From assembly GCF_008369165.1 (NCBI RefSeq), contig NZ_VOBA01000001.1, forward strand, positions 1,233,630 through 1,297,629: DNA of 64,000 nt, in the 5' to 3' direction. A model generated the notes under the pieces. It was not told the DNA's origin. It saw only the letters and a list, made by a program, of their open reading frames with translations, and did not search any database. A program made the position numbers and the translations under genes. This document shows, piece by piece, positions 1-64,000 of the stretch (the first letter of the stretch is position 1; every line of letters starts with the position of its first letter). This stretch comes from Dietzia sp. ANT_WB102. GTDB lineage: Bacteria; Actinomycetota; Actinomycetes; Mycobacteriales; Mycobacteriaceae.

Positions 1-1407
1 GGCCGACCACAGTCCGAGCACCAGGCCGGCCACGGCGAGGGCGGCGGGGACCGAGAGGAACAGCGGGCTGACGGGCTTTGAGTCGGCGACGGCGGGGCTG
101 ATCCCGTCGCGGAAGGACGCCTTCGCGCGGAAGGCGCCCATGACCAGGCGGGCGGTGTAGGCGAAGGTGAGCACCGAACCCGCGACCAATCCCGCAGTGA
201 CGACGAGTGACGGCATCCCGTGCAGTCGCTCCTCGGACAGCACCGTGGCGAACGCGGCTTCCTTGCCGATGAACCCCAGGAGCGGAGGCAGTCCCGCCAT
301 CGAGGCGGCGGCGAGCGTGAAGAACACCGCCAGGGCGGGGCGGGTGCGACCGAGGCCGGACAGTTCGCGGATCTCGCGGGTCCCGGTGGTCTTGTCGATC
401 ACTCCGACCGCCATGAACAGGGACGATTTGAACAGCGAGTGGGCCAGTAGCATGGTCAGCCCGGCAAGCATGGTGTTCCGGGAGCCGATTCCCACCAGCA
501 CCAGCAGGAAGCCCAGCTGCGATACCGTGCCGAAGGCCAGCACCAGCTTGAGATCGGTCTCGCGCAGCGCCCGCCATCCGGCCATGAGCAGGGACCCCAG
601 TCCCAGGGCGATGAGGGGCAACTGCCACGTGGCCGAGCCGGACATCCCCGGGCTGAACGCTGCGACCAGGAAGACTCCGGCCTTGACCATGGCTGCGGAG
701 TGCAGGTACGCGCTCACCGGGGTCGGGGCGGACATCGCCCCCGGCAACCAGAAGTGCAGGGGCGCGATGGCGGATTTGCTCGTCGCGCCGACGATGACAA
801 GTGCGAGCGCCCAGTGCACGAGCGTCCCGGACGGCGGGGACGCGACGATGTCGCTGAGCAGGTACGACCCGGCCTCCTGCGCCAGGATGATCATGCCGAC
901 GAGCATCGCCAGCCCGCCGAGGGTGGTCACCAGCAGCGCCTGCGTGGCTGCGCGGCGGGACGTGGCCCGCTCGGCGTAGTGGCCGACCAGCAGGAAACTC
1001 AGGACGGAGGTGATCTCCCAGAAGATGTACAGAAGGATCATGTTGTCGGCCACAACCAGCCCGAACATGACGCCCGCGAAGGCGACGAGTTCCGCCGCGA
1101 ACAGGTGTAGCCGCGGTTCGGAGTCGTCGAAGTACCAGGTGCAGTAGATGAGGACCAACGCGCCCACACCGAGCGCGATGAGGGACATCAGCGCGGACAG
1201 GGCGTCCATCCGCAGGTCCAGCGCGAGGTGGACAGTGGGAGCCCACTGGATGGACTCCGTGGGAACGCTGTCGAGGTGGGCTGCCACCCACACCGCACCG
1301 GCGGCGGGGACCAGGGCCAGTAGCGGGAAGGCGCGGCGACCCAGCCTCAACACCAGCGGAATCGCGATCAGAGCGGCCACGGCATGGGCCGCGAGGATCA
1401 CGATCAC
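1..1407 (-). CDS. mnhA: MrpA/MnhA-type Na+/H+ antiporter subunit A, N-terminal 469 residues (cut by window edge)
   Basis: Membrane subunit of a multi-subunit cation/proton antiporter, related to the NuoL proton-pumping subunit of complex I. The minus-strand frame is open from a GTG at 1407 to base 1, so the C-terminus lies outside the window. The translation is almost entirely hydrophobic helices and carries the antiporter core signatures: LYIFWEITSVLSFLLVGHY around residue 120, then SKSAIAPLHFWLPGAM and PTPVSAYLHSAAMVKAG with the conserved Glu, Lys and His residues. A GGAGAGGAG ribosome site precedes the GTG. Its place as the first gene of an operon running leftward fits mrpA. A NuoL or HyfB-like subunit is the alternative, because the C-terminal MrpA-specific part is not visible. 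Confidence 0.8.
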   Translation of the reverse strand, partial: MIVILAAHAVAALIAIPLVLRLGRRAFPLLALVPAAGAVWVAAHLDSVPTESIQWAPTVHLALDLRMDALSALMSLIALGVGALVLIYCTWYFDDSEPRLHLFAAELVAFAGVMFGLVVADNMILLYIFWEITSVLSFLLVGHYAERATSRRAATQALLVTTLGGLAMLVGMIILAQEAGSYLLSDIVASPPSGTLVHWALALVIVGATSKSAIAPLHFWLPGAMSAPTPVSAYLHSAAMVKAGVFLVAAFSPGMSGSATWQLPLIALGLGSLLMAGWRALRETDLKLVLAFGTVSQLGFLLVLVGIGSRNTMLAGLTMLLAHSLFKSSLFMAVGVIDKTTGTREIRELSGLGRTRPALAVFFTLAAASMAGLPPLLGFIGKEAAFATVLSEERLHGMPSLVVTAGLVAGSVLTFAYTARLVMGAFRAKASFRDGISPAVADSKPVSPLFLSVPAALAVAGLVLGLWSA

Positions 1408-1454
1408 CGGCGGCTCCTCTCCTAGCGTCGATCGGACGACGACGTGCGGACGAA

Positions 1455-1473
1455 CCCGCCGTGAAACGGCGGG
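1455..1473 (-). terminator. Short hairpin after the LeuA-like gene
   Basis: An 8-bp GC-rich stem (CCCGCCGT / ACGGCGGG) lies between the stop of the LeuA-like gene and the start of the antiporter gene. It could end transcription of the former. There is no T-run, so this is tentative. Confidence 0.3.
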
Positions 1474-1539
1474 GAGCCGGGGGTCGACCGGGGCGTGGTT
1501 CCAGCGATCACTTTACAGAACAGTGTTTCTGGCCCACCT

Positions 1540-2073
1540 TCAGCGCAGGTGGAGGAGGGTGGCGGCACTGAGTAGCGCGGAGATGGAGGCATCGGAGGAG
1601 GTCTGCCCGAACCCCAGCGCCCACGTCTCGCGTCGGCCGCAGCTGGCCCGCAGGATGGTGCACCAGGATTCGGTCTGGCCGAAGGAGTGGCCCTCGTACT
1701 GGTGGAAGCGCTCGATCTCGGTCCGGGCGCCGACTTGGCCCAACATGTCGGACATGGCCGCGACGTCGCCGCAGGACTCGGTGGTCAGTCGGTGGGCGGT
1801 GAACTCCCCGGGGGCATCCCCGGCCGTGCGGGTGGCCAGGATCGCCTCGTAAGCGGTGATGCCCCGGCCGAGTGGGCGGCGCGAGAAGTCGGACAGATGG
1901 AAGTGGTCAGACGACGGCGCGTAGGTATCGACCAGTGTGCGCCAGTCCAGACCCGCGGCCGCGGCGGCGAACCCCCGCGGCAGGCGGCGACCGAACCGCG
2001 TGAAGAAAGGGCACGAGGACGTGGTTGACGTCGTGTCGGGCTGGTCGAAGGTGGTGTTGGCGGTGGTGTTCAT
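1540..2073 (-). CDS. Orphan protein resembling the LeuA (2-isopropylmalate synthase) regulatory domain
   Basis: A 177-residue protein with no TIM-barrel catalytic domain. Its second half (from about residue 60, GRGITAYEAILATR, to the end, TWALGFGQTSSDASISALLSA) resembles the C-terminal leucine-binding dimerisation domain of 2-isopropylmalate or homocitrate synthase, whose last strand typically reads VWGVGI...TASLRAVVSA. The N-terminal 50 residues are of unknown type. The ATG at 2073 follows a weak GAGAAC ribosome site. It stands alone between the antiporter gene and the AAA+ gene. The role is unknown; a regulatory partner of LeuA or a repurposed small-molecule sensor is an inference. The family match is by eye. 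Confidence 0.5.
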   Translation of the reverse strand: MNTTANTTFDQPDTTSTTSSCPFFTRFGRRLPRGFAAAAAGLDWRTLVDTYAPSSDHFHLSDFSRRPLGRGITAYEAILATRTAGDAPGEFTAHRLTTESCGDVAAMSDMLGQVGARTEIERFHQYEGHSFGQTESWCTILRASCGRRETWALGFGQTSSDASISALLSAATLLHLR

Positions 2074-2259
2074 GGCGTTCTCGTTTCTCTACGTCGGTAC
2101 AGTGACCGACGGAGAAGGAGTAACCACGCAACAGGGGTGCCGGTCTGTCAGGCCCCGTTACGTCCGGCTACTACGAGAATCTTCCGCATGGCTACACACA
2201 GTAGGCCGCCAGCGCGAATCCCGCCACTCAGCTCCACCGCGGCTCAGATTTCGCGCGGG

Positions 2260-4533
2260 TCAGTTCTCGCGCCGCTCGGCGAACTGCCGCAGGTTCTCCA
2301 CCTGCTCCGGATCGAGTGAGGCCCTGACCGCGCGGCGGGCGCGCGCCACGTCATCGGCGGTGACCTCGGCGGCGTCGATGTCGCGCCGCATCGCGGTCAG
2401 CGCCGACTCCCGCAGCAGGGCCGCGCAGTCCGCTGCCGAGTAGCCGTCCAGACCGGCGGCGAGTTCTGCCAGGTCCACGTCCTCGGCCAGGGGGACGTCC
2501 CGCCCGGCGGCCCGGAGGATATCGGCGCGGGCCTCGGCGTCGGGCGGGGGCACAAAGACCAGGCGCTCCAGCCGCCCCGGACGCAGGAGGGCTGGGTCGA
2601 TGAGCTCGGGGCGGTTGGTGGCGCCGAGGATCACCACATCTCCCAGTGGTTCCGCCCCGTCGAGCTCGGTGAGCAGGGCTGCGACCACACGGTCGCCCAC
2701 TCCCGAGTCTCCGGTCTGACCGCGGCGCGGGGCCAGCGCGTCGATCTCGTCGAGGAACACCAGCGAAGGCGCCGAATCGCGGGCTTTGCGGAACAGGTCG
2801 CGTACGGCCTTCTCCGAGGACCCGACCCATTTGTCCATGAGCTCGGCGCCCTTGACCATGTGCACCGTTAACCGACCACTCGCGGCAAGGGCCCGCACGA
2901 TGAATGTCTTGCCACAGCCCGGTGGGCCGTACAGCAACACGCCCCTCGGTGGCTGCACTCCGAGCCGTTCGAAGGAGTCGCGGTGCTGCAGCGGCCACAG
3001 CACCGTCTCGGTGAGCGCCTGACGCACCTCCCGCATGTCACCCACGTCGTCGAGGGTGATTGATCCCAGGCTCAACTCCGCGGTGCCCGACCGCGACAGC
3101 GGACGAATCACACCTATCGCCCCCAGTAGATCGTCCTGTTCGAGGCGGGCGGCCGAAGGGACGGACCCATCCTCGCCTGCAGCCCGGCCGGCCGCCCGCA
3201 GGGCCGCCTCCCGGGTGAGAGCCCGTAGGTCGCCGGCGACGTAGCCGGGAGTGCGGTCGGCGACGGCCGGCAGATCCAGGGTCGCGCTGGGAACGCCCCG
3301 GAGCATGACTTCCAGTAGTGCGGCACGGTCGGCCGCATCAGGCAGGGGCAGGTCCAGGACCCGGTCGCACACGTCGGGTTCCCGCAGCCGGGCATCGGCA
3401 TCGTCGGGGCGCACGCACGTTGCCACCAGAACCGACCCCGGGGCGGCGACCACAGAGCGCAACCGGTCAAGGATCAACGTGGACACCGGCTCGGTCTGGG
3501 CGGGCAGCAGCGCATCGACATCGGTGACGAGCAGGATTCCGCCCTTCTCGCGGGCCCGTTCGGCCGCCGCCCGCACCGTCTCCAACCGTGACGCCGGGTC
3601 GAGCGCCCCGATCGAGGGCCCGTCGACGACCTCGAGTCGCCGTGTTCCCGCGACCGAGCGGACGAGGGTCGCCTTGCCGACGCCCGGCGGTCCCGCCACG
3701 AGCACCCCGAGGTGCGGTGACGCGCCCAGCGTGCGCAGCAGCTCCGACCGATCCAGAGCGAGCGAAAGCCACTGCTCCAGCACCTCGGCCTGGTCGGCGA
3801 CGCCCACGAGGTCCTCCCTCGCGACGGCCGCGATGGCCGAACCGCCGGCCACATCCGTGCTCCCGGCACTCGCGGGAGCGGTCGGGCCCGCTGAGCTCGT
3901 CGTCGTCGTTCGTCTCGCGCCCGCGGTGCTGGCGCCGCCCGTTCCCGCGTCGGATGCCACCGCGCTAGTCATCACGGCGGTGGTCATGACTGCGGTGGTG
4001 GGCTGGACGGAGACGATCCCGTCGGGCACGGTCGCGGTGACGGTGAGCAGCTCGGTGCTCCACTGCACGCCCATGGTGTTGCGCAGCGTGCGGGTGGTGT
4101 CGGAAGTGGGGAAGTCGGGGCCGAGATCACGCGGCAGCAACGTGACGGAGTCGCCGACGCGCACGACCTTCCCCAGCAGCGCCGACCGCAGCACTCGCTC
4201 GGCGACACCACGGCCTGCCGGGGGTAAACCCTGCACCTCGATGGATTGCGCCCCGGTCACCGGTGCCGCGCGCACCGTGACCCGGGCGTCCTCGCCCAGA
4301 CCACAGTTGGCCGCCACCACTTCATCGACCACCAGTACGCCGCTGGGAGCATCTTTGGCCGCCGCGGCGACCACGGCGCCGGTGGTGCGGGCTCCCACGA
4401 TCTCGAGGGCGTCCCATTCCCGCATCCCCAGCGCGAGAATCACCTCGGGGCGCGCGCGGACGATCCCCCGTCGGGAGTCGGCCGCGGACGCCGACAGGCG
4501 CAGGGTCAGGTCAAGATCCGGGCGGGGGTTCAC
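2260..4533 (-). CDS. CDC48/p97-like AAA+ ATPase with two AAA modules
   Basis: About 757 residues: an N-terminal beta-rich domain like the CDC48 N-domain, then two AAA+ modules. D1 has Walker A GPPGVGKAT but a Walker B reading LLVTDVDAL, without the catalytic Glu, and VATCVRP at sensor 1 instead of the usual ATNRP. D2 is canonical: GPPGCGKT, LVFLDEIDAL, GATNRPELIDPALLRPGRLER. It probably works as a hexameric unfoldase with hydrolysis in D2 only; substrates are unknown. M. tuberculosis Rv0435c is the likely orthologue. I chose the GTG at 4533 because the open frame beyond it runs into the upstream mycolyltransferase gene and its translation there is low-complexity. Confidence 0.85.
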   Translation of the reverse strand: MNPRPDLDLTLRLSASAADSRRGIVRARPEVILALGMREWDALEIVGARTTGAVVAAAAKDAPSGVLVVDEVVAANCGLGEDARVTVRAAPVTGAQSIEVQGLPPAGRGVAERVLRSALLGKVVRVGDSVTLLPRDLGPDFPTSDTTRTLRNTMGVQWSTELLTVTATVPDGIVSVQPTTAVMTTAVMTSAVASDAGTGGASTAGARRTTTTSSAGPTAPASAGSTDVAGGSAIAAVAREDLVGVADQAEVLEQWLSLALDRSELLRTLGASPHLGVLVAGPPGVGKATLVRSVAGTRRLEVVDGPSIGALDPASRLETVRAAAERAREKGGILLVTDVDALLPAQTEPVSTLILDRLRSVVAAPGSVLVATCVRPDDADARLREPDVCDRVLDLPLPDAADRAALLEVMLRGVPSATLDLPAVADRTPGYVAGDLRALTREAALRAAGRAAGEDGSVPSAARLEQDDLLGAIGVIRPLSRSGTAELSLGSITLDDVGDMREVRQALTETVLWPLQHRDSFERLGVQPPRGVLLYGPPGCGKTFIVRALAASGRLTVHMVKGAELMDKWVGSSEKAVRDLFRKARDSAPSLVFLDEIDALAPRRGQTGDSGVGDRVVAALLTELDGAEPLGDVVILGATNRPELIDPALLRPGRLERLVFVPPPDAEARADILRAAGRDVPLAEDVDLAELAAGLDGYSAADCAALLRESALTAMRRDIDAAEVTADDVARARRAVRASLDPEQVENLRQFAERREN

Positions 4534-4583
4534 GCGAGTGAGCGTATCGCGGCCAGTCCGGGGTGCCCGGGGTCCCGGTGGGG

Positions 4584-5765
4584 CTACAGGGCGCCCCGGA
4601 TGGCGTTCCAGGCGACGGGGATCTGCTTGGAGTAGTACGACCAGTTGTGCATCCCGGTCGGCAAGTGATCGATGCGCGCCGGGATACCCAGCTCGCGCAG
4701 GCGGCGGTCCGCGGCGCGCGTGCATTGACCGGTGGCCTGCTCGAGCGCCATGCCGGCGACGAAGTTGGGAGCATCGTTGTTGTAGTTCTCCCAGTCGCCC
4801 GGGTTGGCGACGCCAGTGCCGGACGAGAGGTAAATCGCCTTACCCCGCAGCTTGTCGGCGTTGATCATGGCGTCGTTGGACACCCACTGTGCGTTGCCCG
4901 GCTCGCCCCACATGTTGGTCAGCGTCGCACCGCGACTCTCTACGGTGTAGCGGGTGAGGATCTGCCCGAGGGCGTCGGTGGAGTAGCAGCCCGAGACGCC
5001 GAAGACGGCCTTGTAGAGGTCGGGGTGGCGGGTCGCGATGGTCACGGCCGCGCCGGCGCCCATTGAGATACCACCGATCGCGCGGCTGCGATTGGAACTG
5101 ACCTGAGGTTCCACGAGCGCAGGCAGATCGCGGGTGATGAAGGTTTCCCACTTGCTGAGGCCCAGAACCGGGTCCTGCTGGTTCCAGTCCGCCCACATCG
5201 AACCCTGACCGCCGGTCGGGATGACGAGGTTGACGTTCTGGTCACGGAACTGCTCGGCCGCACCCCACTGCATGAAGCCGCTGGGCAGCTCGGAGCCGAC
5301 ACCGTCGAGGAGGTAGAGGAACGGCGCGTTGGGGTTGGCGGCGCGGTAGACCTCTACGGTGATCCCGCGCTTCATGTCAGCGGAGTCGATGAGCCACCGC
5401 TCATAGCGACCGTCGATGTCCTTGCCCACAACCCGCGTCGTGGTGATGCTCGGGTTGGGTTGCGGCGCCGGCGGCGGCGGCCCGGCGAACATGTTTGGTG
5501 AGAAGCCGAGGCGGTTGGCGATGCCCATCATCGACGACCCGGAAGAGCCGGGCAGATTGCCGAAGTAGAGGAGCTGGCTGAGGCTCTCCGGGGATATGGT
5601 GCCGAGCGCGTCGTTGGCGATCTGCTCGGGGCTGATCGACCCCGGCAGCGCCTGCGCCTGCGCCGAGGCGGGAGCCAGCCCTACTGCCAGCACGGTGGCG
5701 GTGGCGGTGGCGAGTAGAGCGCGACCCGCGCGGCGGACGCGGTGGGCGAGTTCGGGCACGGTCAT
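4584..5765 (-). CDS. Secreted mycolyltransferase of the antigen 85 / corynebacterial Cmt type
   Basis: A 393-residue exported alpha/beta hydrolase that should transfer mycolic acids from trehalose monomycolate to trehalose or arabinogalactan outside the cytoplasmic membrane. A signal peptide covers residues 1 to about 36: RRAGR, a hydrophobic core, cleavage near ASAQAQA. A Pro-rich stretch precedes the esterase domain. The nucleophile elbow is GGISMGAGA, and the catalytic His is probably in PTGMHNWSYY near the C-terminus. The ATG at 5765 has a GAAGGAG site six bases upstream and gives a proper signal peptide; an in-frame start 42 bases earlier is less likely. A second mycolyltransferase lies at 12528. 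Confidence 0.88.
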   Translation of the reverse strand: MTVPELAHRVRRAGRALLATATATVLAVGLAPASAQAQALPGSISPEQIANDALGTISPESLSQLLYFGNLPGSSGSSMMGIANRLGFSPNMFAGPPPPAPQPNPSITTTRVVGKDIDGRYERWLIDSADMKRGITVEVYRAANPNAPFLYLLDGVGSELPSGFMQWGAAEQFRDQNVNLVIPTGGQGSMWADWNQQDPVLGLSKWETFITRDLPALVEPQVSSNRSRAIGGISMGAGAAVTIATRHPDLYKAVFGVSGCYSTDALGQILTRYTVESRGATLTNMWGEPGNAQWVSNDAMINADKLRGKAIYLSSGTGVANPGDWENYNNDAPNFVAGMALEQATGQCTRAADRRLRELGIPARIDHLPTGMHNWSYYSKQIPVAWNAIRGAL

Positions 5766-5909
5766 GGCAGCTCCTTCTTCCGGGCGGCCGGAGCGTGCAG
5801 CCACCACTGGAAACAGTATCGACCCAGCCCGTCACACCGTTACCGGTATGGGCGCTGTGGGGGGCAGGCAGGCCGACCGCGCGGTTCTACGCCCGCCTGC
5901 GCCAGCTGT

Positions 5910-7325
5910 TCAGACGTACCGCTGGAGGAACGCCGCCTCGGCCAGCGCGATGCGCTCGATCTCCCGAGGGTCGACGCTCTCATCGGGGGAGTGGATCGCG
6001 GCCGCTGGGTCCTCGACGCCGAAGAGCGCGATGCTCGCGTCCGGATGCGCGCGCTGCAGCGCCGTGCACAGCGGGATCGACCCCCCGGAGCCCACCACTG
6101 CGACCTCGTCCGCGCCGTAGGCATGTGCGAGGCATTGCGAGAGCAGGTCGTGAACCGGGTTCGAGCCGCCGGCGGGGACCGAGCGGAACGGGTGACCAAT
6201 GGCCTCTGGATCCACGCTGATCCGGGCGTTCCAAGGCCGGCGCCGCTCGATGTGCTCGCTGAGCAGTCGCTGCGCTTCGAGCGGATCCATGCCCGGCGGC
6301 ACGCGCAGGTTGACCAGGGCGCGGGCGCGGGGCTGGACGGCGGCGATCGCACCCTCGACCGGCGGGCAGTCGATGCCCAGCACGGTCACCGCGGGCCGCG
6401 ACCACACCAGGTCCGCGAGCGGCGCCGCCGTCGAGACCCCTACTCCCTCGAGGACCCCGGCGTCGGCGCGGAATGTCTCCTCGGGATAGGACTGACCGTC
6501 CCACTCGCCGGTGAAGTCCAGGCCGTCGACGGTGGTCGCCCCGGTGTGGGGGTCGCGCATCGAGGACAGGATCGAGATGAGCGCGGCCAGCGCGTCGGGC
6601 GCGGCGCCCCCGAACTGGCCGGAGTGGACGCCCGCCTCCAGGGTGTCGACGGTGACGACAAGGTTCGCGATCCCTCGCAGGCTGGTCGTGAGCGTGGGGG
6701 TACCGACCGCGACGTTCCCGGAATCAGCGATGAGGATTGCGTCCGCTGCCACCAGTTCGGGCCGATCGGCCACGAGATCGTCCAGCCCCCCTCCGCCGGT
6801 CTCCTCGGAACCTTCCACGACGAGTCGGATTCCCAGGCCGTCCAGCGGATCTGCGCCGTCACCGAGCGACGCGAGGGCGCGCAGGGCGGTGAGGTGTACG
6901 ACGAAGTTTCCCTTGCAGTCCGCGGCGCCGCGGCCGTACCACCGGCCGTCGCGGTCGGTCAGCTCCCACGGCGACGTCGTCCACTCGCCCGGATCCCCGG
7001 AGGGCTGCACGTCGTAGTGGCTGTACAGCAGCACAGTGGGGCGACCGGGCGCGGCGGGTCGGTGGGCGAACACCGCGCGCGACCCGTCCGAGGTCTCGAT
7101 CACCTCGACCGCGTCGGGGCCCAGGCCGGGGACCGGAAGGTCCGCCAGCAACGTGCGGACCAGATCGCAGGCGCGGGCGCAGGCATCGGGCTCGGCATCG
7201 TGCACCGACGGCACGGCCACGAGGTCGGCAAGGTCCGATCGGGCGCGGTCGAGCTGGGTGGAGACCGCGGAGGCGAGCGGTGCGAGATCGGGGTGGGGAT
7301 CAGCGAACGCGGAGGAGTCGGCCAT
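5910..7325 (-). CDS. M20-family metallo-dipeptidase/peptidase
   Basis: A 471-residue cytoplasmic dinuclear zinc hydrolase of the M20 (ArgE/DapE/CPG2) family. Metal-site motifs are in order: SHYDVQPS (His), GRGAADCKGN (bridging Asp), VEGSEETGGGG (catalytic and ligand Glu), ILIADSGN (Asp) and IHSPDESV (final His). The dimerisation domain lies between, with VHSGQFGG. The reading frame extends upstream, but ATG 7325 begins a normal N-terminus and the extension overlaps the divergent gene at 7407. The likely substrate is a dipeptide or N-acyl amino acid; specificity cannot be read from the sequence. Confidence 0.87.
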   Translation of the reverse strand: MADSSAFADPHPDLAPLASAVSTQLDRARSDLADLVAVPSVHDAEPDACARACDLVRTLLADLPVPGLGPDAVEVIETSDGSRAVFAHRPAAPGRPTVLLYSHYDVQPSGDPGEWTTSPWELTDRDGRWYGRGAADCKGNFVVHLTALRALASLGDGADPLDGLGIRLVVEGSEETGGGGLDDLVADRPELVAADAILIADSGNVAVGTPTLTTSLRGIANLVVTVDTLEAGVHSGQFGGAAPDALAALISILSSMRDPHTGATTVDGLDFTGEWDGQSYPEETFRADAGVLEGVGVSTAAPLADLVWSRPAVTVLGIDCPPVEGAIAAVQPRARALVNLRVPPGMDPLEAQRLLSEHIERRRPWNARISVDPEAIGHPFRSVPAGGSNPVHDLLSQCLAHAYGADEVAVVGSGGSIPLCTALQRAHPDASIALFGVEDPAAAIHSPDESVDPREIERIALAEAAFLQRYV

Positions 7326-7406
7326 GCGCACAGAGTAGTTCCCTGATGCGACACGGTCTGCGTGAGATGAACGGTAGGTGAACGACACGTGAAGTATGGT
7401 GGGGGC

Positions 7407-8159
7407 ATGAGCAGCTTTGTGATCGTTGTCACCCCAGTGGAGGGGGAGTTGTGCCAGCTCGCGAGCCTCGACGAGCTGCCTCCGCATGTGCGCGCGGACC
7501 TCGAGGCACTGCGCGACGAGGTGTCGGAGCGTTTCCCCGAGGCCGACGCCGTCGGTGAGACCGGTGCGTTGTGTGCCCGCCCGGAGATCGAGGGCGTCAG
7601 CGTTGTCATCCGGCCCGAGGTCATCACGCGCCCTCTCGTGGTCAACGCCGTCATGCGGTTCGCCGCCCCGCGCCAGCTCCGCGTGACTTCGCCCGAGCTG
7701 GGACTTGTGGCTGACCCGCGTGAGCGCATCGACATCGATGTCCACCGTCGCCCCACGATGGTGGGGGCGGGGATCGTTGACCATGAGGTCCGCGGCCGCC
7801 CGCGCGGCACCCTCCCGTGGGTCACCCACGAGCTACTGGCTCAGCTGATCGGCAAATTGCTGGTCGACGGCGATCGGTTGGAGCTCGAGGTCGACGACGA
7901 GCGCTGGTTCCGCTATGAGCGCTCCGGCGGCTGCCTGCTGATCGAGATGTCCGGCGGCCCGGAAGAACCGCTGCGTCGTGGAACCGTCCCTGTGGATGTA
8001 CCCGGCGTCGCGGCCGACGCCGGCTGGGCGTGGGCGTGCTGCGAGCAGGGTTGGGCCGAGATCTTCGAGGGTGACGACGGGTCGGTGCCGGCCGTCGTGG
8101 GCGATCCCGTCGCAGGTGGTCCCGCTGCGGGCGAGCGCGGCGCGACTGCGGCGGCCTGA
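7407..8159 (+). CDS. Conserved-looking cytoplasmic protein of unknown function
   Basis: A 250-residue protein with no signal peptide or membrane segment. I do not recognise a family. It starts MSSFVIVVTPVEGEL, has a mixed alpha/beta middle (VVIRPEVITRPLVVNAV, ERIDIDVHRRPTMVG), an acidic stretch GDRLELEVDDERWFRYE and an Ala/Gly-rich tail. The ATG at 7407, preceded by GGTGGGGG, is preferred over an in-frame GTG 18 bases upstream. It is transcribed away from the dipeptidase gene and converges on the lipoprotein gene. Codon use and G+C look like the neighbours, so it is probably a real resident gene. Confidence 0.6.
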   Translation: MSSFVIVVTPVEGELCQLASLDELPPHVRADLEALRDEVSERFPEADAVGETGALCARPEIEGVSVVIRPEVITRPLVVNAVMRFAAPRQLRVTSPELGLVADPRERIDIDVHRRPTMVGAGIVDHEVRGRPRGTLPWVTHELLAQLIGKLLVDGDRLELEVDDERWFRYERSGGCLLIEMSGGPEEPLRRGTVPVDVPGVAADAGWAWACCEQGWAEIFEGDDGSVPAVVGDPVAGGPAAGERGATAAA

Positions 8160-8185
8160 AGCGGGAGTGCCGCGATCGGCGCGCG

Positions 8186-8902
8186 TCACACCGAGTTGTC
8201 GTAGCGCAGCGACGCCACCACGGTGTCGATCGTCTCCGTGGGCTGCACGTCGGGTTCACCCTCGTCGGTCATGAGGACGAACACGATCGAGGCGGGCGCA
8301 CCGTCCGGGCCTAGCGTGGACACCGCGATGGTGTCGAAGCGGATGGTCGGAGGGGTGCAGTCGTTGCGCGGGGGCCTCACCTGGCCGCGCAGTGACACGT
8401 ACCAGGCGGGCGCTCCCGAGACCCCGATGCTGCGGGCCTCCGGCACCGGAACGTCCGCGCCGGCCTGGGTGAAGCGTCGGTCGATCGAGTCCGCCATGGC
8501 CCGGGACGCCGACTCCGCTTGCTCGCGCGCATCACCCGGCAACGTTGTCGCACTGATGCCGGCCAGGGTCCGGAAGCTCAGGCCTCCGATTCGGCAGTAG
8601 TCGCGGTCGGCGATGGCGTTGGCGGTGGTGACGTAGCCCGAGCCCCAGTCCGATCCGGGATCGATGCCCTCGTCGTCGACCCCGAATGGGTCCCCGACCT
8701 CCCACTGCGGCGGCACCGAGTACACGAGCCCGGTGGGGCTACGGACGTCCTGCCAGTCGGCCGGCGGGGGGCCGGCAGCGAGTGTGGGGCCGGGGGGCTC
8801 GCGTACCGAATCATCGGCGTCGTCGGCTCCCTGCCGCAAGGCGCACCCGGTGAGGGACGCGACCAGTGACCCCACAACGAGGGCCGCTATGGCCCGCGAC
8901 AC
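8186..8902 (-). CDS. Putative lipoprotein of unknown function
   Basis: About 238 residues. A short N-terminal hydrophobic segment ends in the lipobox LTGC (residues 15 to 18), predicting export, lipid attachment and signal peptidase II cleavage. The mature part begins with an acidic, Pro-rich linker followed by a domain reading SPTGLVYSVPPQWEVG. No catalytic motif is recognised. The GTG at 8902 lies five bases after the stop of the SRPBCC gene, suggesting translational coupling. A longer frame exists upstream but overlaps that gene. Confidence 0.7.
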   Translation of the reverse strand: MSRAIAALVVGSLVASLTGCALRQGADDADDSVREPPGPTLAAGPPPADWQDVRSPTGLVYSVPPQWEVGDPFGVDDEGIDPGSDWGSGYVTTANAIADRDYCRIGGLSFRTLAGISATTLPGDAREQAESASRAMADSIDRRFTQAGADVPVPEARSIGVSGAPAWYVSLRGQVRPPRNDCTPPTIRFDTIAVSTLGPDGAPASIVFVLMTDEGEPDVQPTETIDTVVASLRYDNSV

Positions 8903-8907
8903 TCGGC

Positions 8908-9384
8908 TCAGCCCCGCTCGGCGAGGGCCTTGATCCGCTGCAACGAGGTGGACACGCCCCGGTCCACCTCGGTGGTGAACGATTCCTGGCCGCCGAAGAC
9001 CTTGTCGGTGAGGAGCCGGGAGACGAAGGTCAACCCATCGGGGACCTCGCGGCGCTCGGTGAGGACGGTGCCACCGGCGGGGGTGGGCTCGAGTTCGAAG
9101 GCCCAGACGGTGGTGTTCTCGGTGATGCGGTTCGCGAACCGGCGTCCGGGCTCGAACTCCACCACGCGACTGGTCGTGGGCCAGACGAGTGGCCCGCGTT
9201 TGTTGAGGTTCAACGCCCACGTCCCCTTGGCGGTGCGGCCACCGAGGGCGAAGACCTTCCACGCCTGGCTGCTCCACTGGGGGGCGTTGCGGACCTCAGA
9301 GATAACCTCCCAGACCCGGGCCGGTGGGGCGTCGATCTCTATTGAGTTCTCGATGGGGCCTTCGGGGGCGGGTTCGGTGGGCAT
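8908..9384 (-). CDS. SRPBCC (START-like / polyketide cyclase) family protein
   Basis: A 158-residue soluble protein with the opening typical of the SRPBCC fold: IEIDAPPARVWEVISEVRNAPQWS, then a curved sheet and a C-terminal helix (SLQRIKALAE). Such proteins bind hydrophobic ligands in a deep pocket; the ligand here is unknown. The ATG at 9384 has a GGAAAGG site. It is the first gene of a pair with the lipoprotein and is divergent from groEL2, so its promoter shares the 285-bp region holding the CIRCE elements. Confidence 0.75.
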   Translation of the reverse strand: MPTEPAPEGPIENSIEIDAPPARVWEVISEVRNAPQWSSQAWKVFALGGRTAKGTWALNLNKRGPLVWPTTSRVVEFEPGRRFANRITENTTVWAFELEPTPAGGTVLTERREVPDGLTFVSRLLTDKVFGGQESFTTEVDRGVSTSLQRIKALAERG

Positions 9385-9486
9385 TGACGAGCCTTTCCGG
9401 CGGGTGGGTGAGACAGCGTCTCGATGGTAGGTCAGTGCCCGGGGATATGACGGTTGTTCGCCGAGCGCGATCTTCCGCTCGGGACC

Positions 9487-9513
9487 TTTGCACTCGTCGG
9501 GGGCGAGTGCTAG
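9487..9513 (+). promoter_or_regulatory. CIRCE operator 1 (HrcA site) upstream of groEL2
   Basis: TTTGCACTC-N9-GAGTGCTAG, against the HrcA consensus TTAGCACTC-N9-GAGTGCTAA; spacing is exactly nine. It is one of two tandem elements in front of groEL2. Confidence 0.85.
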
Positions 9514-9521
9514 AAAAGCGA

Positions 9522-9548
9522 TTGGCACTCGGCTACCCTGAGTGCCAG
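9522..9548 (+). promoter_or_regulatory. CIRCE operator 2 (HrcA site) upstream of groEL2
   Basis: TTGGCACTC-N9-GAGTGCCAG, with the exact nine-base spacer, eight bases downstream of the first element. HrcA bound here should repress groEL2 until heat shock. Confidence 0.88.
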
Positions 9549-9558
9549 CAAGATCTGA

Positions 9559-11292
<1,734 letters not shown>

Positions 11293-11314
11293 TGTAGCCC
11301 ATCCCAGCAAACAC

Positions 11315-11354
11315 GGCCGTGGCCCGTACCGGATCTCCGGTGCGGGCCACGGCC
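11315..11354 (+). terminator. Terminator hairpin after groEL2
   Basis: A strong GC-rich inverted repeat starting GGCCGTGGCCCG and ending CGGGCCACGGCC lies 23 bases after the groEL2 stop. Only a short TATTT follows, typical of high-G+C actinobacteria. Confidence 0.75.
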
Positions 11355-11641
11355 TATTTGCGCCTGGCAGTGGTCAGTTCGGCCGCGTTGTCGAGGGGTG
11401 CGGCGTGGGCATCTGGTCCGAATTGGGGAGGTGAATGTGGAGTGACATAGGTGAACTGCCGATGCGCAGCGATCGTCCTCCGGGTGAGTATCGTAAGAAT
11501 TTCGTTTGGAACGCTTCTATTAATGAGACTTCTTAAGCGCGTGTGGTTTACAGTGACTTTGGGCACACGCTCGGCGTTGGGAGGGAATCTGGCGCCACAC
11601 GGGCGGGTCGAGACGCAGGTCATGATGAATTTTACTGCGAC
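11355..11641. other. Gene-free AT-richer leader region upstream of the small peptide genes
   Basis: No convincing reading frame. The segment from about 11470 to 11560 is clearly AT-richer than its surroundings and probably holds the promoter of the PorH-like gene. I cannot fix a -10/-35 pair with confidence. Confidence 0.45.
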
Positions 11642-11660
11642 TTAGGCTAGCCTTACTCGG
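11642..11660 (+). promoter_or_regulatory. Candidate IdeR/DtxR iron box upstream of the PorH-like gene
   Basis: TTAGGCTAGCCTTACTCGG matches the DtxR/IdeR consensus (TTAGGTTAGSCTAACCTAA) at 13 of 19 positions, with an intact AGGCTAGCCT core dyad, 45 bases before the ATG at 11705. Confidence 0.4.
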
Positions 11661-11704
11661 GCCCCCGCGAGCCGGGGCGACATCACAGCAAAAGGGAGAA
11701 AACC

Positions 11705-11854
11705 ATGCCTGACTTCAAGGCCATCAGCGACGCGATCACGGCGGTCAAGAACATCCTCGACGGCGTCGTTGGAATGACGGGCTCGCTTGCCGGCGAGGGT
11801 CTGGACGCCGTCCTGGGCAGCCTCGGACAGGCTGCGCCTGTCGGCGATGCGTGA
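11705..11854 (+). CDS. Tiny amphipathic peptide, PorH-like candidate cell-wall channel subunit
   Basis: A 49-residue peptide without signal sequence or cysteine, starting MPDFKAISDAITAVKNILDG, with net negative charge and a helical pattern of alternating hydrophobic and polar positions. A perfect AAGGGAGA ribosome site lies before the ATG at 11705. In Corynebacterium the outer-membrane channel subunits PorH and PorA are unprocessed 45 to 57-residue peptides encoded directly downstream of groEL2; size, charge, position and pairing match here, although sequence identity by eye is minimal. Thr26, Ser28 and others could be O-mycoloylated. Function is inferred from context. Confidence 0.6.
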   Translation: MPDFKAISDAITAVKNILDGVVGMTGSLAGEGLDAVLGSLGQAAPVGDA

Positions 11855-11980
11855 CCCCGGACCTCTTCCTGGAATCGCATTCCGGCCCTGTGCCGCGACC
11901 GCGGGCCTAACGGCGGTCACCTTTTCAGTTTCCCTGAGTGACGGTCCACCTCACTCGCTACGTACTTCAAGGAGATAATC

Positions 11981-12157
11981 ATGGGCAGCGACGCATTCGG
12001 AGCCGACGGCAGCTTGGGCGGCATCTTCGGCCCGGAGGGGACTTTCGATGTCCTCTCTGACATGCTCGGCTGGGTCAACAACCTGGTCAAGGGCATCGGC
12101 TACTTCGCCGGTGAAGACCTCCAGGCGGCAATCGCGAACGGCTTCATGAAGGCCTGA
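11981..12157 (+). CDS. Tiny acidic peptide, PorA-like candidate cell-wall channel subunit
   Basis: A 58-residue peptide beginning MGSDAFGADGSLGGIFG, with a hydrophobic/amphipathic middle (VLSDMLGWVNNLVKGIGYF) and an Ala-rich end. There is no signal peptide. AAGGAGAT sits six bases before the ATG. It follows the 49-residue gene by 126 bases and ends just before a strong terminator, so the two are probably one transcript. By analogy with C. glutamicum porH-porA it may be the second subunit of a hetero-oligomeric mycomembrane channel. It could also be another class of mycoloylated surface peptide. Confidence 0.6.
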   Translation: MGSDAFGADGSLGGIFGPEGTFDVLSDMLGWVNNLVKGIGYFAGEDLQAAIANGFMKA

Positions 12158-12176
12158 GTCGGGAATCGTCCTGAGG

Positions 12177-12206
12177 AAGGGCCCCGGGCTGCGGCCCGGG
12201 GCCCTT
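12177..12206 (+). terminator. Strong terminator after the small-peptide genes
   Basis: A perfect 13-bp stem AAGGGCCCCGGGC with a TGCG loop, followed by CTTCTTG. It closes the PorH/PorA-like unit. Confidence 0.85.
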
Positions 12207-12527
12207 CTTGATGCCGTCGGTACCGGTTGTTCGGCGCGTGACAGTGGCTCGCGCGTATGGATTAATTCATTTTGGTAACGGGCGGCCGGTTGCCGTCGAT
12301 AATGTTGACGTGAGCCGCAGTGGCTGGCTCCGCGGTTTCCCTCGTTCCGTCTGGATGTGGGAACCTCGGACAGTGCCATGCGGGCGCGATACTCCGTCTT
12401 GCGAGCACGCCGGCGATGCCAGTGTGGTTGATGAGACTTGTGTGACTACTGGGAGTCGGGTTAGCTTTCTCAGTAAGAGGATGCCCGGGTCCGTCTGTGA
12501 ACAACGAGAATGTAAGGCGTCGAAAAT
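12207..12527. other. Gene-free promoter region of the second mycolyltransferase
   Basis: No supported gene. The stretch around 12255 to 12315 is AT-richer and likely carries the promoter of the mycolyltransferase at 12528. I see no strong operator dyad. Confidence 0.4.
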
Positions 12528-13652
12528 ATGCGTTCAGTGAAGCGGTTGGGCACGAAGGTCGCTGCAGCGGCCCTCGCTGCGGCCATGGTCCCCGTCGTCG
12601 CCACGGGCACGGCCCAGGCCCAGGGCGGCAACATTCAGTACACCAAGGCCACGGCCGGGAATAAGGTCGTCGAGACCAGGCTTCCCGACGGTCGCCTCAT
12701 CGTCTCGGTCTGGTCCGACAAGATGGCCGCCGAGGTCCCCAACATCGTCCAGCCCCCGCGAGACGGCAATGCCAAGGCCCCGGTGCTGTACCTGATCAAT
12801 GGCGCCGGCGGCGGCGAGGACTCGGCCACCTGGCAGGCGCAGTCCGACGTCAAGAAGTTCATGGCTGACAAAGACGCCTGGACCGTCACTCCGATCGGTG
12901 GCGCCTTCTCGTACTACACGGACTGGCAGAAGCACGATCCCAACGTCCAGACCCGGTACGCCCGCGAGACCACCCGTCCGATGGCGTTCGAGACGTACCT
13001 GGCCAAGGAGCTCCCGAACTTGTTCGAGGGTAAGTACGGCGGCAACACCGGAAACGCGCGCAAGCGCGGTCTCGCCGCCATCTCCATGACCGCCACCTCG
13101 GTCCTGACGATCGCGCAGAAGCACCCGGGCGTCTTTCAGGCCATCGGCTCCTACTCGGGCTGTGCCGAGACCTCTACCCCGATCGGCCACGAGTTCATCA
13201 ACATCGTCACCGGCCTGCGTGGCGGCGCCAACCTGGACAACATGTGGGGCCCGTTCCCGGGCGAGCCCAAGGTGGGCAATAACGGCTGGTTCGATAACGA
13301 TCCTGTCTGGGGTGCCTTCCGCTTCAAGGATCAGATGGACCGCGGGCAGCTCCCCGCCATGTTCATCTCCACTGGCAACGGACTGCCCGGACCGCACGAG
13401 TCGCTGGAGAACTGGCGTCTGAAGAACAGCGTCCCGGCACTCGCGAACCAGGCGATCGTTGGCGGCGTCATCGAGGCGGCCACCCAGTACTGCACGGCCA
13501 ACCTCGCCCGCCGCTTCGGCGAGCTCGGCATCCCGGCTCACTTCGACTTCGCGCCCAACGGCACGCACTCGTGGGGCTACTGGGAGGACGACCTCAAGCA
13601 GTCCTGGCCGATGATGGCCGATGCCATGGGCGCGCGCTGGGGAGCCCTCTGA
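12528..13652 (+). CDS. Secreted mycolyltransferase, possibly acting on the adjacent small peptides
   Basis: A 374-residue exported esterase-fold protein. The signal peptide (residues 1 to about 31) ends GTAQAQ. The nucleophile elbow reads LAAISMTATS, with Ala instead of the usual Gly before ISM, and the catalytic His is in NGTHSWGYW, very close to antigen 85 (GTHSW). CAETSTPIG and NMWGPF are other family-typical segments. It should take mycolate from trehalose monomycolate. Its place directly after the two PorH/PorA-like genes suggests it could O-mycoloylate those peptides, as a dedicated mycolyltransferase does in C. glutamicum. That substrate is an inference. Its own terminator follows. Confidence 0.88.
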   Translation: MRSVKRLGTKVAAAALAAAMVPVVATGTAQAQGGNIQYTKATAGNKVVETRLPDGRLIVSVWSDKMAAEVPNIVQPPRDGNAKAPVLYLINGAGGGEDSATWQAQSDVKKFMADKDAWTVTPIGGAFSYYTDWQKHDPNVQTRYARETTRPMAFETYLAKELPNLFEGKYGGNTGNARKRGLAAISMTATSVLTIAQKHPGVFQAIGSYSGCAETSTPIGHEFINIVTGLRGGANLDNMWGPFPGEPKVGNNGWFDNDPVWGAFRFKDQMDRGQLPAMFISTGNGLPGPHESLENWRLKNSVPALANQAIVGGVIEAATQYCTANLARRFGELGIPAHFDFAPNGTHSWGYWEDDLKQSWPMMADAMGARWGAL

Positions 13653-13690
13653 TCCCCTGACCCGGGTGCCGCACCAGGCGCCTCGGACGC

Positions 13691-13735
13691 CGACGAACCC
13701 CGCCCCACCGATGACAGGTGGGGCGGGGTTCGTCG
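13691..13735 (+). terminator. Terminator after the second mycolyltransferase
   Basis: A perfect 19-bp inverted repeat (CGACGAACCCCGCCCCACC and its complement) with a 7-base loop, 38 bases after the stop codon. Confidence 0.9.
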
Positions 13736-13785
13736 TCATCGGGGCCGCTGTCGCATAACGGAGCGCAGTCCGGCATCCTGTACGC

Positions 13786-14703
13786 ATGACCAGGATCGAG
13801 GACCCGCAGCGCGTCGAGCTACACCACTCGGACGGCAGCACCAGCCCGCTGCTGATCGTCGAAGCAGATCGGCGGGACGAGCGTCGGCCCGCGATCCTGG
13901 TGCTGCCGGGCATCGCCGTCGGCGCCCGCTACTACCTCCCGCTCGCCCGCGCGCTCGCGGCAGAGGGGCTCGACGTCGCGATCACCGAACTCCGCGGCCA
14001 GGGCGAGAGCACCTACCGGATCGGTCGTCGCAGCGGCCCGGCCGGCTACCACGAGAGTGCGGCCGAGGACGTCCCGCTCGCGCTGGACGCTATGGAGCAG
14101 CGCTTCGGGCGCCGACCCGTCGTGCTGCTGGGCCACAGCATGGGTGCGCAGATCGGCGTCTACCACCTGGCCCGGCACGATCCGCGGGTCGCGGGCCTGG
14201 TCGCGGTGGCTGCCCAGTCGCCGTTCCATCGCGGTTTCCCCGGTTCTCTCGGTGTCAAACTGCGCGCCGCCTCGGTGGTCCTGCCTCTGCTGGGCTGGGT
14301 GTCCGGGCACGTGCCGGGCCAGGTCTTCGGGGCCAGGAGCAAGATTCCGGCCGACCGGATCCGCGACTGGTCGAGGCTCGCGGCCACCGGCATCATGCAG
14401 CCGGCCCGCGCCGACGTGGACTACCCGGCGGGCCTGGCGCGCGTCACCGTGCCGGCGCTGGCCGTGGTGATCGCAGATGACCCGTTGGCCCCGGCGAGCG
14501 CCGCCCGCAATCTCCTGGCGATGCTCCCCGCCGCGCGGACGACCCTGGAGGTGGAGCCGGAGGCACTCGGCCACAACACCTGGGCGCGCCGCCCCGCCGA
14601 GGTGGTCGCCAGGGTGCTGGCGTGGATCGGCCGGGAACTGGTCGACGTCACCCCTGGTGGGGACGACGACGAGGAAGCCGACGCCGGAAGAATTCGTACA
14701 TGA
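13786..14703 (+). CDS. Alpha/beta hydrolase (lysophospholipase-like)
   Basis: A 305-residue cytoplasmic alpha/beta hydrolase. The oxyanion-hole region is ILVLPGIAVGARYY, the nucleophile elbow is LGHSMGAQ (Ser about residue 118), the acid is probably in VVIADDPLAP and the His in EALGHNTWA. The fold resembles monoacylglycerol or lysophospholipid lipases; the substrate is unknown. Its last 56 bases overlap the 3' end of the convergent S9 peptidase gene, giving an acidic DDDEEADAGRIRT tail. The ATG at 13786 lacks a strong ribosome site. Confidence 0.78.
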   Translation: MTRIEDPQRVELHHSDGSTSPLLIVEADRRDERRPAILVLPGIAVGARYYLPLARALAAEGLDVAITELRGQGESTYRIGRRSGPAGYHESAAEDVPLALDAMEQRFGRRPVVLLGHSMGAQIGVYHLARHDPRVAGLVAVAAQSPFHRGFPGSLGVKLRAASVVLPLLGWVSGHVPGQVFGARSKIPADRIRDWSRLAATGIMQPARADVDYPAGLARVTVPALAVVIADDPLAPASAARNLLAMLPAARTTLEVEPEALGHNTWARRPAEVVARVLAWIGRELVDVTPGGDDDEEADAGRIRT

Positions 14704-16825
14704 GGACCGCCTTCCGGGCCTCCTGCGAATTATCCGCGGCGCCAGCGTGCCCGCCCTCGATGTTCTCGTAGTACTGGACCTCGTGTCCCGCGGCATCCAG
14801 TGCGGCGGTCATCTTGCGGGCGTGACCCGGGTGGACGCGGTCGTCCCGGGTCGAGGTGGTCATGAGGACCGGCGGATAGCGGACCTCGGAGGCGGGGCGT
14901 ACCTGCTGGTACGGGGAGTACGCGCCGAGGAAGTCGTCCCAGTCGGCGGAGTCCGGGTCCCCGTACTCGGCCATCCACGACGCGCCTGCCAGCAAGAGGT
15001 GGTACCGCTTCATGTCCAGCAGGGGCACGGCGATTGCCAGCGCCCCGAAGAGCTCCGGGTAGCGGGTCAGCATGACGCCCATCAGCAGGCCGCCGTTGGA
15101 CCCGCCGGTGGCGCCGAGCTGGTCGCGGGTCGTCACACCCGTGTCGACGAGGGTTCGGGCGACGGACGCGAAGTCCTCGAATGCCCGGGGGCGATTCTCC
15201 CGTATCGCAGCTCGGTGCCACGACGGACCGTACTCGCCGCCACCGCGGATCCCGGCCACCACGTACACGCCGCCATCCTCAAGCCACAGCGCACCGCGCA
15301 GAGCGGCGTAGGCGGGCCGCATGGACACCTCGAACCCGCCGTAGCCGTAGAGGATCGTCGGTCGCGGTCCGTCGGGGCCCGGGCCTCGCATGACGGTGTA
15401 GGGCACCTCGGTGCCGTCGTCGCTCACGGCCGTGTGGCGCGTGACCTCGATACCAGCGGTCTCGAAGCGATGTGGGGTGGATCCGAGCGTCGTGGTGCTG
15501 CCGTCCGCGTGGAGCAGGACGAGCGACGGCGGCACAACAGGCCCGGAGACCGCGAGCACGGCGTCGTCGGGGTGCGGCCGCTCGACCGCCGAACCGGCAA
15601 CGACCGGCCCGCCCGTTGCCGGGTCGGCGCCGTCCATCCCGGACAGCCGGTCGCAGGACAGCACGTCGACGGAGACGTGTTCCGGCAGGCCCTCGACGGG
15701 CAGTGAGGTCCACTCGCCGTCGGCGGCGTCGGGGATCGCGTAGGCGTCGATCCGGGACTCCGTGTCGTCGAGGACCGTCAGCAGGATCCGTCCGCTGCCC
15801 CACGTCACGTCCTCCACCGTGGTGGAGGGGGTGGGGGAGAACAGGACGACGGGGTCGGGCAGCCGGCCCGGGTCGTCGTCAACCGCGGACCACGGCACGA
15901 TGAGCACCGAACCGCCGGGGTGGGAGCGGCCGGCGATCTCGAGATCGGTGCGGGGGCGCAGCATCAACCAGTCGCCGCACGAGGTGACGTCACAGTCCTC
16001 GGGTACGGGCACTGCGTGCGGGGAGGATGAGGTGGGGTCGGTGCCCGGGGTCCAGAACACCTCCCGCGAGGTGTGGAAGTCCGGGGCCCGGCTGGCCAGG
16101 ACTCTGCCGGTGACCGGGTCGTGCGAGGCGCCCACGGCCACGTCGTCGGTGCGGCCCTCGAAGATTACGGGAGCCTGCGCGGGGTCGGTTCCACGACGCC
16201 ACAGCCGCACTACGCGGGCGTAGCCCGACTCTGTGGCGTCGGAACCCGCCGGGTCCAGCGGCGCGGTGAGCAGCACGGTGTCCCGGTCCACCCAGGACAC
16301 CGAACACTTGGCCTCGGGCAGCCTGAACCCGCCCTCGGACACGGGGATGAACCGCCGCGTGGTGAGGTCGTACTCGCGAATCTCCACGGCGTCCGCGCCA
16401 CCGCGGGAGAGTCGGAGTAGCGCACGATCGTCTGCTGGCCGGCGCACGACCGTGCCGGAGTACACCCAGTTGACGCCCTCCTCATCTGCCATGGCCCCGA
16501 CGTCGACGAGCGTCTCCCACGCAGGGTGGTCGACGCCCGGTGCGCCGTCGGCAAGCACGGCCCACGGCACGCGCCGCCACAGCCCTCGCGGGTGGTCGCC
16601 GTCCTTCCACAGCGTGTAGGCGTAGCGGCCGCGCAGGACGGGCCACGCGATCCGGTCGGTGGCGTCGAGGATCTCCAGGGCTCGGGCGTACGCCATCTCG
16701 GCGTGGTCGCCTCCAGCGAGGTCGTGGAGGGTCCGGTCGCTGCGCTCGCGCACCCACCCGAGTGCCTCGGCGGAGTCGACCGCCTCCAGGTGCAGATGGG
16801 GGTCGGGGATGGCGGTATCGGTCAT
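14648..16825 (-). CDS. Prolyl oligopeptidase family serine peptidase (S9)
   Basis: A 725-residue cytoplasmic peptidase with an N-terminal beta-propeller and a C-terminal alpha/beta hydrolase domain. Catalytic triad: Ser in GATGGSNGGLLMG, Asp in TSTRDDRVHPGHA, His in IEGGHAGAAD. YGYGGFEVSMRP is the typical start of the catalytic domain. The propeller restricts access, so it should cleave short Pro-containing peptides. M. tuberculosis has a counterpart (Rv0457c) in the same neighbourhood. The ATG at 16825 starts MTDTAIPDPHLHLE; the 3' end overlaps the opposite gene. Confidence 0.9.
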   Translation of the reverse strand: MTDTAIPDPHLHLEAVDSAEALGWVRERSDRTLHDLAGGDHAEMAYARALEILDATDRIAWPVLRGRYAYTLWKDGDHPRGLWRRVPWAVLADGAPGVDHPAWETLVDVGAMADEEGVNWVYSGTVVRRPADDRALLRLSRGGADAVEIREYDLTTRRFIPVSEGGFRLPEAKCSVSWVDRDTVLLTAPLDPAGSDATESGYARVVRLWRRGTDPAQAPVIFEGRTDDVAVGASHDPVTGRVLASRAPDFHTSREVFWTPGTDPTSSSPHAVPVPEDCDVTSCGDWLMLRPRTDLEIAGRSHPGGSVLIVPWSAVDDDPGRLPDPVVLFSPTPSTTVEDVTWGSGRILLTVLDDTESRIDAYAIPDAADGEWTSLPVEGLPEHVSVDVLSCDRLSGMDGADPATGGPVVAGSAVERPHPDDAVLAVSGPVVPPSLVLLHADGSTTTLGSTPHRFETAGIEVTRHTAVSDDGTEVPYTVMRGPGPDGPRPTILYGYGGFEVSMRPAYAALRGALWLEDGGVYVVAGIRGGGEYGPSWHRAAIRENRPRAFEDFASVARTLVDTGVTTRDQLGATGGSNGGLLMGVMLTRYPELFGALAIAVPLLDMKRYHLLLAGASWMAEYGDPDSADWDDFLGAYSPYQQVRPASEVRYPPVLMTTSTRDDRVHPGHARKMTAALDAAGHEVQYYENIEGGHAGAADNSQEARKAVLMYEFFRRRLPRRRPHQG

Positions 16826-16992
16826 GCCTCGATCATGCCCGCGACCACGCGAACGAACCCAAATCCGAACCGAATATTCACAGGCTCTTGTTACGGGTTC
16901 GTGAGATCAGTAGCATGAGCCGGGCGCACGGGTTACCTGACCCGGCCATTCTCGGGAACCCGGGAATGCACCTCGATAAACGGAGACACACA

Positions 16993-17118
16993 ATGGGTTC
17001 TCTTTCCAGCCTTTCCAGCGGCGGCAGCTCGACCGACACCATCACCGATCAGATCGCCGAGACCGTCGGCGATCTCGTCGCCACTGCCCTCAAGTCGGTC
17101 CTGGGCAACCTGTCCTGA
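16993..17118 (+). CDS. 41-residue Ser-rich amphipathic peptide, PorA/PorH-like in type
   Basis: Starts MGSLSSLSSGGSSTDTITDQ and continues as an acidic amphipathic helix ending LKSVLGNLS. No signal peptide, no Cys, no aromatic residues. CGGAGAC precedes the ATG. It is monocistronic, with a terminator 22 bases downstream, between the divergent S9 peptidase gene and lpd. Size, charge and Ser/Thr-rich N-terminus resemble the two peptides downstream of groEL2. A third mycomembrane channel or mycoloylated peptide is a plausible but unproven role. Confidence 0.5.
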   Translation: MGSLSSLSSGGSSTDTITDQIAETVGDLVATALKSVLGNLS

Positions 17119-17139
17119 CACCGGCTCACGCGAGCGCCA

Positions 17140-17171
17140 GCGCCGCTTCCTCCACTCGGAGGGGGCGGCGC
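17140..17171 (+). terminator. Terminator after the 41-residue peptide gene
   Basis: A 14-bp stem GCGCCGCTTCCTCC / GGAGGGGGCGGCGC (two G-U pairs) with an ACTC loop. It isolates the small gene from lpd. Confidence 0.75.
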
Positions 17172-17241
17172 CGGTCATTTCGGGTGCAGTTCCGACCGGC
17201 TCCGGCATTATGCCACTGCTGGGAGCGCTACCCTGAGTGTC

Positions 17242-18633
17242 GTGGCTGACACTCATTACGATCTCATCGTCCTCGGCGCGGGCCCCGGTGGCTACGTCGC
17301 CGCCATCCGCGCCTCGCAGCTCGGCCTCAAGGTGGCCGTCGTTGAGGAGAAGTATTGGGGCGGCGTATGCCTCAACGTGGGATGTATCCCCTCCAAGGCG
17401 CTGCTCCGAAACGCGGAGCTGGCCAACACCGTCCAGCGGGACGGCAAGTTGTTCGGCATCTCCGGTGACGTGTCTTTCGACTACGGGGCCGCCTTCGATC
17501 GAAGCCGCAAGGTCTCGGACGGCATTGTCAAGGGCGTCCACTTCCTCATGAAGAAGAACAAGATCACCGAGATCGACGGCTACGGGACGTTCACTGACGC
17601 CAAGACGATCGAGGTCGACGGCACCGCGTACACCTTCGACAACTGCATCATCGCCACCGGTTCCGTGGTCAAGACGCTGCCCGGGATCGAGCTCAGCGAG
17701 AACGTGGTGAGCTACGAGGAGCAGATCCTCTCCCGCGACCTGCCCGAGAAGATCGTCGTGGTGGGCGCGGGTGCGATCGGCATGGAGTTCGCCTACATCA
17801 TGAACGCCTACGGCGTCGACGTCACGATTGTCGAGTTCATGGACCGGCTGCTTCCGAATGAGGACGAGGAGGTGTCCAAGGAGATGACCAAGCACTACAA
17901 GAAGCTCGGCATCACGCTCCTGACCGGACACAAGACCACCTCGATCACCGACAACGGCGACTCGGTGGACGTGGAAATCGAGTCCAAGGACGGCGGGGAC
18001 TCCCACACGGTCACTGTGGACAAGGTCCTCATGGCCGTCGGGTTCGGCCCGCGCGTAGAGGGCTTCGGCCTGGAGAACACCGGCGTTGAGCTCACCGACC
18101 GCGGTGCGATCGACATCGACGACCACATGCGTACCAACGTCGACGGCATCTACGCGATCGGCGACGTCACCGGCAAGCTGCAGCTCGCCCACGTCGCCGA
18201 GGCGCAGGGTGTGGTGGCCGCCGAGACCATGGCCGGCGCCGAGACGCAGACGCTGGGTGACTACCGCATGATGCCGCGCGCCACCTTCTGTCAGCCGCAG
18301 GTCGCCTCGTTCGGGCTGACCGAGGCGCAGGCGAAGGAGGAGGGCTACGACGTCAAGGTCGGCAAGTTCCCGTTCTCCGCCAATGGCAAGGCGCACGGTC
18401 TCGGCCACGCGGTCGGTTTCGTCAAGGTCGTCGCCGACGGAACACACGGTGAGCTCCTGGGCGCCCACCTCGTCGGCCCCGACGTCTCCGAGCTGTTGCC
18501 CGAACTGACCCTCGCGCAGATGTGGGACCTCACCGCCGAGGACATCGCCCGCAACGTCCACACGCACCCGACCCTGTCCGAGGCAATGAAGGAGGCCGTC
18601 GAGGGCGTCGGCGGCCACATGATCAACCTCTGA
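17242..18633 (+). CDS. lpd: Dihydrolipoyl dehydrogenase (E3)
   Basis: A 463-residue FAD flavoenzyme that reoxidises dihydrolipoyl groups of 2-oxoacid dehydrogenase complexes with NAD+. FAD-binding [11 protein letters not shown] lies at residues 12 to 22, the redox disulfide is Cys43/Cys48 in [13 protein letters not shown], the NAD-binding [11 protein letters not shown] lies in the middle, and the His-Glu active-site pair is HTHPTLSEA near the C-terminus. Length and motifs match mycobacterial LpdC (Rv0462). The start is a GTG at 17242; the next residues [13 protein letters not shown] are typical. A strong terminator follows. Confidence 0.96.
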
Positions 18634-18657
18634 TCGGCCCGAGAGCCGCACGCGCAG

Positions 18658-18693
18658 GAGAACGCCCCCGGAGCATGCTCCGGGGGCGTTCTC
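18658..18693 (+). terminator. Terminator after lpd
   Basis: A perfect palindrome with an 18-bp half, GAGAACGCCCCCGGAGCA, whose centre forms the loop, 24 bases after the lpd stop. Confidence 0.85.
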
Positions 18694-18727
18694 GTGGACC
18701 TGCGGGTGACGTCACACCGCGCGGTGG

Positions 18728-19510
18728 TCACTCAGCGTTGACGAGCTTCTCCATTTGCGCGGTGTAGATCGCGTCGAGAGCCCCGGCCGCGGTGGGCAGG
18801 ACGGGGTCCGCCGCAGGATCGTCGCCGCGGGCCGCGTACTCGACGCTCACGGTGGTGTCGCGTGCGACACCGTGGATCGCGACGGCGCGACTCAGCGTCC
18901 GGGTGCCGTCCGGCTTCGTGGTGATGAAGTCGCTGGTGACCCGGAATCCCTCGGCGCCGGCGACGGCCGGGGCGTCCTCGACCTTCATCGCCAGCTCGAC
19001 GTCCGGGTTGGCGGCGCTGCGCGAGGAGGTGCACGCCTCGTACAGGGAGCGATCCATGAACTCTCCGAGCGTGCCGTTCACCATGCCGATGCCGAACCGG
19101 TGCTCGGTCTCGTCGGTATCCGACTGCTTGTACCGCACAGCAGCGGTCACGCCGTCGGTCGTGGCGTGGTTGGAGACCGTCTCCAGGCGGGAGACCTTGT
19201 CGCACGCCGGGTTCTCCATGAGCTGACGGCCCTGGTCGGCGACGAGCTTGTCCACCGCCTCCTGTAGCAGCTTACGGTCGATGACCTGGACGATTCCGCC
19301 ACCGGGAGCCTCGCCCTCCGCCAACACGAGTTCATCGACTGGCGCCTGCGGTGCGGACTGGTCCACGGTCTCCGACGTCGAGGTCTCGCCCGTGGGTTCA
19401 GTGGCCCCGGCGTTCTCGTCATTCGACGAACAGGCCGTGAGAGCTGCCGTGGTGGCCAGCGCGAGGCCGGCGATCGCGACGCGGCGGGGTGTGCGGGTGC
19501 GCAGGCGCAT
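18728..19510 (-). CDS. Putative lipoprotein of unknown function
   Basis: A 260-residue exported protein. The twin-Arg-like start MRLRTRTPRRVAIAG is followed by a hydrophobic run and the lipobox LTACSS, then an acidic Thr/Ser/Glu linker and a globular domain (QVIDRKLLQEAVDKLV). No enzyme motif is seen. The ATG at 19510 is preceded by AAGGAGAGAG, which decides it over two upstream Met codons in the same frame. It converges with lpd. Confidence 0.75.
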   Translation of the reverse strand: MRLRTRTPRRVAIAGLALATTAALTACSSNDENAGATEPTGETSTSETVDQSAPQAPVDELVLAEGEAPGGGIVQVIDRKLLQEAVDKLVADQGRQLMENPACDKVSRLETVSNHATTDGVTAAVRYKQSDTDETEHRFGIGMVNGTLGEFMDRSLYEACTSSRSAANPDVELAMKVEDAPAVAGAEGFRVTSDFITTKPDGTRTLSRAVAIHGVARDTTVSVEYAARGDDPAADPVLPTAAGALDAIYTAQMEKLVNAE

Positions 19511-19809
19511 CTCTCTCCTTTGTCTTCGGTTACCTCTCATAGTGCCACCGGGCCGCTCGGTTCTGTGCATTCTGCCCGCGCGCGCCGCCGCCAGGGTCCC
19601 GACACCCGCCGCCTCGAGAAACGGGCCCCGCGGACGGTCGGGGAACGCCGGAGAAGTCGGGAGCCGGGAGTAGGGGACCCGAGTCGGGGGCGGAACCGCG
19701 GTGGCACGAAGCGGTAGAAACCGCCGTGTCGGTCTAACCTTGGTCCGGCACCGGACGAGCCCGATCGGCCTACGAGCCGAGCACCCCGACCCGGAATTAG
19801 GACAACGAT

Positions 19810-20538
19810 ATGGACCATGACGGTGTGGACGCCGTGCTCTTCGATCTGGACGGGGTCATCACCCCCACGGCGGAGAAGCACATGCAGGCGTGGAACCGGA
19901 TGTTCACCACGTACTTCGACGCCCGCGGGATCGACCCGTACTCGGACGAGGACTACTTCCGCTATATCGATGGCAAACCGCGTGGCGAAGGCATCGCGTC
20001 GATGCTCGCCGCGCGTGGCCTCACCCTGCCCGAGGGAAACGACGACGACGACCCGGACGCCGACACGGTGCACGGGCTCGGTCTGCGCAAGAACGTCATC
20101 TTCCGTGAGCTACTCGACGAGGGGATCGAGGCCTACCCCGGATCGATCGCCTACCTCGACGCCCTGGACGCCGCCGGCATCGCCTCGTGCGTGGTCTCCA
20201 GCTCCAAGAACGCGGAGGCAGTGCTCACCGCGGCTGGGCTGCGAAACCGCTTCGAGGTGATCGTCGACGGACTGGTCGCGGCCGCAGAAGGTCTCCCCGG
20301 CAAGCCCCGCCCCGACACGTACCTGCGGGGCGCCGAATTGCTCGGCGTGCCCGCAGAGCGCTGCGTGGTGATCGAGGACGCCGTCTCCGGCGTGCAGGCC
20401 GGCGCCGCCGGCGGGTTCGCCCGGGTGGTCGGCGTGGACCGCGGGGCCGGGCGCGAGACCCTGCTCGCGGAAGGCGCCGACGTCGTCGTCGTCGACCTCG
20501 CCGAGCTCATCCCTGGACGGGCGGAGGACGACCAGTGA
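19810..20538 (+). CDS. Beta-phosphoglucomutase family HAD hydrolase
   Basis: A 242-residue HAD enzyme. The nucleophile motif is LFDLDGVIT (residues 10 to 18), motif II VVSSSKN, the conserved Lys is in GKPRPDTYLRGAELLG, and the Mg-binding Asp in VVIEDAVSGVQAG. It should convert beta-glucose 1-phosphate to glucose 6-phosphate. The stop overlaps the start of the GH65 gene by four bases (GTGA), so both are translated together. The pair resembles M. tuberculosis Rv3400-Rv3401, although those sit elsewhere in that genome. Confidence 0.88.
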   Translation: MDHDGVDAVLFDLDGVITPTAEKHMQAWNRMFTTYFDARGIDPYSDEDYFRYIDGKPRGEGIASMLAARGLTLPEGNDDDDPDADTVHGLGLRKNVIFRELLDEGIEAYPGSIAYLDALDAAGIASCVVSSSKNAEAVLTAAGLRNRFEVIVDGLVAAAEGLPGKPRPDTYLRGAELLGVPAERCVVIEDAVSGVQAGAAGGFARVVGVDRGAGRETLLAEGADVVVVDLAELIPGRAEDDQ

Positions 20539-23027
20539 CCCGTACACCCTTCTCGCGGGGACCGGTCCACGACACCGTCGGCCAGTCCGTACCCGGGAAC
20601 ATCCGCACCACCTACGGCGTCAACCTCCGCAGCCACCTCGAGGTGCCGGAGATCAACCGCTCCACCCACCCCGCCGATCCGTGGCGCTGGGTCGAGACCC
20701 GACCCAAGGCGTCCCCGCTCGGGGTCTCCGAGACACAGTTCACCGTGGCCAACGGCTACCTGGGTATGCGCGGCAACCCCGAGGAGGGGCGCGACTCCGC
20801 CCAGCACGGCACCTTTGTCAACGGTTTCCACGAGACGTGGCACATCCAGCACGCCGAGGACGCCTACGGTCTCGCCCGCGAGGGCCAGACCATGATCCAG
20901 GCCCCCGACACCAAGACGATCCGCATCTACGTGGACGACGAACCGCTCCGCCTGAGTGTGGCCGACCTCGAGCACTATGAGCGCAGCATCGACTTCCGGG
21001 ACGGGATCCTGCGTCGCGAGGTCGTGTGGCGTACCCCCGCCGGCAAGAAGGTCGTCATCCGCTCCAGCCGGATGGTGTCGATGGTGGAGAAGCACCTCGC
21101 GGTGATGACCTACGAGATCGAACTCCCCGACGAGCCCGCGCCCGTCGTGATCTCCTCGCAAGTGCTCAACAGGCAGGACGGCGAGGACGAATACAGTTCC
21201 GCGGAAGACGCGCCGGAACAGGGGTTCGACCCCCGCCGTGCGGAGGGCCTCGAGCATCGCGTGCTCGAATCCCAACTCGCCGAATGCCAGCGCGGCTACC
21301 ACGTGCACGGCTACCGGTGCGCCAACTCGGGAATGACGATCGCCGTCGCCGTGGACCACCTGCTGGAGACCGAGGACGACGTGGCGATGAGCCACGAGAT
21401 CGATGACGACTCGTCCACGGTCGTCTACCACGCGCACGTCACCCCGGGCCGCGTCCTCACGCTGACCAAGCTGGCCGCGTACCACACCTCCGAGGTGGTA
21501 CCCGCCGGTGAACTGGCCGACCGGTGCTCACGCACCCTGGGCCGTGCCCGTGTGCGCGGGGTCGAGGAGCTGCACCGCACCCAGCGGGACTGGTACGACC
21601 ATTTCTGGGACCGTGCCGACGTCGAGGTCGAGGGGCCGGCGGAGACGCAGCAGGCCATCCGCTTCAACCTCTTCCAGTTGGCCCAGGCGTCCGCCCGGGC
21701 CGAGTACAACGGCATCGCCGCCAAGGGCGTCACCGGGAGCGGCTACTCCGGACACTACTTCTGGGACACCGAGACCTACGTCCTGCCGTTCCTGACGTAC
21801 ACGATGCCGCGGTTCGCCCGGAATGCCCTGCGCTTCCGCTACAACATGCTTGACAAGGCTCGCGAGCGGGCCAAGGACCTGTCCGTCAACGGCGCCCTCT
21901 ATCCGTGGCGCACCATCAACGGCGAGGAAGCATCGGCCTACTACGAAGCCGGCACCGCCCAGTACCACATCAACGCGGACATCGCGCACGCCATGGTCAA
22001 GTACCTGTGGGCCACTGAGGACCATGAGTTCTTGATCCGCGAGGGCGTGGACGTGCTGGTCGAGACCGCGCGGATGTGGGTGTCGCTGGGGTTCTTCGAC
22101 GGTGACGGAATGTTCCACATTCACGGTGTGACCGGGCCCGACGAGTACACCACCGTCGTGGACAACAATCTGTTCACCAACGCGATGGCCCGATTCAACC
22201 TCGTGGCAGCAGCCATCGCCTGCAAACGCATCGCCGAACTGGGGGACGGCCAGTGGGAGGCCATCTGCCGCCGCCTCAAGCTGAGCGGCGACGAGATCTC
22301 CGAGTGGAAGCGCGCCGCCAAGAACATGGTGATCGCCTTTGATGCCGAACTGGGTGTGCATCCGCAAGACCAGGACTTCCTCGCCAAGGAGGTCTGGGAC
22401 CAGGACCTCGACGACCCGCGGCGGCCGCTGCTGCTGCACTTCCACCCGCTGGTGATCTACCGGCACCAGGTGCTCAAACAGGCCGACGTGGTGCTGGCGA
22501 TGTTTCTGCGCGGCGACGAATTCACCGAAGAGGAGAAGCGGGCCAACTTTGAGTACTACGACCCGTTGACGACCGGTGACTCCACCCTCTCTGCGGTGGT
22601 GCAGTCGATCATCGCGGCCGAGATCGGCTACTGCGACGAGGCGTTCGAGCACTTCCAGAAGGCGCTCGTGGTGGATCTGGCCGACGTGCACGGCAACGCG
22701 GCCGACGGGATCCACGTCGCCTCTGCCGGCGGGGTGTGGTCCGCCCTGGTCAGTGGGTTCGGCGGAATGCGCGACTATCGCGGCGACATCTCGTTCGACC
22801 CGCGGGTGCCCGCGGAGTGGTCGGGACTGACCTTCCGGCTCACGGTCCGGGGTACGCACGTGCGGGTCCGGTGTACGCACGCCGAGATCACGATCGAGAA
22901 CCTCAACGGTGCGGACTTCGAGTGCACGGTGCAGGGGCGTCCGGTGACCGTGCCGGCGGGTCAGACGATGACCTTCGAGCTCGACGACCGGGCCCGCGTC
23001 TGCGTGTCCTGCGCCGAACGCGGCTGA
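20535..23027 (+). CDS. GH65 family glycoside phosphorylase (maltose/trehalose-type)
   Basis: An 830-residue cytoplasmic enzyme expected to phosphorolyse an alpha-glucosyl disaccharide with inversion to beta-glucose 1-phosphate plus glucose. GH65 landmarks: an N-terminal beta-sandwich starting ETQFTVANGYLGMRGN, then an (alpha/alpha)6 barrel with GHYFWDTE, the general acid Glu in HGVTGPDEYTTVVDNN, and KQADVVLAMF. The C-terminal segment (ISFDPRVPAEWSGLTF) is the usual capping domain. The GTG at 20535 overlaps the mutase stop. Trehalose, maltose and kojibiose cannot be told apart by eye; trehalose would fit a mycolate producer. Confidence 0.88.
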   Translation: MTRTPFSRGPVHDTVGQSVPGNIRTTYGVNLRSHLEVPEINRSTHPADPWRWVETRPKASPLGVSETQFTVANGYLGMRGNPEEGRDSAQHGTFVNGFHETWHIQHAEDAYGLAREGQTMIQAPDTKTIRIYVDDEPLRLSVADLEHYERSIDFRDGILRREVVWRTPAGKKVVIRSSRMVSMVEKHLAVMTYEIELPDEPAPVVISSQVLNRQDGEDEYSSAEDAPEQGFDPRRAEGLEHRVLESQLAECQRGYHVHGYRCANSGMTIAVAVDHLLETEDDVAMSHEIDDDSSTVVYHAHVTPGRVLTLTKLAAYHTSEVVPAGELADRCSRTLGRARVRGVEELHRTQRDWYDHFWDRADVEVEGPAETQQAIRFNLFQLAQASARAEYNGIAAKGVTGSGYSGHYFWDTETYVLPFLTYTMPRFARNALRFRYNMLDKARERAKDLSVNGALYPWRTINGEEASAYYEAGTAQYHINADIAHAMVKYLWATEDHEFLIREGVDVLVETARMWVSLGFFDGDGMFHIHGVTGPDEYTTVVDNNLFTNAMARFNLVAAAIACKRIAELGDGQWEAICRRLKLSGDEISEWKRAAKNMVIAFDAELGVHPQDQDFLAKEVWDQDLDDPRRPLLLHFHPLVIYRHQVLKQADVVLAMFLRGDEFTEEEKRANFEYYDPLTTGDSTLSAVVQSIIAAEIGYCDEAFEHFQKALVVDLADVHGNAADGIHVASAGGVWSALVSGFGGMRDYRGDISFDPRVPAEWSGLTFRLTVRGTHVRVRCTHAEITIENLNGADFECTVQGRPVTVPAGQTMTFELDDRARVCVSCAERG

Positions 23028-23064
23028 CCCGCCGGGGCCCACGGCGCGGTACGGCGACTGCCGA

Positions 23065-23095
23065 GCCGGGGCCTGCGCACATCGCAGGCCCCGGC
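23065..23095 (+). terminator. Terminator after the GH65 gene
   Basis: A perfect 13-bp stem GCCGGGGCCTGCG with a CACAT loop, 37 bases after the stop. Confidence 0.8.
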
Positions 23096-23168
23096 CGCCC
23101 CCACGCCGGCCGCCCCAACGCCGGCCGCCCCCACGCCGGCCGCCACGCCGGCCGCCCCCACGCCGGCT
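23091..23168. repeat. GC-rich tandem repeat, unit about 15 bp
   Basis: About five imperfect copies of GCCGGCCGCCCCCAC directly after the GH65 terminator; one copy is three bases short. Confidence 0.8.
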
Positions 23169-23241
23169 TGCGCGCCCAGATTGCACGGTACGGGTCGGGG
23201 TACGCGCTGGGCTCGGACCATAGAGCACGCGTAAGTCGCAG
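23167..23241 (+). repeat. Dispersed intergenic repeat, copy C
   Basis: A 75-bp element in the gap between convergent genes. It starts CTTGCGCG and ends with the family tail CGGACCATAGAGCACGCG followed by TAAGTCGCAG. Other copies are at 24258, 24432 and 38038. Confidence 0.55.
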
Positions 23242-23250
23242 GGCGCCGTC

Positions 23251-24120
23251 TCATGCTGCCCAGCCTGCGGCCCGCCGCGCGTAGGCCGCGCGAACGTGCT
23301 CCACGAGTTCATAGCGCTGGAGGCGGAGCATCTTCCGGTCCACCACGATGACGATCCATCCAGCCGCTTGCAGACGGTTGCGTCGGTATCTGTCCTTGGA
23401 CTGCTGGGCGGGATCATCGTGGTGGGCGCCGTCGTACTCGACGGCAATTCTCGCCACCGGATCGGCGAGGTCGAGGCGGTATCCGAGTTCACGCACCTCG
23501 ACCTGGGGAACGAACGACGTGAAGCCTGCGTCTCGTAGGAGCAGCCGGGTCTCCGTCTCACGCGGGGACTCGCTTCTGGGATGGGCGTCGGAAAGCACTC
23601 GTCTGGCGCGGGCGACCCCCCATACGCCGCTGCTCTCGGCGACGTCCTCCTCTAGCTCTCGCCGGGAGAATCCTCGCCGATAGAACTCCTCGACGGCCAA
23701 AACCCCGCTCAGGTGATCGCTGAATCGGGCGAGGTCGAATGCAGTCCGGCGACGAGAGGTGACTCGGACCCCTCGCCGAACTTCGATCGCCGATGGAGGA
23801 ATGCGGTACCGCCGCACACGGAGACCGCTGCGGGTCCTGCCAATGGGGCCGACGCACAGTTCGGGCACCGCGCCGTCAGGAGGAGCGATGCCGTGCAGGA
23901 CCGCCGCCGACCAGCCGGTGAGTACCGCATCCGGATAGAGGCGGGAATATGCGACCGAGAGTGTCTCGAAGTCGATCGGATGGCGGGCCGGTAGCCACAA
24001 CTCGTCTGCGATCTTGATGAACTCCCGCTCGCGGCGGCGCCGGGGCAGAGCGGCGAGCTCTGTGCTGAGTCGAGCGTGGGAGAGCACGGGGTGCAGGGGT
24101 CCTCGGTAGCGTCTCGTCAT
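23251..24120 (-). CDS. DUF559-type protein with a Vsr-like C-terminal nuclease fold
   Basis: About 289 residues. The N-terminal part (RRERE, then IDFETLSVAYSRLYPDAVLTG and WSAAVLHGI) is the winged-helix region often found in these actinobacterial proteins and in AbiEi-type antitoxins. The C-terminal 100 residues match a PD-(D/E)XK/Vsr-like fold: YRLDLADPVARIAVEYDG, then DRYRRNRLQAAGWIVIVV. Many actinobacteria carry several such genes; their role is unproven. The start is uncertain: ATG 24120 is preferred, with in-frame alternatives upstream and no clear ribosome site. Confidence 0.65.
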   Translation of the reverse strand: MTRRYRGPLHPVLSHARLSTELAALPRRRREREFIKIADELWLPARHPIDFETLSVAYSRLYPDAVLTGWSAAVLHGIAPPDGAVPELCVGPIGRTRSGLRVRRYRIPPSAIEVRRGVRVTSRRRTAFDLARFSDHLSGVLAVEEFYRRGFSRRELEEDVAESSGVWGVARARRVLSDAHPRSESPRETETRLLLRDAGFTSFVPQVEVRELGYRLDLADPVARIAVEYDGAHHDDPAQQSKDRYRRNRLQAAGWIVIVVDRKMLRLQRYELVEHVRAAYARRAAGWAA

Positions 24121-24257
24121 GCGTCTCAGCATGCGTTGCGTGGGAAGTGCGCACTCGTCGACCGGGGTGGCGAGACGACTCGGCTGTGGAGGGCTCGGCA
24201 AGGTGTGAAAATCAGCGACCAGTCTCACGGTCGCGCCTCGTCTGCCCGGGTGTAGCA

Positions 24258-24336
24258 CCCAGGTGCGCGCCGAGAGTGGTCACGAGGGGACGCGCACCCG
24301 GGCATTTTCCGTGCAGGGAGCACGCGCAAGTCGGAG
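24258..24336 (+). repeat. Dispersed intergenic repeat, copy A
   Basis: A dyad (CCCAGGTGCGCG ... CGCGCACCCGGG, one mismatch) enclosing GAGAGTGGTC, followed by the shared tail GCACGCGCAAGTCGGAG. Copy B, 96 bases later, has the same architecture. Confidence 0.65.
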
Positions 24337-24431
24337 TGTGGACGTTGCTGGACGGGGCGGAGCAGCCCGTGACATCCGAGCCGGGCTGGACGAGCGCGTT
24401 CGATGAGTCTCGCCGAACCTGGTGTCTTCGG

Positions 24432-24508
24432 CAGGTGCGCCTCCAGAGTGGTCCGAACCGGGCGCGCACCTGACCGGAATCCGTACCAAGAGGACACGCA
24501 AGTCGAAG
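24432..24508 (+). repeat. Dispersed intergenic repeat, copy B
   Basis: A dyad (CAGGTGCGC ... GCGCACCTG) enclosing CAGAGTGGTCC, then the tail CCGTACCAAGAGGACACGCA followed by AGTCGAAG. Same layout and order as copy A. Confidence 0.65.
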
Positions 24509-24571
24509 AGCGTGCGGGCGCGGCGGTCGCGGCGCGGCGGGCGCGGCGCGGCGGGTGCGGCGGGCCGCGGT

Positions 24572-25153
24572 TCAGCGGGGGCGGTCCGGCTGGACCCGGA
24601 GCGCCTGCAGCGACGTGGCCAGACCGTCGTACTGCACCACCAATTGCACCAGCCCCACCAGCTCGGACGGGTTAAGGTGCGACGCCAGCTCTGCCCAGGT
24701 GTCGTCCGTGACGTCCTTGGCCTGCACCAGCTCGTCGACGGCGGTCAACAGCACCCGCAGCCGGTTCGGCCACCCGGCGGTGGCGGGGTCGGCGGTGGTG
24801 CGGGTGATCTCGTCGTCGTCGAGACCCACGGCCGCCCCGATCCGCTCGTGATGGGCCCGCTCGTAGTTGCTACCCCGCAGGTGGGCGACCCGGAGGATGA
24901 CCAACTCGGTGGTGCGGCGGTCGAGGACGCCGAATGGCATCATCATCCCGGAGTAGGCGAGCCACGCGGGGAAGAGTCGGCGGGCGCGACCGAGGGTGGC
25001 GAACAGGTGCACGTCCCGCGTGCCGGTGACGCGCGCGCCGAGACGGTTGACCACCCAGCCGATCGGGCCGAGTTCGCGGAAGCCGCCCGGCCTGATTCGG
25101 GGGGCCCGCCCGCCCGGGTCGGCGCCGCGGCTGGTGTCGTGAGACTGGCTCAT
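24572..25153 (-). CDS. Carboxymuconolactone decarboxylase (CMD/AhpD-like) family protein
   Basis: A 193-residue all-helical protein. The AhpD-like core reads ELVILRVAHLRGSNYERAHHERIG. The redox Cys pair of true AhpD is absent (S and N at that site), so peroxidase partner activity is unlikely. The ATG at 25153 lies five bases after the ramB stop, indicating coupling. M. tuberculosis Rv0464c next to ramB (Rv0465c) is the likely counterpart. The frame continues upstream inside ramB, which I treat as a shadow. Confidence 0.75.
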   Translation of the reverse strand: MSQSHDTSRGADPGGRAPRIRPGGFRELGPIGWVVNRLGARVTGTRDVHLFATLGRARRLFPAWLAYSGMMMPFGVLDRRTTELVILRVAHLRGSNYERAHHERIGAAVGLDDDEITRTTADPATAGWPNRLRVLLTAVDELVQAKDVTDDTWAELASHLNPSELVGLVQLVVQYDGLATSLQALRVQPDRPR

Positions 25154-25158
25154 GGCCG

Positions 25159-26613
25159 TCAGGGTAGGCCGGACTTCCCACCGGGGGAGGCGGGTTCGTC
25201 GAGGAGGTAGGGCGAGAGTGAGGACCGGTGCGCGTCCACCCGGAGTGCGTGGTTGAGCGGCGGGAAGGCCCGCTGCGGGCAGGCCGGGCGATCGCACATG
25301 CGGCAACCGGAGCCGATCTTGGTGGCGGCGTCGACGTCGTCGAGGTCCAGTCCCTGCGCGTACACGGTCCGGTGGGCGTGGCGGGACTCGCAGCCGAGGC
25401 CGATAGCGAACGTCTTACGTGGCTGGCCGAAGCGCATCGGCCGGGTGGTGACGGTCCGCGAGACCCACAGGTGGAGGCGACCGTCGGGCATCTGCGCGAC
25501 CTGCCGCATGATCTTGCCCGGGAACGAGAACGACTCGTAGATGTTCCACAGGGGGCACGTACCGCCGGAGGTGGTGAAGTGGAACCCGGACGCGGACTGG
25601 CGCTTGGACATGTTTCCGGCGCGGTCCACGCGGACGAAGCTGAACGGCACCCCCGACGCGCCCGGTCGCTGGAGGGTCGACAGGCGGTGGCAGACGGTCT
25701 CGTAGCCGGTGGCGTGGAAGGCCATGAGCCGCTCGACGTCGTAGCGGAAGTCCTCGGCGGTGTCGAGGAACCGCTGGTAGGGCATGAGCACGGCGGCGGC
25801 GAAGTAGCTGGCCATGCCGCGCAGGGCCAGGGCGACGGCGGCGGGGGAGGTGAACGAGCCCTCGTCCACGAGACTGTCGAGTAGGTCGCGGTGTTCGAGG
25901 AAGGCCAGCTCGGAGGCCACGCGGAACGCCTGCTGTCCGGGCGTGAGATGGGCGGACAGGTCGAGGCGGCGGTCCTCGGTGGAGAAGCGGTGCCACAGCC
26001 CGTCGGGCAGGTCGACGCGGCGGGCGATGCGGACACCGTGGGCTTCGGCGAGGCGGTGTTCGAGTTCGGCGCGCACGTCGCCGCGGTTGAGCCGGATGCG
26101 GGTGGTGAGGTCCTCGGCGGCGGTGTCCAGGGAGTCGATGTAGTTCTGCCGTTGGTAGAAGTAGTCGCGTACCTCTTCGTGCGGCATGGACAGTACCGAG
26201 CGGTCGACCGTGGTCTCGGGGACGTTGCGGGTTTCGGTGAGGGCAGCGAGCAGGTCGGCGGAGTTCCGGTAGCGCTGGTGCAGGAGCATGAACGCGCGGG
26301 CGAGGGAGGGGTGTGCGCGCACGAGGTCGACGACCTCGGAGGCGGGCACCTCGGCGGAGAGCTGTGTGTCGGTGAGGGCTTCCGTGACCGCTGCGATGAG
26401 CCGGGTGTCGGAGTCGGAGGCGAAGAACGTGGAGTCGACGCCGTAGATCTCGGAGATTTTCACCAGGACCCGGGAGGTGACGGGGCGGGTGTCCTTCTCG
26501 AGTTGGTTGAGGTACGACGACGACAAGCCGAGCGATTGCGCGAAGGCGGCCTGGGTCAGGCCGTGCTCCTCGCGCAATCGACGCAGTCGCGCCCCCATAT
26601 GTGAGGCTGTCAT
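25159..26613 (-). CDS. ramB: RamB-type regulator of acetate metabolism (XRE/ScfR family)
   Basis: A 484-residue transcription factor. The N-terminal XRE helix-turn-helix (RLRRLREEHGLTQAAFAQSL, then GLSSSYLNQLEKDTRPV) is followed by a long ligand-binding domain typical of short-chain acyl regulators. Near the C-terminus is a four-Cys pattern, C-x29-C-x2-C-x4-C (GSGCRMCDRPACPQR), that could bind metal. It is divergent from aceA, which RamB represses in Corynebacterium and mycobacteria. A RamB-type box lies between them. ATG 26613 is preferred: GGGGGGAAAG precedes it; the longer frame crosses the operator region. Confidence 0.92.
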   Translation of the reverse strand: MTASHMGARLRRLREEHGLTQAAFAQSLGLSSSYLNQLEKDTRPVTSRVLVKISEIYGVDSTFFASDSDTRLIAAVTEALTDTQLSAEVPASEVVDLVRAHPSLARAFMLLHQRYRNSADLLAALTETRNVPETTVDRSVLSMPHEEVRDYFYQRQNYIDSLDTAAEDLTTRIRLNRGDVRAELEHRLAEAHGVRIARRVDLPDGLWHRFSTEDRRLDLSAHLTPGQQAFRVASELAFLEHRDLLDSLVDEGSFTSPAAVALALRGMASYFAAAVLMPYQRFLDTAEDFRYDVERLMAFHATGYETVCHRLSTLQRPGASGVPFSFVRVDRAGNMSKRQSASGFHFTTSGGTCPLWNIYESFSFPGKIMRQVAQMPDGRLHLWVSRTVTTRPMRFGQPRKTFAIGLGCESRHAHRTVYAQGLDLDDVDAATKIGSGCRMCDRPACPQRAFPPLNHALRVDAHRSSLSPYLLDEPASPGGKSGLP

Positions 26614-26656
26614 CGGCTTTCCCCCCTGAGTCCGTGGCGTGCCCCACAATCTTCGC

Positions 26657-26668
26657 AAACTTTGCAAA
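26657..26668. promoter_or_regulatory. RamB binding box between ramB and aceA
   Basis: AAACTTTGCAAA matches the known RamB core ((A/G)AACTTTGCAAA). It lies 44 bases before ramB and 139 before aceA, so it could serve both autoregulation and aceA control. Confidence 0.75.
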
Positions 26669-26807
26669 GAAGGGAAAGAAACTCGCCATGTTCGCACTTG
26701 TCGCAGGTAGACGCGTTGCCCGTCGTGTGGCATCCTGAAGCGGGTAAGGGGCCGTAACTCGCAAGAGTGCGAATCCGGACCCGCCCCCGAGACAGAAAAG
26801 AGACGCG

Positions 26808-28097
26808 ATGTCGAACGTCGGCAAGGCACGTACCGCTGAAGAGATCCAGCAGGACTGGGACACCAACCCCCGTTGGAAGGGCATCACCCGCAACTACACG
26901 GCCGAGCAGGTCGCGCAGCTGCAGGGCACCGTCGTCGAGGAGCACACCCTCGCCCGTCGTGGCGCGGAGATCCTCTGGGACAAGGTCAACAACAAGGACT
27001 TCGTCAACTCCCTCGGCGCCCTGACGGGCAACCAGGCCGTCCAGCAGATCCGGGCCGGCCTCGAGGCCGTCTACCTCTCCGGCTGGCAGGTCGCCGGCGA
27101 CGCCAACCTCTCGGGCCACACCTACCCGGACCAGTCGCTGTACCCGGCCAACTCGGTCCCGACCGTCGTCCGCCGCATCAACAACGCACTGCTGCGCGCC
27201 GACGAGATCGCCCGCATCGAGGGTGACACCTCTGTCGAGAACTGGCTCGCCCCGATCGTGGCCGACGCCGAGGCCGGCTTCGGTGGCGCCCTGAACGCCT
27301 ACGAGCTGCAGAAGGCCATGATCGCCGCGGGCGCCGCCGGCGTGCACTGGGAGGATCAGCTCGCGTCGGAGAAGAAGTGCGGCCACCTCGGTGGCAAGGT
27401 GCTCATCCCGACCAACCAGCACATCCGCACCCTGACCTCGGCCCGCCTGGCGTCCGACGTCGCGAACGTGCCGTCGGTCATCATCGCGCGTACCGACGCC
27501 GAGGCCGCCACCCTCATCACCTCCGATGTCGACGAGCGTGACCGCCCGTTCATCACCGGTGAGCGCACCGCCGAGGGCTTTTACAACGTCAAGAACGGCA
27601 TCGAGCCCTGCATCGAGCGCGCCAAGGCCTACGCTCCGTACGCCGACCTCATCTGGATGGAGACCGGTACCCCGGATCTCGAGTACGCCAAGCAGTTCGC
27701 CGAGGCCGTCAAGGCCGAGTACCCGGACCAGCTCCTGGCCTACAACTGCTCGCCCTCCTTCAACTGGAAGGCGAACCTGGACGACGACACCATCGCCAAG
27801 TTCCAGAAGGAGCTCGGCGCGATGGGCTTCAAGTTCCAGTTCATCACCCTGGCCGGCTTCCACTCGCTCAACTACGGCATGTTCGATCTGGCCTACGGCT
27901 ACGCCCGCAACCAGATGAGCGCGTTCGTCGACCTGCAGGAGCGCGAGTTCAAGGCTGCCGAGGAGCGTGGCTTCACCGCCGTCAAGCACCAGCGCGAGGT
28001 TGGCGCCGGCTACTTCGACCTCATCGCCACCACGGTCGACCCCAACACGTCCACCGCGGCGCTGAAGGGCTCCACCGAGGAGGGTCAGTTCCACTGA
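26808..28097 (+). CDS. aceA: Isocitrate lyase
   Basis: A 429-residue glyoxylate-shunt enzyme that splits isocitrate into succinate and glyoxylate. The active-site motif KKCGHLGGK lies around residue 189, with [12 protein letters not shown] for Mg binding and YNCSPSFNW for substrate. Length and sequence match mycobacterial Icl1 (428 residues). It allows growth on acetate and fatty acids. The ATG at 26808 follows AAAAGAGACGCG. It is divergent from ramB and followed by a hairpin and fadB2. Confidence 0.97.
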
Positions 28098-28143
28098 TCC
28101 CTGGTCGATCGCAGTAGATCGACGTAGGCACGGCACTTCACCA

Positions 28144-28189
28144 CACCGGGGGCCGCGGCCGTCTCGACGAGGCGGCCCGGCCCCCGGTG
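28144..28189 (+). terminator. Hairpin between aceA and fadB2
   Basis: A 12-bp stem CACCGGGGGCCG / CGGCCCCCGGTG with an internal smaller stem. It may end or attenuate aceA transcription before fadB2. Confidence 0.6.
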
Positions 28190-28234
28190 GTGTCTGGCAC
28201 CCCACAGATCCCCCTCGAGAAGGACCCAGCGCAG

Positions 28235-29152
28235 ATGAACAGCTCCCGCGACGCCACCGATCCGGTACGGATCACCCGCGTCGGCGTGGTGGGCGCCGGG
28301 CAGATGGGCTCCGGTATCGCCGAAGTGTGCGCCCGCGCCCACGTGGATGTCCTCGTCTGGGAGGCGAACCGGGAGCTGACCATCGCCGGGCGCAACCGCA
28401 TCCTCGAGTCCCTCGACAGGGGAGTGTCCTCCGGAAAGATCACCGAACGTGAACGTGAGCAGGCCGCGCTACGCCTGCGTTTCACCACCGACCTCGGTGA
28501 TTTCGCCGACCGTCAGTTGGTGATCGAGGCGATCGTCGAGGACGAGGATGCCAAGATCGCGGTGTTCCGCGAACTCGACGAGGTCGTCACCGACCCGGAC
28601 GCCGTGCTGGCCTCCAACACCTCTTCTATCCCCATCATGAAGCTCGGCACCTGCACCGTCAGGCCCGAGCGCGTGATCGGCATGCACTTCTTCAACCCGG
28701 TCCCCGTGCTCCCGCTGGTCGAACTGGTGAGCACCCTGGAGACCGGCGCCGCGATCCGTGAGCGGGCGCAGGCGTTCGCCGAACAGGTCCTCGGCAAACA
28801 GGTCGTCCACTCCGCCGACCGCTCCGGGGCCGTCGTCAACGCCCTGCTCGTGCCGTACCTGCTCTCCGCGATCCGCATGGCCGAGTCCGGGTTCGCCACC
28901 CCAGAGGACATCGACAAGGCCATGGTCCTGGGCTGCGCACACCCGATGGGTCCGCTCGCCCTCGCCGACCTCGTCGGGCTGGACACCATCAAGGCGATCG
29001 CCGACTCGATGTACTCGGAATTCAAGGAGCCGCTGTACTCGCCGCCCCCGCTGCTCCTGCGAATGGTCGAGGCGGGCAGGCTCGGCACGAAAACCGACCA
29101 CGGCTTCTACCGCTATGACGCGCCGCGGGCGATGGCACGCGCCGCCCGCTGA
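28235..29152 (+). CDS. fadB2: 3-hydroxybutyryl-CoA dehydrogenase FadB2
   Basis: A 305-residue NAD(P)-dependent enzyme oxidising 3-hydroxyacyl-CoA to 3-oxoacyl-CoA. The Rossmann motif is VGVVGAGQMGSGIAEV, followed by LASNTSSIPI, the catalytic His in GMHFFNPVPVLPLVELV, and a C-terminal helical domain (NALLVPYLLSAIRMAESGFA). It follows aceA as in M. tuberculosis (Rv0467-Rv0468), linking beta-oxidation or butyryl-CoA turnover to the glyoxylate shunt. ATG 28235 has GAAGGAC upstream; an in-frame GTG at 28187 would lie inside the preceding hairpin. Confidence 0.92.
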   Translation: MNSSRDATDPVRITRVGVVGAGQMGSGIAEVCARAHVDVLVWEANRELTIAGRNRILESLDRGVSSGKITEREREQAALRLRFTTDLGDFADRQLVIEAIVEDEDAKIAVFRELDEVVTDPDAVLASNTSSIPIMKLGTCTVRPERVIGMHFFNPVPVLPLVELVSTLETGAAIRERAQAFAEQVLGKQVVHSADRSGAVVNALLVPYLLSAIRMAESGFATPEDIDKAMVLGCAHPMGPLALADLVGLDTIKAIADSMYSEFKEPLYSPPPLLLRMVEAGRLGTKTDHGFYRYDAPRAMARAAR

Positions 29153-29156
29153 GATC

Positions 29157-31547
29157 ATGTCGTCGTCGTCGTCGTCGCCGCCGCCGTCGTCACCTCGCCC
29201 GCCGCTTCCGCACCTGGAACCCGCACGCGCCTCGTCGGTCCTCGGCTACCCGCGCATCGGACCGCGACGCGAGCTCAAACGAGCCCTCGAACGGTACTGG
29301 CACGGTGACGGCACCCGGGCCGAGCTGCTCGCCACCGGCCGTCGCCTCCGCGACGCCACCTGGCACGACTTGCGCGCCAAGGGGCTGACCCAGATCCCCG
29401 GAAACACATTCTCCTTCTACGATCACATCCTCGACGACGCCCTGCTCATGGGTGCGATCCCCGCGCGGTTCCACGAACTCACCCGTGACCTGAGCCCCGT
29501 CGACACCGTGTTCGCGCTCGCCCGCGGCCGCGCCGACGTCTCCCCCCTCGAGCTGGTCCCGCTCCAGGGCACCTCCTACCTCTACCGCCAGCCCGAGTTC
29601 GACGACGCGTCCGAGCTGGGCCTGCGGCCGGACCAGCTTCTCGCGGAGGTGGCGCGGGCGCGCGAGCAGGGATTCGAGATCCGTCCCGTCGTCACCGGCC
29701 CGGTCTCGCTACTGCTGCTGAGCAAGGCCGCGGCCACCGCCGCCCCGGGCTTCCGGCCGATCGACCTGCTCGACCGACTGCTCGCCGAGTACGAGGCGCT
29801 GCTGACCGTGCTCGCCGACGCCGGCGTGACGTGCGTGCAGTTCAACGAGCCGTGCATGACGATGGAACGCACGCCCGACGAGATCGGGGCGTTGCGCCGC
29901 GCCTACGACCGGCTGGCGGCGGCGGCGACGCGGCCGCGGATCCTCGTGGCGGGGGAGTACGGCGACCTCGGCGATGCGCTGCCGGCCCTGGCGGCCACCG
30001 GGATCGAGGCGATCGGCTTGGACCTGGTGCACGGGTGGCGGTCGGCGGCCAACCTCGCGGACGTGCCGGGGCTGCGCGGCAAGCGCCTGTACGCCGGTGT
30101 CGTGGACGGCCAGAACGTATGGCGCACAGACAAGTTCGCCGCACTGGACTACCTGCGCGAGCTGAGGACCGTGTTCGATGACGTGGTGGTGTCGACCTCG
30201 TGCACGCTGCTGCACGTGCCGTACGACGTAGTGGCCGAGCCCGACCTGCCCGAGGAGCTCGCGGACTCGCTGGCGTTCGCGGAGCAGAAGGTCGCCGAGG
30301 TGGTGTCGCTGGCGCACGGTCTCGTCGACGGAGTCTCGCCGCGCTGGCGCCGGCTACCAGAACTGCCCAGTGCGCGCCGCGAGGACGTGCGGGCGCGGAC
30401 CGCCCGGATCGACGACAACGACAAGGTCCGCGCACCGTACTCCGAGCGGGCCGCCCGGCAGGCCGAGCGGCTCGGTCTTCCCACCCTGCCCACCGCGACC
30501 CTCGGCTCGTTCCCGCAGACCGTGCAGATTCGGCGCGCCCGCAAGGACTTGGCGGACGGGCGGATCGACTACGCAAAGTATTGCGACTACCTGCGCGCCG
30601 AGATCGCCTCGGTGATCCGCCTGCAGGAGGACATCGGTCTGGACGTCCTGGTGCACGGCGAGGTCGAGCGCAACGACATGGTGCAGTATTTCGCCGAACT
30701 GCTCGACGGGTTCGCGGCCACGCGCAGCGGCTGGGTTCAGTCCTACGGTTCCCGCTGCGTGCGACCGCCCATCCTGTATGGCGACGTGGCCCGGCCCGCC
30801 CCGATGACCGTGGAGTGGACGGGGTACGCGCAGTCGCTGACCGACCGCCCGGTCAAGGGGATGGTCACCGGACCGGTCACCATGCTGGCCCGGTCGTTCT
30901 GCCGCACCGACCTGGCGCTCCCCGAGGTCGCCGCACAACTGGCGCTGGTGGTGCGCGACGAGGTGGCGGACCTGGAGGCGGCGGGGACGGCGATCATCCA
31001 GATCGACGAACCCGCCATCCGGGAACTCCTGCCGCGCCGCGGCGCGGACCGGCGCGCCTACCTCGACTGGGCCGTGGGTACCTTCCTGCTCGCCTCTGCC
31101 GGGGCCCGCCCGGACACGCAGATCCACACCCACATGACGTACTCGTCGCTGCAGGTGATGCAGGAGGCGATCGAGGAGCTCGACGCCGACGTCACAGCGA
31201 TCGTCGCCACGCGGTCGATCGAGTGGGTGCTCGACGCGCTCACCGGCCACACCCTGACCCGGCAGGTCGCACCCGGGGTGTACGAGTCGCGGTCCGGGTT
31301 CGTGCCCGACATCGACTTACTCCACGAGCGACTGCTCACAGCGGTGGACGCGGTCGGGGTGGAGCGCCTGTGGGCGGTACCCGACGGAGGGCTCAAGAGC
31401 CGCTACACCTGGCAATTGGAGCCGAGCCTGCGCAATCTGGTCACCGCCGCGCGGCGGATCCGACGGGCGGTTGCCCCGGACCGGCGCGGTTCTAATAAGA
31501 TGGGGGGCGAGCAAGTCCCAGGCCACGGGCCCGGGATCGGTAGTTGA
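29157..31547 (+). CDS. MetE-like cobalamin-independent methionine synthase homologue lacking its zinc ligands
   Basis: A 796-residue protein homologous to MetE along its whole length: SVLGYPRIGPRRELK at the start, GEVERNDMVQYFAELLDGF and GWVQSYGSRCVRPP, KGMVTGPVTML and IIQIDEPAI in the catalytic half. The residues that bind catalytic zinc in E. coli MetE are mostly gone: His659 remains, but the partner Cys is Thr661 (HTHMTY), the Glu is Val683 (AIVATRS) and the second Cys is Gly744 (PDGGLKSR). The His of the YDIHSP motif is Arg712. Methyl transfer to homocysteine seems unlikely. ATG 29157, four bases after fadB2, gives a Ser/Pro-rich 28-residue leader from a TCG repeat. No better start exists. 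Confidence 0.85.
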   Translation: MSSSSSSPPPSSPRPPLPHLEPARASSVLGYPRIGPRRELKRALERYWHGDGTRAELLATGRRLRDATWHDLRAKGLTQIPGNTFSFYDHILDDALLMGAIPARFHELTRDLSPVDTVFALARGRADVSPLELVPLQGTSYLYRQPEFDDASELGLRPDQLLAEVARAREQGFEIRPVVTGPVSLLLLSKAAATAAPGFRPIDLLDRLLAEYEALLTVLADAGVTCVQFNEPCMTMERTPDEIGALRRAYDRLAAAATRPRILVAGEYGDLGDALPALAATGIEAIGLDLVHGWRSAANLADVPGLRGKRLYAGVVDGQNVWRTDKFAALDYLRELRTVFDDVVVSTSCTLLHVPYDVVAEPDLPEELADSLAFAEQKVAEVVSLAHGLVDGVSPRWRRLPELPSARREDVRARTARIDDNDKVRAPYSERAARQAERLGLPTLPTATLGSFPQTVQIRRARKDLADGRIDYAKYCDYLRAEIASVIRLQEDIGLDVLVHGEVERNDMVQYFAELLDGFAATRSGWVQSYGSRCVRPPILYGDVARPAPMTVEWTGYAQSLTDRPVKGMVTGPVTMLARSFCRTDLALPEVAAQLALVVRDEVADLEAAGTAIIQIDEPAIRELLPRRGADRRAYLDWAVGTFLLASAGARPDTQIHTHMTYSSLQVMQEAIEELDADVTAIVATRSIEWVLDALTGHTLTRQVAPGVYESRSGFVPDIDLLHERLLTAVDAVGVERLWAVPDGGLKSRYTWQLEPSLRNLVTAARRIRRAVAPDRRGSNKMGGEQVPGHGPGIGS

Positions 31548-31564
31548 CGAAAGAGGACGACATC

Positions 31565-31873
31565 ATGGCCGGTCAGAAGCTCGAGCACACTGGTGCCGCC
31601 ATCGTCGAGGAGTACTACCCGGAGTACGCGACGGAGGTCGCCCCCACCTACCCGCTGTACGCAACCGAGATCTACGTGGGCTCGGTCATCATCCTGCTGA
31701 GCATGACGATGCTGGGGCTGCCCATCACCGCCATCGGCTACTACACCGAGAACGCCGGGGTCTCCCTGGGCCTGGCCGTCGCCGCGGTCGTGGCGACCGC
31801 CGTCGTCTTCCTCGTCGGTCTGTTCGTCTGCATGTACGGCTTCCGCAAGCACGGCCGTCAGGACGCACACTGA
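31565..31873 (+). CDS. Small two-helix membrane protein
   Basis: A 102-residue protein of unknown function. The N-terminal 37 residues are polar, acidic and Tyr-rich (EEYYPEYATEV); two transmembrane helices follow (VGSVIILLSMTMLGLPITAIG and VSLGLAVAAVVATAVVFLVGL, each interrupted here for length), and the tail is short and basic (RKHGRQDAH). ATG 31565 has AGAGGAC upstream. It lies 17 bases after the MetE-like gene and just before the DUF445 gene, so an operon is likely. Confidence 0.65.
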   Translation: MAGQKLEHTGAAIVEEYYPEYATEVAPTYPLYATEIYVGSVIILLSMTMLGLPITAIGYYTENAGVSLGLAVAAVVATAVVFLVGLFVCMYGFRKHGRQDAH

Positions 31874-31962
31874 CGGTCGACCCGGCCGTCGACGCCGGCA
31901 CGCCCGCCCTCAAGGCGGGCGACCCGGCGACCGACGCCGAGCGGAGGTCCGCCCTCCGTCGC

Positions 31963-33171
31963 ATGAAGATGGTCGCGACGGGGTTCCTCGTCGTGGCCGG
32001 GCTGATCTACCTGGTCGCCCAATACGCACTGCACAACGGCGCCGACCCGTGGGTGGGCTACGTCCGGGCCGCCGCCGAGGCGGGGATGGTCGGCGGGCTG
32101 GCCGACTGGTTCGCCGTGACCGCCCTGTTCCGACACCCGCTGGGCATCCCCATCCCGCACACCGCGCTCATCCGCCGTAAGAAGGACCAGCTGGGTACGT
32201 CGCTCGGCGGGTTCGTCGGCGAGAACTTCCTCGATCCCGAAATGGTGAGCGAGAAGGTCCGCAGCGCCCGCATCCCCGAACGTGCCGGTGAGTGGTTGGC
32301 GGAGGACGATCACCGAGCGCTCGCCTCCGACCAGGCAGCCAAGGCCATCCGCTCCGTCCTCGCCGTGCTGCGGGATGACGACGCCGTCGCGATCATCGAA
32401 CGCACCATCGTCGCTCGTATCGCCGAGCCCGAGTGGGGCCCGCCGGCCGGGCGGATCCTCGCCGAGCTCCTCGACGAGGGACGTCACCTGCCGCTGCTGG
32501 ACCTCATGGCCGACCGCGCGCACGGCTGGGTCGAGGCGAATCCGGAGACCGTCGACCGCTGGGTCCGCGAGAAGGCGCCCACCTGGGCGCCCCAGTTCGT
32601 CAACGAGCTGCTCTCCGACCGCGCCTACCGCGAGCTGCGCGAATGGAGCTGGCAGATCAAGGTCGACAAGCAGCATCCGGTGCGGGTCGCGCTGATCGGG
32701 TTCGTCGAAGACTTCGCCCGTGACCTTCAACACGACCCGTCCACGATGGCCAAGCTCGAGACCTTCAAGCAGGAGGTCATGAACCGCGACGAGGTGCGTC
32801 GCGCCGCCGGGTCGGCATGGGCGGCCGCCAAGCGGATGATCATCGATGCCACGGAGGATTCCTCGTCCACGCTGCGGGTCAAGATCGACGACCTGTTGGG
32901 CCGCCTGGCCGACATGCTCGTCGGCGATGAGAAGATGCGGGCCCGCATGGATGACTACATGACCCGCACCGCGCGCTACGTCGCCGAGAACTATGCCGGC
33001 GAGGTGACCTCGATCATCTCCGACACCGTTGAACGGTGGGACGCCGACGAGGCCTCCGACAAGATCGAGTTGCTCGCGGGCAAGGACCTGCAGTTCATTC
33101 GCATCAACGGGACGGTCGTGGGGGCCCTGGCGGGGCTCGTCATCCACATCTCCACCGAGCTCATCTTCTGA
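31963..33171 (+). CDS. DUF445 family membrane-anchored protein
   Basis: At least 402 residues. One N-terminal membrane segment (VATGFLVVAGLIYLVAQYAL), the family hallmark GLADWFAVTALFRHP plus GIPIPHTALIRRKKDQLG, then a long helical cytoplasmic region and a C-terminal hydrophobic helix (GALAGLVIHISTELIF). The function of the family is unknown. The first normal start is ATG 31963, yet similarity-like sequence (DAERRSALRRMK) begins about 10 residues earlier and there is no ATG, GTG or TTG between it and the previous stop. A CTG at 31870 overlapping that stop is a candidate start. Confidence 0.75.
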   Translation: MKMVATGFLVVAGLIYLVAQYALHNGADPWVGYVRAAAEAGMVGGLADWFAVTALFRHPLGIPIPHTALIRRKKDQLGTSLGGFVGENFLDPEMVSEKVRSARIPERAGEWLAEDDHRALASDQAAKAIRSVLAVLRDDDAVAIIERTIVARIAEPEWGPPAGRILAELLDEGRHLPLLDLMADRAHGWVEANPETVDRWVREKAPTWAPQFVNELLSDRAYRELREWSWQIKVDKQHPVRVALIGFVEDFARDLQHDPSTMAKLETFKQEVMNRDEVRRAAGSAWAAAKRMIIDATEDSSSTLRVKIDDLLGRLADMLVGDEKMRARMDDYMTRTARYVAENYAGEVTSIISDTVERWDADEASDKIELLAGKDLQFIRINGTVVGALAGLVIHISTELIF

Positions 33172-33198
33172 GTGGACTGACCGCCGGCCCCGCGCCAG

Positions 33199-33262
33199 TG
33201 TGATGCATTGCACGCAATCACTGTGCACATTGCGCTTGCTGTAGCTAGCACTCCTTGCTAGC
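33199..33262. promoter_or_regulatory. Operator-like motifs upstream of the XRE regulator gene
   Basis: TGTGATGCATTGCACG at 33199 resembles a CRP/GlxR site, and GCTAGC-N7-GCTAGC at 33244 to 33262 is a tight symmetric pair, 46 bases before the gene. Possibly promoter and autoregulatory sites; no expression evidence. Confidence 0.35.
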
Positions 33263-33307
33263 GTTGTGAGTAGGCGATGAGAGACGAACAGCGAGGGAGG
33301 TGACTCC

Positions 33308-33829
33308 ATGGCCGCACAAAGTGGGCACCCCCACGATGGGGCTGCGAGGAACACCAAGCCGCAGGTCGACGAACCGACCGCCGGGACCCTCGCTCGTAGG
33401 AGCAAACCGACCGGTGAGGTCCCGCGGACCAGCGCCCTCCCCGGTCGCAGCGAGTCCGACAAGCGTTCGTCCGAGTCGCAGGACATCGGGTCGTTCATCC
33501 GCGCACAGCGGGAGGCCGCCGAGGTGTCCATCCGGCAGCTCGCCGAGCGTGCCGGCGTCTCCAACCCGTATCTGAGCCAGATCGAACGCGGGCTGCGCAA
33601 GCCGTCCGCCGAGGTGCTGGGTCAGATCGCCCGAGGTCTGAGGCTGTCCGCAGAGGTGCTCTATGCCCGCGCGGGGATCCTCGAGCTCAAGCAGGGGAGT
33701 CCGGTGAGGGATGCCATCCTCACCGCCCCGGACCTCACAGAGCGACAGAGGGAGGTGCTCGTGGAGATCTACGAGTCGTTCCGAGCGAACAACGCGACGG
33801 CAGCCGACCAGGTCGTCGACATTCCTTGA
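33308..33829 (+). CDS. XRE-family transcriptional regulator upstream of hbhA
   Basis: A 173-residue DNA-binding protein. A disordered N-terminal 60 residues precedes an XRE helix-turn-helix: SIRQLAERAGVSNPYLSQIE, with the recognition helix in NPYLSQIERG. The rest, LRLSAEVLYARAGIL and a C-terminal helix, fits the short family of M. tuberculosis Rv0474. ATG 33308 follows GGGAGGTGACTCC, a strong ribosome site. It lies directly upstream of the HbhA-like gene and may control it; the targets are not known. Confidence 0.85.
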   Translation: MAAQSGHPHDGAARNTKPQVDEPTAGTLARRSKPTGEVPRTSALPGRSESDKRSSESQDIGSFIRAQREAAEVSIRQLAERAGVSNPYLSQIERGLRKPSAEVLGQIARGLRLSAEVLYARAGILELKQGSPVRDAILTAPDLTERQREVLVEIYESFRANNATAADQVVDIP

Positions 33830-33908
33830 GGGAATGCCCGACGGCGGCCCGCAGGGCCACGTGACACCGCACAAGAGAACACCCGCATGACACTGACGAG
33901 GAGCCCAC

Positions 33909-35129
33909 ATGACTGACAAGAAGACCACGTCCAAGAAGACGACGTCCAAGAAGACCACCGCCGAGGCCGCAGAGCAGAAGGCCAAGGGCGAGGCTGTGAA
34001 GGCGCAGGCCCTCGAGGGTCCGCTCGGCCAGGCCATCGCCGCCGTTCGCACTCCGGTCTACGCCTACGTGGGGGTCAACGACCTCGCGATCCAGGCCGTC
34101 TCCGGGATGGTCGCGGACCTGCGCCGCCGCGCCGAGGAGGCCGTCACTGACGCGCAGTCCAAGGTCAGCGAGCGCGTCACCGAGGCGCAGAACCGGATCA
34201 CCGAGCGCGTGGCCGAAGCGCAAAACCGCGTCACCGAGGTGCAGAACCGCGTGAACGAGGTCCCCGAGCGCGTCCAGGCCCTGCCCGCCGAGGTCGAGGA
34301 GCTCGTCAACCGCTTCCGCCCAGAGGAGCTGCGCAAGGTCGCCGACGCGTACGTCCAGGTTGCGGCCGGCATCTACGGCGGGCTCGCGGCCCGCGGTGAG
34401 GATGTCGTGAGCCGGCTCCGCGAGGAGAACCCGCAGCTCGAGGCCGGCTTGGCCCGCGTCAACGAGCAGGTCGCCCGCGCCGCCGGTGCCGTCGAGGAGC
34501 AGGTCGAGCTGGGCGAGGAGGCCCTCGGCACCGTCGCCCGCCAGACCCGCACTATTGGTGTGAAGGCCGCCGGTCGCGTCTCCAAGAGTGCCCGCCAGGC
34601 GGCCGAGGCCGCCGGTGACGTCGCCGAGTCGGCGGCGGAGCGTGTCGACGAGGTGGCTGACAGGGTCGACACGACCGCGATCAAGGCTGCTGTCCGCGTC
34701 GACGAGGCTGCGGGCAAGGCCGCCGACCGCGTCGACGAGGCCGCCTCCGCGGTGTCCGCCGAGGTTGCGCGCGGCACCGCCGAGGTCGAGGCCCGCACGG
34801 CTCCGACCAAGAAGGCGCCGGCGAGGAAGGCTGCCGCCAAGAAGGCTCCGGCTAAGCAGGCGCCCGCCAAGAAGGCCCCCGCCAAGTCGACGACGACCAC
34901 CGAGGCCACGACGTCAACCGCCGCCAAGCCGACCGCCGCCAAGCCGACTGCAAACAAGCCGACTGCAAACAAGCCGGCCGCGACCAAGCCGGCTTCCGGT
35001 AAGGCCGAGTCGAGCACGCCGGCCGGAGGCGACTCGGACGCCCCGTCGCCGATGGAGCTGGCGTACAACGATCCCGCGCTGACCACCGCGGACACCCCGC
35101 TGCCCCCCGCGGGCACGGACCGCATCTGA
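33909..35129 (+). CDS. hbhA: HbhA-like heparin-binding / histone-like protein with extended Lys/Ala/Pro tail
   Basis: A 406-residue protein, twice the length of mycobacterial HbhA (about 199). A Lys-rich start (TDKKTTSKKTTSKKTT) precedes a long coiled-coil region with repeated TEAQNRITERV-type heptads (about residues 75 to 125) and VDEAAGKAADRVDEAA repeats (230 to 285). The C-terminal third is a basic PAKKAPAKK repeat with TAAKPTAAKPTANKP tracts, typical of heparin- or DNA-binding tails. Surface adhesion, lipid-body binding or nucleoid binding are all described for relatives. It has no signal peptide. XRE regulator upstream, strong terminator downstream. Confidence 0.82.
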   Translation: MTDKKTTSKKTTSKKTTAEAAEQKAKGEAVKAQALEGPLGQAIAAVRTPVYAYVGVNDLAIQAVSGMVADLRRRAEEAVTDAQSKVSERVTEAQNRITERVAEAQNRVTEVQNRVNEVPERVQALPAEVEELVNRFRPEELRKVADAYVQVAAGIYGGLAARGEDVVSRLREENPQLEAGLARVNEQVARAAGAVEEQVELGEEALGTVARQTRTIGVKAAGRVSKSARQAAEAAGDVAESAAERVDEVADRVDTTAIKAAVRVDEAAGKAADRVDEAASAVSAEVARGTAEVEARTAPTKKAPARKAAAKKAPAKQAPAKKAPAKSTTTTEATTSTAAKPTAAKPTANKPTANKPAATKPASGKAESSTPAGGDSDAPSPMELAYNDPALTTADTPLPPAGTDRI

Positions 35130-35186
35130 CACAGCGGCACGTAAGACAGCGGCGCTTGAGAGCGCAACGCTGAAGACTGCGGCATC

Positions 35187-35226
35187 GACGCCCCGGCCCC
35201 TTCCTTCGGGAAGGGGCCGGGGCGTC
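35187..35226 (+). terminator. Terminator after the HbhA-like gene
   Basis: A perfect 18-bp stem GACGCCCCGGCCCCTTCC closed by a TTCG tetraloop. Very stable. Confidence 0.9.
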
Positions 35227-35315
35227 GTGCATTCCTCCCGGGCGCCCGTTCGAGGTCAGGACGCCGTGAACATCGACACACTTCGGTGTCGAAGGGGCCG
35301 ACTACACTGGGCTAC

Positions 35316-35597
35316 GTGATTGACACACTTCCCGGGACGTGGGGCATGGTCCAACTGGCTATCCAGGGCGCTCTCGTCGTGTGGGCACTGGTCGGTGTTG
35401 TCCTAGCCGTCCTCCCGCCGGCAGCGGCGTACTCGGTCGAGGGCAAGTGGCCCAAGCCGGCCTGGATCGGGATTTGCGCGGTTGCTGCCCTCATGTTCGC
35501 GATCCGGCCATTGGGGTTCCTCAGCATCATCGCCATGGTCGCGGTGGGCGTGTTCTTCGCTGACGTTCGACCTGCGGTCGGCGGACGGCGCAGGTGA
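35316..35597 (+). CDS. DUF2516 family small membrane protein
   Basis: About 93 residues with three hydrophobic segments: LAIQGALVVWALVGVVLAVL, AWIGICAVAALMFAI and FLSIIAMVAVGVFFADV, then a basic end GGRRR. M. tuberculosis Rv0476 is the likely counterpart, at the same place after hbhA. The start is uncertain: GTG 35316, ATG 35346 or a GTG at 35286. The stop overlaps the GTG of the MerR gene by four bases, so the two are coupled. Confidence 0.7.
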   Translation: MIDTLPGTWGMVQLAIQGALVVWALVGVVLAVLPPAAAYSVEGKWPKPAWIGICAVAALMFAIRPLGFLSIIAMVAVGVFFADVRPAVGGRRR

Positions 35598-36304
35598 AAC
35601 AGTCGGAGACCGGGCCGCTGCAGCGGATCGAGGAGCTGGCCGAGGACTCCGGCACCACGGTGCGCAACATCCGCGTCTATCAGGAGCGGGGACTGCTACC
35701 GGCGCCCAGTCGCCGGGGCCGCACCGCGTTTTACGGGCCGGCCCACAAGCATCGCCTGAACCAGATCCTCCGTCTGCTCGACCGCGGCTACACATTCGCC
35801 ACGATCGAAGAACTGTTCATCGCGGAGCGCCACGGATTCACGCTCACTGAGTTGCTGAACGTGGAGACCGTCTTGCCGGAGCGGCGCTCCAGCAGCCCCC
35901 GGCGTCGAATCCCGCGTGGCGGTGTGGAGTCCGTGGCGGGATTCGAGTTCGGGGAGGACCTCCTCGAAAAGGGATCGGCCATCGGCTTGACCAGCGAATC
36001 TGGCGCGGCCGGCCACTTCTTCGCGGACCGCTACATGTACGAGTTGTTCCGCGAGCTCATCGTCCTCGGGGTCGGTGAGGAAGGGATCGGCAAGATCGGC
36101 CGCCTGTTCCTCGAGGGGCAGAGCACCGCGGCCGAGGCGCTCGAGGTCCTCGTCCAGACCATGAGGGACGCCGGGATGGAGCAGTCCGTCATCGTCAAAC
36201 GGGTCTCGGGGATCATGCCCCGGGCTGGTGCCGCCGCCCGACTGATCTTCCTCTCGGCGGCCCAGACCCTGCTCACCGAGCGGTACGGCTTCCCCGAGGA
36301 CTGA
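35594..36304 (+). CDS. MerR-family transcriptional regulator
   Basis: A 236-residue regulator. The N-terminal winged helix-turn-helix reads QRIEELAEDSGTTVRNIRVYQERGLLP, followed by the wing GRTAFYGPAHKHRLNQILRLLDRGY. The C-terminal effector domain (from about residue 90) lacks the Cys cluster of metal-sensing MerR proteins, so an organic ligand or protein partner is more likely. GTG 35594 overlaps the previous stop. It converges on purU with only 19 bases between. Confidence 0.85.
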   Translation: MKQSETGPLQRIEELAEDSGTTVRNIRVYQERGLLPAPSRRGRTAFYGPAHKHRLNQILRLLDRGYTFATIEELFIAERHGFTLTELLNVETVLPERRSSSPRRRIPRGGVESVAGFEFGEDLLEKGSAIGLTSESGAAGHFFADRYMYELFRELIVLGVGEEGIGKIGRLFLEGQSTAAEALEVLVQTMRDAGMEQSVIVKRVSGIMPRAGAAARLIFLSAAQTLLTERYGFPED

Positions 36305-36323
36305 CCTAGTCGATCACGACGAT

Positions 36324-37190
36324 CTAGGCGAACACGACGGTCCGCCCGCCGTGCACCAGTACCCGGTCCTCCAAGTGCCAGCGCAGCCCCCGGGCCAGGA
36401 CCAGCTTCTCCGCGTCGCGGCCCTGCCGGACCATGTCCCGCACCGTCGCCGTGTGGTCCACCCGGATGACGTCCTGTTCGATGATCGGCCCCTCGTCGAG
36501 GTCGGCCGTCACGTAGTGGCAGGTCGCCCCGATCAACTTCACCCCGCGGATATGCGCCTGGTGGTACGGGCGGGCGCCCACGAAGCTGGGCAGGAAACTG
36601 TGGTGGATGTTGAGGGCGCGGCCCGCCCACTGGGTGCACAGTCCGTCCGGGAGGACCTGCATGAAGCGGGCCAGCACGATCGCGTGCGGGTCGATGTCGT
36701 CGACGAGCGCGGCGACCTCCTCGAAAGCCGGGCCCCGCTCGGTCGGGTCGGCCGGGAACGGAACGTGGTGGAACGGTGCGCCGTGCGCCTCGGCCATCCC
36801 CCGCAGATTGTCGTGGTTCCCGATCACGGCTCGGACCCGCGCCGGAAAGTCGCCACTCTCGACCCGCCCCAGCAGGTCGTGAAGGCAGTGCCCCTCCTTG
36901 GAGACCAGGATGACGATGTCCTTGGGTTCGGCGGAGTCAGAGATCTTCCAGTCGGTCTCCGGGCCCAGCTCGGCCGCCACGCGCTCGAAGCGACGCCGAA
37001 GTTCGTCGAGCTCCATCCCGATTGACTCCGCGTCGACGGACTGGCGGGTGAAGAACCAGTTCGAATCCTCGTCCGCGTGGTAGGCCGCCTCCACGATCGT
37101 CCCACCCAGCTCGGCGAGGAAGGTGGCGATCCGGGCGACGATACCAATGCGGTCCGGACAACCCAGCGTGAGGACGAAGCGTCGTGACAT
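36324..37190 (-). CDS. purU: Formyltetrahydrofolate deformylase
   Basis: A 288-residue enzyme hydrolysing 10-formyl-THF to THF and formate, supplying formate for PurT and balancing one-carbon pools. The N-terminal ACT domain (LTLGCPDRIGIVARIATFL, residues 7 to 85) is followed by the formyltransferase-type catalytic domain with the triad: Asn in IGNHDNLR, His in NIHHSFLPSF, Asp in HYVTADLDEGPII. Full family length. ATG 37190 starts MSRRFVLTLGC. Divergent from deoC. Confidence 0.95.
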   Translation of the reverse strand: MSRRFVLTLGCPDRIGIVARIATFLAELGGTIVEAAYHADEDSNWFFTRQSVDAESIGMELDELRRRFERVAAELGPETDWKISDSAEPKDIVILVSKEGHCLHDLLGRVESGDFPARVRAVIGNHDNLRGMAEAHGAPFHHVPFPADPTERGPAFEEVAALVDDIDPHAIVLARFMQVLPDGLCTQWAGRALNIHHSFLPSFVGARPYHQAHIRGVKLIGATCHYVTADLDEGPIIEQDVIRVDHTATVRDMVRQGRDAEKLVLARGLRWHLEDRVLVHGGRTVVFA

Positions 37191-37243
37191 GAGTGCCCAT
37201 TGTGCCAGCAGTGCTGCCGGGCGGCCCCGCTAGGCTGGCCCGC

Positions 37244-37942
37244 ATGGACGCCACCCCGACTCACCAGCTGACCCGCGCCCGGGTCGCCGCGATGATCGAC
37301 CACACCCTGCTCTCCCCAGACGCCTCCCGCGACGATGTCCAGGCCTGCGTCGACGAAGCCCGTGACCTGGGAGTCAAGGCCGTGTGCGTGAGTCCGGCCA
37401 TGCTCCCGGTGCGGACCGGGGAACAGATCGTGGCCACGGTCGCAGGCTTCCCGTCCGGCAAGCACCACTCGTTGGTCAAGGCGATGGAGGGCCGGCTCGC
37501 CGTAGACCAGGGGGCCCGCGAAGTGGACATGGTGATCGACGTGGGCGCCGCCATCGCGGGCCTGGTCGACGAGGTGATGGCCGACGTGCTGGCCATGCGG
37601 GATGCCGTTCCCCCGCCCGTGGTCATCAAGGTCATCCTCGAGACCGCGGCGATCCATAAGGCGCTGGGGGAGGAGGCGGGCGACGAGCGGATCGAGGCCC
37701 TCTGCCATGCCGTCGCCCGGGCTGGCGCCGACTTCGTCAAGACCTCGACCGGATTCCATCCCGCCGGCGGCGCCAGCGTGCGTGCGGTCGAGGCCATGCA
37801 CCGGGCGGTCGGCGGCCAACTGGGAATCAAGGCGTCCGGCGGGATCCGTGATGCCGACACGGCCCGCGCGATGATCGCCGCCGGCGCGACCCGGCTGGGC
37901 TTGAGCGGCAGCCGCGCGGTGCTGGAGGGCTTCCCCGAGTAA
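37244..37942 (+). CDS. deoC: Deoxyribose-phosphate aldolase
   Basis: A 232-residue TIM-barrel class I aldolase that splits 2-deoxyribose 5-phosphate into glyceraldehyde 3-phosphate and acetaldehyde. The Schiff-base Lys is in [10 protein letters not shown] and the second Lys in [26 protein letters not shown] opens the barrel. M. tuberculosis Rv0478 is the counterpart. ATG 37244 is chosen because the upstream in-frame codons are untypical and overlap the divergent promoter. Confidence 0.95.
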
Positions 37943-38037
37943 CCACCCGGCCTGCACCCCGACCCCGCCAGCAGCCCGCTCCCGGCCCGGACCCGCCCTG
38001 CGCGCCGTCGCCGCTGACGCCGGCGGCGCCAGTCCGT

Positions 38038-38116
38038 GCGGCTTGCGATCGAAGAATGTACGCAATCGCCCGGCATGCGCGTCGGGTATGGACCAAAGAG
38101 GGCGCGCAAGCCGGAG
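38038..38116 (+). repeat. Dispersed intergenic repeat, copy D
   Basis: Between convergent deoC and the oxidoreductase gene. Flanked by CGGCTTGCG and its complement CGCAAGCCG, and containing the family tail GGACCAAAGAGGGCGCGCAA then GCCGGAG. The rest of the 256-bp gap shows no gene. Confidence 0.55.
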
Positions 38117-38198
38117 AGGCAGCGTATCCGGGACGGGATGCGCTGGCGGCGTGCTCGCGACCACCGCGGGCCCGTAGCTGCCCGCAGCCGCCCGCGAG

Positions 38199-39149
38199 TC
38201 AGCTGGTGGTGAGCACCATCTTCCCGGTGGTCCGGCCGGTCTCTCCACGCCGGTGCGCTTCGGCGGCCTGCTCCAGCGGGAAGACCTCTGCGATCGTCGC
38301 CCGGAGCGATCCCTGCTCGACGAGCTCGGTGATCGACACCAGATCGTGCCGCGAGGCGTCGACGAGCATCCGGACCGCGCGCACCCCCAGCTCGTCGGCT
38401 TCGCGGTAGAAGTCGTCGGAACCCACGGGCAGGATCGACACCACGATCCCGCCGGGACGCAGCGTCCGCAGGGACTTCAGGGAGGTCGTGCCGCCGATCG
38501 TGTCGAGCACGGCATCCACGTCCCGGACGTCGTCGGCGATGTCGACTTCGCGATAGTCGATCGCCTCGTCGACGCCCAACTCGCGCAGGAAATCGTGCTT
38601 GCCGGCGCTGGCGGTGCCGATCACGTATGCGCCGCGGGCTTTGGCGATCTGCACTGCCACGTGACCGACCCCGCCGGCGGCGGCGTGGACGAGCACCCGT
38701 TGGCCCGGCTGGATGTCCGCGTTCTCGACGAGTGCCTGCCACGCGGTCAGTGACACCAGCGGAAGGGCGGCGGCCTGCACGTGGTCGAGCGAGGCGGGTT
38801 TGGGGGCGAACCAGGCCGCGGGGGCGGTGACGTACTCGGCGTGGGCGCCGTGCCCGAACGGGTAGGAGAGCATCCCGAACACCTCGTCGCCGGGGGAGAA
38901 GCGCGCTACGCCGATGCCCACCTCCTCGACGACGCCGGACAGGTCCCAGCCGAGCACGAACGGGGGCTCGCCGAGGAAGCCACCGTTTGCGCGGTGCTTC
39001 CAGTCGGTGGGGTTGACGCTGGCGGCCTTGACGCGGACGAGGATTTCGTTGGTGCGGGGCGCCGGTCGGGGGAGGTCGACGACGGCGAGAACATCCGGCT
39101 CCCCGAGGGTGTCCTGGTGCACGGCGCGCATGGTGGTGTCGTTGCTCAT
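38199..39149 (-). CDS. NADP-dependent MDR-family oxidoreductase (quinone-oxidoreductase-like)
   Basis: A 316-residue medium-chain dehydrogenase/reductase without the structural zinc Cys cluster. N-terminal GroES-like domain (VKAASVNPTDWKHR, VLGWDLSGVVEEVG, FSPGDEVFG), then the Rossmann domain with VLVHAAAGGVGHVAVQIAKA, the AxxGxxG of NADPH-binding quinone reductases. The substrate is probably a quinone or an alpha,beta-unsaturated carbonyl. Monocistronic as far as visible. Confidence 0.85.
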   Translation of the reverse strand: MSNDTTMRAVHQDTLGEPDVLAVVDLPRPAPRTNEILVRVKAASVNPTDWKHRANGGFLGEPPFVLGWDLSGVVEEVGIGVARFSPGDEVFGMLSYPFGHGAHAEYVTAPAAWFAPKPASLDHVQAAALPLVSLTAWQALVENADIQPGQRVLVHAAAGGVGHVAVQIAKARGAYVIGTASAGKHDFLRELGVDEAIDYREVDIADDVRDVDAVLDTIGGTTSLKSLRTLRPGGIVVSILPVGSDDFYREADELGVRAVRMLVDASRHDLVSITELVEQGSLRATIAEVFPLEQAAEAHRRGETGRTTGKMVLTTS

Positions 39150-39207
39150 GGGTTCCAGGGTGGCAGAATCCGTGGCCGCCCGTCGGGTGCGAGCCGCCGG
39201 GCCGGTC

Positions 39208-39726
39208 TCAGAGCTGGTGCAGTTCGACGTCGCCCAGTTCGCCGCCTGCGATGGTCGAGGTCATGTACGTGCAGTGCGGTTGGCGACGCCGATCGGTCGG
39301 GGAGCCCGGGTTGAGCAGGCGCAGGCTGCCCTCGCCGGACGCCCTCGGCGCGGTGGTGTCCCACGGGATGTGTGAGTGGCCGAACACGAGGACGTCGGTG
39401 TCCGGGTAGGCGGCGGACATGCGTGTCTCCCGGCCCGCGGACGCGCCGGCCTCGTGCGTCACCGCGAGTCGCACGCCGTCGAGCGTCTCGCGTGCCACTT
39501 CGGGTAGGCGCTCCCGCAACTCCGGGCCGTCGTTGTTCCCCCAACAGGCGATGAGCCGGTCCGCGCGTTCCTCGAGGGCGTCGAGGAGCGCGAGGTCCAT
39601 CCAGTCGCCCGCGTGGATCACCACGTCGGTGGCGTCGACTTCGTCCCACACCCGGGCGGGCAGGTCGCGGGCGCGCGTGGGGACGTGGGTGTCGGCGATG
39701 ATGAGCATGCGCGTTCCGACGCTCAC
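39208..39726 (-). CDS. YfcE/MJ0936-type metallophosphoesterase
   Basis: A 172-residue calcineurin-like phosphodiesterase. Metal motifs in order: IIADTHVP (Asp, His), IHAGDWMD (Asp), GNNDGP (Asn, Asp), VTHEAGA (His) and VFGHSHIPW (His). A small family member with a nucleotide or phosphodiester substrate. The GTG at 39726 overlaps the stop of the DUF2993 gene by four bases, so it is translated with it. Confidence 0.88.
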   Translation of the reverse strand: MSVGTRMLIIADTHVPTRARDLPARVWDEVDATDVVIHAGDWMDLALLDALEERADRLIACWGNNDGPELRERLPEVARETLDGVRLAVTHEAGASAGRETRMSAAYPDTDVLVFGHSHIPWDTTAPRASGEGSLRLLNPGSPTDRRRQPHCTYMTSTIAGGELGDVELHQL

Positions 39727-40589
39727 CTGGTGGCCTCGAGCACGACGTCCTGCCCGGCGATATCGACGGTCATGCCGCCGGGCACCACCCGGACGTCGGT
39801 CAGCTCGACGCCCTCGGGCAGTTCGGCCAGGGCCGAGTCCATCATCGAGATGGTCCCGCCGAGGAGCTCGGAGGGCAGCTGGAAGCCGAAGATCGACGCC
39901 CGCTCCGGTTGCATCTCGAGGTTGCCGCCGATGAGCCGCGGCGTCACGACCGCCTCGGCCAGGCCGCTGATCGAGACCCGAAGTGTGCCGGCGGTGGGGT
40001 CGGCGACGATGTCCTGGACTTGGATCAGCCCGCCAAGTGGGCTGGTGTCTGCCGCGCCCTCGGACTGCGCGGCGGTGGACATGGCCTGCTCGGAGACGAA
40101 CGCGGTCCCGGTCAGTGACTCCACGTGGGTCAGGTCGCCGTCGGAGCGCACCCCCTCGGCCCGGATGTCGATCTGCGGTGCCGGGCCGGTAGCGCCGTCG
40201 GCGGGGGTGCCGTCGGTGGTGATGTGGACGGAGCCGAGCGAGCCGTCGATGTAGGTCAGGAGCACGGGGCGCGCGCCGAGTTCGACCTGCGCGGGGGACC
40301 CGAGGCTGGCCGTGACCTCCTCGCTCATGCGGTTCTTGATGGCGTTGCGCATGCCGAACTCGAGCCCGACCAGCCCGGCGATCAGCCCGATAACGGCAAG
40401 CGCCACCACCAGCGCGATCATCGGCCCGCGACGCCTCCTGCCCGCGCCGCGCCCGCTCGAGTCGCGCCCGTCGGTCCAGGGCTCGCCCGAGCCGGGCGCC
40501 CCGGGTCCGGGGAACTGTTGGGTCTCTGCGTGCTGGACGCCGGGCTGGTCGTACGCGGGGAGTCGTTGGGTGTCGTACGGCTGCTGCAT
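39723..40589 (-). CDS. DUF2993 (LmeA-like) membrane-anchored protein
   Basis: About 288 residues. A Gln/Pro/Gly-rich cytoplasmic start, a basic stretch GRRRRG, one transmembrane helix (MIALVVALAVIGLIAGLVGL) and an exported domain of the DUF2993 type (MSEEVTASLGSPAQVEL, SLGSVHITTDG). The mycobacterial member LmeA helps elongate the mannan of lipomannan. No lipobox. ATG 40589 or a GTG 15 bases earlier could be the start. It begins an operon with the phosphoesterase. Confidence 0.75.
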   Translation of the reverse strand: MQQPYDTQRLPAYDQPGVQHAETQQFPGPGAPGSGEPWTDGRDSSGRGAGRRRRGPMIALVVALAVIGLIAGLVGLEFGMRNAIKNRMSEEVTASLGSPAQVELGARPVLLTYIDGSLGSVHITTDGTPADGATGPAPQIDIRAEGVRSDGDLTHVESLTGTAFVSEQAMSTAAQSEGAADTSPLGGLIQVQDIVADPTAGTLRVSISGLAEAVVTPRLIGGNLEMQPERASIFGFQLPSELLGGTISMMDSALAELPEGVELTDVRVVPGGMTVDIAGQDVVLEATR

Positions 40590-40646
40590 TCGTCCGATTG
40601 TCACCGATCCGGGCCGAGCGTGCAGCGCCGACGCCTCCGCCGCAGG

Positions 40647-41147
40647 TCAGCGGGCGGCGGTCCAGTGGCGCAGGTGCCGGTACTCGGCCTCGAACAGTCG
40701 GTCTAAGTGGGACAGGACCAGCTTCTCGAGCTTGCCGCCGAGCAGCGGCACCGACACGGTGACCTGACCGGTGAGGGACTCGTGGGCCGCCCCGTCCCGG
40801 TACTCGGCCTCGGCGCCGCCGGAGATCTGCCCGAGCCCGCCGGCGGCCTCCGCGCGGGACGTCCCGGTGTAGCGCTCGCCGTCGAAACCGGTGTAGGTGC
40901 TGGTTCGGACGATCACCAGCTGCCCCGGCAGGAACTTGCGGGCTAGGTCGGGGATGTCGTCCTCGGGGATGTGCTGGGTGACTGTCACGGTGACCGTGTC
41001 GCCGGTGACGGAGAAGTCGTCGAGGGTGTCGTTCGGGCTGCCGACGGCGGCAATGCGGTCGTGCCAGTAGGCCTCGTCGCCGTAGGAGGTGAACACGGTC
41101 TCGACGTGAGCGTCGATGCGTGCCGTGTGGGAGAAGCGGGTCGCCAT
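40647..41147 (-). CDS. DUF2505 family protein
   Basis: A 166-residue soluble protein of SRPBCC-like shape starting [18 protein letters not shown], with alternating strands ([22 protein letters not shown]) and a C-terminal helix [17 protein letters not shown]. Likely orthologue of M. tuberculosis Rv0481c, divergent from murB there as here. Function unknown. ATG 41147 is taken; only 39 bases separate it from the murB start. Confidence 0.8.
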
Positions 41148-41186
41148 GGGGTCAGACACTACAAGCCGCCGGTTACCCTCGGTCGT

Positions 41187-42344
41187 GTGAACCCGCCGTC
41201 GCCCGATCCCGCCGATTCGCCGCGCCCCGCCGCCCCTGTCGTCGCCGAACTGTCGCACATCGACGACATCGACGTCGTCCCCGGCGCTCGCCTCGCTGAC
41301 CTGACCACCCTGCGCATCGGCGGCCGCCCCCGCGCCCTGCTGGAGTGTGCGACGCCGGACGCGATTGTCGCGGCCGTGCGGTCCCTGGACGCCGCGGACG
41401 TGCCGGTGCTGGTGCTGGGTGGCGGCTCGAACCTGGTGGTGGCCGGCGGCGACCTCGACCTGGTCGTGGTCGCCCTGCGCAACCGGGACGTCGCCTATTT
41501 CACCGGCGCCACCGACGATGTGCTCCTCGTCCGCGCCGGGGCCGGCCTGACGTGGGACGACCTGGTCGCCGACACTGTCGCGCGCGGGTATGGCGGCCTC
41601 GAGTGCCTGTCCGGCATCCCGGGTTCGGTGGGCGCGACGCCGGTGCAGAATGTCGGCGCGTATGGGGTGGAGGTCGCCCAGATCCTGCACCGCGTGCGCT
41701 GGTTCGACCGCGCCACCGGCGTCGACGAGTGGGTCACCCCGGACGCCCTCGGCCTCGGGTACCGCACGTCTGTGCTCAAGAACACCGGAGCCGCAGTGGT
41801 CCTCGAGGTCGAGTTCCGCCTCGATCCCGGCGGCCGCAGCGAACCGATCCGCTACGCCGAACTCGCCGGCCGCCTCGGCGTCTCCCCGGGCGAGCGGAGC
41901 GACCCGGCCGTGGTCCGGCGCACCGTGCTGGACCTTCGCCGCGGCAAGGGGATGGTGCTCGACGACGACGACGAGGACACCTGGTCCGCAGGATCCTTTT
42001 TCACCAACCCGGTGATCCGCGAGGACGAACTCCCCACGGTCCGATCCCGGGTGGCCGGCAGGCTCGGATCCGCGCAGGCCGAACAAATGCCCGCCTTCTC
42101 CGCCCCCGGGGGTGTCAAACTCTCGGCGGGATGGCTGATCGAGCGGGCCGGTTTCTCCAAGGGGCATCCCTCGTCGTCGTCCCCCGCGCGCCTGTCCACC
42201 AAGCACGCGTTGGCGCTGACCAACAGGGGGGCGGCCACCGCGGACGACGTGATCGCGCTGGCCCGCGAGGTCCGTGACGGCGTGCGCGAGGCCTTCGGGG
42301 TGGTGCTGCACCCCGAGCCGGTGTGGGTGGGCTGCCACATCTGA
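41187..42344 (+). CDS. murB: UDP-N-acetylenolpyruvoylglucosamine reductase
   Basis: A 385-residue FAD enzyme reducing UDP-GlcNAc-enolpyruvate to UDP-MurNAc in peptidoglycan synthesis. FAD-binding [14 protein letters not shown] and [14 protein letters not shown], then [20 protein letters not shown], the active-site Tyr/Arg loop GYRTSVLK, the proton-donor Ser in [10 protein letters not shown] and the C-terminal PEPVWVG with its Glu. GTG 41187 gives a Pro-rich 30-residue leader before the FAD domain. A 34-bp tandem repeat follows the gene. Confidence 0.95.
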
Positions 42345-42373
42345 CCCGGCCGTCCTGGTGTGTCGGCCCGGGC

Positions 42374-42483
42374 GCGTGACCCTGGGCCGCCCGTGGAGTG
42401 CCCGGTCTCGTGACACTGGGCCGCCCGTGGAGTGCCCGGTCTCGTGACCCCGGGCCGCTCGTGGAGTGCCCGGCCGTGTGACC
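42374..42483. repeat. 34-bp tandem repeat between murB and the yidC-like gene
   Basis: Three and a bit head-to-tail copies of a 34-bp unit containing GTGGAGTGCCCGGTCTCGTG (copies begin at 42393, 42427 and 42461), preceded by a partial copy. No spacers, so not CRISPR. Confidence 0.85.
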
Positions 42484-42588
42484 CCGACGCCCACCCCGGG
42501 CGTCGACCCTGGCACGCTGGAGCATGACCTGTCTGGTCTGTCCCGCCCCGCGCGCCCGTCCCGGCGCCGCTCGTCGTTGGAGAATCCC

Positions 42589-43674
42589 GTGGACCTGTTC
42601 GCGTATCCGGTGTCCCTCGTCATGAAGTTCTGGCACTGGGCGCTGAGCTTCATCGTGGACGCCGACTCCGGAGCGGCGTGGGTCGGTTCGGTGTTGCTGC
42701 TGGTGGTGACCGTGCGTCTGCTGCTGATGCGGTCCATGTGGCGGCAGCAGTACTCGATGCGCAAGATGGCGCAGTTGGCGCCAAAGATGAAGCAGCTGCA
42801 GAACAAGTACAAGGACCGCAAGTCTCCCGAGGACCGGCAGGAACAGGCCAAGGAGATGCAGGCGCTCTACGCCGACGCCGGGGTCCATCCTGCGGCGGGG
42901 TGCCTGCCACTGCTGGTGCAGATCCCTGTGTTCATCGGGCTGTACCACGTGCTGCTGAATTTCTCGCCGCGGGGGATGTCGATCGAGGAGGCCTCGACCA
43001 TCACGAACGGCGCGTTCGGCCCCGACCAGGTGGCGTCGTTCCTCAACGCCGAGATCTTCGGGGTGCCGCTGGCGTCCTACATCCGGATGCCGCAGGACGT
43101 CATGGACTCGCTGCATCCGGGGCTCGTGCGCGAGGACATTCTCGTGCTGGCCGTGCCGCTGTTCGTGCTGGCCGGCATCGCCACGTTCATCAACATGTGG
43201 AACTCCTTCCGTCGGCAGAAGGCGGCCAAGGCGGCCGAGCAGGCGGCAGTTGCGCAGATCGATGCCGACGAGCGCGCCGGCGGGCCGGTCGTTGACGGCG
43301 AGGTGCTCGAGATCGACGGTGAGAAGCCTGCGACGTCGGCGAACTCCGGCACGGCGGATGACGGCGCGGCGAGCGCTGGCGGGGCGGCCTCCGGCGCGGC
43401 GAATTCCGGCGCTGTGGACAAGCCGCAGGACTTCCAGTCGATCACCGAGTCCATGACCGAGTCGATGAACCAATCGATGAAGATCATGATGTACCTGTTC
43501 CCGTTCTTCCCGATCGTGGGCGCGTATTTTTTCAACTTCCCCATCGCGATCGGCCTGTACTGGCTGACCAACAACGTCTGGACCGCGGTGCAGTCGCACT
43601 TCTTCATGGAGCGGCTCGAGAAGGAGCTGCCCATGACGAGCCGCGAAGGCCTGCCGCCCAGCGCGTTCATGTAG
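42589..43674 (+). CDS. yidC: YidC/Oxa1-family membrane protein insertase (paralogue-type)
   Basis: A 361-residue insertase. Transmembrane segments begin at LVMKFWHWALSFIVD, GSVLLLVVTVRLLLMRSMW, LPLLVQIPVFIGLYHVLLNF, ILVLAVPLFVLAGIATF and MKIMMYLFPFFPIVGAYF. The cytosolic loop has the conserved Arg and KMAQLAPKMKQLQNKYKD; YADAGVHPAAGCLP is typical of actinobacterial YidC. An insert rich in Ala, Gly and Asp (residues about 220 to 280) separates the last helices. GTG 42589 with GGAG is preferred. The canonical yidC lies near oriC in actinobacteria, so this may be a second copy. Confidence 0.82.
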   Translation: MDLFAYPVSLVMKFWHWALSFIVDADSGAAWVGSVLLLVVTVRLLLMRSMWRQQYSMRKMAQLAPKMKQLQNKYKDRKSPEDRQEQAKEMQALYADAGVHPAAGCLPLLVQIPVFIGLYHVLLNFSPRGMSIEEASTITNGAFGPDQVASFLNAEIFGVPLASYIRMPQDVMDSLHPGLVREDILVLAVPLFVLAGIATFINMWNSFRRQKAAKAAEQAAVAQIDADERAGGPVVDGEVLEIDGEKPATSANSGTADDGAASAGGAASGAANSGAVDKPQDFQSITESMTESMNQSMKIMMYLFPFFPIVGAYFFNFPIAIGLYWLTNNVWTAVQSHFFMERLEKELPMTSREGLPPSAFM

Positions 43675-44121
43675 TCCTCGCCGTCGTCCCGCCCTCACCC
43701 CCGCCGCGACCGGCACCCCGCCCCGCCGCGCCCCGCTCGTCCCGCCGCGCTCGCCCCGCCGCGCTGCGAGATTGGTCGTACGCATAGCGGAAATGGTCGC
43801 AACCAGCGCGGAAAATCGGCCGAGATCCCGCGCTGGTTGCGACCAAAATCGGCCGGGCCGCGATCAGATCTGCCAGAACAACCGACCCGCCAGCAAAACC
43901 GCCGCGGGGCAGACCTGGAACGCACCGCCCACCGGATCGAACCCTTGCCGCCGCGGCCGACCGGGCGTAACGTGCTCGCCACGTCGGCCTGCGCACGGCG
44001 CGACCACGGGGAGACCTAGGGCGTGAGGGGCGCGAAGCCGAGAACATCAGACGAGGAGAACGAAGGACAGTGCTGAACCGCAGGTGAGTCCCGGCCCCAC
44101 GCCACCTCTCCTGGAGCACAC
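43675..44121. other. 447-bp gene-free region with a large dyad
   Basis: No supported gene. It starts with a CCGCC-rich low-complexity stretch and holds the inverted repeat listed at 43795 to 43844 and flanking partial copies. Confidence 0.5.
43795..43844. repeat. Perfect 17-bp inverted repeat with flanking partial copies
   Basis: Arms GGTCGCAACCAGCGCGG and its exact complement, 16-base loop. A related copy TGGTCGTACGCATAGCGG lies just upstream and AAAATCGGCCG occurs both in the loop and right after the dyad. Confidence 0.8.
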
Positions 44122-44577
44122 ATGTCTTCCCTCGTCCTGCCCGGCGTCGCGTACGCGTTTGCTGACGACACCGCACTCTTCACCGGACTCGACCTCGCGG
44201 TCGGCCCCGGACTGACCTCGCTTGTCGGCCGCAAAGGCGCCGGCAAGAGCACCCTGCTCCGCCTCATCGCGGGCGACTTGCAGCTGGCACGCGGCTCGAT
44301 CAGCGTCGATGGCGAACGAGCTGGCCTGCCCGCCGTCGCCTACCTGCCGCAGCTCCTCGCCGATGCCCCTGCGGATCGCACCCTCGCCGAGGAACTCGGC
44401 GTGGGCGAGCGCCTGGCCGCGGCGGCGAGTCGGCTCTTCGGGCGGCCCCGGGTTCTGCTGCTGGACGAGCCCACAGACAACCTCGACGGGCGGGCGCGGG
44501 CGCGGCTGTTCTCGGAGGTCGAGGCCTCCTCGGGGTGCGAACTGGTGGGGGTGGACGACGTGATCACCCTCGGCTGA
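44122..44577 (+). pseudogene. ABC ATPase remnant lacking the signature motif
   Basis: A 151-residue piece of an ABC ATP-binding domain. Walker A is GRKGAGKSTLLRLIAGD (residues 36 to 52), followed by a shortened VAYLPQL (Q-loop like), and Walker B/D-loop LLLDEPTDNLDG. The helical subdomain with the LSGGQ signature is missing: ERLAAAASRLFGRP runs straight into Walker B. A whole domain is normally over 200 residues. It looks like an internal deletion derivative of an ABC-F or duplicated ATPase. It has an intact frame and start, so a truncated protein may still be made. Confidence 0.6.
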
Positions 44578-44629
44578 CCCTGCTCCAGCGGGGTGGACAA
44601 AGCACATCCCACCGCAGAGAGGAACCGCC

Positions 44630-45208
44630 ATGCGCAAGCTCATCTACTACGTGGCCGTCAGTATCGACGGTTTCATCGCCGACCCCGAGGGGGGCTTCGA
44701 CGACTTCCTCGTCGAGGGCGATCACATGCCCTGGATCATCGAGCACTACCCCGAAACTATCCCCGGACACCTCCGGGAGCCTCTGGGGTTGGCGCAGACG
44801 CCGCACCGGGTATTCGACACGGTGATCATGGGCCGCACCACCCACCAGGTGGCCGTGGACGCGGGCCTGTCCAGTGGTTACCCGCACCTGCGTCAGTACG
44901 TGGTGACGCACCGGCCGGAGGACCTGCCCGCCGAGCAGGCGTTGACGGCGTCCGACGAGGACCCAGTCACGCTGATCCGCAGGCTCAAGGCGGAGGACTC
45001 GGCGCTCGACATCTGGCTGTGTGGCGGCGGGGCGTTGGCCGGTCAACTGGTCGACGAGATCGACGAGTTCCGCCTCAAGGTCAACCCGGTCGTCCTTGGC
45101 GCGGGCGTTCCGCTGGTGGCGGGTGGGGCGCTCCCGCTGACGCTGACCCGTCGGACGCGTCGCGATTTCGAGAGCGGGGTGAGCTACGTGGAGTACAGCC
45201 GCGCCTGA
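44630..45208 (+). CDS. Dihydrofolate-reductase-like (RibD C-terminal domain) reductase
   Basis: A 192-residue protein of the RibD_C/DHFR-like fold, starting MRKLIYYVAVSIDGFIADPE, typical for this family of NADPH-dependent reductases. Further landmarks are TVIMGRTTHQVAV, HLRQYVVTHRPEDL and IWLCGGGALAGQLVDEIDEF. The substrate is unknown; it stands alone and is not in a riboflavin operon. AGAGGA lies before ATG 44630. A long hairpin separates it from the convergent ferritin gene. Confidence 0.88.
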   Translation: MRKLIYYVAVSIDGFIADPEGGFDDFLVEGDHMPWIIEHYPETIPGHLREPLGLAQTPHRVFDTVIMGRTTHQVAVDAGLSSGYPHLRQYVVTHRPEDLPAEQALTASDEDPVTLIRRLKAEDSALDIWLCGGGALAGQLVDEIDEFRLKVNPVVLGAGVPLVAGGALPLTLTRRTRRDFESGVSYVEYSRA

Positions 45209-45261
45209 CCGCGTCCGCCCAGCCTGCCGAGCCGCTTAGCGGTGCGTCCAGCCGTCACAGC

Positions 45262-45325
45262 AGATCGGCGGACAGGCTTCACGTTCCGAAGCGTCGGAAT
45301 CGTGAAGTCTGCCCGCCGATCGGGG
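45262..45325. terminator. Long hairpin between convergent genes, probable bidirectional terminator
   Basis: Arms GATCGGCGGACAGGCTTCACG and the near-complement CGTGAAGTCTGCCCGCCGATC (19 of 21), closed by a perfect inner stem TTCCGA/TCGGAA. About 27 bp in total. Confidence 0.75.
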
Positions 45326-45351
45326 CGGTCTGTCTGCTTACCGGGGAGGGG

Positions 45352-45891
45352 TCAGACGACGCCGCCGGCCACGGAGGGCGGGGTGCCTGTGTTGGTCGAT
45401 GCATCGGTCTCGCGGGCCAGGTACTCCTCGATGCGGAACCAGTCGCCGGCGGCGCGCTCGGCGATGGTCACGAGAGTGCTCATGTTGGCGACCTCCTCGA
45501 CCTGCTCGCGGAGGAACCACAGCATGAACTGCTCGCCCAGCGGATCGGACTCCGCGCGGGCGGCCTGGAACATTGCTTCGATCTGCCGGGTGACTTCCTT
45601 CTCCTGCTCCAGCGCCGTGCGCAGCGCGTCGGCTGGGCCGCCGAACGTGGCCTGGGGCGCCGGCACCGCCGGGATCGTCACGGCGATGTCGCGGTCGAGC
45701 ATGTACTGGACCATCATCATCGCGTGGTTTCGCTCACCCAGGCTGTGCGTGTAGAAGCGCGTCGCGAGCTGCGGCAGGTCCTGCGCGTCCGCCCACACGG
45801 CGATCGCGATGTACTGCTGGCTGGCAGCGAACTCGTGACCGACCTGAGCGGAGAGGAGTTCGACGAACGAGTTCTTGTTCCTGGCCATCAT
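45352..45891 (-). CDS. bfrB: Ferritin (BfrB-type)
   Basis: A 179-residue iron-storage protein forming a 24-mer. Ferroxidase-site residues are visible in LLSAQVGHEFAASQQY (Glu), GERNHAMMMVQYM (Glu and His) and QFMLWFLREQVEEV (Glu, Gln). A Thr/Ala/Gly-rich tail follows. AAAGGGG precedes ATG 45891 or 45888. A candidate IdeR box lies 55 bases upstream; in mycobacteria IdeR with iron activates bfrB, so the same control is likely. Confidence 0.93.
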   Translation of the reverse strand: MMARNKNSFVELLSAQVGHEFAASQQYIAIAVWADAQDLPQLATRFYTHSLGERNHAMMMVQYMLDRDIAVTIPAVPAPQATFGGPADALRTALEQEKEVTRQIEAMFQAARAESDPLGEQFMLWFLREQVEEVANMSTLVTIAERAAGDWFRIEEYLARETDASTNTGTPPSVAGGVV

Positions 45892-45946
45892 TGGGCCCCT
45901 TTCGATAGAGGCCCAGCGTATGTTCGCCGCCGCCGTTGTGCCAGGT

Positions 45947-45965
45947 CAGTAAGCCTAACCTCGGT
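45947..45965 (-). promoter_or_regulatory. Candidate IdeR/DtxR iron box upstream of bfrB
   Basis: On the minus strand the site contains AGGTTAGGCTTAC, matching the IdeR consensus core at 13 of 19 positions overall. It sits in the 103-bp gap between the SDR gene and bfrB. Confidence 0.6.
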
Positions 45966-45994
45966 CCGGGATGGCCAGCCTCACCTATCCGGGG

Positions 45995-46774
45995 TCAGCC
46001 TCGGTGGGCGCGCATCGCGGAGTGTTGGTCCCGCGGCTTCACCACGATCTGGTCCAGATTGACGTGCGAGGGCCGGCTCGCCACGAAGCCGACGATCTCC
46101 GCCACATCCTCGGCCACCATCGGGGTCAGCCCACGGTAGACGGCGGCCGCCTTGTCGTCGTCGCCATCAAACCTCACGCGCGAGAACTCGGTCTCGACCA
46201 TGCCGGGCGCGATCTCGGTGAACCGCACCGGCTGCCCCAGGTGCTCCCCGCGCAGCGTGCGGTGCAGGACGGCCTGCGCGTGCTTGGCCGACGTGTAGCC
46301 CGAGCCGTTGTCGTACGATTCGAGGGCGGCGATCGAGGTGATGGTGATGACCAGCCCATCGCCTGTGTCGACCAGCACCGGCATGAAGCCGCGAACCATG
46401 CGCAGCGTGCCGAGAACGTTGGTCTCCCACATCCAGCGCCACTGGTCCTCGTCCGCGTCCATCACGCTGGTCGTGCCCTTGGCGCCGCCGGCATTGTTGA
46501 CCAGTACGTTCAGTCGCGGGATCGCGGCGCAGAACGCCGTGCACGACTCGGCGTCGGTCACGTCCAAGGGAAGGGCGGTGCCGCCGATCTCCGCGGCCAG
46601 CGACTCCAGGCGCTCGACCCGCCGCGCCCCGACGATCACATGGAACCCCAGGCGAGCCAATTCGCGCGCGGACGCCTCGCCGATTCCCGACGACGCGCCC
46701 GTCACTACTGCGACGCGGGTCTCGGTGGGCAGGGCGGCGAGCCGCTCACGGGCGGCGGAGTGGTCGATGCTCAT
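45995..46774 (-). CDS. Short-chain dehydrogenase/reductase
   Basis: A 259-residue classical SDR. Cofactor motif TGASSGIGEASARELA (residues 25 to 40), NNAGGAKG, catalytic Ser in ITSIAALES and YTSAK for Tyr/Lys. The start carries a 20-residue extension before the first strand. Likely counterpart of M. tuberculosis Rv0484c, in the same place between murB and mshA. The substrate is unknown; the AR-R after the first turn (GARRVERLE) suggests NADP(H). Confidence 0.88.
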   Translation of the reverse strand: MSIDHSAARERLAALPTETRVAVVTGASSGIGEASARELARLGFHVIVGARRVERLESLAAEIGGTALPLDVTDAESCTAFCAAIPRLNVLVNNAGGAKGTTSVMDADEDQWRWMWETNVLGTLRMVRGFMPVLVDTGDGLVITITSIAALESYDNGSGYTSAKHAQAVLHRTLRGEHLGQPVRFTEIAPGMVETEFSRVRFDGDDDKAAAVYRGLTPMVAEDVAEIVGFVASRPSHVNLDQIVVKPRDQHSAMRAHRG

Positions 46775-46877
46775 GGACTAGAGGGTAGGCGGAGGGTCCG
46801 ACAGCGTCGGCGAGTCGTGCGAGCCGCGGGTGCCACGCGCCAGGACACGAGACGACACGACGGCGACGAAGACGAGG

Positions 46878-47327
46878 TCAGCGACCCCGGCCGGTGACCA
46901 TCTCGACAAGCCCGCGCACCGCGCCCTTGGCCATGTCCGATTTGGAGAAGTAGTCCTGCCAGCCGCAGACCCGGCCATCGCGAACCTCGAAGCGCCCGCA
47001 CACCCAGAACCCGACGCGGAGCGGCCCGAACCCGAGGTAGTCGGTGCGTTCGGTGAGCACCACGATGGGCGCCGCAGCATCGGTCGGGTCTGCGGGCGCC
47101 GACACTGCGAGATGGTGGATATCCACGCCGAAGCGGAGGCGTCGGTGCATCGAGGCGATCGCGCGGGCGACCGCATGCTTGCCGCGGACGGTGGGCAGTC
47201 CGATATTGGCCCACCAGACGTCGTCGCTGAGCAGGCTCACGGCGGTGGCGGTGGCCCCGGTCGTCAGGGCGTCGAAGAACGTACGGACCACGACGTCGGG
47301 GTCGGTGCGAATGGTGGTGGCAGCCAT
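46878..47327 (-). CDS. Limonene-1,2-epoxide hydrolase-like protein
   Basis: A 149-residue SnoaL/NTF2-fold protein. The Arg/Asp pair in LTERTDYLG and the Asp in CGWQDYFSK match the Asp-Arg-Asp arrangement of limonene-1,2-epoxide hydrolases, such as the small mycobacterial enzyme EphG. It probably hydrolyses a lipid or sterol epoxide. ATG 47327 is preferred; the frame extends far upstream but only as a shadow of the opposite genes. Confidence 0.78.
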   Translation of the reverse strand: MAATTIRTDPDVVVRTFFDALTTGATATAVSLLSDDVWWANIGLPTVRGKHAVARAIASMHRRLRFGVDIHHLAVSAPADPTDAAAPIVVLTERTDYLGFGPLRVGFWVCGRFEVRDGRVCGWQDYFSKSDMAKGAVRGLVEMVTGRGR

Positions 47328-47666
47328 TGCGTAACGGTAGCTGTCACGGCGGCGGTCAGGAGGGCGGATCGAGGTGATCCACGTGCATTTTGCCAGCGCA
47401 ACTACCACCGGACGCGCTGCCGGGAGGACCTGCGATGCCCAAATGGTCCATTCCGCCAGCGCACCCCGAGACACCCTGTGCATTCGGCCGGCACAAGCCA
47501 AAGGGGCAGCGCACCTCGCACCTGGTGCGCTGGCACAGCGCCCGCACCCGCGCACCCCTACCCGTTCGTGCGACCCCGGGGCGCCGTGCCGACGCGTGCA
47601 GTAGACGCAGGGGTGGTGCCGCCGGGCGACCCTCAAGGCCGGGGCGCGGCTGGCACGATGAGGCCC
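47328..47666. other. 339-bp gene-free region with short direct repeats
   Basis: Between divergent genes. No supported gene. It holds three related copies of CATTNNGCCAGCGCAAC at 47386, 47449 and 47481 and an inverted pair CAGCGCACC / GGTGCGCTG at 47507 to 47532. Confidence 0.5.
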
Positions 47667-48527
47667 ATGACCTCCTCGCCCGCCGCCCCCGCCCCCGCCC
47701 CCTCGTCCGTCGCCGCGGCTCACTCCTCGGACGGCACCGCGATCGCCTACCGCGAGCTCGGTGACCCCGCCGCCAGGCCGCTCGTGCTGATCCACGGCTG
47801 GGCCCAGTCGAGCTCGAGCTGGGGGACCGAGCTGCTGAGCGAACTCGCGCAGCGGTTCCGCGTGGTGGCGATCGACCTGCGTGGACACGGACATTCCGGT
47901 GTCGCGGAGAGCGGGTACGACTCGCCGCAGCAGTGGGCGGACGACGTCGAGGCGGTCCTCGACTCCGCCGGCATCGGCGAGGACGCCGGCGCGATCGTGC
48001 TCGGCTGGTCGTACGGCGGGGTCGTGGTCTCGGACTACCTGGCCAGCCGCGGCGAGGGCAGGATCGCCGGGATTGTGCTGTGCGGCGCGGTCACGTCGCT
48101 CTCCCGCTCGGCCGGCGGCGCGATCGGCCCGGCGATGAAGGAGGTCACCTCGGGCGGCGCGTTCGACGAGAAGCCGTCCGTCGCGCTCGCGGCGTTCACC
48201 AGCTTCGGCAACGCCATGATGCGGTCGGGATCGGGCCCGGACTCCCAGCGGATCCTGGGATTGTCGCTGGCCACCCCGCCGGCGGTGCGGCAGAAGCTGC
48301 TCACTCGCCGCGTGGACAATGACGAGACACTGCGCGGCCTGTCGGTCCCCGCGCTGGTCATCCACGGCGCCCACGACGGAGTGGTGCTGCCCTCGGCCGG
48401 GCAGGCGAACGCCGAGATGATCCCCGGCGGACGCTATGTCGAGTTCGGCGACTCCGCGCACGCGCCGTTCCTCGAGGAGACGCCTCGCTTCCTGGCGGAG
48501 CTCGACGACTTCGCCGCCTCCCTCTAG
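47667..48527 (+). CDS. Alpha/beta hydrolase (haloperoxidase/epoxide-hydrolase-like)
   Basis: About 286 residues. Oxyanion hole [14 protein letters not shown], then [10 protein letters not shown], the Ser nucleophile in [14 protein letters not shown], the acid in [12 protein letters not shown] and the His in [13 protein letters not shown]. The Ser nucleophile makes it an esterase or non-haem chloroperoxidase type rather than an epoxide hydrolase. The start may be ATG 47658 or 47667. It is followed within 160 bases by mshA. Confidence 0.82.
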
Positions 48528-48681
48528 CGGCGGTACTCCTAGCGCCGATGCACCTAGCGGCGGTGAGTCACGAGGCCGCGCTTCAAGCGGCAGGGCCACT
48601 GGCGGTGCTCGGCACTGCGGCGTCGGGGGGTCGACCGGCGGCCACGTGCACGGCGGCGCGGGCGCGGGCACAATCGGACGT

Positions 48682-49992
48682 GTGACCGTATCCGACCTCG
48701 ACTCCCTCGCCGGGCATCCGCTGCCCCGGCGCATCGCCGTGTTGTCGTTCCACACGTCGCCGCTGGCGCAGCCGGGCACGGGTGACGCGGGCGGGCTCAA
48801 CGTGTACGTCCTGCAGACTGCACGCCGACTGGCCCGCCGCGGTGTGGAGGTCGAGATCTTCACCCGCGCCACCCACTCGTCGCAGCCGCCGGTCGAGCAG
48901 GCGGGTGACGGCGTGCTGGTCCGCAACATCGTGGCGGGGCCCTTCGAGGGCCTGCGCAAGGAGGACCTGCCGACGCAGTTGTGCCCGTTCGTGGCGGGCG
49001 TGATGCGGGCGGAGGCGGGTCACGCACCCGGCTACTACGACCTCATCCACTCGCACTATTGGCTCTCCGGCCAGGCGGGGCTGGTGGCCTCCGAGCACTG
49101 GGGCGTGCCGCTGGTGCACACCGCGCACACCCTGGCGGAGGTGAAGAATGCGGTCCTCGCGGCCGGGGACACCCCCGAGCCGGAGTCCCGGCGCATCGGG
49201 GAACAGCAGATCGTGGATGCCGCGCACCGCCTCGTCGTCAACACCACCGGGGAGCGGGACGAACTCGTCGGGTTCTACGACGCGGACCCCGCCGATATCG
49301 ACGTCGTCTCGCCGGGGGCCGACCTCGAGCAGTACACGCCCGGTACACAGCGGGGCACCGAACGGGCCCGCCGCGCGCTCGGCTTGGCGCAGCGCGCCGA
49401 GGTGATCGCGTTCGTCGGCCGGATCCAGCCGCTCAAGGCCCCCGACGTGATCGTCCGTGCGCTCGCCGAGATCGTGCGCACCCAGCCGCACCGCGACGTG
49501 CGCCTGATGGTCGTGGGCGGGCCGAGCGGGTCGGGGATGGATCGGCCGAGCTCGCTGATGGATCTGGCCGAGGAGCTGGGTGTCGCCGACCGCGTGTGTT
49601 TCCTCGCGCCGCGGCCGCCGTCGGAGTTGGTGGACGTCTACCGCGCCGCCGACATCGTGGCTGTGCCGTCGTACTCGGAGTCGTTCGGTTTGGTGGCGCT
49701 CGAGGCACAGGCGTGCGGTACCCCCGTGGTCGCTGCCGCGGTGGGCGGGTTGCCCACCGCCGTCGCCGACGGCCGCACGGGGATCACCGTGGACGGGCAC
49801 GATCCGCGTGAATGGGCCCGGGTGTTGACGGGGCTGTTGGACGACGACGAACTGCGACTGTCGATGTCGCGGGCCGCCCCGGTGCACGCCTCCGGGTTTT
49901 CCTGGGATTCCACGGCCGACGGACTGCTGTCCTCGTATGCGCGCACAATGGCGGCGTATCGGGCCCGGCGTTCGGAGGCTACTGCGTCCTGA
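48682..49992 (+). CDS. mshA: D-inositol-3-phosphate glycosyltransferase (mycothiol synthesis)
   Basis: A 436-residue GT4-family retaining glycosyltransferase that transfers GlcNAc from UDP-GlcNAc to 1L-myo-inositol 1-phosphate, the first step of mycothiol formation. N-terminal [18 protein letters not shown] and [12 protein letters not shown]; the C-terminal donor site shows [12 protein letters not shown] and the E-x7-E motif [19 protein letters not shown]. The GTG at 48682 is the last start before homology. Counterpart of M. tuberculosis Rv0486, followed as there by a YbjN protein. Confidence 0.95.
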
Positions 49993-50078
49993 CCCCCGTC
50001 CGCGCGAGCCGCCGCGTCGAATCGCTTACGAGTCCGGAGCCACGCCGAGCCCCAGTCGACCACCCCGAAGGAGTCACG

Positions 50079-50645
50079 ATGATCGACCCCACCGAGAGCA
50101 AGCGCATGGACGACGACGGCGGGCCGGCCCCGCACCACGACGATGTCGACGCGCCGACCGTCGAGCGGATCCGCAACTTCCTGGTGGAGCGGGACATCGA
50201 ATCGACCCTCGCCGGGGGCCGCACCTTCGTCGTGCAGTTGCCGGGGGAGAAGCGGCTCAAGACCGCGTGCCACCTGACGGTGAACCGGGAGAGCGTGCGG
50301 GTCGAGGCGTTCGTCTGCCGCAACCCCGACGAGGACTTCGAGAAGGTCTACAAGTATCTGCTTCGTCGTAACCGGCGGCTGTACCAGGTGGCGTACACGC
50401 TGGACAACAACGGCGACATCTACCTGGTGGGCAGGATGCCGCTGGTCGCCGTGACCGAGGAGGAGCTGGACCGCGTCCTAGGACAGGTGCTCGAGGCCGC
50501 GGACCATGACTTCAATATCCTGCTCGAGACCGGCTTCCACACCTCCATCCGCCGCGAATGGGAGTGGCGGGTCTCTCGGGGCGAGCCGCTGCGCAACCTC
50601 GACGCGTTCCGCCACCTCACCACCGACCTGCCCCAGCCCGAGTAA
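50079..50645 (+). CDS. YbjN domain protein
   Basis: A 188-residue soluble protein with a YbjN-type (T3SS-chaperone-like) fold: RTFVVQLPGEKRLKTACHL, a long helix EKVYKYLLRRNRRLYQVAY, DIYLVGRMPLVAVTEEELD and a C-terminal helix. Role unknown; it sits between mshA and gpmA as in M. tuberculosis (Rv0487). AAGGAGTCACG precedes ATG 50079, which sets the start despite a longer open frame. Confidence 0.85.
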   Translation: MIDPTESKRMDDDGGPAPHHDDVDAPTVERIRNFLVERDIESTLAGGRTFVVQLPGEKRLKTACHLTVNRESVRVEAFVCRNPDEDFEKVYKYLLRRNRRLYQVAYTLDNNGDIYLVGRMPLVAVTEEELDRVLGQVLEAADHDFNILLETGFHTSIRREWEWRVSRGEPLRNLDAFRHLTTDLPQPE

Positions 50646-50751
50646 ACCCCCGGCCCGGCGCTCGCGCGTAGATGCTCCGCCGGGCGTGGCGGGTGACCTG
50701 TGGTGCTGCGCGGGGCGTGGTTCTGCACTGGGCGTGGCCGCTCAGCCGGGA

Positions 50752-50817
50752 GTTGAGTCACTGCGTGCAGCGTTATGCCAGGGCGCGTGGCGCCGGCGGC
50801 TGACTGAGTGACTCAAC
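50752..50817. repeat. 11-bp inverted repeat in a convergent gap
   Basis: GTTGAGTCACT and its exact complement AGTGACTCAAC are separated by 44 bases between the YbjN and acyl-CoA ligase genes. Possibly part of a bidirectional terminator. Confidence 0.6.
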
Positions 50818-50835
50818 GCGGGTTGCGGTGACCGG

Positions 50836-52548
50836 TCAGGAGGCGATCTGCTCGGCTACCTTCTTGCGCAGAACCTTGCCCATCGGGTTGGTGGCGAGCT
50901 CGTCTACCTCGATGTACTCCCGCGGCACCTTGTACCCGGCCAACGATGCCTTGCAGTGGGCGCGGACCGCGTCGACGTCCAACGTGGCCCCGGGCTCGAG
51001 GACGACTGCGGCCACCACCTTCTCACCGCCGTCCGAGCTCGGCCGGCCGACCACAGCGCAGTCGGCGATCCCGGGTGCCGTGCGCAGCACCGCCTCGACC
51101 TCGGACGGGTAGACGTTGAACCCGCCGGTGACGATCATTTCCTTGATGCGGTCCACCACGGTGAGGAAACCGTCGGGGTCCTGGACCACCACGTCACCGG
51201 TGCGCAGCCACCCGTCGTGGAAGGCCGCCGCGGTCGCCTTCTCGTTGCCCCAGTACCCGGGGAAGACCTGCGGCCCCTTGACCAGCAGTTCACCGGGCTC
51301 GCCAGCGGCAACGTCCTTCGATGGGTCGTCCTTGTCGCTGATCCGGATGTCGGTGTCGGGGAACGGGACGCCGATCGAGCCGGCCCGCCTCGCCGTCGAC
51401 ATCGGGTTGCCCACGGTGATGGGTGAGGTCTCGGTCATGCCGTAGCCCTCCACCAGCAGGCCACCGGTGGCGCTCTCCCATTTCTCGATGAGGTCGGTGG
51501 GCAGGCTCATGGCGCCGGAGAGGGAGAATTTCACACCCTGCAGCGAGATCTTGCGCTTGCCGGCTTCCTCGAGGATGCGCGTGTAGATCGGCGGGACAGC
51601 TGGGATGAAGGTCGGCAGATTTTTGGCGAAGATCGGCATGATCAGGTCCATGTCGGGTGTGGGCACGAGTTGCAGTCGCGCTCCCTGGGCGATGCCGAAC
51701 ACCACGCACATCGTCACCCCGTAGGCGTGGAACATGGGAAGAGAGGCCAGGAACTTCTCCTTGCCCGGCTGGAGTTCCGGCACCCAGGCTCGGCCCTGCA
51801 TCGAATTGGCCACCAGGTTGGCGTGGGTGAGGGTCGCGCCCTTGGGGGCCCCGGTGGTGCCGGAGGTGTAGAGGATGAGCGCAGGATCTTCCTGCTCGGG
51901 CCGCGGGTGCGAGAAGTCCAACTCGGGCCCGGTCTCGAGCTCGTCCCAGTTCTGCGTGCCGGGGGCGGGTGTGGAGAGCTTGGCGCGTGAGGCGCGCAGC
52001 GCAGGCACGGGGAGATGGCGGAGCGCGAGGCGCTTGGCGGTGGGGAACGCGTCGAGGAGGTCGACGGCGAGGACGTGCTCGATCACGGAACCGGGGCGGT
52101 TCGCGAGTTCCTGCACGACGTCGGCGACGACGTTCCACGTCACGACGACTTTCGCGGCGTGGTCCGAGAACGGCCCTTCGAGCTCGTCGGCGGTGTAGAG
52201 CGGGTTGTGTTCCACGACGATTGCGCCGATGCGCAGCGCCGCATAGAACACGACGATGCCCTGGGGGCAGTTCGGCAGCAGCACGGCGACCCGGTCCCCG
52301 CGGTTCACTCCCAGGCGACGCAGGCCCTCGGCGGCGCGGCGGACGCGTCTGCCGAGGTCGGAGTAAGTGGTCAGGCGACCGAAGAATTCGGTGGCTGGCC
52401 GGTCGGCGTGCGCACCAACGGCGTTGTCGAACTGGTCGATCAGGGTGGTGGTGCCGTAATCGAGGTTCTGTGTGGTGCCAGGGGTGTAGTGGGCGGTCCA
52501 CGGCCGGTCGGCGTGTCCGGGGGTGGCGGCTCCGGCGGGAGTAGTCAT
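50836..52548 (-). CDS. Long-chain fatty-acid-CoA ligase (AMP-forming)
   Basis: A 570-residue member of the ANL superfamily that adenylates a fatty acid and forms its CoA thioester. AMP-binding P-loop [19 protein letters not shown] (A3), [11 protein letters not shown] (A5), [25 protein letters not shown] (A7/A8) and the C-terminal catalytic Lys in [10 protein letters not shown] (A10). Full-length, with all core motifs intact. It is divergent from gpmA with 41 bases between starts. Confidence 0.93.
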
Positions 52549-52589
52549 GTCTGCACCGTAGTCCTAAGGAGTCGGGTCATAATGGCCGT

Positions 52590-53336
52590 ATGGCTTACGG
52601 AACACTCATCCTTCTTCGTCACGGGCAGTCCACGTGGAACGCGTCCAACCAGTTCACGGGTTGGGTGGACGTCGACCTCACCGATTTGGGGCGCGAGGAG
52701 GCGGTCCGTGGCGGCGAGCTCCTCGCCGAGCAGGGGATCCTGCCGGACATCCTGTACACCTCGCTGCTGCGCCGCGCGATCACCACCGCGAACATCGCGC
52801 TGGACGCGTGCGACCGCCACTGGATTCCGGTGATCCGGCACTGGAAGCTCAACGAGCGCCACTACGGCAAGTTGCAGGGGCTGGACAAGGCGGAGATCAA
52901 GGACCAGTTCGGTGACGAGCAGTTCATGCTGTGGCGCCGCAGCTACGACACCCCGCCGCCGGCGATCGACCCGGCGGGCGACTACTCGCAGACCTCGGAC
53001 GTGCGTTACGCGGACCTGCCGGAGGTCCCGCTGACCGAGTGCCTCAAGGACGTCGTGGATCGGTTCATCCCGTACTACGCCGCCGAGATCGAACCGAAGC
53101 TCGCGGAGGGCAAGACGGTATTGGTGGCCGCCCACGGAAACTCGCTGCGCGCACTGGTCAAGCACCTCGACGGCATCTCCGACGAGGACATCGCGGGCCT
53201 CAACATCCCTACCGGGATCCCGCTGGTCTACAACTTCGACGAGACCGGGCTGGTCGCCAACCCGGGCGGTACCTACCTCGACCCGGAGGCCGCCGCCGCC
53301 GGCGCGGCAGCCGTGGCCAACCAGGGCGCCAAGTAG
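52590..53336 (+). CDS. gpmA: 2,3-bisphosphoglycerate-dependent phosphoglycerate mutase
   Basis: A 248-residue glycolytic enzyme interconverting 3- and 2-phosphoglycerate. The phospho-His motif is [12 protein letters not shown] (His near residue 10), the mutase-specific [16 protein letters not shown] contains the acid Glu, and the second His is in [18 protein letters not shown]. Counterpart of M. tuberculosis Rv0489, directly upstream of senX3. ATG 52590 begins [10 protein letters not shown] nested hairpin terminator follows. Confidence 0.96.
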
Positions 53337-53364
53337 GAGATGGAGCCCCGGTGAACGGGTCGTG

Positions 53365-53408
53365 AACCCCCGGCTGCCTGCGAACTTCCCGCAGGTGGCC
53401 GGGGGTTT
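53365..53408 (+). terminator. Terminator after gpmA
   Basis: Outer stem AACCCCCGGC / GCCGGGGGTT with an inner stem CCTGCG / CGCAGG, ending in TTTG, 28 bases after the stop. Confidence 0.85.
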
Positions 53409-53450
53409 GTCGATTCGGGCGCCGGAGGGTCACACCGTAGGATCAGGGTT

Positions 53451-54647
53451 GTGCAGGTCAGTCTGGGGATCTTCCTCGCGATCGTTGCCGGGATCATCGG
53501 CTTTCTCGTGGGCGGCTTCGTCGTTCCGCTCATCAATCGGCGCAGCGATCGGCGCCGCGCTGAGCAGGCCGGACCGAGCCGCTTGGACGTGTTGCGGGGC
53601 GTCTACCAGCAGGCGCCGTACGCGCTGGCGGTTGTGGATCGCCACCAGGACGTCGTCCTCTACAACCGTCGCGCGGCCGAGTTGGGGATCGTCGACGACC
53701 GTCTGCTTGTCGAGCCGGTGTGGCGGGCGGCCCAGTCGACGTTCACAGATGGGGTGACGACTGCGTTCGACCTGCCCGCCAAGATGACCCCCGGCCGCCG
53801 CCGCATTCCGTCGGTGAGTGGACGCGGGGAGATCCTCGTGGGCAACGGTCAGCAATTCGTGGTGGTCTTCGCCGACGACGACTCCGAGCACCGTCGAATG
53901 GAGTCCGCCCGCCGGGACTTCGTGGCGAACGTCTCCCACGAGCTCAAGACCCCGGTCGGGGCGATGGCGGTGCTGGCAGAGGCGCTGCTGGAGTCCAAGG
54001 ACGACCCGGAATCGGTCGAGTACTTCGGCGGGCGGGTGGTGAGCGAGGCTCAGCGTCTCGGGAAGATGGTCTCCGAACTCATCGAGTTGTCGCGGCTGCA
54101 GGGGGCCGAGCGGATCCGCGACCCGGAGCCGGTGGACGTGGACGATGTGGTGGCCGAGGCGCTGCGCCGGTCCGCGTCGGCGGCGGAGGCGGCCGGGATC
54201 GAGCTCATCACCGACGCGCCGTCCGGGCTCGAGGTCAAGGGCGACTGGACTCTTTTGGTGACGGCGGTGGCCAACCTCATCTCCAACGCCGTCAACTACT
54301 CGCCCGAGCAGACTCCGGTGTCGATCACCCGGGGTATCAGCGGTGACACGGTGATGCTGCGCGTCACCGACCGCGGCATCGGCATCGCCCCCAAGGACCA
54401 GGCCCGCGTCTTCGAGCGGTTCTTCCGCGTCGACAAGGCGCGCTCTCGCGCCACCGGCGGGACCGGGCTCGGGCTGGCGATCGTCAAGCACGTCGCCCAG
54501 AACCACGACGGCGCCGTCAGCCTGTGGAGCCGGCCCGGTACCGGGTCGACGTTCACACTCGAACTCCCGGCTCATGTGGAGCCGGATGGCGGCGGGGGAA
54601 CGCCCGGCGTCGAGCACGTCAAACATGGAGAGGACCAGGTGCCGTGA
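53451..54647 (+). CDS. senX3: Sensor histidine kinase SenX3
   Basis: A 398-residue membrane-bound sensor of phosphate limitation. An N-terminal hydrophobic hairpin (LGIFLAIVAGIIGFLVGGFV), a PAS-like domain (about 45 to 150), the dimerisation H-box ANVSHELKTPVGAM, then the ATPase domain with N-box ANLISNAVNYSP, DRGIGIAPKD and GGTGLGLAIVKH. It phosphorylates RegX3, whose gene starts inside its last codon (GTGA overlap). GTG 53451 is used; it lies 43 bases after the gpmA terminator. Confidence 0.95.
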   Translation: MQVSLGIFLAIVAGIIGFLVGGFVVPLINRRSDRRRAEQAGPSRLDVLRGVYQQAPYALAVVDRHQDVVLYNRRAAELGIVDDRLLVEPVWRAAQSTFTDGVTTAFDLPAKMTPGRRRIPSVSGRGEILVGNGQQFVVVFADDDSEHRRMESARRDFVANVSHELKTPVGAMAVLAEALLESKDDPESVEYFGGRVVSEAQRLGKMVSELIELSRLQGAERIRDPEPVDVDDVVAEALRRSASAAEAAGIELITDAPSGLEVKGDWTLLVTAVANLISNAVNYSPEQTPVSITRGISGDTVMLRVTDRGIGIAPKDQARVFERFFRVDKARSRATGGTGLGLAIVKHVAQNHDGAVSLWSRPGTGSTFTLELPAHVEPDGGGGTPGVEHVKHGEDQVP

Positions 54648-55333
54648 CCAGGGTGCTGATCGTGGAGGACGAGGACTCGCTGGCGGATCCGCTCGCGTTC
54701 CTCCTCCGCAAGGAAGGCTTCGAGGTCGCCGTCGCGGGAGACGGCCCGACCGCGCTCGAGAACTTCGAGTCCGATGGCGCGGACATCGTGCTGCTGGACC
54801 TCATGCTCCCCGGGATGTCGGGCACCGACGTGTGCAGGCGGCTGCGGATGACCTCGAAGGTCCCGGTGATTATGGTGACCGCCCGGGACAGCGAGATCGA
54901 CAAGGTCGTGGGCCTGGAGTTGGGCGCCGACGACTACGTGACCAAGCCGTATTCGGCCCGCGAACTCATTGCCCGCATCCGTGCCGTGCTGCGCCGCGGC
55001 GCGGATTCCGAGGCGGAGCCGGTTAACGAGATCGGCGTACTGGAGTCCGGGCCGGTGCGGATGGACATCGAGCGGCACACGGTGATGGTTCGGGGCTCGG
55101 CCGTCACGCTGCCGCTCAAGGAGTTCGACCTGCTCGAGTACCTGCTGCGCAATTCCGGTCGGGTCCTCACGCGTGGGCAGCTCATCGACCGGGTGTGGGG
55201 CTCGGATTACGTCGGCGACACCAAGACGCTCGACGTGCACGTCAAGCGCCTGCGCTCGAAAATCGAGTCCGATCCGGGCAAGCCGGTGCACCTGGTGACC
55301 GTCCGCGGGCTGGGTTACAAGTTCGAGGGCTGA
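54644..55333 (+). CDS. regX3: Response regulator RegX3
   Basis: A 229-residue OmpR/PhoB-type regulator. Receiver domain: acidic pocket VEDEDS, phospho-acceptor Asp52 in VLLDLMLPGMSG, Thr in MVTARDS, Lys in VTKPYSARE. The C-terminal winged helix has LPLKEFDLLEYLLRNSGRV and TLDVHVKRLRSKIE, the DNA-recognition helix. In relatives it activates phosphate-uptake genes. GTG 54644 overlaps the senX3 stop. Confidence 0.96.
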   Translation: MTRVLIVEDEDSLADPLAFLLRKEGFEVAVAGDGPTALENFESDGADIVLLDLMLPGMSGTDVCRRLRMTSKVPVIMVTARDSEIDKVVGLELGADDYVTKPYSARELIARIRAVLRRGADSEAEPVNEIGVLESGPVRMDIERHTVMVRGSAVTLPLKEFDLLEYLLRNSGRVLTRGQLIDRVWGSDYVGDTKTLDVHVKRLRSKIESDPGKPVHLVTVRGLGYKFEG

Positions 55334-55355
55334 CCGCGGGGGCGTCACACCCCCT

Positions 55356-55452
55356 CCTGGGCCTCACGCCTCGGGGGCGTCACGCCCCAGGGGCCCCGGG
55401 GACCCCACGCCTCGGGGGCCCCACGCCTCGGGGGCCCCACGACCCGGGGGCT
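55356..55452. repeat. G/C-rich tandem repeat, unit about 15 bp
   Basis: Several imperfect copies of CCCCACGCCTCGGGGG between convergent regX3 and the Cys-rich protein gene. Partly palindromic, so it may also act in termination. Confidence 0.7.
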
Positions 55453-55463
55453 AGGGATCCGGC

Positions 55464-56309
55464 TCAGGCGCCGCCCGCGCGCTCGGTCGCCGGGTGCACG
55501 GCCACGATCCCCAGCTGCCGCCGGCGCCGGCACGCCGCCGCGAGGATCTCGTAACACTCGGCCCCCAGCAGTTCGACCAACTCGTCGCGGAGCGAGATGT
55601 ACACGGGGTCGACCCCGACGTGCGCCTCGGGCGAACCGGTGCAGTACCAGTCCAGGTCCAGCCCGCCGGGGCCCCAGCCGCGGCGGTCGTACTCACCGAC
55701 ACGGGTGTGGAGGATCTCCACCTCGTCGGCGCGGGTCTCCCACTCGTGCGTCAGATGGATCGGTAACTGCCAACACACGTCCGGCTTGGACTCGGGCAGG
55801 CTCCGCCCGGTCCGCGCGGCGAGGTGGTGCAGGGCGCAGCCCGACCCGGTCGGCCAACCGACATCGTTGAAGAACACGCACCGCCCGCCAAGGCGGCGCG
55901 TTCTCAGAGCCGGCTCCATCTCGCCGTCGTCGCCGGTCAGTTCGTCCTCCTCGAGCCACGACTCCAGGACGACTCCCTCCGCAGACGCTGCGGACTGGGC
56001 GGCCTCCCGGTGTTGCCATTCCTCCGGCCGCAGTAGCGCGACGTTGGCCTTGAGCCGCTGCCGGTCCTCGTCGTCGGACAGGAACGCCCCGTGCGTGCAG
56101 CAGCCGGAGTCGGGCTGGTCGCGTTCGATGCCGTGGCAGGCGGGCGTGCCGAAGACGCACGTCCATGAGGAGAGCAGCCACGTCATGTCGGCGGAGATGA
56201 GGTGCTCGGCGTTCGCGGGGTCGGGGAAGGTGTACCACTCGCGAGGGAAGTCGAGGGGGGCCTCGGGGAGTGGGTCACCTGGGGTGGAGGGGCGATCGGT
56301 GGCGGTCAC
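55464..56309 (-). CDS. Conserved Cys-rich protein, possible metal binder
   Basis: A 281-residue cytoplasmic protein with clustered cysteines: CVFGTPACHG, SGCCTHGAFL, GGRCVFFND, GSGCALHH and PDVCWQLP. The spacing is like that of DUF3109/YkgJ-type putative zinc- or iron-chelating proteins, which I state only as a resemblance. It corresponds in position to M. tuberculosis Rv0495c, between senX3-regX3 and ppx. Function unknown. Divergent from ppx with 33 bases between starts. Confidence 0.75.
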   Translation of the reverse strand: MTATDRPSTPGDPLPEAPLDFPREWYTFPDPANAEHLISADMTWLLSSWTCVFGTPACHGIERDQPDSGCCTHGAFLSDDEDRQRLKANVALLRPEEWQHREAAQSAASAEGVVLESWLEEDELTGDDGEMEPALRTRRLGGRCVFFNDVGWPTGSGCALHHLAARTGRSLPESKPDVCWQLPIHLTHEWETRADEVEILHTRVGEYDRRGWGPGGLDLDWYCTGSPEAHVGVDPVYISLRDELVELLGAECYEILAAACRRRRQLGIVAVHPATERAGGA

Positions 56310-56342
56310 AACCTGCGACCGTAGACCGTTTAGGGTGGTCGT

Positions 56343-57290
56343 GTGAGATTAGGTGTCCTGGACGTGGGAAGTAACACGGTCCACTTCGTGGTGGTCGACG
56401 CCCACCGTGGTGGCCATCCCACGCCCATGAACGATTCCAAGACGCGGCTGCGGCTGATCGAGTATCTGGACGAGGACAACAAGATCTCCAAGGTCGGCAT
56501 CGCCCGGCTCATCGACGCGGTGAATGAGGCCGCCGAGTTGGCGCGCGCCACCAAGTGCCGTGAGGTCATGGCGCTGGCCACCTCCGCCGTGCGCGACGCG
56601 GCCAATTCGGAGGAGGTGCTGACCAAGGTCGCCAAGGAGACCGGCATCGAACTGCGGGTCCTGTCCGGTGTGGATGAGGCGCGCATGACCTTCCTTGCTG
56701 CTCGCCGCTGGTACGGCTGGAGCGCGGGGCGGATCATCAACCTCGACATCGGTGGTGGGTCGCTCGAGATGACGTATGGCGAGGACGAGCTGCCCGAGCA
56801 GGCCCACAGTCTGCAACTGGGTGCCGGCCGGCTCACCTATGACTGGTTCACGACCGATCCGCCGGAGCGTAAGCGCATCAATCAGCTGCGCGATTACATC
56901 GACGCCGAGCTCGATGGGCCCGCCCGGGAACTGCGCGCGGCCGGTGAGCCAGATCTGGCGTGCGCCACCTCCAAGACCTTTCGCATGCTGGCCCGACTCA
57001 CGGGTGCGGCGCCGTCGTCGGAGGGGCCTCGCGTCGAGCGGGTCCTGACGGCGGCCGGTCTGCGGCAGGTGATCGCGTTTATTTCTCGCATGACAGCCGC
57101 CGACAGGGCAGAGTTGGAGGGCATCAGCTCCGACCGCTCCCATCAGGTGGTGGCGGGAGCGCTGGTGGCGGAGGCGTCCATGCGTGCGTTGGGTTTGGAA
57201 AGTGTGAAGATTTGTCCGTGGGCTCTGCGAGAGGGGCTCATTCTGCAGCGTCTCGAACGGGACGTGGGCGGCGACGGGAAGGGAAGCTGA
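56343..57290 (+). CDS. Ppx/GppA family phosphatase (exopolyphosphatase-like)
   Basis: A 315-residue member of the ASKHA fold: phosphate-1 loop LDVGSNTVHFVVVD at the very N-terminus, phosphate-2 motif NLDIGGGSLEMTYG. It should hydrolyse polyphosphate or (p)ppGpp; the mycobacterial counterpart Rv0496 (Ppx1) is a short exopolyphosphatase. The link with the neighbouring phosphate-sensing SenX3-RegX3 pair fits. GTG 56343 starts the conserved strand. The next gene follows after two bases. Confidence 0.9.
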   Translation: MRLGVLDVGSNTVHFVVVDAHRGGHPTPMNDSKTRLRLIEYLDEDNKISKVGIARLIDAVNEAAELARATKCREVMALATSAVRDAANSEEVLTKVAKETGIELRVLSGVDEARMTFLAARRWYGWSAGRIINLDIGGGSLEMTYGEDELPEQAHSLQLGAGRLTYDWFTTDPPERKRINQLRDYIDAELDGPARELRAAGEPDLACATSKTFRMLARLTGAAPSSEGPRVERVLTAAGLRQVIAFISRMTAADRAELEGISSDRSHQVVAGALVAEASMRALGLESVKICPWALREGLILQRLERDVGGDGKGS

Positions 57291-57292
57291 CG

Positions 57293-59113
57293 ATGGCCGA
57301 GGATTCAGACGGTCAGCAGATCACCGTGGCGGAACTGCTCAAGCGCATGGGCGCAGAGCAGCAGTCCGCCCCGACCGGGCGCCGGCGTCGCCGGGCCGAT
57401 GAGGGCGGCGTCACCGTCTCCGAACTCACCGGTGAGATCCCGCGGATCACCGACGACACCGTGCTCAGTGGACGCGCGGCGCGTCGCCGGGCACGGGAGG
57501 CCGAGGAAGCCGAGGGGACAACACCCGCCGAAGGCGACACCGGCCAGGGCGCGGAATCCCGCGCGGAGCCGGGTGCCGGGGGCGGTGCTGCGAAGGGCGC
57601 TGGGGTCGGCGCCGAGAAGACCTCGGAGACGACGACGAGTTCGTCGACCCCCCAGACCCCGCAGTTTCCGAAGCCCACGGGGCGGCGGCGGGCCCCCGAG
57701 GGCGGGTCGCCTGCGTCTGCCGAGGCGGCCGGGAAGACGGCTCCGGCGGGTCAGCCGGCTCCGGCAGGTCAGACGCCGAAGCCGGCTGCGCAGTCATCGG
57801 CCCCGACCTCGACAACCCGGCCGGGGCAGACCGGGCAGACCACTCGTTCCACGCAGGCCACGCCGTCCGCGTCGACTCAGCCGTCTACGTCGACTCCGGC
57901 CGTGACCCCGGTACCAGCTGCAGTTCCGACCCCACCTTCGTCCCCGACACCGCCGCGCTCTGCGGCCTCCGACGCCGCCGACGAGCCCGAGAAGAAGGGC
58001 GGACTGCGAGGACTATTCGGTCGCAGGCGTAAGGGCGTGGAGCAGTCGGAGTCCGACGCCCGGGCTGACCGTTCGATGCCAGCAGACCGGCCCGACCGCG
58101 GCGGAGTGGGGCCCGCCGGGGCCGCGGCCGCCGGTGTCGTGGGCGCCGGCGCTGCCGGTGTCGCCGGAACCGCGGCTGCCGGCCCGGCAGAGAAGGTCGC
58201 CCCGTCCAGCACGGCAGGGAAGGGGGCGACTGACACACGCGCAGGTACCGCGGACACGACCGCGACGGCCTCCTCCCCGGCGCCCGCGGGACCTGCAGTC
58301 AAGCCGGCCGCCGGCACGCCCGCCGGTCCTGCTGCCGCGTCGACCGGCACGCCCGCTGCGGACAAACCAGCTACCGCCAAGCCAGCTACCGCAAAGCCAG
58401 CTCCCGTTAAGCCCGCCGCCGCGGACGAGCCCGCCGCGGACAAGTCAGCTTCCGACAAGCGCGCAGCCGCGGCTGACTCGTCAACCGCACCCTCCGACAG
58501 TCCCGCTTGGGGCGTGCCGTCGGGCAGTGGCTCGACGGCCTACCGGGCCCCTGAGGCCCCCGCTTCACAGGCCGACGCGGCCGACGCCCCCGATCGACAG
58601 GGCGCCGCCGGCGCGGCGACCGCAGCTGCCGCCGGAGGGGCCGGGGTTGCCGGGATGACCGCGGCGGTCGTCGGCGCGGGCGCCGGCGCCGATCGGTCGA
58701 AGGCCGACCAGCAGCAGAGCGACACGCAGCAGGCTGACCGGCCCCAGACCACCGCCGCTCATCCCGCCGCCGATCGGGACAGCGCCGATCTGGACCGCGT
58801 GGACCCGGACAGCGTCGAGCGTGACAGCCTCGACCAGACCACTCCCGAGCGGACCTCGGCCTCGCAGTGGCTGATCCTCGTCGCGCAGGTGCTCGCTTCC
58901 GCGGTTGCGGGCGCGGCTCTGTTCATCGGATTCCAGCTGCTCTGGGGCGACCTGCCGTGGGTTGCCTTCGCCCTGGCGATCGTCGTGATCGTCGGGCTGG
59001 TCGCGATGGTCCGCGTCCTGCGCAGATCCAATGACACCGTGAGCATCGCCTTGGCCGTGATCGTCGGTCTGGGCGTGACGTGCGGGCCGCTCCTGCTCAG
59101 GATCGTCACCTAG
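57293..59113 (+). CDS. Ala/Pro/Thr-rich membrane protein (Rv0497-like), greatly extended
   Basis: A 606-residue protein. The N-terminal 80 residues are ordered (ITVAELLKRMGAEQQ, VTVSELTGEIPRITDDTVLSG), followed by about 430 residues of low complexity rich in Ala, Pro, Thr and Gly with AKPATAKPAPVKPA-type repeats. The C-terminal 90 residues hold two or three hydrophobic helices (LVAQVLASAVAGAALFIGF, VAFALAIVVIVGLVAMV, IALAVIVGLGVTCGPLLL). The termini match the much shorter mycobacterial Rv0497; the linker is the expansion. It starts two bases after ppx, so co-translation is likely. Confidence 0.75.
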   Translation: MAEDSDGQQITVAELLKRMGAEQQSAPTGRRRRRADEGGVTVSELTGEIPRITDDTVLSGRAARRRAREAEEAEGTTPAEGDTGQGAESRAEPGAGGGAAKGAGVGAEKTSETTTSSSTPQTPQFPKPTGRRRAPEGGSPASAEAAGKTAPAGQPAPAGQTPKPAAQSSAPTSTTRPGQTGQTTRSTQATPSASTQPSTSTPAVTPVPAAVPTPPSSPTPPRSAASDAADEPEKKGGLRGLFGRRRKGVEQSESDARADRSMPADRPDRGGVGPAGAAAAGVVGAGAAGVAGTAAAGPAEKVAPSSTAGKGATDTRAGTADTTATASSPAPAGPAVKPAAGTPAGPAAASTGTPAADKPATAKPATAKPAPVKPAAADEPAADKSASDKRAAAADSSTAPSDSPAWGVPSGSGSTAYRAPEAPASQADAADAPDRQGAAGAATAAAAGGAGVAGMTAAVVGAGAGADRSKADQQQSDTQQADRPQTTAAHPAADRDSADLDRVDPDSVERDSLDQTTPERTSASQWLILVAQVLASAVAGAALFIGFQLLWGDLPWVAFALAIVVIVGLVAMVRVLRRSNDTVSIALAVIVGLGVTCGPLLLRIVT

Positions 59114-59137
59114 CTGGCCTCCCGCCCCGGCACAGAG

Positions 59138-59168
59138 TCCGCCCGCACCTGCCCCAGGTGCGGGCGGA
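59138..59168 (+). terminator. Terminator before proC
   Basis: A perfect 14-bp stem TCCGCCCGCACCTG with a three-base loop, 24 bases after the preceding stop. Confidence 0.85.
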
Positions 59169-59263
59169 GTCATCTGTGCGCCGAGTCCGGGGCAGTGCAC
59201 CGCCGGGCCCGGCGACCCCGCGGGCATACGAGGCCCGCGCACGGGTGTGGCATCGTGATGGGC

Positions 59264-60097
59264 ATGACGAGAATCGCAGTGGTCGGCGGCGGACGCATCG
59301 GCGAGGCCCTCATCGCGGGACTCCGTGAGGCAGGGACCGAGCCCTCGGACATCGTGGTGATCGAGGCCGTGCAGGCCCGCGCGGACCAACTGGCCAAGAA
59401 GTACAGCATCCTCTCCACCAACCTCGACATCGGCTGCGAGGGCGCCGACGTCATCGTGGTGGCCGTCAAGCCGCAGGACGTGCCCGCCGTGGTCGGCCGC
59501 ATCGGCGACGCCATCTCGGACAGTGTCCACGAGTCGATCGTGGTGTCCCTGGCGGCGGGCGTGCCCACGCAGGTGCTGGAGAACCGGCTCAGTGCGGGCT
59601 CGCCGGTGGTGCGGGTCATGCCCAATACGGCGATGCTCGTGGGGCACGGCGTCTCCGCGGTCTGCAAGGGCCGCTACGCGCGCGACGAGCACCTCCGGCA
59701 GGTGGTGACGATCATGGAGAGCGTGGGCCTCGTCGTCGTCGTCTCCGAAGCCCAGATGGACGCCGTCACCGCAGTGTCCGGGTCCGGTCCCGCGTACTTC
59801 TTCCTCCTCGTCGAGGCGATGGTCGACGCCGGCGTGGAGCGGGGGCTCCCGCGCGACGTGGCGCTCACACTGGCCACGGGGACGGCGCTCGGGGCGGGCG
59901 CGATGCTCACCGCCGGTGACGAGGGGCCCGCCGAGTTGCGTTACAACGTCAGCTCGCCGGGCGGCACCACCGCGGCGGCGATCCGCCAGCTCGAGGCCGG
60001 GGGACTGCGCGGGGCCGTGGCGGACGCGGTCGAGGCGGCGGCGTCGCGGTCACGGACGTTGGCCGAGGCCGCTGCTGACGACGACGAGGACGACTGA
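59264..60097 (+). CDS. proC: Pyrroline-5-carboxylate reductase
   Basis: A 277-residue NADPH enzyme making proline from pyrroline-5-carboxylate. Rossmann motif IAVVGGGRIGEALIAGL, then VVAVKPQDVPAVV, VRVMPNTAMLVGHG, and the C-terminal substrate-binding signature AVSGSGPAYFFLLVEAM with SSPGGTTAAAI. Met codons at 59258 and 59264 (and a GTG at 59255) are possible starts; MTRIAVVGGG is the usual one. Counterpart of M. tuberculosis Rv0500, with the same downstream genes. Confidence 0.95.
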   Translation: MTRIAVVGGGRIGEALIAGLREAGTEPSDIVVIEAVQARADQLAKKYSILSTNLDIGCEGADVIVVAVKPQDVPAVVGRIGDAISDSVHESIVVSLAAGVPTQVLENRLSAGSPVVRVMPNTAMLVGHGVSAVCKGRYARDEHLRQVVTIMESVGLVVVVSEAQMDAVTAVSGSGPAYFFLLVEAMVDAGVERGLPRDVALTLATGTALGAGAMLTAGDEGPAELRYNVSSPGGTTAAAIRQLEAGGLRGAVADAVEAAASRSRTLAEAAADDDEDD

Positions 60098-60160
60098 CCA
60101 CTGCCGCCCAGAGCCCGTCGCCGATGCGGCCGAGCGGGCCGGGCGTGCCCCTGCCGAACC

Positions 60161-60196
60161 GACCCGCCGGGTGAGAAGTGAGCCACCCGGCGGGTC
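60161..60196 (+). terminator. Terminator after proC
   Basis: A perfect 13-bp stem GACCCGCCGGGTG / CACCCGGCGGGTC, with a 10-base loop. Confidence 0.85.
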
Positions 60197-60384
60197 CGCG
60201 TATTTAGCACAAGCCCAGCTCAGAACGGGTGAGGCCTGGGCCGGGCGGCGTGTCGTCGAAGTTAATCGCCCACTCCCGTCGCACTGATCACACCATTCAC
60301 GCTAGGCTCATACCCAGCACGTGCGTGTCCGTACCGCAGGAGGGGAAGCCTGCGGCACGACGCGTGCCACGAAGGGTTGTGACG

Positions 60385-60606
60385 ATGGCGACTACCGACA
60401 AGACCGAGGGCGGCTCGCAGGCGGCGGGGGGCTCGCAGTTCCTCACCGTTGCTGAGGTCGCCGCGCTGATGCGCGTATCCAAGATGACGGTCTACAGACT
60501 CGTCCACTCGGGCGAGCTGCCCGCCGTACGGGTGGGGCGGTCGTTCCGTGTCCACTCCAAGGCCGTGCACGAGTATCTCGACACGTCGTACTTCTCCGCG
60601 GGTTAA
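60385..60606 (+). CDS. Small excisionase-family helix-turn-helix protein
   Basis: A 73-residue DNA-binding protein. A 20-residue Thr/Gly/Ser-rich leader is followed by the MerR/excisionase-type fold: [20 protein letters not shown], then [20 protein letters not shown], and a C-terminal helix [11 protein letters not shown]. The family member Rv0500A lies after proC in mycobacteria. GAAGGG precedes ATG 60385; an in-frame extension upstream is a shadow. The target is unknown; no phage genes are nearby, so it is a resident regulator. Confidence 0.88.
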
Positions 60607-60775
60607 CCCGCTGGGCCGGTGCCCGGCCCGTTTTCGTGGCGGCGGGGCGCGGGAGGTAGTCTGGACGGGTTCCGTCCCGGCTTTCGAGCTCGCTCTCAGG
60701 CGCCGGAGCGCAAGTCAAGGCCATTTGTGGGCTGTAAGGCCCCAGACCAGTAGTCGACAGGTAGGTGACCCCGAT

Positions 60776-60877
60776 ATGGGTTCTGTGATCAAGAAGCGCC
60801 GCAAGCGGATGTCCAAGAAGAAGCACCGCAAGATGCTCCGCCGGACCCGCGTGCAGCGTCGCAAACTCGGTAAGTGA
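60776..60877 (+). CDS. 33-residue basic peptide, bS22/AURKAIP1-like ribosomal protein
   Basis: [20 protein letters not shown], then [13 protein letters not shown]: about 60 percent Lys and Arg. The C-terminal pattern [14 protein letters not shown] matches the AURKAIP1/COX24 domain and the small ribosomal protein bS22 found on mycobacterial 30S subunits (Rv0500B). It is too short for most gene finders, but the sequence is almost invariant in Mycobacteriales, the frame is clean and the gene order is conserved. A hairpin terminator follows. Confidence 0.9.
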
Positions 60878-60920
60878 GTCCGGCGGCGCCCTGATAGCGC
60901 CCGGACTCACGCCTGTAGCG

Positions 60921-60952
60921 GATGCCCGTCACCAGCAGTGGTGGCGGGCATC
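60921..60952 (+). terminator. Terminator after the bS22-like gene
   Basis: A stem GATGCCCGTCACCA / TGGTGGCGGGCATC (one G-U pair) with a GCAG loop, followed by GGTGTATTTA. Confidence 0.8.
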
Positions 60953-61053
60953 GGTGTATTTACGGCCGGGAGTGTCCGGCACCCCCGGGGGCGGACGGTC
61001 GGCTGCGCGGACCACCCACATGGGAGGGCAGCTCCGCGGCTAGACTCAGCCGG

Positions 61054-62205
61054 GTGGATACCGAACTAGCAGCCCGTCGCCCGGCCCGTGCCGTCGCGGT
61101 CGTGGGCGGCAGTCGGTACCTCGGCGCGCACCTGGTGGGCATGCTGCTCCGCAACGACTCCGTGGAGCGTGTCCTGGCGATCGACTCGGTGAAGCCGTCG
61201 CCGCAGCACCGTCGACGGATGCGGGACGCCGAGTTCGTGCGCCTCGACCCGCAGTCCCCGCGACTGCAGGGAATCCTCCGTGAGGCCGGTATCGACACGG
61301 TCGTGCATGCCGGACTGCACCACACGGATTTCGCCCCCGGCGGCCGCGCGGCCGTCAAGGAGGCCAACATCATGGGCTCGATGCACGTGATCGCCGCGTG
61401 CGGGCGGGCCGCGACGGTCAAGCGGTTCGTCCTCATCTCCTCGACCTCCGTGTACGGCTCCTCGGGCGTCGACCCGGCGATGTTCACCGAGGACATGGCC
61501 GCGCGAGGCCAGCCCAGCGGCGGCATCCCGCTCGATCACCTGTCCGTGGAAGGCTATGTGCGGGGCATGTCCCGCAAACGCCCGGACATCGACGTGACGA
61601 TCCTGCGCATCCCCGCGATCCTCGGACTGCCGGAGCCCACGGTCGTCGGCGAACTGCTGGTGCCGTCCGTGGCTCCGGTGCTGGCCGGGTACGACCCGCG
61701 CATCCAGCTGCTGCACCCGCAGGACGCGCTGGACGCGCTGCTGCACGCCACGACGGGCGCGGCCCCCGGCACGTACAACATCGCGGCCGACGGCGTGCTC
61801 ACCCTCACCCAGGCCATCCGACGCGCCGGGCACATCCCCCTGCCGGTGATGCCCGCGGCGTTCAGGCTCGCGGCCCGGCTGCTGTCGAGCCAGGGATTGC
61901 GCGACATCGGGCCCTCGCAGCTGCGATACCTCAGGTACGGCCGCACCATGGACACCACCCGAATGCGCACCGAGTTCGGGTTCACGCCCAGGTACACCTC
62001 CGAGGAAGCGCTGCACGCCTACCTCGTGGACTCCGGTGCCGAGCCACTGATCACCCGCACCTCGCTCGAACGGAAGACCGCCACGCTCGCCAGGAGACTG
62101 CCGGCCCCGATGGCCAGCCGACTGCGCGCAGGGGTGGACACCACGATCGGCGAGCTCGAAGCGATGGGGGCCCTACCCGACCCCATCGAGGAGGAGGCGC
62201 CGTGA
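61054..62205 (+). CDS. Extended-SDR / NAD-dependent epimerase-like protein without YxxxK
   Basis: A 383-residue protein of the extended short-chain dehydrogenase fold: nucleotide-binding VAVVGGSRYLGAHLVG, then VHAGLHH, NIMGSMHVIAAC and FVLISSTSVYGSSG. The catalytic YxxxK is not present; the matching segment reads DHLSVEGYV. The mycobacterial counterpart is annotated galE2 (Rv0501), but epimerase activity is doubtful on these residues. GTG 61054 is the start. It overlaps the acyltransferase gene by four bases, so a lipid-linked role is possible. Confidence 0.8.
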   Translation: MDTELAARRPARAVAVVGGSRYLGAHLVGMLLRNDSVERVLAIDSVKPSPQHRRRMRDAEFVRLDPQSPRLQGILREAGIDTVVHAGLHHTDFAPGGRAAVKEANIMGSMHVIAACGRAATVKRFVLISSTSVYGSSGVDPAMFTEDMAARGQPSGGIPLDHLSVEGYVRGMSRKRPDIDVTILRIPAILGLPEPTVVGELLVPSVAPVLAGYDPRIQLLHPQDALDALLHATTGAAPGTYNIAADGVLTLTQAIRRAGHIPLPVMPAAFRLAARLLSSQGLRDIGPSQLRYLRYGRTMDTTRMRTEFGFTPRYTSEEALHAYLVDSGAEPLITRTSLERKTATLARRLPAPMASRLRAGVDTTIGELEAMGALPDPIEEEAP

Positions 62206-63335
62206 AGGGCCCGGAATTCGACCTGTCCCAGCCCCTCGGTGGACCGCGATGGGGCGAGGGTCGACGCGACGCCCGCAGCGACCGGATGGTCGGGGAGGGC
62301 TTCCTCGGCAACACCACCAACAGCGATGCCGCGGCCACCGAGCTCGGTCGGATCGTCGACCGGTTCCTCACCTCGATGCGGATGTCGATCGCACAGGTCG
62401 CCGACGCGCTACCCATCGACGCCGAGGTCCTGGCCCCCGTCCGTGACCTGGCCCGCGGCGTCGACACGGCACTCGCGACGGGCGACATCAGCGCGATGAC
62501 CGGGCTGGCCGACGCCGTCAGCGCTGCCGGCGAGCTGCTCGCCACCCGCCTCACCGGCGGGTACGAGGTCGACGAGTTCGGGTTCGACGAGCACTTCCAC
62601 ACCCACGTGTGGCTTCCCCTGTGGCGGCCGTTGTTCGAGCACTGGTTCCGGGTCGAGGTGATCGGCGCCGAAAACATCCCCGAGGAGGGGGCCGGGCTGA
62701 TCGTGTCCAACCACGCCGGCGTCCTGCCACTCGACGGGATGATGACCACCGTCGCCGTCCACGACTACGCCGGACGCGCCCTGCGGCTGCTCGCCGCCGA
62801 TCTGGCCATGTCGCTGCCCGTGTCGGCGCCGCTCGCCCGCCGGGCAGGTGCCACCCTCGCGTGCGCCGCCGACGCCGAGCGGCTGCTGGAGGGCGGCAAC
62901 GTGGTGGCCGTGTGGCCGGAGGGCTTCAAGGGGCTCGGCAAACCGTTCGCCGACCGCTACCGCCTGCAGCGCTTCGGTCGCGGCGGGTTCGTGGCCACCG
63001 CCCTGGCCGCCGGTGCGCCGATCATCCCGTGCTCGGTGGTCGGCTCCGAGGAGATCTACCCCAAGATCGGCGAGGTGCCCGCACTCGCGCGACTGCTCGG
63101 CCTGCCGTACATGCCCATCACGCCCGCCTTCCCGCTCCTCGGCGCTCTCGGCGGCATTCCACTGCCCACCAAGTGGACGATGGAGTTCGGCGAGCCAATC
63201 GAGACCTCACACCTGGGCCCCGACGCCGCAGAGGACCCAATGGTGGTCTTCGAGATCACCGACCAGGTCCGCGAGACCATCCAGAACACGCTGTTCCGTA
63301 ACCTCGCGCGCCGCGGCAGCGTGTTCTTCGGCTGA
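62202..63335 (+). CDS. Lysophospholipid acyltransferase family protein (PlsC-like)
   Basis: A 377-residue protein. The N-terminal 130 residues are helical and of unknown role; the acyltransferase domain starts at IGAENIPEEGAGLIVSNHAG and has the His/Asp block NHAGVLPLDG, the VWPEGFKGLGKPF block and FVATALAAGAPIIPCSVVGS with the PlsC-like Pro and Ser. It should acylate a glycerophospholipid or glycolipid at the membrane. Rv0502 is the mycobacterial counterpart, also following the epimerase-like gene. GTG 62202 overlaps the previous stop. Confidence 0.88.
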   Translation: MKGPEFDLSQPLGGPRWGEGRRDARSDRMVGEGFLGNTTNSDAAATELGRIVDRFLTSMRMSIAQVADALPIDAEVLAPVRDLARGVDTALATGDISAMTGLADAVSAAGELLATRLTGGYEVDEFGFDEHFHTHVWLPLWRPLFEHWFRVEVIGAENIPEEGAGLIVSNHAGVLPLDGMMTTVAVHDYAGRALRLLAADLAMSLPVSAPLARRAGATLACAADAERLLEGGNVVAVWPEGFKGLGKPFADRYRLQRFGRGGFVATALAAGAPIIPCSVVGSEEIYPKIGEVPALARLLGLPYMPITPAFPLLGALGGIPLPTKWTMEFGEPIETSHLGPDAAEDPMVVFEITDQVRETIQNTLFRNLARRGSVFFG

Positions 63336-63351
63336 GTCTTCTTCAGGAGAA

Positions 63352-64000
63352 TCAGAACAGGCGGCGCAGCGAGCCGATCGTGCGCACCCCATAGGACGAG
63401 CGCGCGGCCGCATGGGCGCCGGCCAAGCCCCCGACGGCGAGAACTCCCGGCATCGCCTTCTTTGCGGCCTTGCGTACCGTGCGGAAGTCCTTGACATCCC
63501 AGCCGTTCTCCGAGGCGTACTTGCGCAGCTTCGAATCCGGGTTGATCGCGACGGGGTTGCCGACGAGCGTGAGCATCGGCATGTCATTGAAACTGTCGGA
63601 GTAGGCGTAGCACTTACTCAGGTCGAAGCCCTCGACCTCGGCGAGCTTGGAGATCGCGTGCGCCTTGCCGGGCCCGTGCAGGATGTCGCCCACGAGCCGG
63701 CCCGTGTAGACGCCGTCGCGCTCCTCCGCGACCGTGCCCAGCGCCCCCGACAGGCCCAGCCGGGTGGCGATCACGCGCGCCAGCATCACGGGCGTCGCCG
63801 TCACCAGCCATACCTGCTGACCGGCGTCCAGGTGCATCTGGACGAGTGAGCGCGTGCCCGGCCAGACGCGGTCGAGCATCGACGTGTCCACGACCTCCTC
63901 ACTGAGCTCGACCAGCTCGGCGACGGTGCGTCCCTCGACAAAGCTCAGCGCCTTGTCGCGGCCGGCGGCGACGTCCTCGGCGTTCTCCTCGCCGGAGAGC
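63352..64000 (-). CDS. HAD-IB family phosphatase (SerB1-like), C-terminal part; start outside window
   Basis: The frame is open from base 64000 to the stop at 63352, so about 215 C-terminal residues are visible. Motif II is in [15 protein letters not shown], motif III Lys in [11 protein letters not shown] and the motif IV Asp pair in [13 protein letters not shown], as in phosphoserine-phosphatase-type HAD enzymes; the nucleophile motif I lies upstream of the window. The tail [20 protein letters not shown] is hydrophobic and may touch the membrane. M. tuberculosis Rv0505c (serB1) follows Rv0502 in the same region. The substrate is uncertain. Confidence 0.85.

Follow-up and report, generated by a model that had tools for sequence, protein, structure and literature searches.

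The window analysed here, a whole stretch of 64,000 nucleotides from the genome of Dietzia sp. ANT_WB102 (3.28 Mb), encodes a full-length homologue of the methionine synthase MetE in which only one of the four zinc ligands of the E. coli enzyme is left. Judging from the residues that are lost and kept, we are inclined, with a confidence just above even, to regard this protein as an old neofunctionalised paralogue of MetE, which would no longer act as a zinc-dependent methionine synthase in the known way and is probably still an enzyme. As originally predicted, the gene sits within an aceA-fadB2 block, where the stop codon of fadB2 is found 4 bp upstream. The main features of the region are the following:

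25159..26829, minus strand: RamB-like regulator (ScfRs C-terminal, IrrE-like and HTH domains) in divergent orientation to aceA; the coordinates give the longest frame, and translation probably begins further inside it
26808..28097, plus strand: aceA, isocitrate lyase (NF011645, 774 bits)
28187..29152, plus strand: fadB2, 3-hydroxybutyryl-CoA dehydrogenase, directly upstream of the zinc-less gene (4 bp gap)
29157..31547, plus strand: zinc-less MetE-like gene, 796 aa (open reading frame, NCBIfam, Pfam and PDB matches, alignment)
Residues 26-339 and 444-766 of the 796-aa protein: Pfam domains Meth_synt_1 and Meth_synt_2

The frame opens with an ATG, holds 796 codons' worth of protein and has zero internal stops, in agreement with the earlier claim of an intact gene. 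The claim of full-length homology with MetE also holds, as both MetE domains are present over their full length, the protein aligns with E. coli MetE and it passes the NCBIfam model NF003556 (881.5 bits against a cut-off of 541). The MetE equivalog model TIGR01371, on the other hand, is missed by about 122 bits (807.4 vs 929.95). Matches in the PDB comprise 11 distinct sequences, ten of them full-length MetE proteins and one a short homologue. The closest named relatives come from two Dietzia records, at 79 and 89% identity; identity with the canonical MetE members compared is about 41-55%.

Residues were read by aligning the window protein with MetE of E. coli K-12, whose numbering is followed for the reference positions. 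The alignment comprised 142 rows, 56 distinct zinc-less sequences and 86 comparison sequences, and left out identical copies, a second fetch of the window gene, matches covering fewer than 650 query residues and proteins shortened below 650 residues by the end of the frame (e.g., L151). Zinc-less and canonical rows were split on the four zinc-ligand residues, and the HCEC signature in 86/86 comparison rows is therefore so by construction; Trp561, Lys117 and His694 played no part in the split and are nonetheless invariant in 86/86 canonical rows. The codons of interest, with their state in the 56 zinc-less rows, are:

30507..30509, plus strand: Ser451 (homocysteine-binding Ser433), kept in 56/56
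30660..30662, plus strand: Glu502 (homocysteine-binding Glu484), kept in 56/56
30891..30893, plus strand: Arg579 at Trp561; R 52, L 2, F 2
31005..31007, plus strand: Asp617 (homocysteine-binding Asp599), kept in 56/56
31131..31133, plus strand: His659 (E. coli His641), sole retained zinc ligand, in 56/56
31137..31139, plus strand: Thr661 at Cys643; T 25, G 14, S 11, N 3, E 2, P 1
31203..31205, plus strand: Val683 at Glu665; V 53, I 3
31290..31292, plus strand: Arg712 at His694; R 55, H 1
31386..31388, plus strand: Gly744 at Cys726; G 55, F 1

At the four ligand positions the window protein reads H, T, V, G in place of HCEC. The replacements of Cys643 by Thr661, Glu665 by Val683, Cys726 by Gly744 and His694 by Arg712 had all been called from the sequence of this single gene, and the alignment with E. 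coli MetE confirms them together with their coordinates. Arg712, which is arginine in nearly all of the clade, occupies the place of what we take to be the catalytic histidine and proton donor of MetE, inside a motif that has changed from YDIHS to YESRS. Two further losses were not part of the original prediction, that of Trp561 (Arg579), which presumably stacks on the pterin in MetE, and that of Lys117 (Pro135 in the window protein), and the amino-acid triad was found intact. A new metal site based on cysteine can be ruled out, since the catalytic domain of the zinc-less rows lacks any invariant Cys; its only invariant histidines are 500, 657 and 659, and a metal site built from His659 and carboxylates may exist.

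As folate contacts of MetE we assume Arg17 to Lys20, Lys117, Arg515, Trp561 and Glu605. Among the 56 zinc-less rows, Arg17-Glu18-Leu19 and Arg515 are kept in 56/56, Lys20 in 54/56 and Glu605 in 52/56, whereas Trp561 is kept in 0/56 and the position of Lys117 holds K or R in 38/56. Folate binding is thus uncertain, because Trp561 is lost and Lys117 is basic in just those 38 rows, with a proline in the window protein itself. The clade has also acquired near-invariant residues of its own, namely the YESRS motif, Trp690 and Trp752-Gln753-Leu754. Price et al. (PMC7857596) give Ser433, Glu484 and Asp599 as the homocysteine contacts of MetE. The picture that these residues suggest is one of an amino-acid pocket that would be kept, a folate pocket that would be partly rebuilt, and a zinc-thiolate and acid catalysis that would have been removed.

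The alignment with relatives that the original prediction called for indicates that we are not dealing with the oddity of a single genome, as the pattern of substitutions is common to 56 distinct sequences that make up one clade. A quickly built maximum-likelihood tree with half of the zinc-less rows (28 of 56) and 41 canonical ones separates the former from the latter by a single branch (SH-aLRT 100), the zinc-less stem measuring 0.84 changes per column. Pairwise dN/dS values of the zinc-less genes range from 0.07 to 0.24 (10 pairs), which points to purifying selection. The window protein shares with the clade the signature His-[T/G/S/N]-[V/I]-Arg-Gly, the YESRS motif, the site after aceA-fadB2 and the common origin.

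Assigned by identity, the zinc-less form was detected in 44 of 101 genomes searched, and in 40 of these its residues were read. Dietzia accounts for 21 of them (out of 23 searched; in two the match is a fragment at a contig end) and 20 further genera account for 23, so that matches cover 21 of the family's 31 genera among those 101 genomes. Further partial matches at 57-59% were seen in two genomes (G018:C339 and G035:C17). In two of the 23 Dietzia genomes (G004 and G016) the search found no zinc-less match, and therefore the gene must be dispensable. In a larger sample of the family, the best match of 179 of 401 genomes scored within the zinc-less range, a hand tally by best E-value (strong group <=1.1e-276, remainder >=1.7e-224) with residues read for the fetched loci only. 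In a survey of the class (394 genomes), in which residues came from the best 30 matches, the best 21 hits outside the family (L191-L211) all read HCEC and none was zinc-less (0/21), the other-family residues of the 101-genome search coming from G074 (L211); of the family itself, five canonical-type loci (L212-L216) were included alongside and were HCEC in 5/5. The clade has thus been seen only in one GTDB family, with canonical residues in the best 21 outside hits, and more distant zinc-less forms may occur outside it. This family includes Dietzia and Nocardia (N. farcinica), and Rhodococcus also appears to be among the clade members, judging by synteny with strain IGTS8.

The genomic context of these genes is equally constant. 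Of 75 zinc-less loci, some of which are two fetches of one genome, 74 have aceA and fadB2 upstream on the same strand, and the one without them (L019) starts at the end of a contig; in several Dietzia loci one or the other gene had been skipped by gene calling and was recovered with tblastn. Near canonical metE they were found in none of ten loci of the family. Beyond these two genes, the RamB-like regulator family is the commonest neighbour (22 of 28 zinc-less loci of 20 kb, other families reaching at most 18). This regulator family is also represented at the canonical loci L144, L145 and L149, together with three further genes, which in L149 are prpD, prpB and prpC of the methylcitrate cycle. 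There at least, the two paralogues are therefore placed in parallel: canonical metE is beside methylisocitrate lyase and zinc-less metE beside isocitrate lyase. The aligned zinc-less start follows the fadB2 stop after 4-82 bp in the majority of Dietzia (154 in a single case, and two without a sensible value) and after 6-380 bp outside this genus. Outside Dietzia, 13 sequences carry a 20-pair hairpin in this gap, and 14 of its pairs show compensatory changes; the hairpin is not essential because L166 lacks it. An aldehyde-reductase-like zinc dehydrogenase follows the zinc-less gene in 9 of 28 loci, directly in 5. A scan for promoters and terminators in positions 26300-32000 of the window gave nothing exceeding shuffled sequences. 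Of the 4 canonical metE loci tested, 3 carry a cobalamin riboswitch; none of 16 zinc-less loci has one that reaches the gathering threshold.

Another methionine synthase was also sought in the host genome, as the original prediction had proposed, and more than one was found. The genome encodes a five-domain MetH (all five expected Pfam domains), MesX, MetF and a short MetE-like protein, which must be MesD as it adjoins MesX. Methionine synthesis in this host should then be independent of the window protein, and a role as its sole methionine synthase is ruled out by MetH and MesD/MesX. The same applies to the 44 zinc-less genomes (among the 101), since 42 of them show a match to the MetH activation domain and the remaining two (G028 and G057) carry a second, canonical-type MetE at 48% identity, the G028 copy having been read as canonical.

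When compared with known systems, the window protein resembles MetE (TIGR01371, PF08267 + PF01717; PDB 1u1h, 4ztx, 3ppf) in its full length, both domains, the homocysteine triad and most folate contacts. It differs in that His694, Trp561 and all of the four zinc ligands but one are replaced, in its score below the equivalog cut-off and in the placing of its gene after aceA-fadB2. MesD belongs to the same superfamily and is encoded, paired with MesX, elsewhere in the host genome (L142), where it keeps HCEC (by eye) and has no folate domain; the window protein, in contrast, has an N-terminal folate domain, no HCEC site and no adjoining MesX, which sets it apart from the core methionine synthases (MesA-MesD) as a whole. 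According to PMC7857596, MesD needs MesX, and the MesB-like proteins of Chloroflexales, which have also lost the zinc ligands within the MetE superfamily, were proposed to have another function (Price et al. 2021). As described there, these are core proteins with no folate domain that read FSHG, YCDQ or YREQ and have lost the His too, whereas the window protein keeps His641 and the folate domain. They are nevertheless the nearest published case in the sources we could draw on, and a full-length MetE with folate domain and without zinc ligands was not met in the accessible literature on MetE and zinc or residues. PMC5218467 lists metE and metH, and PMC9426449 mentions MetE/MetH in passing.

A physiological hint comes from work on the biodesulfurising strain R. 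qingshengii IGTS8 (PMC8557817). The accessible parts of this paper report a 'MetE' (peg5907) that was 190-273-fold more abundant with dibenzothiophene than with sulfate on glucose, ranked among the ten most abundant sulfur-proteome proteins and contained 2 Cys and 7 Met. The induced protein was interpreted there as a working methionine synthase of IGTS8, with no discussion of its active-site residues in those parts, and the methyl-folate pool was higher in early log phase and dropped during growth; isocitrate lyase is not mentioned in the main text. In ten Rhodococcus-like genomes (genus g23) the zinc-less copies have 2 Cys in seven cases, 1 in two and 3 in one, whereas the canonical MetE has 4 in 8 of 8; Met counts of 7-8 in both forms have no power to tell them apart. 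Gene numbers in IGTS8 (AtsA1 5938, TauD 5939, ROK regulator 5940 and MshA 5948, as given in PMC8557817) place peg5907 31 numbers from AtsA1 and 41 from MshA. In the genome G141, MshA lies at 1.234 Mb, the ROK-TauD-sulfatase genes at 1.241-1.246, the zinc-less gene at 1.273 and the canonical metE at 1.927. The zinc-less gene is thus 27 kb from the ROK-TauD-sulfatase group and 37 kb from MshA (26 and 34 steps of called genes, compared with the published 31 and 41), and the canonical one some 690 kb away. The sulfatase of G141 scores below the choline-sulfatase cut-off. On the basis of Cys count and synteny in relatives, rather than of IGTS8's own sequence, peg5907 is most likely the zinc-less protein, and from the same two lines we infer that the zinc-less protein would be part of the sulfur-starvation response in Rhodococcus. 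Low sulfur content is no general trait of these forms because those of Dietzia have 3-8 Cys, which also makes a sulfur-poor protein a weak reason for the loss of the ligand cysteines.

A first alternative, which the original prediction had named alongside a new methyl-transfer chemistry and which is possible though in our opinion unlikely, is that of a pseudoenzyme in which the MetE fold binds methionine or homocysteine, and perhaps folate, performing no chemistry and acting as a sensor, a store or the partner of another enzyme. The loss of the known catalytic elements next to an intact amino-acid pocket would fit such a role, as would a long stem branch followed by shorter ones within the clade. 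However, so many near-invariant residues have newly appeared around the former active site (YESRS, Trp690 and the WQL of 752-754) that a rebuilt site seems the better description. Apart from aceA and fadB2 no gene stands out as a partner when even the commonest further neighbour, the regulator, is present in 22 of 28 loci, and the very high abundance described in PMC8557817 would be hard to reconcile with it if peg5907 is the zinc-less form.

A second possibility, which we find decidedly improbable, is that the protein is a methionine synthase still, activating homocysteine either with no zinc at all or through a different metal bound to His657/His659 and carboxylates. The interpretation of the IGTS8 authors and the falling methyl-folate pool (PMC8557817) speak for it, and so do His641 in every row and the largely kept triad, RELK, Arg515 and Glu605. 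Against it stand the catalytic domain with no invariant Cys and just three invariant His (500, 657 and 659), the loss of His694 and Trp561, the score under the MetE equivalog cut-off and the MetH or second MetE present in 44 of 44 zinc-less genomes. Finally, the chances of a sequencing error, which the original prediction had named as a way to restore the ligands, or of a gene decaying under relaxed selection are practically nil: nothing but the lost residues favours them, and they are ruled out by the same losses in 56 distinct sequences, matches in 21 genera and dN/dS <=0.24 in ten pairs.

Coming back to the reading as a neofunctionalised enzyme, we prefer it because the pocket is kept, the site rebuilt, the constraint strong and the reported abundance high. 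Without zinc the thiol would not be activated, and without His694 the leaving folate would not be protonated. The protein would then bind an amino acid and probably polyglutamyl folate, and carry out a one-carbon reaction needing neither zinc-thiolate activation nor an acid His, in a site presumably remade by two new arginines, Arg579 and Arg712. One loosely held guess is that tetrahydrofolate receives a methyl group from an amino acid that is S-methylated (sulfonium-like), a transfer that would require no thiol activation; we put it forward because it fits the residue losses, and it leaves the link to aceA-fadB2 unexplained. In its full form, that is, a zinc-free enzyme of the MetE fold swapping methyl groups between folate and a sulfonium amino acid or a similar non-thiol partner, and serving sulfur starvation and growth on C2 compounds from Rhodococcus and Nocardia to Dietzia, it is a long shot. 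We know of no methyl-folate reaction with a non-thiol partner on the MetE fold.

Whatever their function, proteins of this clade can be given the MetE annotation, since all of the 21 zinc-less members scanned (21/21) match NF003556, one of NCBI's models for naming methionine synthases, which the window protein passes as well. At least one published reading, that of MetE as the methionine synthase in sulfur-starved IGTS8, probably rests on the zinc-less protein. If the protein is an enzyme, a fold that has been studied well would turn out to support a new reaction of folates or amino acids; if it is a pseudoenzyme, it would be an abundant and widely kept one.

In the gap between the 3-hydroxybutyryl-CoA dehydrogenase gene fadB2 and the zinc-less metE, 13 sequences (loci L175, L172, L177, L023, L161, L158, L024, L154, L025, L027, L026, L157 and L029) carry a hairpin of 20 pairs, 14 of them with compensatory changes, which lies some 30–70 bases upstream of the start codon of the zinc-less gene. 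Its covariation score reached 0.506 in comparison with 0.198 in shuffles, and it may function as an attenuator or in processing. The same gap lacks the hairpin in the window and in locus L166.

On the 3′ side, an aldehyde-reductase-like zinc dehydrogenase follows the zinc-less gene in 9 of 28 zinc-less 20-kb loci (L119–L123, L125, L128, L133 and L135), and 36 bases separate both genes in G141, a Rhodococcus-like genome with both metE forms. This dehydrogenase, other methionine synthases of the window's own Dietzia genome, and further genes are:

L219:9791-10867 (-), the dehydrogenase (NF047908 match, below cut-off)
L142:9944-11994 (-), MesD and MesX pair, Dietzia genome
L143:7157-10744, full MetH, same genome
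window 33909-35129 (+), gene whose product has an apolipoprotein-like match that is weak and below cut-off
window 48730-49950 (+), mshA, mycothiol glycosyltransferase (TIGR03449)
L149:9983-17444, canonical metE with a RamB-family regulator and prpD-prpB-prpC (methylcitrate cycle)

DUF445 and HTH genes precede the gene at window 33909-35129, a placement resembling that of mycobacterial hbhA. The distance between mshA and the zinc-less gene is about 17 kb in the window and 37 kb in G141.

A cobalamin riboswitch precedes canonical metE, the zinc-ligand-keeping form, in three of four loci tested (L179, L182 and L184, from Rhodococcus-like genomes). In three family genomes (L149, L144 and L145) a RamB-family regulator adjoins canonical metE, an arrangement that, together with prpD-prpB-prpC in L149, mirrors the setting of the zinc-less gene, which has RamB and isocitrate lyase as neighbours.
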